DNA of 33,601 bases from Methanomicrobiales archaeon (GTDB lineage: Archaea > Halobacteriota > Methanomicrobia > Methanomicrobiales > Methanospirillaceae), in contig JAAEET010000019.1 in assembly GCA_013415565.1 (NCBI GenBank), forward strand, positions 1 through 33,601, read 5' to 3'. The position numbers and the translations under genes are program-made. Position 1 is the first letter of the stretch, and every line of letters starts with the position of its first letter. A model generated the notes under the pieces. It searched no databases and was not told the DNA's origin. It saw only the letters and a program-made list of their open reading frames with translations. This document shows positions 1 to 33,601 of this stretch, in pieces.

Positions 1-100
1 TGAGATTGATGGTGAGATCCACGCTCTCAGAGAACTTCCGTTCCGGCGCTTTTTCAATGGCCGCTTTCACGGCCTCCAGAATCCTGGCCCTTTCTACCAT
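1..100 (-). CDS. rpl1: Large ribosomal subunit protein L1 (5' part only)
   Basis: Only the first 33 or so codons are in the window; the gene continues past the left edge. The peptide begins MVERARILEAVKAAIEKAPE and continues with RKFSESVDLTINL, which matches the N-terminus of archaeal L1 (the FxESVDLxxNL segment). L1 binds 23S rRNA at the L1 stalk and, in methanogens studied, also represses translation of its own mRNA. The ATG at 98-100 (complement) has GGAGG a few bases upstream, which supports this start. It follows rpl11 on the same strand by 56 bases, the usual archaeal L11-L1 order. Identification rests on a short segment plus the gene order. Confidence 0.9.
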   Translation of the reverse strand, partial: MVERARILEAVKAAIEKAPERKFSESVDLTINL

Positions 101-156
101 GCCATTCCTCCATAGTTTTCGACCTCTTTTGATCTCCTATGGTTTCTTTCATACGC

Positions 157-630
157 CTATACAAGGACCGAGTCGTACGCTCCGGCATCAATCGCCGCAA
201 GGACTTCCTTGGGGCGCTTGCCGTCGACGTTTACGCCGACGCTGACGCAGGTCCCGATAACTTCCTTGACCGCATTCTTCAGGTCATAGGAGAGCATATC
301 GTTCGCCTTCATGCGGGCGATCCTGACTGCGGCCTCCATCGGCAGGTCCCCAACAATCTGCATGTTGGGCTCGGGGGATCCCTTCTCGATATTAACCTCT
401 TTCTTGATGAGAGCCGTTGTGGGCGGTATACCCACCGTGACCGTGAAGTTCTTCTTATCGTCGACCTCGATTCTCACCGGCACCTGCATGCCGTTGAAAT
501 TCGACGTCTTCTTGTTGATCTCGTCGACGACTGCCTTCACGTTAATACCAAGTGGTCCGAGTGCCGGTCCTATCGGCGGACCGGCTGTTGCCTTGCCTCC
601 AGGGACTAAAACCTCGACCACGTCTGCCAT
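157..630 (-). CDS. rpl11: Large ribosomal subunit protein L11
   Basis: This 157-residue protein is L11, which binds the GTPase-associated region of 23S rRNA at the base of the L12 stalk. The N-terminal domain has the diagnostic [20 protein letters not shown] segment at residues 12-31, followed by the C-terminal rRNA-binding domain (around residues 70-145, with [19 protein letters not shown]). Length is typical of archaeal L11. The start ATG is preceded by GGTGAT, a moderate ribosome-binding site. It is the first gene after a TATA-like element near 700-712 and is followed by rpl1. Cotranscription with rpl1 is inferred from orientation and spacing. Confidence 0.98.
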
Positions 631-671
631 GGTATCACCATGCTGTCCCGCTGATGGGTGTTCAGCGTGGG

Positions 672-712
672 TTAAAAAAGGTTGACCCGGAGGGACTTAA
701 AGGTTATAGCCG
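672..712 (-). promoter_or_regulatory. Putative promoter of rpl11-rpl1 with adjacent T-tract
   Basis: Read on the minus strand, the 106-base gap between spt5 and rpl11 holds an AT-rich stretch CTATAACCTTTAAG (about 699-712) suitable as a TATA box, then a CCTTTTTTAA T-tract (about 672-681). The T-tract could terminate the upstream secE-spt5 transcript. The TATA element would start an rpl11-rpl1 transcript near 680 with a leader of about 50 bases. This is inference from composition only. Confidence 0.45.
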
Positions 713-736
713 GGGCGGTGCATCCGTGATGCGGAT

Positions 737-1216
737 TCAGCTCGCCTCTCCACGGTCAACGACCCGGACATTGTCCCCCCGGACCGTGATGGGGATGGGG
801 AGCACGCTCTCGTAGAGCTCGACCGTAATCTCCTCCTTTCCGGTATCGATACGTTTAACAACGGCTTTTTCACCTTTGAACGGACCGGCGATGAGCTCGA
901 CAATGGTGCCTTCCGAGATGCCGCTGACCACCGGTTTCGGGACCAGGAAATGGGCGACCTCACCCAGGGTGGTCTCACCCCGCACCACGGTGCGCGCATG
1001 GGCGACCTTCTCGACCAGCTGCTCGATCCTGGCAAGGCTCTCCGGTGTCTCGACCAGGACATAGCCCTTGAGCTCATCAGGTACGATGATCGCCGCCACG
1101 TTCACATCGGTGGCCTTGGTATCGATGGCCTTCTTGATATTATCAGCGACGGTACGTTCCTGCTTGGAAGTGGTCTTGATGGCAAAAATACGGTTGGTGA
1201 ATTCTTCCATATCCAT
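737..1216 (-). CDS. spt5: Transcription elongation factor Spt5 (archaeal NusG)
   Basis: This 159-residue protein is archaeal Spt5/NusG, which clamps onto RNA polymerase with Spt4 and increases processivity. The NGN domain covers about residues 8-95 (IFAIKTTSKQERTVADNI, LKGYVLVE). A KOW domain follows at about 103-150 (EGTIVELIAGPFKGEKAVVKR). Its first ATG overlaps the secE stop as ATGA. A second in-frame ATG lies two codons later (MEEFTNR) and neither has a clear Shine-Dalgarno sequence, so translational coupling to secE is likely. secE-spt5 next to rpl11 is the conserved archaeal and bacterial order. Confidence 0.97.
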   Translation of the reverse strand: MDMEEFTNRIFAIKTTSKQERTVADNIKKAIDTKATDVNVAAIIVPDELKGYVLVETPESLARIEQLVEKVAHARTVVRGETTLGEVAHFLVPKPVVSGISEGTIVELIAGPFKGEKAVVKRIDTGKEEITVELYESVLPIPITVRGDNVRVVDRGEAS

Positions 1217-1410
1217 CAGGGCAGGGGAATCATGCCAATGTAGATCAGAAATCCGATCAGGCCGACAACGAGGACGCCTGCCGCGGCAACCAGGGCGATT
1301 TTCCTGAACTCATCCCGGGTGGGGGTTCGTGCGAGCTTGAGGATACGCCAGTATTTGCGGAACAGTTCCTCGTTGACATTGAATTTTATATCAGGTTTTG
1401 CGATCTCCAT
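1216..1410 (-). CDS. secE: Preprotein translocase subunit SecE (Sec61 gamma)
   Basis: This 64-residue protein has the archaeal SecE/Sec61-gamma plan. It has an amphipathic N-terminal helix (about residues 14-40, with [19 protein letters not shown], the conserved surface helix that clamps SecY) and one transmembrane segment (about 41-60, [20 protein letters not shown]). It belongs to the SecYE-beta channel in the cytoplasmic membrane. The length is typical. It starts 6 bases after the ftsZ stop and its own stop overlaps the spt5 start, so it sits inside the ftsZ-secE-spt5 transcription unit. Confidence 0.95.
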
Positions 1411-1416
1411 GAGATA

Positions 1417-2508
1417 TCACTTGAGAAAATCTATCTCAAACTGTTTCTGGACTTTGGGGGTAATTTTTTCATTCCTCCCATATATTTGTGGCGACCGGAC
1501 CCCCGTCACGACCAGCATGGTCCGCATCTTGGCCTGCATCCCGGGATCGACCTGGGCTCCCCAGATAATGCGCGCTCCGGGGTCGATACGGTCGTACACC
1601 TCCTGGATGACTCCCTCTGCTTCGGCCATGGTCATGTCCGGACCGCCAATCACGTTCACCAGCGCGGCAGTGGCCCCGGAAATATCCACATCGAGAAGGG
1701 GCGAGCGGATCGCCTTCTTGACCGAGTCTGCCGCCTTGTCCTCGCTGTCGCTTTCTCCGACCCCGATCATGGCCACACCTCCGCGTTCCATGACCGTGCG
1801 GACATCGGCGAAGTCGAGGTTCACCAGACCGGGCATGGTGATGAGCTCCGTGATGCCCTTGACCGCCCGCATCAGGACTTCATCGGCGACCTTGAATGCA
1901 GCATAGAGCGGAAGCCGGGGGACAACTTCGAGGAGGCGGTCGTTCGGAACCACGATGACCGTATCGGCCACGTCCCTCAGCCGCTCGAGACCGGCTTCGG
2001 CATTCTCCATCCGGATCGCCCCCTCAGCGGTGAACGGCAGGGTGACGATGGCGATGGTCAGGGCTCCTTCATCCCTGGCGGCCTTCGCCACGATCGGTGC
2101 TGCCCCGGTACCGGTTCCTCCCCCGAGACCAACGGTGATGAATACCATGTCGCTGCCGGAAACAAACCGTTTGATGTCCTGCTCGTTCTCAAGCGCGGCC
2201 TCTTCCCCGATCTGGGGGATGGAGCCTGCTCCCAGGCCCCGCGTCCGCTGCCTCCCGATCAGGACCCGGTGGTCTGCCACGGTCCGGGCAAGGTGCTGGG
2301 CATCGGTATTCATGGCCACCAGCGTGGCTCCGTGGATCCCTTCCTCTTTCATCCTGGTGATGGTGTTTGAACCGCTGCCCCCGCACCCGATCACCGTGAT
2401 CTCGGTTCTGAGTTCCTTCAGTATCTGGTCGAGTTCTTCATTCTCCGTCCGTACTTCATCCGGTTCGGAACTCACCTTGGTCAGCGCCTCTTCAACTATC
2501 GATCTCAT
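1417..2508 (-). CDS. ftsZ: Cell division protein FtsZ
   Basis: This 363-residue tubulin homologue forms the Z-ring at the division site. The GTP-binding loop GCGGSGSN is at residues 41-48, the tubulin signature GGGTGTG at 129-135, and the catalytic T7 loop N-L-D-F-A-D at 230-235. The N-terminal extension of about 35 residues before the first beta strand and the direct secE linkage match archaeal FtsZ1. The C-terminus ends soon after the GTPase/activation domain (KQFEIDFLK) with only a short tail. The start ATG overlaps the dtdA stop as ATGA. A second FtsZ, usual in this group, is not in the window. Confidence 0.97.
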
Positions 2509-3824
2509 CTCTTCTTCTCCAATCCCGGGATTCGGATATGTTTTTCTTCGCAGATGCGGACCATGTCCGGAGTGATCTCACGGCCATCGACGATCACCGG
2601 AGTGCCCTTCATCAGGAGACCGAAGAGCGGGCCCCTGGGCACACCCAGACTGCGCGCACGGTCCGGGTCGAACCTCGTTTTCCTGATTACGAGCTGATCG
2701 CCCTCAATTGCCGCGTTTTCTCCTCTACTTATGGTTGTAACGCATAAGCTTATTAAATCATTCAGTACAACGGATGAGTTTTCACCGGTGACAATGAAGC
2801 TGGGGAGGATCGGGGCCCGGTGTGTGGAAAGAACGATCACCGGGAGCTGCTCCAGCCCTTCGCCAAGCCCGGCAGGGTCGGCCTGGTATGCCTCGTGGAC
2901 AAGGTCCGGTGGAAGTTTGATGATCCCGGGATCCCCGTCGCGGACCGCTCCGGGTATGTGGACTGCAGCACCGGGATCAACGGACCGGGCGAGATCCCTG
3001 ACCCGGTTCCAGGTCTTCCAGGAGAGATGCTTCATCTGGAAGATCTCGGTCTCGGTGAGCCGGGGGATACCCGCCTCCGCGATCAGGGAATCCAGCCGTG
3101 AGAGCTCGTCCGGCTTCAGGGCTTTCCGATCGATATAGACCGCTTCTGCCGAGCTCTTCCCAACCAGCATCCTGAGCATCTCCCGGTCGATACGGTCCGT
3201 TTCCCGGGTATGCACGATGTGCCCGAATGCTGCCCGCGAACCCAGCGCTATCTCCGTCTGACGCCGTGCATAGTGGGTCCCGCCGATGCCGGCCAGGTTG
3301 ATGGTGACGCCCGGGTCTGCCGACAGGATGCTCCGGGCGACAGCCTCTCCCGCACGTGGATCAGCCCATTCCTGTTCCGTGCTTCCGATCTCAACGAAAA
3401 GTGAGGGCGTTTCGATCTCGCTCGGCCCGTGGTGGGTCACTTCATAGGAGACCCTGTACCCGGGAGGAGCATGGGCATTGAGCTGGATGAGGACTGCCTG
3501 CATCCATGCCGGTGCTGCCTGCGCCAGTGATGACGGCATCCCGCCGAGCGCCGCAGGACCGGTGTTCCCGGTGACATGCACGGTCAGTACCGGGATAGGG
3601 TTGATGCTCGAATGGCGCGAGAGGAAGAGGATCAGGCCGGCATCAAGCGAACGGTCCAGGTAATCCTGGGCTATCAGCCTCCCCTCGGTCTCGTGAAACG
3701 AGAGGTCGTGCCGGCAGAGGGGGAAGTTCCGGCCGGAACCCGGTCCGGAGAGCAGTTCGTCGATATGCTTCCTGATTGTCCGTCCCCCGGGATCCTGCCG
3801 GGAGTGGACCAGTGCTATCTTCAC
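2505..3824 (-). CDS. dtdA: D-aminoacyl-tRNA deacylase, archaeal DtdA (GEK1) type
   Basis: This protein of 439 residues belongs to the archaeal/plant DtdA family, a zinc-dependent enzyme that frees tRNA from wrongly attached D-amino acids. Seen in the sequence are the N-terminal [13 protein letters not shown], the central EVTHHGP and [11 protein letters not shown] segments, [11 protein letters not shown] and FGHIVH, all diagnostic of the family, and a Cys/His-containing C-terminus. The open frame extends upstream to 3986, but homology begins at VKIALVHS, so I choose the GTG at 3822-3824; the extension has no family similarity. A TATA-like AGTATATG at about 3889-3896 fits a transcript starting near 3866. 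The stop overlaps ftsZ by four bases, which makes dtdA the first gene of the ftsZ operon. Confidence 0.93.
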
Positions 3825-3906
3825 CGGTCCTGTCCCCCGGCGTTTGGTCCGCGGGTTGCTACAAACATGGTAAACCCTATCTCCCTGTACATATACTATT
3901 GTTACT

Positions 3907-4083
3907 ATGGATGAAGAAAAGATTCGTTCCGTTTTTGAAAAGGAAGGAATTGGCAGGGAGATAACGTGCCCGCAGGCGTTTGCCATCTCCGGGCGCTATG
4001 ACATCGACAAGATGGATATCTCGCGGTACTGCAACAAAAACAGCATCAAGATCAGGGGTTGCCAGCTGGGCTGCTTCAGATGA
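3907..4083 (+). CDS. Small conserved-looking protein with C-terminal CQLGCF motif, upstream of moeA
   Basis: This short frame encodes 58 residues starting MDEEKIRSVFEKEGIG. It has a Cys-Pro-Gln segment (ITCPQAFAIS, C21), a helix-rich middle and the end IKIRGCQLGCFR, giving Cys at about 21, 43, 51 and 55. The pattern of a small winged-helix-like body followed by CQLGCF is one I associate with short methanogen proteins of unknown role; I cannot name a function. Its stop TGA overlaps the moeA start ATG (ATGA at 4080-4083), so the two are almost certainly cotranslated. No Shine-Dalgarno is visible and the start lies close to an AT-rich region (3869-3900), so the message may be leaderless. Link to molybdopterin or metal handling is inference from position only. 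Confidence 0.78.
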   Translation: MDEEKIRSVFEKEGIGREITCPQAFAISGRYDIDKMDISRYCNKNSIKIRGCQLGCFR

Positions 4084-5285
4084 CCCTCTTTTTCCGGACC
4101 GTATCTGTTGAAGATGCCGTGACCGCGGCATGCTCAATCGCTCCCCTGACAGCCGTTGCGGACCTACCGCTTTCCGCCGCTTCGGGGCACGTGCTCGCAT
4201 CCGACATCACCGCTGATATCGATATTCCCGGGTTTTCCCGGGCCACCATGGACGGTTATGCCCTGGTGTCTGCCGATACCATCGGTGCATCAGAATCCCT
4301 TCCCGCAATGCTCCGTCTGACAGGGAGGATCGGAATGGGTGCACCGGCAGACCGGGATGTCTCGCGGGGGACGTGTGTCTATGTCCCGACCGGCGGAGCC
4401 ATTCCCCCGGGTGCGGACGGGCTTGCCATGATTGAGGTGACCGAGAGTATCGGTGACGATGTTCTCGTGAAACGGCCGGTTGCGGTCGGGGAGAGCATCA
4501 TGATGCGGGGCGAGGATTTCTCCCGGGGTTCCGTGGTCGTCTGCAGGGGGACCCGGCTCGCCCCCGGCGATATCGGTGCCCTGGCCGCGGTCGGTACGAC
4601 CCGTGTCCCGGTCAGGAAACCACCGGTGGTGGGAATCATCTCCACGGGCAATGAACTGGTTCCGGTCGGAGAGATCCCGTCGGGCGGGCAGGTGCGGGAC
4701 ATCAACAGCTACCTGGTCGGCGCATACCTCGTGTCGCAGGGCTGTATCCCGGAATATTTCGGCATCGTCCGCGATGACCGGGCCGCCCTCCGGCGGACAC
4801 TCGACACCGCCATCGACCGCTGTGACGCAGTCCTCCTCTCGGGAGGGAGCTCAAAGGACGATCGTGACATGACCGCCGATATCATCCGCGATGCCGGGGA
4901 GGTCCTGGTGCACGGGATATCGATAGCGCCCGGGAAGCCCACCATTATCGGAAGAGCCCGGGGGAAACCCGTCATCGGACTCCCGGGCCATCCTGCCTCG
5001 GCCCTGGTGGTCACCCTGGTAATCGTCCGCCCGCTCCTCTCCGCCATGACCGGGCAGCTTGAACGGGGGCTCATGACCCGGCCTGCAATCCTTGCCGAGA
5101 ACATCCCGTCGGTGAAAGGGAGGGAGGACTATGTGCGGGTCCGCCTGGCTGACGGCAAAGCCATCCCGGAATTCGGAAAATCGGGGCTGATCAACACGCT
5201 CGTCCGGAGTGCCGGCCTGGTCCGGATACCGGCCGGGATGGAAGGCCTCGAGGAAGGGGAAGTGGTGGAGGTGATCCTCTGGTGA
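4080..5285 (+). CDS. moeA: Molybdopterin molybdenumtransferase MoeA
   Basis: This 401-residue MoeA inserts molybdate (or tungstate) into adenylylated molybdopterin to form the active cofactor. Visible motifs are ATMDGYA (residues 56-62), PTGGAIPPGAD (103-113), STGNEL (188-193), SGGSSKDDRD (254-263), PGKPT (284-288) and LPGHPAS (301-307), with a C-terminal MoeA domain IV (about 330-401). The ATG at 4080 overlaps the stop of the small upstream gene; an earlier in-frame Met at 4059 lies inside that gene and is rejected. The stop overlaps the next moeA-like gene as GTGA. In a methanogen the clients are formylmethanofuran dehydrogenase and formate dehydrogenase. Confidence 0.96.
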   Translation: MTLFFRTVSVEDAVTAACSIAPLTAVADLPLSAASGHVLASDITADIDIPGFSRATMDGYALVSADTIGASESLPAMLRLTGRIGMGAPADRDVSRGTCVYVPTGGAIPPGADGLAMIEVTESIGDDVLVKRPVAVGESIMMRGEDFSRGSVVVCRGTRLAPGDIGALAAVGTTRVPVRKPPVVGIISTGNELVPVGEIPSGGQVRDINSYLVGAYLVSQGCIPEYFGIVRDDRAALRRTLDTAIDRCDAVLLSGGSSKDDRDMTADIIRDAGEVLVHGISIAPGKPTIIGRARGKPVIGLPGHPASALVVTLVIVRPLLSAMTGQLERGLMTRPAILAENIPSVKGREDYVRVRLADGKAIPEFGKSGLINTLVRSAGLVRIPAGMEGLEEGEVVEVILW

Positions 5286-7138
5286 AACGATACCTCTCAT
5301 TGAAGTCACTCCGGGAGGTTCAGGATCTCATCCGGCGGGAATTTTCCCCCCGGCAGGTTCGTACGACCGTCCCGCTCGTTCAAGCTGTAGGACGGATCAC
5401 CGCCCAGCCTCTCTTTGCCGGGTACTCGGTTCCCGAGGTGCACCTCGCAGCCATGGACGGTATCGCGGTACGGAGCGGGGATACCTGGGGGGCAGGCGAA
5501 CAGAGGCCGGTCACGCTCCATGACTTTGCGCGGGTAAACACCGGCAATGTCATTCCTGCCGGGTACGATGCGGTGATCATGATCGAGGATGTCCGTATGG
5601 CCGGTGAGAATGCCATTATCCGGAAAGCGGCGAGCTCCTGGCAGCATGTGCGGCCGGCCGGCGAGGATATCGCTGAATCCGAGATGATCGTACCTTCCGG
5701 GCACCGGATCCGCCCCCATGATATCGGCGCTCTCGCTGCGTACGGCATCATGGAGGTCCCGGTTCTCACCGTATCGATCGGGATCATCCCCACCGGAACC
5801 GAGCTCGTCCCGGCCGGCACCCGCCCGCTCCCGGGCCAGGTCGTGGAGAGCAACACGGTCATGGCCGAAGCCTGGCTCACCTCGCTCGGTGCGATTTGCC
5901 GCCGCTATCCCCCAACTCCCGACGACCCGGAACGGATCCGGGAAACCATCCGCCAGGCCGTTGCCGAGAACGATGTGGTGATCGTCTCGGCCGGATCTTC
6001 TGCCGGGACCCGGGATTTCACCGCCCCCGTGATTGCCGGGCTCGGGGAGGTCATGGTGCACGGTGTTGGTATCAAGCCCGGAAAACCTGCCATCATCGGC
6101 AGGGTGGGTTCGGTTCCGGTCATCGGCATGCCGGGCTACCCGCTCTCGGCGCTCACGGTGCTCCGGGAGATCATCGTCCCGCTGCTCTCGCAGTTCGGCC
6201 TCACCACCCCGGACCCGGAGATCCTTCAGGCAGAACTGACCGCAACCCTCCATTCCGAAGTCGGGACCTGCGAATTCGTCCTCCTCTCGATCGGCATGAT
6301 CCGGAACCGCTGGGTTGCCGTACCGCTCTCCCGGGGATCCGGGGTCCAGATGAGCGGCGTCCGGTCAAACGCCTTCCTCCGCATTCCCGATGATCTCGAG
6401 GGATTCGAGGCGGGGCAGACGGTCCCTGTCGAGCTTCTGGTCCCCCGGAGCCAGGCAGCCTCCGCCCTCCTGGTCACCGGGAGCCATGATCCCTCGCTCG
6501 ATTATCTCGCCGAACTGGTCAGGGCCGCGGGCGTTTCCCTCCACTCCTCCCATACCGGAAGCATGGGCGGGATCCTCGCGCTGAAACGGGAGAGCTGCCA
6601 TGCCTCCCCCATGCACCTCCTCTCTCCTGACGACGGGGAATACAATATCCCCTACCTGCAGAAATATCTCCCGGGCGAAGAGGTGACCCTCGTCTGCATC
6701 GCGGAGCGGGAACAGGGGATCGTGTCCCGTGACCGCCTTTCGCTTGCCGACCTCCCCGGTCATTCCTTCGTCAACCGGCAGAAAGGATCGGGGACGCGGC
6801 TCCTCCTCGATTACCGGCTCCGGGAAATGGGTGTAGCGCCGGACAGCATCCCGGGGTATGACCGGGAACTGACCACCCATATCGGGGTGGCCCTGGCGGT
6901 GAAGACCGGGGAGGCGGAGGCCGGGATGTGCGTCTACTCTGCAGCACAGGCGCTCGGCCTCCCCTTTGTCCCGGTCGGAACAGAGCGCTACGAGCTCGCC
7001 TTCCGGACCGGTGACAGCGACGATCCGCGGATCACGGCCCTGGTACAGGCAATCGCTTCTCCGGAATTCAGGGAGATCCTCTCCGGTCTCGGCGGTTATA
7101 CTACGCAGGAGACCGGCGTGCTGCGGCAAGTGCCCTGA
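5282..7138 (+). CDS. MoeA-like protein fused to a C-terminal periplasmic-binding-protein-like domain
   Basis: This 618-residue fusion has a full MoeA part (residues 1-390: AAMDGIA 57-63, PTGTEL 170-175, SAGSSAGTRD 236-245, PGKPA 266-270, MPGYPLS 283-289). A LysR-substrate-binding/PBP-like domain follows (about 395-610), including SHDPSLDYLAEL, GSMGGILALK, GSGTRLLLDY and GVALAVKTGEAEAGMC. No signal peptide or membrane segment is visible, so the binding domain is cytoplasmic and may sense molybdate, tungstate or the cofactor (inference). The usual GHP of MoeA is GYP here (G286-Y287-P288 of the MPGYP segment by my count) and the SGGSS loop is SAGSS. The GTG start at 5282 overlaps the moeA stop. 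The 3' end overlaps the convergent TIGR00725 gene by 38 bases. Confidence 0.93.
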   Translation: MKRYLSLKSLREVQDLIRREFSPRQVRTTVPLVQAVGRITAQPLFAGYSVPEVHLAAMDGIAVRSGDTWGAGEQRPVTLHDFARVNTGNVIPAGYDAVIMIEDVRMAGENAIIRKAASSWQHVRPAGEDIAESEMIVPSGHRIRPHDIGALAAYGIMEVPVLTVSIGIIPTGTELVPAGTRPLPGQVVESNTVMAEAWLTSLGAICRRYPPTPDDPERIRETIRQAVAENDVVIVSAGSSAGTRDFTAPVIAGLGEVMVHGVGIKPGKPAIIGRVGSVPVIGMPGYPLSALTVLREIIVPLLSQFGLTTPDPEILQAELTATLHSEVGTCEFVLLSIGMIRNRWVAVPLSRGSGVQMSGVRSNAFLRIPDDLEGFEAGQTVPVELLVPRSQAASALLVTGSHDPSLDYLAELVRAAGVSLHSSHTGSMGGILALKRESCHASPMHLLSPDDGEYNIPYLQKYLPGEEVTLVCIAEREQGIVSRDRLSLADLPGHSFVNRQKGSGTRLLLDYRLREMGVAPDSIPGYDRELTTHIGVALAVKTGEAEAGMCVYSAAQALGLPFVPVGTERYELAFRTGDSDDPRITALVQAIASPEFREILSGLGGYTTQETGVLRQVP

Positions 7139-7589
7139 CTGCTGCTTCTTCCGGACCGGCGCAGGGGGTCACTCCCGGAATGTCCCAGGTCCGGACCCCG
7201 AATACTTTCTTTCCTGTTTTCAGGGCAAGTGCAATCTCCGAGAGGGTCCCGTACGCTCCGCCGATTGCTATCACGGCATCGGCCGACTGAACGATGACTG
7301 CGTTCCTTGCATTGCCGAGATCCGATCGGATGATGACGGAAAGGTAGGGGTTCCCGCCGGCTGCATCGGGGAGGATCCCGACCGCAATACCGTTTCCTTC
7401 CCGTGCACCCCGGCATGCCGCTTCCATCACGCCTCCCAGCCCTCCGCACAGGAGAATGGCGTGGTTCAGGGCGAGGATCCGGCCGGAACAGTACCCGGCG
7501 TCATATTCATCGGGAGTGCACGTTCCCGGGCCGATCACCGCCACCTGGACCGGACGGTCGTGTGCAGGCTCTCCGGCATTCCGGTTCAT
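7101..7589 (-). CDS. TIGR00725 / LOG-like Rossmann-fold protein
   Basis: This 162-residue protein has the SLOG/TIGR00725 layout: VAVIGPGTC at the N-terminus, ILLCGGLGGVMEAACRGA (about residues 45-62), GIAVGILP, and DAVIAIGGAYGTLSEIALAL (about 102-121). The GGxGxMEA-type loop and GGxGTLxE loop are those of the lysine-decarboxylase-like (LOG) fold, which binds nucleotides. The exact reaction of this subfamily is unknown to me. The start overlaps the stop of the upstream aldehyde dehydrogenase (ATGA at 7586-7589), so the two are cotranslated. The end runs 38 bases into the opposite-strand moeA fusion. Confidence 0.88.
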   Translation of the reverse strand: MNRNAGEPAHDRPVQVAVIGPGTCTPDEYDAGYCSGRILALNHAILLCGGLGGVMEAACRGAREGNGIAVGILPDAAGGNPYLSVIIRSDLGNARNAVIVQSADAVIAIGGAYGTLSEIALALKTGKKVFGVRTWDIPGVTPCAGPEEAAVRALAAARRSPA

Positions 7590-9034
7590 GACCGGTCACT
7601 CCGGGTGTCAAGGATGAGGAGCCGTTCCTCGGTCATCTCCCGGATGGCGTAGCGGGGTCCTTCCTTTCCGGTCCCCGATCCTTTCACCCCGCCGTACGGC
7701 ATGTGGTCAACCCTGAAGGTGGGGATATCGTTCGCCACCACCCCCCCGACCTCCGACTCCTCGAACGCCTTCATGATACGCCCGATATCCCTGGTAAACA
7801 CGCCGAGCTGCATTCCGTACCTGCTCCGGTTCGCCCGGGACAGGGCATCTTCGAAATCGGTATACCGGCTGATCGTGATGACCGGGGCAAAGACCTCCTC
7901 CTGCTCCACCCGCATCTCCGGGGTTGTTCCGGTGAGGATGGTCGGGGCAACCATCGATCCCCGCCGGGTCCCGCCGTACAGGATCCTGGCCCCGCCGGCA
8001 ACCGCCTCATCAACCATCTGCCCTGCCCTCTCGGCGGCTTCGAGGGAGATCATCGGCCCGACGTCGGTGTGGTCATCACGGGGATCGCCGGTTATCAGGG
8101 CAGCGACCCCGGCGCGGATCTGCGTGAGCATGGCATCATAGATTGCATCGTGCAGGAACACCCGCTGGACCGAGATGCAGACCTGGCCCGCGTTGGTATA
8201 GCCACCGGTCACGATCCGCGAGGCGGCGTATCCGGTATCCGCGTCATCGTGCACGATTGCCGCCGCGTTCCCCCCGAGCTCGAGGGTGACCTTCTTTCTC
8301 CCTGCCAGCTCCCTGAGGTGCCACCCGACCGCAGGGCTCCCGGTAAAGGTCAGGACCGCGATCCGGGGGTCGGAGACGAGCCGTTCGGCAACCTCCCCGG
8401 AACAGGGAACGACGCTCAGTGCCTCACGGGGCAGACCTGCCCTGAGGGCCATTTCGGCGAGCAGGAGCGAGGAGACCGGGGTTGCCGAAGCCGGTTTCAG
8501 GATGAGAGGGTTTCCGGCAGCGACTGCCGGACCCAGTTTATGGCAGGCCAGGTTGAGGGGAAAATTGAACGGGGTGATCCCCAGGACAGGTCCGGCCGGA
8601 AACCGCCGGGTGATGCCGATCCTTCCTTCGGCTCCCGCGCTCCAGTCGAGGGGGATGAGCTCCCCCCCGATCCTCCTGGCCTCCTCGGCCGATGTGCGGA
8701 GGGTCGCCACCGCCCGCTGTACTTCGAGCGCGGCGAACGACCGGGTCTTTCCCCCTTCGAGGACCAGTATCCCGGCCAGTTCAGCGGCCCGGGCCTCGAC
8801 CTGGTCGGCGATGGAGGACAGAATCCTGCTCTTTTCCGCCGATGAAAGGTGCCTGGTACATTCGACGGCCTCTGCAGCGATCCCTGCAGCATCGTCGAGA
8901 TCCCTGCCGGCGGCCTGGTGTACCACGGCAATGGTCTCCCCGGTGTAGGGGAATTTCACCTCCCGGGGACCGGGGTTTGTTCTCCACTCGCCGCCGATTA
9001 AAAACCGGTATTCAGGAACGTTTTCCGCTGTCAT
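7586..9034 (-). CDS. NAD(P)-dependent aldehyde dehydrogenase (possible lactaldehyde dehydrogenase CofA)
   Basis: This 482-residue aldehyde dehydrogenase has TPFNFPLN (residues 154-161), the FTGS cofactor loop (230-233), the general base in LELGGN (E252), and the catalytic Cys286 in NAGQVCIS, followed by EEVFAPV and a GGVKGSG C-terminal segment. Its closest functional candidates in methanogens are lactaldehyde dehydrogenase (CofA, supplying lactate for coenzyme F420) and non-phosphorylating glyceraldehyde-3-phosphate dehydrogenase; sequence alone does not decide. The start at 9034 is well supported by GGGAGGAG seven bases or so upstream. It forms a two-gene operon with the LOG-like gene. Confidence 0.93.
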   Translation of the reverse strand: MTAENVPEYRFLIGGEWRTNPGPREVKFPYTGETIAVVHQAAGRDLDDAAGIAAEAVECTRHLSSAEKSRILSSIADQVEARAAELAGILVLEGGKTRSFAALEVQRAVATLRTSAEEARRIGGELIPLDWSAGAEGRIGITRRFPAGPVLGITPFNFPLNLACHKLGPAVAAGNPLILKPASATPVSSLLLAEMALRAGLPREALSVVPCSGEVAERLVSDPRIAVLTFTGSPAVGWHLRELAGRKKVTLELGGNAAAIVHDDADTGYAASRIVTGGYTNAGQVCISVQRVFLHDAIYDAMLTQIRAGVAALITGDPRDDHTDVGPMISLEAAERAGQMVDEAVAGGARILYGGTRRGSMVAPTILTGTTPEMRVEQEEVFAPVITISRYTDFEDALSRANRSRYGMQLGVFTRDIGRIMKAFEESEVGGVVANDIPTFRVDHMPYGGVKGSGTGKEGPRYAIREMTEERLLILDTRSDRS

Positions 9035-9108
9035 CAGAGCTCCTCCCAGATCTCCGGAACGGAGGGCCTGGTTAAAGAAACTACTTTGTGTTCAGGAGGA
9101 TAATAGCT

Positions 9109-9157
9109 GTGAATATACGCGCAGCCGGTGATGCGGGTAGATGAACCGGGAGGAAGG
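9109..9157 (+). promoter_or_regulatory. ileS promoter and ribosome-binding site
   Basis: A TATA-like GTGAATATAC lies at about 9109-9118, predicting a transcript start near 9140. A strong Shine-Dalgarno GGGAGGAAGG at 9148-9157 sits about ten bases before the GTG at 9164. Together they argue against the upstream GTG (9128) and ATG (9131) as starts, because those would lie before the transcript. Confidence 0.55.
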
Positions 9158-9163
9158 ATCCGG

Positions 9164-12100
9164 GTGAAGGAAGCCGCCAGTACCTATAACGCACGGGAAA
9201 TCGAGAACGCCATCCAGGAGTTCTGGGAAGATAACGCCATATACCGGAAGACAAAAGACCTCCATGCAGCCGATGAGGATTTCTTCTTTGTCGACGGTCC
9301 CCCGTACACCACCGGCCATATCCACCTCGGAACGGCATGGAACAAGATCATCAAGGACAGCATTCTCCGCTACACCCGCATGACCGGGAGGAACGTGATC
9401 GCCCGCGCCGGCTATGACATGCACGGTCTTCCCATCGAGGTCAGGGTCGAGCAGCAGCTGGGGTTTTCGTCAAAGAAGGACATCGAACGGTTCGGGATCG
9501 GGCCCTTCATCGACCGGTGCCGGGAGTTCGCCGCGACAAACATGGAGGTCATGAGCAGGCAGTTCCAGGGTCTCGGCGTCTGGCTTGATTTCGACGATCC
9601 CTACCAGACCATGAAGCCCGGGTACATCGAGGCTGCCTGGTGGACCCTGAAGAAAGCCGCCGAATCCGGGATGCTCGAACGCGGACACCGCGTGGTCAAC
9701 TGGTGCCCCCGGTGCGCGACCGCGATTGCCGATGCCGAGGTCGAATACTGGGACGAGACCGATCCCTCGATTTTTGTCAAGTTCCCGATCACCGGCAGGG
9801 AGCATGAATACCTGGTCATCTGGACCACGACCCCGTGGACTCTCCCGGCCAACGTTGCCGTCGCCGTGCATCCCGATATCACCTACGCCCGCGTTGAGGC
9901 GATCAAGGATGGCCGGAAGGAGATCCTCTGGATTGCCGAAGACCTTGTCGAACCGGTTCTCAGGAAGGGGAGGTACCAGGATTACACCATCCTCGAAAAA
10001 GCTGGCGGAGGTGCCCTGACATCCTTCACCTACCGTTCACCGCTCGAAGACCAGGTACCCCTCCAGCGGGAGATCTCGCACCGGGTGGTGACGGCCGACT
10101 TCGTCACCCTCGAAAATACCGGCATGGTCCATATCGCGCCCGGGCATGGCTGGGATGATTATTTGCTGGGGTGCCGGGAGAACCTCCCGATCGTCTGCCC
10201 GGTCGATGCAACCGGCAGGTTCCTGGAAGAGGCGGGGGATATCGCGGGCGTCTATATCAAGGATGCCGACCCGGTGGTCCTCGAGAATCTCGGTGATCAC
10301 CTCATGGCCAAGGACATGGTGGTGCACCGGTACGGCCATTGCTGGCGGTGCAAGACCCCCATCATCTTCCGGGCCACCGAGCAGTGGTTCCTGAAGGCAT
10401 CGGATCTCCGCGACCGGATGCTCGATGAAGTCGCCACCGTGACCTGGTATCCGGAATGGGCCGGGAGTGCCCGGTTCTACGATTGGATCAAGGAAGCCCG
10501 CGACTGGTGCATCTCACGCCAGCGGTACTGGGGAATTCCCATCCCCATCTGGGAATGCCGTTCGTGCGGGAAACACCGGGTATTCGGCACCATCCGCGAG
10601 CTCGAGGAAGCGAGTGGAACGCAGCTTCCCGATCCGCACCGGCCCTACGTCGACGAAATAACCATACCCTGCTCCTGCGGCGGATCCATGCAACGGGTTG
10701 TGGACATCTTCGATGTCTGGTTCGATTCAGCCGTCGCTTCCTGGGCGACCCTCGGCTTCCCGGGAAACACGGAAGATTTCGATCGTCTCTGGCCGGCCGA
10801 TTTCATCACCGAAGGCCAGGACCAGACCCGGGGCTGGTTCTACTCCCAGCTCGGAGCAAGCACCATCGCGTTCGGCCGCTCGCCCTACCGGAGCGTTCTG
10901 ATGCACGGGTTTGCGCTCGATGCCGAAGGGAGGAAGATGAGCAAGAGCCTGGGGAACGTCGTAACCCCGGAAGAGGTGATCGCTTCCATGGGGGTGGATG
11001 TCCTCCGCCTCTATGTCCTCTCCTCGAGCGCACCCTGGGATGACCTCAAGTTCAACTGGGAAGGGGTGAAGAACGTGAACCGGGCGATGAACATTTTCTG
11101 GAATGTGTACCGGTTCCCCCTGCCCTACATGATCCTCGACGGATTTTCGCCGGCATCCGGGGCGGGCGGCGCATGGGATCCCGAGAGCGTGGCGGCCCGG
11201 CGCAGCCGGATGGCCCCGGAAGACCGGTGGATCGTCTCCCGCACGAATTCATGCGCAGCGGTCGTCGATGTCGCCCTCCGGGAGCGCCAGCTCCACCGGG
11301 CAACGAGAACGCTTGTCTCCTTTATTCTTGAAGACCTCTCCCGCTGGTATGTCCAGCTCGTGAGGGAACGGATGTGGCTTGAAGGGGAATCGGCAGCGAA
11401 GACCGATGCTTACGAGACCATCTCCTACGTGCTCCGCAGGCTGTGCGGACTGCTTGCCCCGTTCACGCCGCACATCACCGAACAGATGTACCGGAACCTC
11501 CGGCTGCCGGGTGACCCCGAAAGTATCCACATGACCGGCTGGTTTTCGGGCTCCCCGGACCTGGTCGACGAACGTCTTGAAGAGGAGATGGCAGCGGTGC
11601 GCTCGTTCGACGAGGCCCAGGCAAATGCCCGGCAGGCGGGACGGCGGAAACTCCGGTGGCCGGTTGCCGAATGCGTGGTCGTGACCGATGACGATGCGGT
11701 GGCATCGGCAATTCAGGACCTGAACACCATCTGCAGGGAACGGGCAAATGCCCGGAAGGTACGGGTTCTCCGGGGGTCGTTCGACCGGTCGGGGTGGCGG
11801 GCCGAACCCGTGATGAAGGCGCTTGGTCCGGCATTCGGAAAGAAAGCCCCGCTGGTCCGCGAACTCATCGCAATGACCGATGCGGCGTCACTCAAGGCGT
11901 CGCACGAACGGGGAGAGCCCGTGACGCTCACCCGTGAAGATGAGTCGTTCGCGATCATGCCGGGCATGGCTGTGTTCGCCGAAGAACTCCCGTCCGATAT
12001 CTTCAAGGCGCCGATGAACGGCGGAACCGTCTATATCGATACCACGCTCACCCCCGAGCTCGAGGCCGAAGGGTACGCCCGGGAGGTCATCCGGCGCATC

Positions 12101-12367
12101 CAGGAAATGCGGCGGCAGCTCGACCTGCGGGTCGAGGACTACATCACGGCGATGGCCGTGATTGCCGATGAACGGGTGGCAGCCCTCATCAGCGATCTCT
12201 GGAAGGACGGGATCATGGAGGAGGTCAGGGCAACAGCGTTTGCCGTGACCGCCGGAACAGGACCTGCGGGCGCTGCGTCTTTCGACCTGTCCCGGGAATG
12301 GGATGTGGAAGGCATCCCGATGGTGATCGGGATCTCACAGTTCGGAGATCAGCCGGGTAAGGAATGA
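9164..12367 (+). CDS. ileS: Isoleucyl-tRNA synthetase
   Basis: This class I synthetase of 1067 residues charges tRNA-Ile. The HIGH motif is HIHLG at residues 52-56 in PPYTTGHIHLG and KMSKS is at 591-595. The editing (CP1) domain contains WTTTPWTLPANVAV, and WCPRC, CWRCK and CRSCG...CSCG clusters suggest zinc sites. The C-terminal anticodon-binding region shows EDLSRWYVQLVRERMW and FTPHITEQMY. I prefer the GTG at 9164 (MKEAASTYNAREIE) because of the Shine-Dalgarno ahead of it and agreement with typical archaeal IleS N-termini. The last 33 bases overlap the convergent thg1 gene. Confidence 0.97.
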   Translation: MKEAASTYNAREIENAIQEFWEDNAIYRKTKDLHAADEDFFFVDGPPYTTGHIHLGTAWNKIIKDSILRYTRMTGRNVIARAGYDMHGLPIEVRVEQQLGFSSKKDIERFGIGPFIDRCREFAATNMEVMSRQFQGLGVWLDFDDPYQTMKPGYIEAAWWTLKKAAESGMLERGHRVVNWCPRCATAIADAEVEYWDETDPSIFVKFPITGREHEYLVIWTTTPWTLPANVAVAVHPDITYARVEAIKDGRKEILWIAEDLVEPVLRKGRYQDYTILEKAGGGALTSFTYRSPLEDQVPLQREISHRVVTADFVTLENTGMVHIAPGHGWDDYLLGCRENLPIVCPVDATGRFLEEAGDIAGVYIKDADPVVLENLGDHLMAKDMVVHRYGHCWRCKTPIIFRATEQWFLKASDLRDRMLDEVATVTWYPEWAGSARFYDWIKEARDWCISRQRYWGIPIPIWECRSCGKHRVFGTIRELEEASGTQLPDPHRPYVDEITIPCSCGGSMQRVVDIFDVWFDSAVASWATLGFPGNTEDFDRLWPADFITEGQDQTRGWFYSQLGASTIAFGRSPYRSVLMHGFALDAEGRKMSKSLGNVVTPEEVIASMGVDVLRLYVLSSSAPWDDLKFNWEGVKNVNRAMNIFWNVYRFPLPYMILDGFSPASGAGGAWDPESVAARRSRMAPEDRWIVSRTNSCAAVVDVALRERQLHRATRTLVSFILEDLSRWYVQLVRERMWLEGESAAKTDAYETISYVLRRLCGLLAPFTPHITEQMYRNLRLPGDPESIHMTGWFSGSPDLVDERLEEEMAAVRSFDEAQANARQAGRRKLRWPVAECVVVTDDDAVASAIQDLNTICRERANARKVRVLRGSFDRSGWRAEPVMKALGPAFGKKAPLVRELIAMTDAASLKASHERGEPVTLTREDESFAIMPGMAVFAEELPSDIFKAPMNGGTVYIDTTLTPELEAEGYAREVIRRIQEMRRQLDLRVEDYITAMAVIADERVAALISDLWKDGIMEEVRATAFAVTAGTGPAGAASFDLSREWDVEGIPMVIGISQFGDQPGKE

Positions 12368-13066
12368 GCGGCCCTCCGGCGAGCTGAACAACGGTGGCGC
12401 CCGGTCGCTTTCCACCGAGGTCCTGACCGTCCGGACCACCGAGGAGAGACGGGGATTCCACCCTTCAATAGTCGTGGCTTTCCGGTAGATCAGGACGCCC
12501 CGGCGCTGCCAGGCCGGGGTTTTTGCCAGGTTGATCCCCCGGGAAAACGCCAGTTCGTGCAGTGCCGGCGACGACAGGCCCCTGAGCCGCCGGGCCGCCT
12601 CTCTCCTGCTGCACCCCTCTTCGATCAGGGCATACTGGCACCAGGCATTGATGTGGTTTCTCCAGGCCTCGCCCTGGCGTTCGATGAGGTAGCGTACGGC
12701 CAGTTCGGGCGTGATCTGGATGATCCGTGCATCGAACGAGACCGGGATCCCGGACCCGGCCTCGAGGGTCAGGGCGCTTGCGGCAAACGATGCTGCCACC
12801 GAATCGATCTTCTCGACCCTGCCGGCGAACGGGAGCGTGGAGAAGTAGAGACTGATCTCATCGGAGAAAGTAAAGGCGAAATCCGGGGAGAGCCCGGAAT
12901 CCGATATCAGTCGTACGCACACCGCTGCCATTGATGCTGAAAACTTTTCGTCGAAGGGCCGCTTGAGCCCCCATGCCTCGGCAACGGCATGAAAATTTCT
13001 CCCGTCGATCCGAACGAAGATCGGGGGGACGCAGGTCAGGGTACTGTAGAGCTCCCGTTTCTTCAT
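12335..13066 (-). CDS. thg1: tRNA(His) guanylyltransferase-like protein, archaeal Thg1
   Basis: This 243-residue protein belongs to the Thg1 superfamily of 3'-5' nucleotide-adding enzymes. Archaeal members add G-1 to tRNA-His in a template-dependent way and can repair tRNA 5' ends. The metal-binding carboxylates are D21 in VRIDGRNFH and D69/E70 in FSDEIS. Further family segments are WRNHINAWCQYAL and GILINLAKTPAWQRRG-like sequence near the C-terminus (RGINLAKTPAWQRRG). The open frame extends upstream to 13174, but homology starts at MKKRELYS, so ATG 13066 is chosen. Its 3' end overlaps ileS on the other strand by 33 bases. It lies 49 bases downstream of the PRC-barrel gene, with which it may form an operon. 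Confidence 0.93.
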   Translation of the reverse strand: MKKRELYSTLTCVPPIFVRIDGRNFHAVAEAWGLKRPFDEKFSASMAAVCVRLISDSGLSPDFAFTFSDEISLYFSTLPFAGRVEKIDSVAASFAASALTLEAGSGIPVSFDARIIQITPELAVRYLIERQGEAWRNHINAWCQYALIEEGCSRREAARRLRGLSSPALHELAFSRGINLAKTPAWQRRGVLIYRKATTIEGWNPRLSSVVRTVRTSVESDRAPPLFSSPEGRSFLTRLISEL

Positions 13067-13115
13067 GGCATTGTCCCGGGAGGCTTTCCGCTCAAAAAAG
13101 AGACTCCTGCCCTGG

Positions 13116-13373
13116 TCAGGACTCCTCAGACCTGAATGCGCCGGGCAGGTGGCGGATGAGAACGATATCGCCAATACTCCTGATGATGCGGAACGGGATC
13201 TTCAGGCCTTTGTAATTCTTGATGTCCACGAGCTGCTGGTTGAGCTTGCCCACCACCAGCGACTCCATCTTCTTTGATTCAACATCGATGAGGACGTCTT
13301 CGACCTCACCGACAAAGACGCTTTTTTCGGTATAGACTTTCAGTTCGAACATCTCGGTTATCTGGTTTCTCAT
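13116..13373 (-). CDS. PRC-barrel domain protein (possible CdpB-type divisome protein)
   Basis: This 85-residue protein is a single PRC-barrel: FELKVYTEKSVFVGEVEDVLID (beta strands 1-2), a KKMESLVVGKL strand, and IPFRIIRSIGDIVLIRH at the end. No transmembrane or catalytic residues are seen. Single-domain archaeal PRC-barrel proteins include CdpB1 and CdpB2, which bridge SepF and FtsZ in haloarchaea; whether this one does so is inference. I choose ATG 13373 (MRNQITEMFE). The TTG at 13382 and ATG at 13361 are alternatives, the last favoured if the TATA at 13388-13397 is the one used. It is divergent from the M50 protease gene and upstream of thg1. Confidence 0.85.
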   Translation of the reverse strand: MRNQITEMFELKVYTEKSVFVGEVEDVLIDVESKKMESLVVGKLNQQLVDIKNYKGLKIPFRIIRSIGDIVLIRHLPGAFRSEES

Positions 13374-13385
13374 CCTAATCAATGA

Positions 13386-13427
13386 AAGATATATACTATT
13401 CAGTTAAAAACATACCCCTTTATATGA
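13386..13427. promoter_or_regulatory. Divergent promoter region, PRC-barrel gene / M50 protease gene
   Basis: AGATATATACTATT (about 13387-13400) is a strong TATA element that for the plus strand predicts a start near 13417, just before the protease ATG at 13424. For the minus strand, CATATAAAGG (about 13416-13425) predicts a start near 13395, ahead of the PRC-barrel ATG at 13373. The two elements are interleaved within 45 bases, so polymerases on the two strands would compete. Confidence 0.5.
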
Positions 13428-14557
13428 ACGGGTCGCTGAAAATCGGGACAATTTACGGCATTCCCGTGCTGCTCCACTGGACATTTCTCCTCATCATTCC
13501 CTTCTTTGCCTGGATCATCGGGAGCCAGATCGTCCTGACAGCCGACCTGATTTCAGATCTCTTCTCCATAGAGATCAATACGAGTCTGATTACCGCCGGG
13601 ATCACCCCCTATGTGCTCGGAACCGTGGTGGCTCTCGGTCTCTTTTTCGGGGTCTTTATCCACGAGATGGCCCATTCCGTGCTCGCCAAGAGCAGGGGGA
13701 TCAGGATCAACAGCATCACCCTGCTTATCTTTGGAGGGATCTCATCCATGGAGGAACAGACCCCGGACCCGAAGGTCGAGCTCCCGATGGCCCTGGTCGG
13801 CCCCCTCACCAGCCTGGCCGTGGGGATCATCTGCATCGGCATCATGTTCCTGTGCGATGCGGTGATCGACTCACGCCCCCTCGCCGGCATATTTGTCTTC
13901 ACCTTCGGCTATCTCGGGCTGCTCAATGTCTTCCTTTTCGGCTTCAACCTCCTCCCCGCCTTCCCGATGGATGGTGGACGGGTGCTCCGGGCCTGGCTCG
14001 CCCGCGGGATGCCGCTGAACAAGGCCACCAGGATCGCCGCGGACGTAGGCAAGGTGTTCGCCGTGCTGTTCGGGCTGCTCGGGATCTTCCTCTTGAGCCC
14101 GATCCTTATCCTGATTGCCTTCTTCATCTATATCGGGGCAACGCAGGAGTCGACGGCCATCAAGTACAGCTTCCTGCTGAAGGATGTCACGGTCGGCGAC
14201 ATCATGGCCAGGGACGTGCTCACGGTGGAGCCGGACATGACGGTCAAGAGCGTGATCGACCTCATGTACTCGACCAAGCACCTCGGGTTCCCGGTCCGTG
14301 ACCGGGGCCTGGTGGTCGGGATGGTCACGCTTGCCGACGTCCACAAGATACCTCCGCCCGACCGGGAGGCCATGCAGGTCCGCGATATCATGACCCGGGG
14401 AGCCATAGCTCTCCCGCCGTCAGCACCGGTCATCGACGCCCTCAGGATCATGTCGGGGAGCAATATCGGCAGGATCCCGATCATGGACGGCGATATGCTC
14501 GTGGGAATCGTCAGCCGGACCGACATCCTGAAGGTCATCGAGCTCAAGGAGATGTGA
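13424..14557 (+). CDS. Site-2-type membrane metalloprotease (M50) with two CBS domains
   Basis: This 377-residue integral membrane zinc protease has the active-site HEMAH at residues 80-84 within a membrane helix. The second metal site is NLLPAFPMDGG (N175 to G185, D183). There are about six hydrophobic segments in residues 1-245. A cytoplasmic pair of CBS domains follows (about 250-375: ARDVLTVEPDMTVKSVIDLM, LVVGMVTLADV, RIPIMDGDMLVGIVSRTDIL), which likely bind an adenine nucleotide and regulate the protease. The frame begins at 13382, but a TATA element sits at 13387-13400, so the ATG at 13424 (MNGSLKIGTIYGIPV) is chosen; it also matches the family N-terminus. The substrate is unknown. The stop overlaps the convergent radical SAM gene by 14 bases. 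Confidence 0.92.
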   Translation: MNGSLKIGTIYGIPVLLHWTFLLIIPFFAWIIGSQIVLTADLISDLFSIEINTSLITAGITPYVLGTVVALGLFFGVFIHEMAHSVLAKSRGIRINSITLLIFGGISSMEEQTPDPKVELPMALVGPLTSLAVGIICIGIMFLCDAVIDSRPLAGIFVFTFGYLGLLNVFLFGFNLLPAFPMDGGRVLRAWLARGMPLNKATRIAADVGKVFAVLFGLLGIFLLSPILILIAFFIYIGATQESTAIKYSFLLKDVTVGDIMARDVLTVEPDMTVKSVIDLMYSTKHLGFPVRDRGLVVGMVTLADVHKIPPPDREAMQVRDIMTRGAIALPPSAPVIDALRIMSGSNIGRIPIMDGDMLVGIVSRTDILKVIELKEM

Positions 14558-16199
14558 CGAAGGAGACGTCGTCCTCGAGCGGGGTGATCCCTGCCAGTGA
14601 CCGCAGCTCCTCCCTGTTCATCAGCGGGCGTTGTGCTACAATCTTTCCCGCCTGGCGGGCACTGATGCCCGGGATCCACTTCAGGGCAGAGAGCGGCAGC
14701 TCGTTGATCCTGATCGGGTGCGGAAGGGCGGAAACCGACCTCATCCCGTGATCCACGATAATGGCATCGAGCACCGTCCGGACGGCGATGGCAAGCGGGA
14801 TCCCGGCCAGGATCGGGTAGGACCCCATCTGCCTGCCGAAGGATACCGGTCCCTGCTGCTCGATCACCAGCCCGCGGAGCACCGTCCCCAGGGGAAAGAC
14901 CTTCCGGAGCATGGGGAGGTCGAATTCTTTCCTGACCCGCTGCTTGAACACCTTGAAGCGGGCGGTATGGATACCGAGCGTGTTCTCCCGGTAGGCCCGC
15001 GTTCCCTCGAATGCCATCAGCTGCCTGATGTTCACCCTCCGGACCAGCAGGCCGCTTTCGAGCACCCGGGACAGGAACTGCTCGTTCATGTCATACGTCT
15101 CCCGGGTCTCCCCGGCAAGGCCGCAGATGAAGTTCAGACCGGGAAGGAGTTCAGGTATCCCGTTCCGCCGGATCGCACCTTCTTCGTTCACGATGGCGAT
15201 TGCCCGCATCACCTCGTCTGCTCCGGCCTTGAGGTTGTTCGCCGCCACGACAGCCGGATCGGCAGTCTCCATGCCGAACGCCGCGACATCGCCCGGGGTG
15301 TGGTAGCGGATGATTTCCCGGAGCGCACTCCGGGAAGCTTCCTCGTGCCGGGCCAGTGTGCCGGGGTTGATATTATCGATGTGCAGGGTCCGCAGGTCGG
15401 GGGCCGACGCCCGGATACCGGCAAAAAGTTCGGCGATCTGTTCCGGCCGGGGAACGGGATATGCACCCCCGGTTGAATTGTACACGAGGAGATCGGGCTG
15501 TCGTCCCAGCCTGAAATGGCGGGCCCCGGCCCGGGCGAGTGCCGCCACTTCCCCGGTGATCCCGTCGATGCTCCGGTAGCGGGGGGGGCCGTAGAAGGGC
15601 TCGGTGCAGAATGAACACCCTCCGGCAAGTGATCGCGGGCACCCCCGGGCGGTCTCGAGCTCGCACATGACGTACGGATAGGAAGGGTGCTGCCGGATGA
15701 TGGCTGCCCCGGAGATACTCCAGGGATCAGACCTGGTATAATCGGGAATTCCCTCTGTCCCGCCCCGGGCGAGGAACGCGTCCAGCGCTTCCGGAGGCGA
15801 ACCGGTGAGGAGATGGTCGTATCCCGACACCGCCTGCCGAATGGCCTTTGTTCCACCTCCGGGTGCGTAGCCGAATCCGATAGGCCCGCAGAGCAGGCTC
15901 ACGATCCCCCGCAGGCGGGTTCCGATCTGCTGGATCTCGGTGAGGGTAGCCGGAGTGCCGCCAAGGTATTTTCCCGGTACGGTGATCCCGGCGACCATCA
16001 CGGCAACCCTGACCGTGTCACCGGCCGCGAGGATCTGCGGATCGGTGCGGATCTGATCGATGGTCAGGTACCGGGGCTCGAGTTCATGCTCATGGAGCAC
16101 TCCCGCAAGGGTCCTGGTGTACGGGGAGATGTACGGAGGAACGCCGAGGCAGGCAGGTTCGTCGACGTACCCGTCAATCAGGAGGGCCTCAGCAGGCAT
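14544..16199 (-). CDS. Radical SAM protein with C-terminal helix-hairpin-helix (COG1031-like)
   Basis: This 551-residue protein has an N-terminal B12-binding-like/Rossmann region (about 1-165), then a radical SAM core with C187, C195 and C198 in ARGCPRSLAGGCSFC. The spacing is CX7CX2C rather than the usual CX3CX2C. Core strands follow (LHIDNINPGTLARH, FGMETADPAVVAANN, LPGLNFICGLAGET). The C-terminal 50 residues contain a helix-hairpin-helix (LKWIPGISARQAGKIVAQRP, LRSLAGI). This matches the COG1031 family, whose reaction is not known to me. HhH suggests nucleic-acid binding, for example tRNA (inference). The ATG overlaps the mptE stop by 11 bases. The 3' end overlaps the M50 gene. Confidence 0.9.
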   Translation of the reverse strand: MPAEALLIDGYVDEPACLGVPPYISPYTRTLAGVLHEHELEPRYLTIDQIRTDPQILAAGDTVRVAVMVAGITVPGKYLGGTPATLTEIQQIGTRLRGIVSLLCGPIGFGYAPGGGTKAIRQAVSGYDHLLTGSPPEALDAFLARGGTEGIPDYTRSDPWSISGAAIIRQHPSYPYVMCELETARGCPRSLAGGCSFCTEPFYGPPRYRSIDGITGEVAALARAGARHFRLGRQPDLLVYNSTGGAYPVPRPEQIAELFAGIRASAPDLRTLHIDNINPGTLARHEEASRSALREIIRYHTPGDVAAFGMETADPAVVAANNLKAGADEVMRAIAIVNEEGAIRRNGIPELLPGLNFICGLAGETRETYDMNEQFLSRVLESGLLVRRVNIRQLMAFEGTRAYRENTLGIHTARFKVFKQRVRKEFDLPMLRKVFPLGTVLRGLVIEQQGPVSFGRQMGSYPILAGIPLAIAVRTVLDAIIVDHGMRSVSALPHPIRINELPLSALKWIPGISARQAGKIVAQRPLMNREELRSLAGITPLEDDVSFVTSP

Positions 16200-16809
16200 A
16201 CCCGATCAGGGCGAGGAGCTGCCGTGCCCACTGGAGTTTTCCCCGCTTGATGAAATCGACGTTCTGGTCATCGAGGTCAAACCCGATGATGACAATCCGT
16301 GCGGCACCCAGGTGATCCGCGGCAAAGACCGCCCGATCGCCGTCGGTGAATCCCCCGAAATTATGGAGCGGGGGGACTGGGCGGGACTGGGTAGTGCCCA
16401 CAACCGGTCCGGTGAATCTCGGGGTCCAGTACCGTACGAGCGGTATGTTATCACCGTGGGCATGGATCACCATCACGGTCCCCTCGCGGTTCATGGCGAG
16501 GTAATCATCCGTTGCGCCGTCGAGGTCGGTGAAGACCGCGTCAGGCCGGATACCCGTCCTCCTCAGGACTTCCGAAGCAGCATCGGCGGCGAAGATCCTT
16601 CCTTCGATGTACCCGAGTTCGTCTTCCAGGCACGGTGCGTTTCCGCAGACCGTGACCACCGCCCCCCGGCAGAGCGACTCGAGGAGCGGCAGATCGTCCC
16701 GGGGGAGAAGCGCGGCAAGCAGCAGGGCGGCCTCCTCGTCCTTCTCGCGCTCGAACCCGAAACTCTCCAGGATCCGGGTATAGTGCGGCTCCCATTCTTC
16801 AAAGTCCAT
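16189..16809 (-). CDS. mptE: 6-hydroxymethyl-7,8-dihydropterin pyrophosphokinase MptE
   Basis: This 206-residue protein belongs to the DUF115/MptE family (MJ1634 type), which transfers pyrophosphate to 6-hydroxymethyl-dihydropterin in tetrahydromethanopterin or sarcinapterin synthesis. Family features seen are WEPHYTRILESFGF at the N-terminus, VVTVCGNAPCLEDEL (GxGPSL-like loop, about residues 51-65), DAVFTDLDGAT (about 90-100), IHAHGDN (about 115-121), GGFTDGDRAVFAADHLGA and a C-terminal IIGFDLDD. Both ends overlap neighbours by 11 bases: the DHH gene upstream and the radical SAM gene downstream. It is therefore the middle gene of a tightly coupled operon. Confidence 0.94.
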   Translation of the reverse strand: MDFEEWEPHYTRILESFGFEREKDEEAALLLAALLPRDDLPLLESLCRGAVVTVCGNAPCLEDELGYIEGRIFAADAASEVLRRTGIRPDAVFTDLDGATDDYLAMNREGTVMVIHAHGDNIPLVRYWTPRFTGPVVGTTQSRPVPPLHNFGGFTDGDRAVFAADHLGAARIVIIGFDLDDQNVDFIKRGKLQWARQLLALIGYAC

Positions 16810-18265
16810 TCTTCCCCTCGTTTTCGAGGCCGACGATCCCGTTGAACCGGGCGATCAGGGGATCCATGATGAGGCCGAGCAGCTCTTCCTTATTCCTGAC
16901 CCGGGAGAAATACGAGAGCGGGATGGTTGCCGCCGCCATGCTGGGATGCCCGCCGGCATCGCCAACGTCGCCGAACGCCTCCCGGAGCACGTTGCCGATA
17001 TGGATCCTGACATCGCGGTTGCGGGCTGACATGACAATTGCCTCATCAGAGATGCCGTAGACGAGCGCGGTATTGACCCCTTCCAGGCTGATGAGGAGAT
17101 CGGCGGCCTGGGGAAGGGCATCCCGGTTCCGGATGAACCCGACATTCGAGATCAGGTATCCGCTGGTGATCTTCCGGTTCCGGATCGCGGTGCCGAGGAC
17201 GTCCAGCGTCTCCTGGGAGAGGGAGGGCGACATGATCTGGTCGAGGAGGTCAGCATCGGTGAGGGGGAGCAGGAAGGCGGCATTGTTCAGGTCCTGGGGG
17301 GTTACATTCCTCCGGAAGTCACGGGTATCGGACCGGATGCCGTAGAGGAGTCCGGTGGCCACCCGTTTATCGACGGCGATGTCAAGCTCCTGAAGGTACT
17401 GGGCGAGAATGCTTGCCGTGGCACCGAGACCGGGACGGGCGTCAACGAACGCTGCTCCCGGATCGGGGCCCTGCCCGTCGCGGTGATGGTCGATGATGAT
17501 GTGCACCCGGGTACGGGGAAGGAGGGAGTTGTTCACCCCGGGTGCAGGGGAATCCACGAGCGCGAGATAGGTGCATTCCTGGATCGCCGGAAGATCGGCC
17601 TTCTCCATCTTGATCTCGAGCAGGTTCACCAGGGTCCGGTTCTCCTGGTGGCCGATGATCCCATCGTAGAAAATCCGGCAGGCGAGCCGGTTCGGATTGG
17701 CGTTTGCGGCGATGACCGAAAGGGCCAGTGCGCTCGAGATGGCGTCGGGGTCAGGGTTTTTGTGGGCTATGATGCCGAGGGTCCCTTCCCATTCGGCAAG
17801 GAGGGAATAGAGCCGCTGGGAGACGCGGGTTGAATGGAGCTTCGTGATCTGGTGGACCGCTGCCTTCGCCACCACCTGGTGCGGGTTGATCACGACGTCC
17901 GCCCCGGCCTCGGCGAGACGGGCAGCAGCAAGGCCGTCCGGGGCGCGGGCGAGGATATGCACGTGCGGATCACTCTCGCGGAGGATCTGCACGGCGGCAC
18001 GGTTGGCATCCGGGTCGCCGGAAAGCACGAAGGCGATCTCCGGGGCGGGCTGGCCGGAGAGCATATCCGGCGAAGCGATGTCCCGTGCAACCGCGTCGAT
18101 ACCCTGGTCCCGGAGTTCCCTGACCCGGTCCCCGTTCCGATCGAAAACCAGGATCCTGCCGGCAGTATCTTTGAGTTCCTGGAGGATATGGTATCCCGTG
18201 CTGCCGCAGCCGAAAAGAGCATATTTTATCCGGCCCGGGGACTCGCTCTGCACCGAATCTGGCAT
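16799..18265 (-). CDS. TrkA-N (RCK) / DHH-DHHA1 phosphoesterase fusion
   Basis: This 488-residue protein combines a Rossmann TrkA-N domain (residues 14-135, GCGSTG at 19-24 and FDRNGDRV) with a DHH phosphoesterase (HKNPDPDA 168-175, VDSP 237-240, the namesake DHH 259-261, RSDTRDF 311-317). The C-terminal DHHA1 substrate domain carries GGHPSMAAA (438-446). DHH/DHHA1 proteins cleave short oligonucleotides or cyclic dinucleotides such as c-di-AMP; the substrate here is not known. The frame opens at 18391, but a TATA-like ATATTAAG box (minus strand, about 18291-18300) lies about 28 bases ahead of ATG 18265, so the short start and a leaderless message are likely. It is the first gene of the mptE-radical SAM operon. 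Confidence 0.9.
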   Translation of the reverse strand: MPDSVQSESPGRIKYALFGCGSTGYHILQELKDTAGRILVFDRNGDRVRELRDQGIDAVARDIASPDMLSGQPAPEIAFVLSGDPDANRAAVQILRESDPHVHILARAPDGLAAARLAEAGADVVINPHQVVAKAAVHQITKLHSTRVSQRLYSLLAEWEGTLGIIAHKNPDPDAISSALALSVIAANANPNRLACRIFYDGIIGHQENRTLVNLLEIKMEKADLPAIQECTYLALVDSPAPGVNNSLLPRTRVHIIIDHHRDGQGPDPGAAFVDARPGLGATASILAQYLQELDIAVDKRVATGLLYGIRSDTRDFRRNVTPQDLNNAAFLLPLTDADLLDQIMSPSLSQETLDVLGTAIRNRKITSGYLISNVGFIRNRDALPQAADLLISLEGVNTALVYGISDEAIVMSARNRDVRIHIGNVLREAFGDVGDAGGHPSMAAATIPLSYFSRVRNKEELLGLIMDPLIARFNGIVGLENEGKNGL

Positions 18266-18414
18266 ATGCGAGAATATGCGCCCCCGCGGGATATTAAGGT
18301 TACAACCGGATTTCTGAACACACCAGGCGGCCGGATTCCGATTCCGGGGCCGTTCCAGGGATAATAAGAAAGGTTTATGACGATGCTGCAACCATTGATA
18401 TAGGTCACATCAGT

Positions 18415-18488
18415 GGGCTTGTAGCTTAGTTCGGCAGAGCGACGGACTCTTAATCCGTAGGTCGTGGGTTCAAATCCCCCCAAGCCCG
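18415..18488 (+). tRNA. tRNA-Lys (anticodon CTT)
   Basis: A 74-base cloverleaf can be folded. The acceptor stem is GGGCTTG/CAAGCCC, the D arm GCTT/GAGC, and the anticodon stem ACGGA/TCCGT with loop CTCTTAA (U33, anticodon CUU). The variable loop is five bases, the T loop TTCAAAT, and the discriminator G is at 18488. There is no intron and no encoded CCA. The T stem GTGGG/CCCCC has one T-C mismatch (positions 50-64 in tRNA numbering). A TATA-like GGTTTATGAC at about 18372-18381 fits its promoter. Confidence 0.96.
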
Positions 18489-18620
18489 TTCTTTCTTCCT
18501 GTTTTTCCATCCCGGAACTGCCAGAAGGCGGTGGTGCTGCCCGGGGTGAAACCGCATTCGTCCTGTCCCATGCTGTCACCTGTTCGGGTACGACGGCGCC
18601 GGCTGAAGTTTACGACGGAA

Positions 18621-18666
18621 TTTCTTCTGAAGAAAAATACGCAATGTTACGTAAATCACGCGTATT
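18621..18666. repeat. Compound inverted repeats upstream of the zinc-ribbon RDD gene
   Basis: Three perfect inverted repeats lie within 46 bases. TTTCTTC-T-GAAGAAA spans 18621-18635. AATACGC (18636-18642) pairs with GCGTATT (18660-18666). TTACGTAA (18647-18654) lies centred almost exactly between those two arms. They end about 75 bases before the RDD gene ATG and upstream of its TATA-like element, so they look like an operator or activator site. The rest of the gap 18489-18739 holds no gene that I can support. Confidence 0.5.
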
Positions 18667-18691
18667 CGGAATCCGGGCAAAAGACTGACCG

Positions 18692-18731
18692 ATACATTAA
18701 AGATATGCCCGTACAATGACTTAACGAAGGA
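18692..18731 (+). promoter_or_regulatory. Promoter and ribosome-binding site of the zinc-ribbon RDD gene
   Basis: ACATTAAAGATATG at about 18693-18706 is a TATA-like box. GAAGGAGT at about 18725-18732 is a good Shine-Dalgarno eight to nine bases ahead of the ATG at 18740. Confidence 0.5.
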
Positions 18732-18739
18732 GTAGACTG

Positions 18740-19372
18740 ATGTACTGTCCCAAATGTGGAAAAGAGACAGAACAATCAGGAAAATACTGCCAATGGTGTG
18801 GAGCCAACCTGAAAGAGTACCGCGAACGTCCCTTCTCCCGGAAACGGACAGGAACCATCAGGACGGAGAAATTTGCCGGCCTCGGTGGAAGATTCCTCGG
18901 CGGGCTCATCGATCTCATCTTTCTCGTTCTCTTCGATCTCATGGCTGCAGCCCTTGTCGGTATCGTTTCCTGGTTTTTCGGACGTCCTGATCCGGTATCG
19001 GAGACGGTCAGGATGCTTTACCAGTATTACCTGCACATCCCGAGGACCGACGCCACCGGTCAGATCGTCAATGCCGTCATTCCGCCCCAGATTCTCCTCT
19101 CCGTTATCATCTTCCTCATCCTGGTTCCCTGGATCTATTTCGCCTACCTTGAGAGCTCCAGAAACCAGGCATCACTTGGAAAACTGGCTATCAGGGCAGC
19201 AGTAACCGACATGCAGGGGAACAGGATCACCTTTTCCCGGGGGTCCCTCCGGTTCTTCGGGAAATTCCTCTGCGTCTTCACCCTTTTTATCGGGTTCCTG
19301 ATCATCGCATTCACCGCCTACCGGCAGGGACTCCACGACAAAATTGCCGGAACTCTGGTCTTCCGCCAGTAA
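18740..19372 (+). CDS. Zinc-ribbon RDD-family membrane protein
   Basis: This 210-residue protein starts with a zinc ribbon (MYCPKCG...YCQWCG, Cys 3, 6, 17 and 20). A basic linker follows, then an RDD domain: FLGGLIDLIFLVLFDLMAAA (first hydrophobic segment, about residues 53-78), a second at about 115-135 (LLSVIIFLILVPWIYF), and a third at about 178-195 (FLCVFTLFIGFLIIAF), ending QGLHDKIAGTLVF, the third RDD signature block. RDD proteins are small membrane proteins of mostly unknown role; some have been linked to ion transport. Function is not assigned. The start has a clear Shine-Dalgarno. A second RDD gene lies at 23563. Confidence 0.85.
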   Translation: MYCPKCGKETEQSGKYCQWCGANLKEYRERPFSRKRTGTIRTEKFAGLGGRFLGGLIDLIFLVLFDLMAAALVGIVSWFFGRPDPVSETVRMLYQYYLHIPRTDATGQIVNAVIPPQILLSVIIFLILVPWIYFAYLESSRNQASLGKLAIRAAVTDMQGNRITFSRGSLRFFGKFLCVFTLFIGFLIIAFTAYRQGLHDKIAGTLVFRQ

Positions 19373-19375
19373 TTC

Positions 19376-19385
19376 ACTTTTTTTT
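19376..19385 (+). terminator. T-tract terminator after the zinc-ribbon RDD gene
   Basis: An eight-base T run immediately after the stop codon (19378-19385), flanked by GCCAG and CTGGC arms, fits an archaeal oligo-T terminator. The remaining bases to 19511 show no gene. Confidence 0.5.
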
Positions 19386-19511
19386 CGCTGGCAGGGCTGC
19401 CGGCATTCATGCTCAGGGTCAGGAACATCCCCGATAACCGGCCCGGTGAAAGAACAACGTGCGGGCGGACCCCGCATCCCAATCGCTATCCGGCAGCTTC
19501 GTGGCCGGACT

Positions 19512-19703
19512 TCAGTCGTACTTGCCTTTGAGACCGGCCCAGCCGCTGAATCCGCAGTAGATGCACCCGACCCCGTCACAGTGGCGACATTTCCGGGCAG
19601 GCCGCCGCACCATGACCTTCCCGGTCCTGTCGCAGTAGATGCATCCGAGTCCTTCGCAATGGCAGCAGGTCACTTCGGTGTAGGTATCTGATTCCTCTGT
19701 CAT
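19512..19703 (-). CDS. Small protein with two CxxCxGxGCxxC zinc-binding motifs
   Basis: This 63-residue protein carries a duplicated Cys motif: C13-x2-C16-EGLG-C21-x2-C24 and C39-x2-C42-DGVG-C47-x2-C50. The repeats resemble the CxxCxGxG zinc modules of DnaJ, which bind two zinc ions and unfolded protein. Here they stand alone without a J domain, so it could be a zinc-binding chaperone-like or rubredoxin-like adaptor (inference). The start ATG at 19701-19703 has no strong Shine-Dalgarno. It is 81 bases upstream of the ilvD stop and cannot be proven to be in an operon. Confidence 0.8.
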   Translation of the reverse strand: MTEESDTYTEVTCCHCEGLGCIYCDRTGKVMVRRPARKCRHCDGVGCIYCGFSGWAGLKGKYD

Positions 19704-19784
19704 GCTGTTCCCAGATAGGTTCCTGCCCGGGCACGTTAATGGTTGCCACCCGGGCCGGGGATCGCCGGGGGTCCCCGATCGCGG

Positions 19785-21434
19785 CTAATCACGCCGGAGT
19801 ACGGCCCCCCGGTCGGCCTGGGCGACATGCGCCGCATACCGGGCGAGGATCCCGGTCAGCGGTTTTTCCCTCGGTGCCCAGAACGAGCGCCGCCGCTCCA
19901 GCTCTCCCCGCGGGAGCAGGACGTCGAGGGTCCGTTCCCGGAGATCGATGGAAATCGTATCCCCGTCGTGGACGAGGCCGATCGGACCGCCTGCCGCAGC
20001 CTCGGGAGTGACATGCCCGATACAGGGACCCCGGGTTCCTCCCGAGAACCGGCCGTCAGTGACGAGGGCGACTTTCGAATACCCGAGGCCCATCAGCGCC
20101 GAGGTTGGCGAGAGCATCTCCGGCATCCCGGGACCGCCCCGGGGACCCTCGTATCGGATCACCACCACGTCGCCCTCCCTGATATGGCGGGCGAGTATCG
20201 CCTCCATGGCATCTTTCTCGCCGTCAAAGACCCTCGCGGGGCCGCGATGGACCCACATATCGTGGCTGACCGCTGCCGATTTTACCACCGCACCCCCGGG
20301 AGCGAGACTCCCGCGCAGTATCCGGAGGCCTCCTGCCTGGCTGACCGGGGACTCCATGGTCTGGACGATCGATCCGGGTGAAACCGTCGCGGATCGTGCG
20401 ATGGAGAGGATGCTCTGTCCCGAGACGGTCGGCATATCGGCGAGATCCCGCTCAAGCGCCCTGAGTACGGCCGGGATCCCTCCGGACTGGTGGAGGGCCG
20501 CCATCGAATGAGGCCCCGCGGGCTGCATGTGACAGAGATGTGGGATCCGCGATCCGATCCGGTTGAATGTCTCGAGATCGAGCGGGATGGCTGCTTCATC
20601 GGCGATGGCCATCAAATGGAGCACGGTGTTGGTGCTGCCGCCGAGCGCCATATCCACCCGTATGGCGTTTTCCAGGCTCTGCCGGGTGATGATGTCGCGG
20701 GGGCAGACATTCTCCCGCACCAGGGAGAGGACCCGTTCTCCCGATGAGCGGGCGATCCTGAGTTTTTCGGCATCCACCGCCGGTGATGCGGCACAGCCGG
20801 GAAGCGACATTCCCATCGCCTCGGTCATGCATGCCATGGTGTTTGCCGTATACAGCCCCTGGCAGCTCCCGCATCCGGGCATGGCACAACATTCCAGCCG
20901 GGCAAGGCTCTCCTCGTCCAGGGCACCGGCGGCGACCCTGCCCACTCCTTCGAAGACGTCGATCAGCGAGAGCTCGCGCCCTTCCTGATACCCCGGCAGC
21001 ATCGGGCCACCGGTCACCATGATGGACGGGATATTGACCCGTGCTGCAGCCATCAGCATGCCGGGCACGATCTTGTCGCAGGTTCCGATGAGCACCAGCC
21101 CGTCGAACCGGTGCGCCTGGGCCATGAGCTCGACGGAATCTGCGATGTTTTCCCGCGAAGGGAGGGAGTACCGCATGCCTTCGTGGCCCATGGCGATACC
21201 GTCGCAGATACCGATCACCCCGAATTCAAACGGGACTCCGCCGGCGGCCGCGATACCTTCCCTGACCTTGACCGCCAGGGCCCGGAGGTGGACATGCCCG
21301 GGAACGATATCGTTCCAGGCATTGGCCACGCCGATAAACGGCCGATCGAGCTCCTCCTGGGTGATCCCCAGCGCCCGGAGCAGCGCCCGGTTGGGGGCAC
21401 GGTGGTATCCCCGCTTCACCTCGTCACTTCTCAT
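19785..21434 (-). CDS. ilvD: Dihydroxy-acid dehydratase
   Basis: This 549-residue Fe-S enzyme dehydrates 2,3-dihydroxy acids to 2-keto acids in valine, isoleucine and leucine synthesis. Cluster ligands are expected in GTCDKIVPG (C119) and MPGCGSC (C188, C191), within [20 protein letters not shown]-type sequence. Other family blocks are [21 protein letters not shown] and [13 protein letters not shown]. The C-terminal barrel is complete. ATG 21434 ([14 protein letters not shown]) matches usual archaeal starts; ATG 21443 adds three residues and is equally possible. A TATA-like GCATAAAGG at about 21482-21490 predicts a start near 21459. No other branched-chain gene is in the window. Confidence 0.96.
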
Positions 21435-21481
21435 GGTTGCCATTGATGCATCGTTCCATCGAGATCTATGTCACTCTCACA

Positions 21482-21491
21482 CCTTTATGCC
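21482..21491 (-). promoter_or_regulatory. ilvD promoter (TATA-like)
   Basis: Minus-strand GCATAAAGGT lies about 27 bases before the predicted transcript start and gives a short leader of about 15-25 bases before either candidate ilvD start. The surrounding gap to cfbB (21444-21590) shows no other feature. Confidence 0.45.
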
Positions 21492-21590
21492 TTTGCGGGC
21501 GCCTATTCCCCTTTTCCGGGATGGCCGCCTCCGGTCCGGTTGCATGATACTCATCAGGGCCCGGCCGGGTGTCTCCAGGGGGCCTGTGGG

Positions 21591-22940
21591 CTATGGAACA
21601 GCGTCCCGGGCTGCTGCGCCGGCCAGGGCTCCGGCGAATGACGCAGAGAAGTAGGAGTGGGTGTAGGTTCCCACGGATTCGCCGGAATACATCCCGTCCC
21701 TGCCGCCGATAATGCCCTTCCCGCGGGTGAGCCGGATGGAGAACCGGGCATCCCGGGCAGGATCCACGCAGGAGTAGTGGAACTCATGGCCCCGGATGGA
21801 ACGTCCGGGAGATGCCAGCGCCGGCCCTCCGGTCCATGTTCCATCGGAATACCCCAGTGCCTGGATCCCCGGCGTCATGCTGGCGGTCCCCGGGAGCACC
21901 CCGGCCATCCGGAAATCAGTCTCACCGACCGTGATGGATTCGCAGAGATACATGAGGCCGCCGCACTCCGCGAATATCGGGATGCCTTCCGCGGCAGCCC
22001 GGCCCACCTGCCTCCGGCAGGGAGATCGTTCGAGGGCTGCGGCATGGAGCTCGGGATAGCCGCCGCCGAAATAGTAGGCGCCGGCATCCGGCAGGGGATC
22101 CCGCAGGGGGGAGAAGAAGACCAGGTCTGCGCCTGCCGCTTCCAGCCGCTCAAGGTTATCCTGGTAGTAGAAACAGAATGCTTCGTCCCGGGCCACGCCG
22201 ACGGTTGCCGCTGCAAAGCAGTGCGGCCGGGGGAAACGCGGTGCCGCAACAGGCGGCGCGGTCCGCGCGATGCCGACGATTCCGTCGACATCACAGTGTT
22301 CGAGCACCACGGTTCCCGGAACCGGATCTTCCGCGAGCTCAAACGCCATCTTGAGGCCGAGGTGGCGGCTCTCCATCGCGAGATCAGGGATACGGGGGAT
22401 AAAACCCAGGGCACGGATGGAGAGTCCCTCCTCGATCATGGCCCGGTGCCGGGGGCTCCCAACCCGGTTGAAGATCACCCCTGCAAGGTCGATGCCCGGC
22501 TCGTAGGTGCGGAATCCCGCGATCATGGCGTGTGCGCTCCGGGACATCCCCCGCACATCGACGACCAGGACGGCCGGCGTCCCGAGGATGCGCATCACAT
22601 GGGCGGTACTCGCCGTGGCCGTCCCCTCGAGGCCGTCATACATGCCCATCACTCCCTCGATCACCGCGATATCCGCACCTTCCGATGCCGCGAGGAACGT
22701 GGCGGCGACCCCGTCCTCCCCCATCATGAAGGGATCCAGGTTGCGGGAGATGCGGCCGCAGATTGCGGTGTGGTGGGTCGGGTCGATGAAATCGGGACCG
22801 ACCTTGAAGGGCTGGACCACGAGGCCGGTCCTGCGCAGCGCCTGCATCAGGCCACGGGAGACGGTGGTCTTCCCGCAGCCGCTGTGCGTGCCGGCAACCA
22901 TGATCCGCGGAATATCCGACATCGCTTCGCTGGAAGCCAT
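21591..22940 (-). CDS. cfbB: Ni-sirohydrochlorin / cobyrinate a,c-diamide synthase
   Basis: This 449-residue amidotransferase has an ATP-binding domain with Walker A GTHSGCGKTT (residues 17-26) and EGVMGMYDG, followed by a class I glutaminase-like domain with the nucleophile Cys in FAECGGLMYL and a late His in YTHSYF. The family (CbiA/CfbB) amidates the a and c acetate chains. In methanogens this serves Ni-sirohydrochlorin on the way to coenzyme F430, and cobyrinate for cobamides. A TATA-like ATTTATTA (minus strand, about 22966-22974) lies about 28 bases ahead of ATG 22940, favouring that start as leaderless; ATG 22922 is the alternative. No other cfb gene is nearby. Confidence 0.92.
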   Translation of the reverse strand: MASSEAMSDIPRIMVAGTHSGCGKTTVSRGLMQALRRTGLVVQPFKVGPDFIDPTHHTAICGRISRNLDPFMMGEDGVAATFLAASEGADIAVIEGVMGMYDGLEGTATASTAHVMRILGTPAVLVVDVRGMSRSAHAMIAGFRTYEPGIDLAGVIFNRVGSPRHRAMIEEGLSIRALGFIPRIPDLAMESRHLGLKMAFELAEDPVPGTVVLEHCDVDGIVGIARTAPPVAAPRFPRPHCFAAATVGVARDEAFCFYYQDNLERLEAAGADLVFFSPLRDPLPDAGAYYFGGGYPELHAAALERSPCRRQVGRAAAEGIPIFAECGGLMYLCESITVGETDFRMAGVLPGTASMTPGIQALGYSDGTWTGGPALASPGRSIRGHEFHYSCVDPARDARFSIRLTRGKGIIGGRDGMYSGESVGTYTHSYFSASFAGALAGAAARDAVP

Positions 22941-23069
22941 CCTGCTCAGGAGATGGTCCTTCCGGTAATAAATGCCGACCGATCGGCCGCCCGGATTTTA
23001 GGTGGGAAAATATTCGCAGTAAACGACAGGTAATTAGGATAAAAGGAGAGATTTTTATACCTGATTACT

Positions 23070-23519
23070 ATGCGAAGGATTATTCTCATCGCTGCCTGCC
23101 TCGGCGTGGTTCTTGTGGGCGGTGCGGCAGCGATCATACTCATGAACTCTACTCCTGCACATCCAGCACCCGATGACACCACGGTTTCCTATACATCCGA
23201 AGTTTTTACATCCGAAATCCGTTCGTACGACGACCATATCACCTTCTCGCTGGTTCCGGAACCTGAGGAGGGATCGTTCTTCCTCTCCTGGGAGCTCAAG
23301 GAAAACGGCACCACCATCCGATCGGCAGACCGTGAGGAGGTCGCGGGCCCGCTCACCATGGATCTGGTGGCAGACCGGAACCCGGAAGCCGAATACACCT
23401 TCCGTTTCACCATCTTGTCCCCTGACGGCACCATTCTCTCTTCCCTTACCTCGGTCATCCATCGCGGGGAGACCGGTACGGAAGTCTCCAGGAATGTACT
23501 CCAGGACAAACAGATGTGA
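23070..23519 (+). CDS. Membrane-anchored hypothetical protein
   Basis: This 149-residue protein has an N-terminal hydrophobic segment (residues 4-25, IILIAACLGVVLVGGAAAIIL) that acts as signal anchor or signal peptide. An acidic, beta-rich extracellular domain follows (YTSEVFTSEIRSYDDHITFSL, SFFLSWELKENGTTI, EYTFRFTILSPDG). The strand pattern suggests an Ig/fibronectin-like fold, but I do not recognise the family. AT-rich TATA-like sequences precede it (GGATAAAAGG at about 23038-23046 and TTTTTATAC at 23052-23060). It stands 43 bases ahead of an RDD gene on the same strand, which has its own TATA-like box. Confidence 0.75.
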   Translation: MRRIILIAACLGVVLVGGAAAIILMNSTPAHPAPDDTTVSYTSEVFTSEIRSYDDHITFSLVPEPEEGSFFLSWELKENGTTIRSADREEVAGPLTMDLVADRNPEAEYTFRFTILSPDGTILSSLTSVIHRGETGTEVSRNVLQDKQM

Positions 23520-23562
23520 TTATGTGAATCCGGTGATATAGGGTACATTTGCGTGATGGCAG

Positions 23563-24018
23563 ATGGGTGAGAGCGATACCGATGTTGAAACCCTTCACCT
23601 TGCCCGATGGGACACCCGGTTCTGGGCCTGGCTGATCGATTTCATCCTGATCAGCCTGGTCCTGAATATCTTCTCCAATCCCTTCCATCTCATCAATGAG
23701 ATGTTCTCCTGGTATTTTCTCCGGAGCGTCGGATTCCTGATCTACTGGACCGCGATGGAAGGGGTATACGGCCAGTCGATCGGGAAGATGGTGCTGAACA
23801 TCAAGGTCACCGACCGGCGGGGAAAACCGGTCCGGTTCGCGGCCGCCCTGGTCGAGAGTTTCGGAAAATCGTTTATCCTGCCGATCGACTGCCTCATCGG
23901 GTGGTTCGGCATGCCGGGAAAGAAGATCCGCCTCTTCAACCGGGTCTCGGATACCATCGTGGTCAAGACCGATTACCGGGAGCCCGAAGGGATCCGGTAT
24001 ATCCGCGAGAGGGAGTAG
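23563..24018 (+). CDS. RDD-family membrane protein
   Basis: This 151-residue RDD protein has RFWAWLIDFILISLVLNIF (first block with R and D, residues 19-37), a second hydrophobic segment (about 48-66, WYFLRSVGFLIYWTAM), the conserved YGQSIGKMVLNIKV (about 69-82), and RVSDTIVVK near the C-terminus. It lacks the zinc ribbon of the RDD protein at 18740. Function is unknown. A TATA-like GTGATATAGG at 23533-23542 lies about 25 bases ahead of the ATG at 23563, and no Shine-Dalgarno is visible, so the message may be leaderless. The 177 bases to the polB stop (24019-24195) contain a 12-base palindrome ATGCCGCGGCAT at 24109-24120 but no gene I can support. Confidence 0.83.
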   Translation: MGESDTDVETLHLARWDTRFWAWLIDFILISLVLNIFSNPFHLINEMFSWYFLRSVGFLIYWTAMEGVYGQSIGKMVLNIKVTDRRGKPVRFAAALVESFGKSFILPIDCLIGWFGMPGKKIRLFNRVSDTIVVKTDYREPEGIRYIRERE

Positions 24019-24195
24019 CCCGGTCAGCTGTTCAGGGCTGCAAGGCTGGGCCGGCGGCGAGGGGTCACCCGGATCGCTCTTTTGTCCGGGATGTGCCGGG
24101 AAAGGACCATGCCGCGGCATACACGGCCGGATACATAACCGGACCGTTACAGGTCTGTCCGGTGATGCGATTTGTGGGCCCCGATCGCGCCAGGT

Positions 24196-26655
24196 TCAGC
24201 CGATGCCCCACTGGGCCAGGGTGGTCCGCGAAGGGTCGACGTCGGTCCATTCCCAGCCGAGCGATTCGATGATCCGGGAGATCGGCTGGCGGAGCGTCTT
24301 TTCAAGCATCAGCTCCCAGTCCACCTGGAATTCCTGCGGCACCTGGTCGCCGTATTCGAAGCAGAGCACATCGGTCTTCCGGTACTTTGCCGTGACGTTC
24401 CTGATATAGACCCGTTTCGGCTTGCTCCCTTTCGCGAACTCCATGCCGAGGTGCTCGTTGGCGTACTTCGCTCCCCTGATGTGGGCGTCATCGGTCTGGT
24501 AGTCGCCAAGGTCCTTCCCGATCCCCCCGGGAATGCCGATCTCATCAAGCGAATACCTCCCGGCCCGGTAGTTCCTGATGACATCCGCAAGGTAGTCCTT
24601 GACAGCGTCGTACTCCTCTCCCTGGAGTATCATCTCCATCACCCGTTTCTGGACCGTCCGGGTGATCTGGGGGGAGTCGCTTCGCCGTATCTCAAAGCCG
24701 ACGACATCGATCTCATCGGCATCCTTTCCTTCCTTCCAGACGAGGTGCCCGGCATACCGCTTCTTTTTCCCGGCCTGGAAAAACCTCCGGTAGATCTTCT
24801 CGAACTTGATGGAGAAGTAATGGCGCTCCGCTCCCAGTTCCCGGAGCGCGAACCCGGCATAGCTCCGGTTGACCGCCTCTTCGATCCCCCGCGCCTGTCC
24901 GATGGTCTCATCGAGCGTCCCGGAAGGTATCAGCACCATGCAGGAATCGGTATCGCCATAGATGACCCGGTAGCCGAGGCCTTCGATGACCTCCCGGGTG
25001 TGCTCGATGATCGCCCGGCCCACCGACGTCACCGCCGCGCCGATCTCCCGGTCGTAGAGCCTGAACCGCGTGTATCCGCTCACACCGTAATACGTATTCA
25101 TGATCACCTTCAGGACATTCTGCTGGAGGTCGTAGAGGACGTACCCGGGCGAGCCGAAGGGGTGCTGATTCCGCTGCTTCTTCTTCTCCTCCCGCTCGAC
25201 CAGGAGATCGCTGATGATGCTCCGCGCAAGACCGTCCGGCTCTTTCCTGAACCGGATCCCGTTCGGCGCCTTCAGCTCTCCTCCCGGGTCCTTGGTCTCC
25301 GGTGAGGCATTGATGGTCATCATGGCCATCGGATACAGGGATTTGAGGTCGAGGACCACCACGTTCTCCCGCACTCCCCTGCTCGGTTCAAAGACCGTTG
25401 CCCCTTCAAACTCCTCGGAGGGGGCATAGCCTTTCGAGGGCATCACATACCGCCCCGAAGCTTTCCGGAGGACGAAGACATCGATGACGCTCGAGGAGTT
25501 CAGGGTTCTTTCAAGCGGACATCCGACGTAACGGGCAATTTCCCGGTAGAACTCGATGATCAGGTTCTTCTGGTTTATGGCCACGCAGAGCTCGACATCC
25601 TTGAAGTTGTACTCGACCAGGAGGCAGGGATCGTTCTTCCAGAGTTCACTGATGGTGCCGGTATACCGCACCTTGGTCTCCCCGACCTCGGCTTCGGCCA
25701 CGGCATCGAGACGGTATGACTCCCGCTGCGTGGCATGCATCTTCCGGTACGCCGAGAGAAGGTCAAAAACAGTTCTGCCCCTGAGGGTGTTTCTCTCGGT
25801 CGGGCCCTCGAGCCGGGCGAGAGAGACGGCCCTGAGTCCCAGGACATCCATCCGTTTTACGAGGTAAGGGAGATCGAATTCCAGGAAGTTCCAGCCGGAG
25901 AGAATGTCCGGATCGCGCTCTTTGATATACGCGGAAAAAGCCTCGAACATCCCGCGTTCGGTCTGGAATGTCCTGATATCATGTGTTCCTGGACGGAAGC
26001 ACCCGTTTTCACGTTCCTCCTGGCCGGAGAGGACCGAGAGGTCGCAGTGGTCTGTTCCCGGGGAGAAAATGAAACTCGTGTAATCCCCGGAAAACGAGTC
26101 CCAGCAGGTGATGCAGATCACCGCATCCCGCGCCGGATCGGGAAAACCACGCTCGTCCTCGCATTCGATATCAAGGATGCAGATTCGCGCCGGGCAGGAG
26201 ATGTCGGCCGCCCGGATCTCGTCGTACGGGCAGACCGGTGACGGGGCAGAGACCCCGCCGGTCAGTCCCTGGTCGATCATGAACCGCGTGGTGAACGGGA
26301 TATCGGCCTCGTAGTGGGAGTAGCGGTCACGGAGCTCCCGGACATCGGTCGGTTTGATGGTATAAAGCCTCCGGAGCGTCTCGCCCCTGATGGATCGGTA
26401 TGCAGCCCCTTCCTCGACCGTCACCTGCGCGGGGTGAGCCCGGTCATCGACCTGTGCCGCCGGGGCGTAGAAGTAGGGACGAAAGCCGGTGACCTGGAGG
26501 TGGCGGGCCGTCCGCCCGGCATCCCGACCGAAGATATGGATGACCGGGCCCTCGGGACCGACGGAGTACTCTACCTGGTTGATATCGATGGTCAGCTCTT
26601 TTGCCGGCAGGCTCTCCGCGTTCCCGCCGCCGGGGCGTTCGTTCTCGCTGTTCAT
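24196..26655 (-). CDS. polB: Family B DNA polymerase I
   Basis: This 819-residue replicative or repair polymerase has an intact proofreading exonuclease (Exo I LDIEC 161-165, Exo II WNFLEFD 255-261, Exo III YNFKD 349-353). It also has polymerase motifs A (DLKSLYP 436-442), B (KVIMNTYYG 516-524) and C (YGDTDS 566-571). The N-terminal domain has FRPYFYAP, typical of archaeal PolB. There is no intein. The open frame extends to 26823 inside mdh, but family similarity and the mdh stop at 26663 support ATG 26655, seven bases after mdh. The C-terminus (LAQWGIG) lacks an obvious QxxLxxFF PCNA-binding box. Confidence 0.96.
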   Translation of the reverse strand: MNSENERPGGGNAESLPAKELTIDINQVEYSVGPEGPVIHIFGRDAGRTARHLQVTGFRPYFYAPAAQVDDRAHPAQVTVEEGAAYRSIRGETLRRLYTIKPTDVRELRDRYSHYEADIPFTTRFMIDQGLTGGVSAPSPVCPYDEIRAADISCPARICILDIECEDERGFPDPARDAVICITCWDSFSGDYTSFIFSPGTDHCDLSVLSGQEERENGCFRPGTHDIRTFQTERGMFEAFSAYIKERDPDILSGWNFLEFDLPYLVKRMDVLGLRAVSLARLEGPTERNTLRGRTVFDLLSAYRKMHATQRESYRLDAVAEAEVGETKVRYTGTISELWKNDPCLLVEYNFKDVELCVAINQKNLIIEFYREIARYVGCPLERTLNSSSVIDVFVLRKASGRYVMPSKGYAPSEEFEGATVFEPSRGVRENVVVLDLKSLYPMAMMTINASPETKDPGGELKAPNGIRFRKEPDGLARSIISDLLVEREEKKKQRNQHPFGSPGYVLYDLQQNVLKVIMNTYYGVSGYTRFRLYDREIGAAVTSVGRAIIEHTREVIEGLGYRVIYGDTDSCMVLIPSGTLDETIGQARGIEEAVNRSYAGFALRELGAERHYFSIKFEKIYRRFFQAGKKKRYAGHLVWKEGKDADEIDVVGFEIRRSDSPQITRTVQKRVMEMILQGEEYDAVKDYLADVIRNYRAGRYSLDEIGIPGGIGKDLGDYQTDDAHIRGAKYANEHLGMEFAKGSKPKRVYIRNVTAKYRKTDVLCFEYGDQVPQEFQVDWELMLEKTLRQPISRIIESLGWEWTDVDPSRTTLAQWGIG

Positions 26656-26662
26656 GGTATGT

Positions 26663-27529
26663 TCAGATGCCAAGCCGGGTGCAGAGATCGGTGACAAAGG
26701 CGCCTGCGGCCTGGAATTTTTCCTGTTCCCAGTGGTCGAGGTGCCATTCCTCGATTTCCCGTATCCCGTTCCTGCCGATGACCGCGGGGACACCCAGGGA
26801 ACACCGGTCAAACCCATACTCACCGTCGAGCACGCATGAGCAGGGGATCAGGGTCCGCTCATCCCGGGCAATGATACGGATGAGATTCGTGATGTGCACG
26901 ACGGGGCCGAACTCGGTTCCGCCCTTGCCCCGGATCACTTCCATGCTCGCGCTCCGGAGGGTTTCGAGAATGGCGTCCCGGGTACCGGGTGCGACCTCCT
27001 GCTCCAGCCGGGAGAAGACCGGCACCTGGTGTTCGCCGTGCTCGCCGATCACCCAGGGTGTGCCGGAAATCCCCTGGTCCTGCAGGACCGATCCGAACCG
27101 GGCGCTGTCGAGCTGCCCGCCGAAGCCGATACACTGCCGGGGCTCAAGTCCCGTATTCCGGCAGAGATAATAGTTATTTGCATCCATCGGGTTGGTCACG
27201 GTGATCAGCACGCCGGAGAAGCGGGAGAGCGCCCGGCTGCAGCTCGCCGCCACCGGCAGGTTGACCGAGAGCAGGTCTGCCCGGGTCCTCACCGCAGGGT
27301 TGCGGGGGAGGCCCGCGGCGAAGACACAGATGTCGGCCTCCGCGGTGTCACGCCAGTCGGTGCTGATACTGATATCGAGCCCGGTGTGGGTAAGGTCGAG
27401 CACCTGCGAGCGGAGGAAGGGCTCCGCAGTATCGAAGAGCACCAGCTCGTCGGCAAGCCCGAGGACGGAGGAGAGGAAAGCAACCTCCCCGCCGATTCGC
27501 CCCACCCCCAGAACCGCGAGCCTGGTCAT
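26663..27529 (-). CDS. mdh: Malate dehydrogenase (LDH/MDH superfamily)
   Basis: This 288-residue NAD(P)-dependent enzyme interconverts malate and oxaloacetate. Seen are the Rossmann loop GVGRIGG (residues 8-14), D33 for NAD, the substrate loop AAGLPRNPAVRTRADLL with Arg at 76, 81 and 83, TNPMDANNYY (112-121), the relay D141-x2-R144, and the catalytic His164 in GEHGEHQVP. The Arg in the loop favours malate over lactate. At about 290 residues it is slightly shorter than the average of its family. ATG 27529 lies about 29 bases from a TATA element shared with pyrD and has no Shine-Dalgarno, suggesting a leaderless message. polB follows after seven bases. Confidence 0.92.
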   Translation of the reverse strand: MTRLAVLGVGRIGGEVAFLSSVLGLADELVLFDTAEPFLRSQVLDLTHTGLDISISTDWRDTAEADICVFAAGLPRNPAVRTRADLLSVNLPVAASCSRALSRFSGVLITVTNPMDANNYYLCRNTGLEPRQCIGFGGQLDSARFGSVLQDQGISGTPWVIGEHGEHQVPVFSRLEQEVAPGTRDAILETLRSASMEVIRGKGGTEFGPVVHITNLIRIIARDERTLIPCSCVLDGEYGFDRCSLGVPAVIGRNGIREIEEWHLDHWEQEKFQAAGAFVTDLCTRLGI

Positions 27530-27553
27530 AATCCTCAATATTGGGGAGCTCTG

Positions 27554-27563
27554 AAATATAATA
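27554..27563. promoter_or_regulatory. Shared bidirectional TATA element, mdh-polB / pyrD-pyrK
   Basis: AAATATAATA (plus) reads as TATTATATTT on the minus strand. Its centre is about 29 bases from the mdh ATG (27529) and about 28 bases from the pyrD GTG (27586). Those are the spacings expected from an archaeal TATA box to the transcript start, so both messages would begin at or next to their start codons. Confidence 0.6.
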
Positions 27564-27585
27564 CAACCACTGGGAGAATCCGACT

Positions 27586-28476
27586 GTGCTGCCACACCTG
27601 CGATCCGGAACCGTGCGAACCGGGGGGGTTACGCTCGGCAACCACCTGCTCCTCGCTGCAGGAATCCTCGGGACCACGGGAGCGTCTCTATCCCGGATGC
27701 TGGAGAGCGGGGCCGGGGGGGTGGTGACCAAGTCCATCGGGCCTTATCCGTGCGAAGGGCATCCGGGCCCCTGCGTGGTCGAAGTCGGGGACGGAGTCCT
27801 CAATGCCATGGGCCTGCCGAATCCCTCGAAAGAATTTTCGGGTGAGCTCGCCGTCCTTGCCGGAAAACCGGTCATCGCCAGCATCTACGGCGGCAATCCC
27901 GATGAGTTCCGTATCGTCGCGGAATGGTTCGCAGGACAGGTTGCCGGCTTCGAGCTGAACCTGAGCTGCCCCCATGCCGCGGGCTACGGTGCCTCGCTCG
28001 GGTCAGATCCCCGCCTGGTGGAGGAGTGTACCCGTGCGGTCAGCGGGCTTCGCCTCCCGGTCTGGGTCAAGCTGACCCCCAACGTCACCGATATCACCGC
28101 CTGCGGTCTGGCCGCGGAGCGCGGGGGCGCATCCGCCATTGTGGCTATCAACACCGTGAAGGCCATGAGGATATCGCCCGAACTCCGGCGTCCGGTGCTC
28201 GGAAACCGGTTCGGCGGGCTCTCGGGAAAAGCCATCTTCCCCATCGCCGTCCGGTGTGTGTACGATCTCTACGGAGCATGCTCGATCCCCATCATCGGCT
28301 GTGGCGGAATTTCAACCGCGCGTGACGTGCTCGAGATGATGATGGCCGGTGCGGCAGCCGTTGAGATCGGGACCGCAGTCAAGGACAATCCCATGATATT
28401 CAGGGATATTGCCGCGGAACTCTATCGTCCGGACGGGATACCGGCCGATGAGCTGGTGGGGTGCGCCCATGAGTGA
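27586..28476 (+). CDS. pyrD: Dihydroorotate dehydrogenase, class 1B catalytic subunit
   Basis: This 296-residue FMN enzyme oxidises dihydroorotate to orotate in pyrimidine synthesis. Family features are LAAGILGTTGASL, TKSIGPYPCEGHPGP, NAMGLPNPS, the active-site Cys in LNLSCPHAAGYGASLG (about residues 125-140), WVKLTPNVTDI, and the C-terminal FMN phosphate segment IIGCGGISTARDVLEMMMAGA. Cys as general base marks class 1, and pairing with pyrK marks subclass 1B (NAD-linked). The GTG at 27586 is chosen because of its TATA spacing. The stop overlaps the pyrK start by eight bases. Confidence 0.95.
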   Translation: MLPHLRSGTVRTGGVTLGNHLLLAAGILGTTGASLSRMLESGAGGVVTKSIGPYPCEGHPGPCVVEVGDGVLNAMGLPNPSKEFSGELAVLAGKPVIASIYGGNPDEFRIVAEWFAGQVAGFELNLSCPHAAGYGASLGSDPRLVEECTRAVSGLRLPVWVKLTPNVTDITACGLAAERGGASAIVAINTVKAMRISPELRRPVLGNRFGGLSGKAIFPIAVRCVYDLYGACSIPIIGCGGISTARDVLEMMMAGAAAVEIGTAVKDNPMIFRDIAAELYRPDGIPADELVGCAHE

Positions 28477-29233
28477 CGGATGCACCCGGGCCTGTGCGAT
28501 CACGGAGATCGTGGATGAGACTTCCACGGTCCGGACCCTGTATTTCGCTGAACCGTTCGATTTCCGGGCAGGACAGTTTGTTATGGTCTGGGTACCGGGA
28601 GTGGATGAAGTTCCGATGGCGCTCTCGTCAGCCCGCTCGATCACCGTCCAGAACGTGGGGGAAGCAACGGCAGCCCTTTGCGGAATGGAGGAAGGCGACC
28701 TGCTGGGGATTCGCGGGCCATTCGGCAACGGATTTCCCGATGACGGTACAATCCTTGCGATAGCAGGAGGGGTCGGCGCCGCGCCCCTCAGGCCCCTGGT
28801 CATGGGGGGCAGGGTGGATACCCTGCTGCTCGGTGCGCGGAGTGCCGGGGAGCTCCTCTTTTCCCGCGACTTTTCCGGTGCCGCCCGGGTCCGCACCGCG
28901 ACCGATGACGGTTCTGCCGGGCACCACGGGTTCGTGACCGATCTCCTGGCCGGGGAAGATCCTGCATCCTTCGAGCGGATCTGTGTCTGCGGCCCGGAAC
29001 GGATGATGCATGCTGTTCTGTGCGCTCTCGACCAACAGGGGATTGCCGGCCGCGGATACTTCAGCCTCCACCGCTACATGAAGTGCGGCATTGGCCTGTG
29101 CGGATCCTGCTGCATCGACCCTGACGGCCTCCGGGTCTGCCGGGACGGCCCGGTCTTTACCGGGGACCTCCTGCTCCGTTCGGAATTCGGTCGCTACTGT
29201 CGCGACGCGAGCGGCAGAAAACGACCGGTCTGA
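28469..29233 (+). CDS. pyrK: Dihydroorotate dehydrogenase electron-transfer subunit PyrK
   Basis: This 254-residue FAD/[2Fe-2S] subunit passes electrons from PyrD to NAD. It shows the FAD domain (FRAGQFVMVWVPG, about residues 32-44; VPMALSS), the NAD domain (LAIAGGVGAAPLRPL, 97-110; ICVCGPERMM, 171-180), and cluster ligands Cys 206, 211, 214 and 224 in KCGIGLCGSC...VC. The ATG at 28469 overlaps pyrD; the longer in-frame opening at 28409 lies inside pyrD and is rejected. The C-terminal tail of about 25 residues is basic. Confidence 0.94.
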   Translation: MSDGCTRACAITEIVDETSTVRTLYFAEPFDFRAGQFVMVWVPGVDEVPMALSSARSITVQNVGEATAALCGMEEGDLLGIRGPFGNGFPDDGTILAIAGGVGAAPLRPLVMGGRVDTLLLGARSAGELLFSRDFSGAARVRTATDDGSAGHHGFVTDLLAGEDPASFERICVCGPERMMHAVLCALDQQGIAGRGYFSLHRYMKCGIGLCGSCCIDPDGLRVCRDGPVFTGDLLLRSEFGRYCRDASGRKRPV

Positions 29234-29447
29234 ATGGGCGCAAACGAGAACTATAAATACAAACATTTTTGTCCGGCCCGGCGAAAAGATCTGCTGTTCT
29301 CTTTTTAAAGGGAATAAAAAAACGATTGAATCCCTAAAAACAATTAGAAAGTTATTAATAACACCAGAAAAGATTTTAATTTTGACCCTATACGAGAAGT
29401 GAGTTTGGGGTTATTGGTTAAGGTAGACATTGAGAGGTGTGTAAAAA
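29234..29447 (+). promoter_or_regulatory. AT-rich leader and promoter region of fdhC
   Basis: This 214-base gap is far more AT-rich than its surroundings. It holds several TATA-like boxes (CTATAAATAC at 29250-29259, GATTTTAATTTT at 29371-29382), a perfect 12-base palindrome GTTATTAATAAC at 29351-29362, and a T-tract near 29301-29306 that may end the pyrDK transcript. A Shine-Dalgarno GAGAGGTG at 29432-29439 lies eight bases before the fdhC ATG. The layout points to a leadered, regulated and probably strongly expressed transcript. Confidence 0.55.
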
Positions 29448-30320
29448 ATGGTGTTTCATCCCCCAGTTGCGATCGTCGCGAAGGCCGGCGATGCTGGGAA
29501 GTACAAGGTAGGGCTGCCTGCCTGGAACATGCTCCTTCGCGGATTCATGGCCGGCGCCTACATCGCCATCGGCGGTGCTCTGGCCACGGTTTGTTCCACT
29601 GGCGTAGCCACATTTTTGGGAGCCGGATTCGCAAAGCTGGTTCTGGGAGGAGTGTTCCCTGTTGGGCTTATTATCATCGTGCTCACCGGAGCAGAACTCT
29701 TCACCGGTGACGCGATGCTGGCCCCGATGGCTGCTTTTATCCACAAAATCAGTTGGGCAGCAGTGCTCAACCTCTGGGTATGGGTCTATATTGGAAACCT
29801 GATCGGTTCCATTGTGTATGCCTACATCATGGCCTACGGACCCCTTACTGGCTGGAGTGCAGCCGGCGTCGGCAGTGTCAACGCCTTCGGACTGACGGCA
29901 GTGAACATTGCCATAGCAAAAGTGAGTTATGTCGGAATGGCCGCCAACTGGTCGGCATTCGTGAAAGCAATCGGTTGTAACTGGCTGGTCAACCTGGCCG
30001 TGCTGCTCGGTATCTGTGCCGATGACCTGATTGGAAAGTTCTTCGGAATCTGGTTCCCGATCATGGCCTTCGTTGCCACCGGATTCGAGCACTGTGTTGC
30101 GAACATGTATTTCATCCCGGCAGGGCTGATGACCGCACCGTTCCTCTCCGCTGACCAGATAGCGGCTATCGGTGCTGAAAAACTCGCCAACCTGACCTGG
30201 GTTACCATGTGGACCAACAACATCATCGTGGTCACCATTGGTAACATTATCGGCGGATTGTTCTTCGTCGGTGTCATCTACTGGGTCGCCTTCCGGAAAG
30301 AGATCGCAGCACTCAAGTAG
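29448..30320 (+). CDS. fdhC: Formate/nitrite transporter family protein, FdhC-type formate channel
   Basis: This 290-residue membrane protein of the FNT family has six or so transmembrane helices. FNT signatures include LLRGFMAGAYIAIGGAL (first helix), LTGAELFTGD (about residues 79-88), GNLIGSIVYAY, GCNWLVNLAV, and FEHCVANMYFIP (about 212-223, with the pore His). FNT channels form pentamers that carry formate or related monovalent anions. In a Methanomicrobiales-type methanogen formate uptake for methanogenesis is the likely role. Unlike many fdhC genes it is not followed by fdhAB here. It has a clear Shine-Dalgarno and a long AT-rich leader. Confidence 0.93.
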   Translation: MVFHPPVAIVAKAGDAGKYKVGLPAWNMLLRGFMAGAYIAIGGALATVCSTGVATFLGAGFAKLVLGGVFPVGLIIIVLTGAELFTGDAMLAPMAAFIHKISWAAVLNLWVWVYIGNLIGSIVYAYIMAYGPLTGWSAAGVGSVNAFGLTAVNIAIAKVSYVGMAANWSAFVKAIGCNWLVNLAVLLGICADDLIGKFFGIWFPIMAFVATGFEHCVANMYFIPAGLMTAPFLSADQIAAIGAEKLANLTWVTMWTNNIIVVTIGNIIGGLFFVGVIYWVAFRKEIAALK

Positions 30321-30328
30321 AGTAACGG

Positions 30329-30874
30329 ATGAAAATAAAGAACACGGAGGTGAGGATTTCCATCATCGCGATGGCGGTGGTGGTCTTCTTCGCCATTCTT
30401 TTATCAATTTCCTACTTCCTGATCCGCGACCCGGTCATCATCACCATGGGAATCCCGACCCTCATCCTGCTCATCGTCCTGCCGCTCGGCCTCAATTATC
30501 TGAGCCAGAAGCAGTACGCCGATGTCAGGCCGCAGTATGAACGGGAAGCCCGGACGGTCCGCGTCAGGCTGATCAACCTTTCGATGGTCGGTCAGCCGGT
30601 CAGGATCGAAGGAGTTGTCGAGAAGGTCTATCTCCAGTTTCTCAACCGGCCACAGTACCTGGTCGCCGACCGGAGCGGTGAGATCTCGGTGAAGATGTTC
30701 ACCCAGCCGGAGGAGAGGGTAAAGGTTGGTGACGTGGTTGAGGTTCTCGGCATGGTCATAAAACGATACGTGGTTAGCGGGGATGCGGTCATCAACGGCG
30801 TCTCTATCAGGAAGATCGATAAAACGATCGAAGCCCGGAAGAAAGAATCCGGAAAACCTGATGAAAAATCCTGA
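30329..30874 (+). CDS. Membrane-anchored OB-fold protein
   Basis: This 181-residue protein has two N-terminal transmembrane segments (about residues 9-31 IISIIAMAVVVFFAILL-like and 35-56, VIITMGIPTLILLIVLPLGL). A cytoplasmic OB-fold domain follows (about 78-165: VRVRLINLSMVGQPVRIEGVV, YLVADRSGEISVKMF, VGDVVEVLGMVIKRY). The strand order RIEGVV-YLVADRSG-GDVVEVLG resembles the tRNA/helicase-type nucleic-acid-binding OB fold. An OB fold tethered to the membrane is unusual; the ligand is unknown. It starts eight bases after the fdhC stop, so it is probably cotranscribed, although a functional link is not evident. Confidence 0.82.
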   Translation: MKIKNTEVRISIIAMAVVVFFAILLSISYFLIRDPVIITMGIPTLILLIVLPLGLNYLSQKQYADVRPQYEREARTVRVRLINLSMVGQPVRIEGVVEKVYLQFLNRPQYLVADRSGEISVKMFTQPEERVKVGDVVEVLGMVIKRYVVSGDAVINGVSIRKIDKTIEARKKESGKPDEKS

Positions 30875-30878
30875 AATT

Positions 30879-30898
30879 CCGGGCCACCACCCGGTTTT
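30879..30898 (+). terminator. Hairpin and T-run after the fdhC-OB operon
   Basis: CCGGG (30879-30883) pairs with CCCGG (30890-30894) around a six-base loop, followed by TTTT. It lies directly after the OB-fold gene in a 53-base gap between convergent genes. Confidence 0.55.
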
Positions 30899-30927
30899 CA
30901 ATTCTGGTCCTGGTGGAATTCAGCCGC

Positions 30928-33601
30928 TCAGGTTCCCGCGTTCCAGAATTCCCCGGTCTCCGTAAAATACAGCCATCCTTCCACCGTCTTCCCCGGCAGG
31001 ATCTGCCGTGCTGCCTCCACATAAATTCCCATCGAAACCGCGTAGGTTTCCGCCACCAGAGCATACTCTTCCGGGACGACCCCCTCGCTCTTGTAATCGA
31101 TTACCATCCAGGTGCCGTCCCCGCGTTCGCACAGCCGGTCAATCTTCCCGGTGACCCGTTTGCCATTAAAAGTGATAACAAACGGCAGCTCGCAGAACTC
31201 CTGCTTCACCCGCTGCATCAACTCCGATGAACGGAAGCGGGAAACGATCTCCCTGCACTGCCGGATCGCTTCCGGATCCTCAACCCCGAACTCCTGGCAC
31301 ACCACCCCGGCATCCCGCCCCCGCAGCACCTCGTGGATGATGGTTCCTTTCGTTGCACCCTCGATTCCCGGTAAATACCGTGGTCGTTCACGTTCTCTGT
31401 CCGGCTTCCTCCCGGGCAGGACACCCTTGTCGAACCCGGAAACCGGACATGTCCGTATCGGGCCTGGAATCCGTTCGAATACCGGCCGCGACCATATCCC
31501 GTTCATGCCGGCACACGCTTCCGGGACCGGTATCAGTTCCGGCCGTTCCCGGTCCGCCTCGGCAGGGATGGCCGCCGGATCGCTGGTGATCGCCAGCCGG
31601 ATTGGTCCATGGTCCGAAGAGAGATCCAGCCCGCCTGCTGCAATTGCATCCCCGGTAATGTTCAGCGCCGGGAAGATCCATTCGATCCTCGATCTCGCGA
31701 GGTTCACGGACATCTCGGGATTCTCGGGAGCCGTCCCGCTCATGATCAGGTGGTCCCGTGCCCGGGTCAGGGCGACATAGAGCAGGCGTTTCCTCTCGGC
31801 CCGTTCCTTCTGGCGCTGCATCTCGCGAAGGGCGGCGAGCATGGGCGTCCCCGTCAGCTCGTAGTCTTCCCGGGGGTCAGGGACTTTGAGGCCGACGAGG
31901 AGCGGATTGTCCCCGATCATGATCGGGCGATGCTGTTCCCGGAACCGCATACCCATGTCGGGTACGACAACAACGGGGAATTCGAGCCCCTTTGCCGCAT
32001 GCACGGTCATGATGTTGACGGCATCCTCGGCGAGCGTATCGAGCGGCGCCTCGCCTTCCCGCTCGTCCTCCTCGATGGCGATCCGCAGATCGGCCGTGAA
32101 ATCGGCGAGCCCGTACGATCCTGCCTCCTCCCGCTCCCGGGCCAGGGCAACCATCTTCTCGATATTGGCAAGGATCTGCCTCCCTTCCGGGAGGGCGGCA
32201 TAAACGGTGGTGATTCCGGAATCGGCGAGGATCCGGCGGAGGAGTGCGACCAGGCCGATTCGGCCCGCCGATCCGATCCACGAGGAAAGGAGGGTTGTGG
32301 TATGCCGGACATTCGGTGATACGCCGGTTGCAGCAGAACGTTGCAGTTTCTCCCAGAGCGTCCGCCCCCGCTCCTGGGCAATGAGAAAGAGATCGGTATC
32401 GGAGATTCCAAAATAGGGGGACCGGAGAACACCGGCAAGGCTGATATCATCATGGCGGAGCTCGAGGAACCGGAGGAGGTTGTACAGGTCGAACACTTCC
32501 TGCCGGGAATAAAATCCCGTTCCGCCGTGCACGTAGAACGGGATCCCGTAGCGGCCGAAAGCGGCCAGGTAGTACGGGAGATTGGTCCGCTGTTCCAGGA
32601 GAAGTGCAATATCTCCGTACCGGGCTGGTCTTTTCACGAAGGTCCGGTCCCGTGCCTCTTCGTATACCTCCACGGGATTTCTGTTCATGAGACTCGAGAT
32701 CCTCCGTGCCACCATGTCTGCCTCGTTCCGCTTCGAGACGGCGGAATCATCGTCGCCGGGTGCAAGCATCAGCTCGAGCGACCCTGCATGTTCCAACCGG
32801 GCGTCGGAGGCGAGGATCGGTTCATACGAGAACTCCCACGGTTTCTCCGCTTCTTCAAACAGCCGGGAGAAGAGGATATTGGTCAGCCCGATCACCTCCT
32901 TGGTGCTCCGGAAACTTGTATCGAGATTGACCACCCGGCCTTCGCATGCGGCAAGGACGATCCGCTGCGCCTCCTTGAACCGGGTGACGTCGGCATCCCT
33001 GAACAGGTAGATGGACTGCTTGGGATCGCCGACGATGAAGAGGCAGTCGGTCCCGGGAGACGGTGTTCCGATGATCGAGAGGATGATGTCAAACTGGGTG
33101 ATATCGGTGTCCTGGAATTCGTCCACGAGGATGTACCGGAACCTCGGCATGAAATGGGTTGCGACAAGATCGCCCTGTTCAAGGAACAACCGCCGGGCAT
33201 TCAGGATGAGATCGCCAAAATCAAGGCCACCCAGGCCTGCTTTCTCCGCCTCGACGATCTCCCGGTAACGGACGAACACCCGGGAGAGATCGCGGAGGAG
33301 GTCCACCGATCCGGTCAGGAGGGGATCGCCAGGATCGGTGGTCATATGGCAGAGGGAGCGTTTTCGTTCGAGAATATCGATCAGGTCCTTTCGTGCCCTC
33401 CTGAAGTCCGAGAGGTCCCGTTCGTTCCAGACCTTTCTGCTCCCGACATTCCCCGGCCGGTTCCCGAGAATGGTCGCGGCTGCGCAACAGAACTCTTCGG
33501 TGCAGGAGAAGGAGGAGATCTGTTCGAGGCAGGGACGGATTTCGGAGAGATATGCCGCCGCTCTGTCGTCTGTCCCCTCGTATCGGGCGGCAAGATCGAG
33601 C
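30928..33601 (-). CDS. AddA/UvrD-like ATP-dependent helicase-nuclease (5' end missing)
   Basis: The frame is open to the right edge, giving 890 visible residues; the Met at 33345 is internal. Superfamily 1A helicase motifs seen: Walker B DEFQDT (33106-33123), IVGDPKQSIYLF, SFRSTKEV, TVHAAKGLEFPVVVVPD (about 31965-32012) and LLYVALTRARD (about 31753-31786). The Walker A motif would lie beyond the window. The C-terminus carries a PD-(D/E)XK nuclease of the AddA/RecB type, with TIIHEVLRGRD, then GKIDRLC and VIDYKS (31088-31105). Such enzymes resect double-strand breaks. A partner AddB-like or Cas4/Dna2-like gene would be expected outside the window. Its end is 53 bases from the convergent OB-fold gene. 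Confidence 0.92.
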   Translation of the reverse strand, partial: LDLAARYEGTDDRAAAYLSEIRPCLEQISSFSCTEEFCCAAATILGNRPGNVGSRKVWNERDLSDFRRARKDLIDILERKRSLCHMTTDPGDPLLTGSVDLLRDLSRVFVRYREIVEAEKAGLGGLDFGDLILNARRLFLEQGDLVATHFMPRFRYILVDEFQDTDITQFDIILSIIGTPSPGTDCLFIVGDPKQSIYLFRDADVTRFKEAQRIVLAACEGRVVNLDTSFRSTKEVIGLTNILFSRLFEEAEKPWEFSYEPILASDARLEHAGSLELMLAPGDDDSAVSKRNEADMVARRISSLMNRNPVEVYEEARDRTFVKRPARYGDIALLLEQRTNLPYYLAAFGRYGIPFYVHGGTGFYSRQEVFDLYNLLRFLELRHDDISLAGVLRSPYFGISDTDLFLIAQERGRTLWEKLQRSAATGVSPNVRHTTTLLSSWIGSAGRIGLVALLRRILADSGITTVYAALPEGRQILANIEKMVALAREREEAGSYGLADFTADLRIAIEEDEREGEAPLDTLAEDAVNIMTVHAAKGLEFPVVVVPDMGMRFREQHRPIMIGDNPLLVGLKVPDPREDYELTGTPMLAALREMQRQKERAERKRLLYVALTRARDHLIMSGTAPENPEMSVNLARSRIEWIFPALNITGDAIAAGGLDLSSDHGPIRLAITSDPAAIPAEADRERPELIPVPEACAGMNGIWSRPVFERIPGPIRTCPVSGFDKGVLPGRKPDRERERPRYLPGIEGATKGTIIHEVLRGRDAGVVCQEFGVEDPEAIRQCREIVSRFRSSELMQRVKQEFCELPFVITFNGKRVTGKIDRLCERGDGTWMVIDYKSEGVVPEEYALVAETYAVSMGIYVEAARQILPGKTVEGWLYFTETGEFWNAGT

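Follow-up and report, generated by a model that had tools for sequence, protein, structure and literature searches.

Can a single TATA element, placed between two divergent genes, serve as the promoter of both? The question is raised by a short spacer in the 33,601-nucleotide stretch of DNA analysed here (the window), contig C51 in the 1.69-Mb draft genome (G000) of a methane-producing archaeon whose closest named relatives are Methanomicrobiales MAGs, including Methanolinea sp. UBA277 and Methanoregulaceae archaea. The minus strand carries mdh (26663-27529), a gene of the malate/lactate dehydrogenase family with its ATG at 27529-27527, followed by polB (24196-26655), a family B DNA polymerase for which an ATG (MNSENERPGG) was chosen as the start; on the plus strand lie pyrD (27586-28476), dihydroorotate dehydrogenase with a GTG at 27586-27588, and pyrK (28469-29233), the electron transfer subunit of that enzyme. 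The initial annotation treated these as two operons, mdh-polB and pyrDK, and the label is fair because both linkages are kept across loci: polB lies downstream of mdh on the same strand in all 76 loci where polB was found, and pyrK adjoins pyrD in 67 of the 72 loci with pyrD.

The divergent spacer between mdh and pyrD measures 56 nt and holds one A/T box, AAATATAATA (27554-27563), which can be read as TATA both ways and reads TATTATATTT in the mdh direction. Measured from its centre, the mdh ATG is 29.5 nt away and the pyrD GTG 27.5 nt away, so the earlier placement of the box at about one TATA distance from both starts is borne out. The description of the box as near-symmetric is weak, as 6 of the 10 positions of AAATATAATA are self-complementary and only the inner TATAATA reaches 6 of 7. 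The flanks are conserved on both sides, and in the window only the putative BRE position in the pyrD direction (GAAA, 27553-27556, plus strand) fits the A-rich BRE learned from these genomes; the corresponding position in the mdh direction, to which AACC (27565-27568, minus strand, GGTT towards mdh) may be assigned, does not match it.

That learned motif, aaAA..TTTATat, is the archaeal BRE-TATA, and it comes from a TATA model built on intergenic-led ATG genes without a Shine-Dalgarno (SD) sequence and pooled from four genomes because the fit for the same-genus genome G007 alone was poor. The gene starts behind the genome statistics come from a home-made caller. The TATA centre peaks 27-28 nt before the start codon, and from this sharp peak we judge that leaderless genes are probably common in the Methanomicrobiales group; a literature search on leaderless genes and promoters of the order found no transcript map of a member. 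Of 515 intergenic-led starts in the window genome, 146 (28%) have a TATA in the -27/-28 slot; SD-like sequences precede 15 of these 146 as against 129 of the remaining 369, and 132 of the 146 leaderless-like genes start with ATG.

Measured against this background, the two genes of the window differ. The best match in the mdh direction, GGTTGTATTATATTT, scores 6.4 at about 30 nt from the ATG, and the only SD-like sequence before mdh is a GAGG 3 nt from the start, too close by the SD peak of the genome, so mdh has the features expected of a leaderless gene. The best match in the pyrD direction, GAAATATAATACAAC, scores 3.7, the start is GTG, and a Shine-Dalgarno-like GGGAG (27572-27576, plus strand) precedes it by 9 nt, a spacing at the edge of the SD position peak; pyrD in the window thus departs from the leaderless profile of a TATA at about 27 nt, an ATG start and no SD. 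The statement in the initial annotation that neither start has a Shine-Dalgarno therefore holds for mdh and fails for pyrD. The same is seen in the window's genus, where pyrD starts with GTG or TTG in 10 of 10 members and is preceded by an SD-like 4-mer in eight (P about 4e-6 against an intergenic background of 0.13, species being treated as independent). Outside the genus, an SD-like 4-mer was found before neither mdh nor pyrD in any of 52 spacers (expected rate 0.13 for each, P about 6e-4), and pyrD there has the leaderless features, with ATG starts throughout except at L262, where the called GTG directly precedes an in-frame ATG.

How unusual is the box? Shuffling the window spacer gives an A/T run of at least 10 centred in this way in 1.0% of cases, and the frequency is 0.23% among all 56-mers of the sampled genome and 1.3% among its intergenic ones; the placement in a single spacer is by itself only moderately unusual. 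All 10 distinct same-genus sequences agree in nine columns of the box (AATATAATA), and of 80 fourfold-degenerate mdh sites compared in nine of those species no more than 2 are invariant. Conservation is a stronger argument against chance than the frequency of A/T runs. Much of the 22 nt next to mdh is invariant in the same 10 sequences too. Here an element, AATCCTCAATATTGGGGAG (27530-27548, minus strand), is nearly invariant in the genus; its AATATT, at about -10 relative to the start of mdh, resembles a proximal promoter element, and the element also contains a near-palindrome, CCTCAATATTGGGG.

The arrangement is not confined to one genus but appears to hold in most of the order. Head-to-head mdh and pyrD with a single A/T box in the middle, at TATA distance from both starts, as in the window, were found in 62 distinct spacers of 47-62 nt from the Methanomicrobiales families f1, f2, f3, f4 and f6; the scope is this order, as a wider search of the class returned only its members. 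On average the centre of the A/T segment is 31 nt away from mdh and 25 nt away from pyrD. Its sequence is lineage-specific (AATATAATA, AATAAATAATTA, TAATAATAAATAA and ATTATTAAA, with AATAAATAATTACAAT as a further form), and its position near the middle of the spacer is constant. Towards mdh, some regula-like loci have low scores (minimum 1.2). The best TATA sites of the two directions overlap in 51 of 62 spacers, moderately above the null of 51%; we rejected this overlap as the main proof of sharing because two leaderless TATA slots must overlap in spacers so short. Nor do we make a strong claim for a general class of shared-TATA divergent pairs of about 55 nt: pairs 40-59 nt apart number 21 of 354 in four genomes, only a small shoulder, and few of the close pairs have a central A/T run of at least 8. 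The window itself holds a second close divergent pair (13374-13423), 50 nt apart with ATG called on both sides and one ATATATA core, and a similar 50-nt spacer occurs in G007 (L130:19399-19448).

The best evidence that each gene needs a box is provided by loci in which the pair has come apart, and from these the box would be shared wherever only one exists. The distance between the genes has grown in Methanoculleus-type genomes (f5, about 130-230 nt), in G014 (122 nt), G119 (198 nt) and G083 (310 nt) and in one Methanoregula MAG (115 nt), and the two are fully separated in several genomes (G105, G092, G107); in genus g29 (G092, G097, G107, G112 and G117) mdh and pyrD are no longer neighbours. 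After the split, Methanoculleus-type pyrD retains TATAATAATA 26.5-27.5 nt from its ATG, and in three splits (L024, L103 and L258) each gene has its own box at about TATA distance. At L258, the 310-nt spacer of G083, two boxes resemble each other (AATAATAAA..ACTC), one near each gene, and look like copies of one ancestral box duplicated when the pair split. Where pyrD is gone, mdh alone retains a recognisable box (L114, L251). Several Methanoculleus mdh promoters score poorly under the TATA model after the split. At several Methanoculleus-type loci (L096, L098 and L268 among them) the TATA of pyrD falls within an inverted repeat of the form GAGnGTATAATAATACnCTC, which may be an operator.

These observations bear unequally on the explanations that can be offered. 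That the box landed by chance in a short AT-rich spacer and is functionless for one of the two genes gains something from the one shuffled spacer in a hundred that yields such a box; its maintenance across five families and in split loci, and the nine invariant columns set against two invariant neutral sites in 80, make this very improbable indeed. If the box were instead an operator for a regulator and not a TATA, the strong conservation within the genus, including the near-palindrome beside mdh, would be accounted for; a box whose sequence varies by lineage with its distance to both starts kept, and which split genes retain at TATA distance, speaks against such a role, which we judge to be quite improbable. 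A regulator common to other genes was rejected on the element searches: CTCAATATTGGGGAG, the core of the mdh-proximal element, has one exact copy only in the window genome, and neither the mdh-proximal nor the TATGGGTATGCTAATAATAAA element has a second good copy in the genomes searched, so no regulon is visible.

A more serious alternative concerns only the window's genus, where the box may serve mdh alone and pyrD may be transcribed from the AATATT (27537-27542, plus strand); the pyrD transcript would begin near 27566 and carry GGAG within a leader of about 20 nt, ahead of an SD-dependent GTG or TTG start, and the two promoters would then overlap with no common TATA. A short SD leader is a live alternative for pyrD in the window because of its weaker TATA match, its GTG/TTG start and the conserved GGAG, and the prevalence of ATG among the leaderless-like genes of the genome (see above) favours it likewise. 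Nine of 10 genus members conserve the AATATT, which scores 3.2 at about -47 to -50, close to the 3.7 of the shared box. It is a poor TATA all the same, and within the genus the shared box stays in the leaderless range of the pyrD start (20-27.5 nt). Moreover, in genera where pyrD lacks an SD a conserved AATATGGG occupies the place of the AATATT, so this element probably serves mdh. We consider a separate, leadered pyrD promoter in this genus possible, with more doubt than belief.

The box is a real, conserved core promoter of a known kind, probably used bidirectionally, and the explanation we prefer, with reasonable though not full confidence, is that of a TATA promoter, ancestral and common to Methanomicrobiales as an order, that serves two leaderless operons in both directions; pyrD may have acquired a leader in the window's genus. 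The proposal of one TATA for two leaderless divergent operons is thus well supported across the order, on box position, the lack of SD outside the genus and retention after splits, and for mdh in the window; it is less secure for pyrD in the window, with its score of 3.7, its GTG and its GGGAG. Binding of archaeal TBP to TATA is nearly two-fold symmetric, and it is TFB that gives the direction. In the mechanism that we propose, the box in the mdh/pyrD spacer would recruit TBP, TFB on one side or the other would set the direction, and RNA polymerase would start about 27 nt away, at or beside the start codon of mdh (continuing into polB) or of pyrD (continuing into pyrK). In the window's genus, pyrD may be transcribed additionally or instead from a box further upstream, which would give it an SD leader of 20 nt; the shared box would represent the ancestral state of Methanomicrobiales. 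The box, its spacing, its conservation and its behaviour after splits are read directly from the genomes; use by TBP and TFB both ways, the transcript ends and leaderless translation are what we infer from them.

A box of this kind would host a single initiation complex at once, so the two directions would compete only if firing were frequent; otherwise mdh-polB and pyrDK would be expressed together at housekeeping levels. The suggestion that transcription of the two operons is mutually exclusive may accordingly apply at most to each initiation event and not to cell states, since the basal firing of bidirectional promoters in E. coli is not frequent enough for competition, and interference arises when one direction is strongly activated (PMC12825309). 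Coordinated low-level expression of both operons also fits.

Two-way archaeal promoters are already known, and what is new here is the order-wide conservation of the mdh/pyrD box together with the split lineages. Warman et al. reportedly described divergent transcription from symmetric bacterial and archaeal promoters in 2021. The mdh/pyrD box resembles these in that one element would be read in two orientations with possible competition between polymerases; the promoters of a follow-up study are sigma-70 promoters of E. coli (PMC12825309). Pyrococcus furiosus has bidirectional BRE-TATA-BRE promoters, for one of which two-way transcription from the same TATA, with 49 bp between the starts, was shown in vitro; the antisense RNA arising from such promoters was taken to be non-functional (PMC6640164). 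The likeness lies in one TATA on which TBP could sit both ways, with starts about 50 bp apart, predicted here from sequence; the difference is that one direction in P. furiosus yields mostly antisense RNA, whereas mdh and pyrD both lead into conserved protein-coding operons in an order-wide layout. The gvpA/gvpD pair of Halobacterium is similar as a case of archaeal divergent operons in a short intergenic region with overlapping elements, but each gene there has its own BRE/TATA and it is the activator sites that overlap (PMC9501494); mdh and pyrD would share the TATA itself.

A box kept at both distances across an entire order, with the splits as natural controls, offers a clean case in which selection seems to have favoured two-way use, and whether operons can be coupled by a shared TATA becomes directly testable. 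The window's genus may show one partner of a shared promoter, pyrD, escaping through a leader and a Shine-Dalgarno sequence. A bolder and rather unlikely reading is that one TBP site has divided initiation between mdh-polB and pyrDK throughout the history of Methanomicrobiales, tying pyrimidine synthesis to an oxaloacetate-using enzyme and to a DNA polymerase, and that the window's genus has partly freed pyrD through its SD leader.
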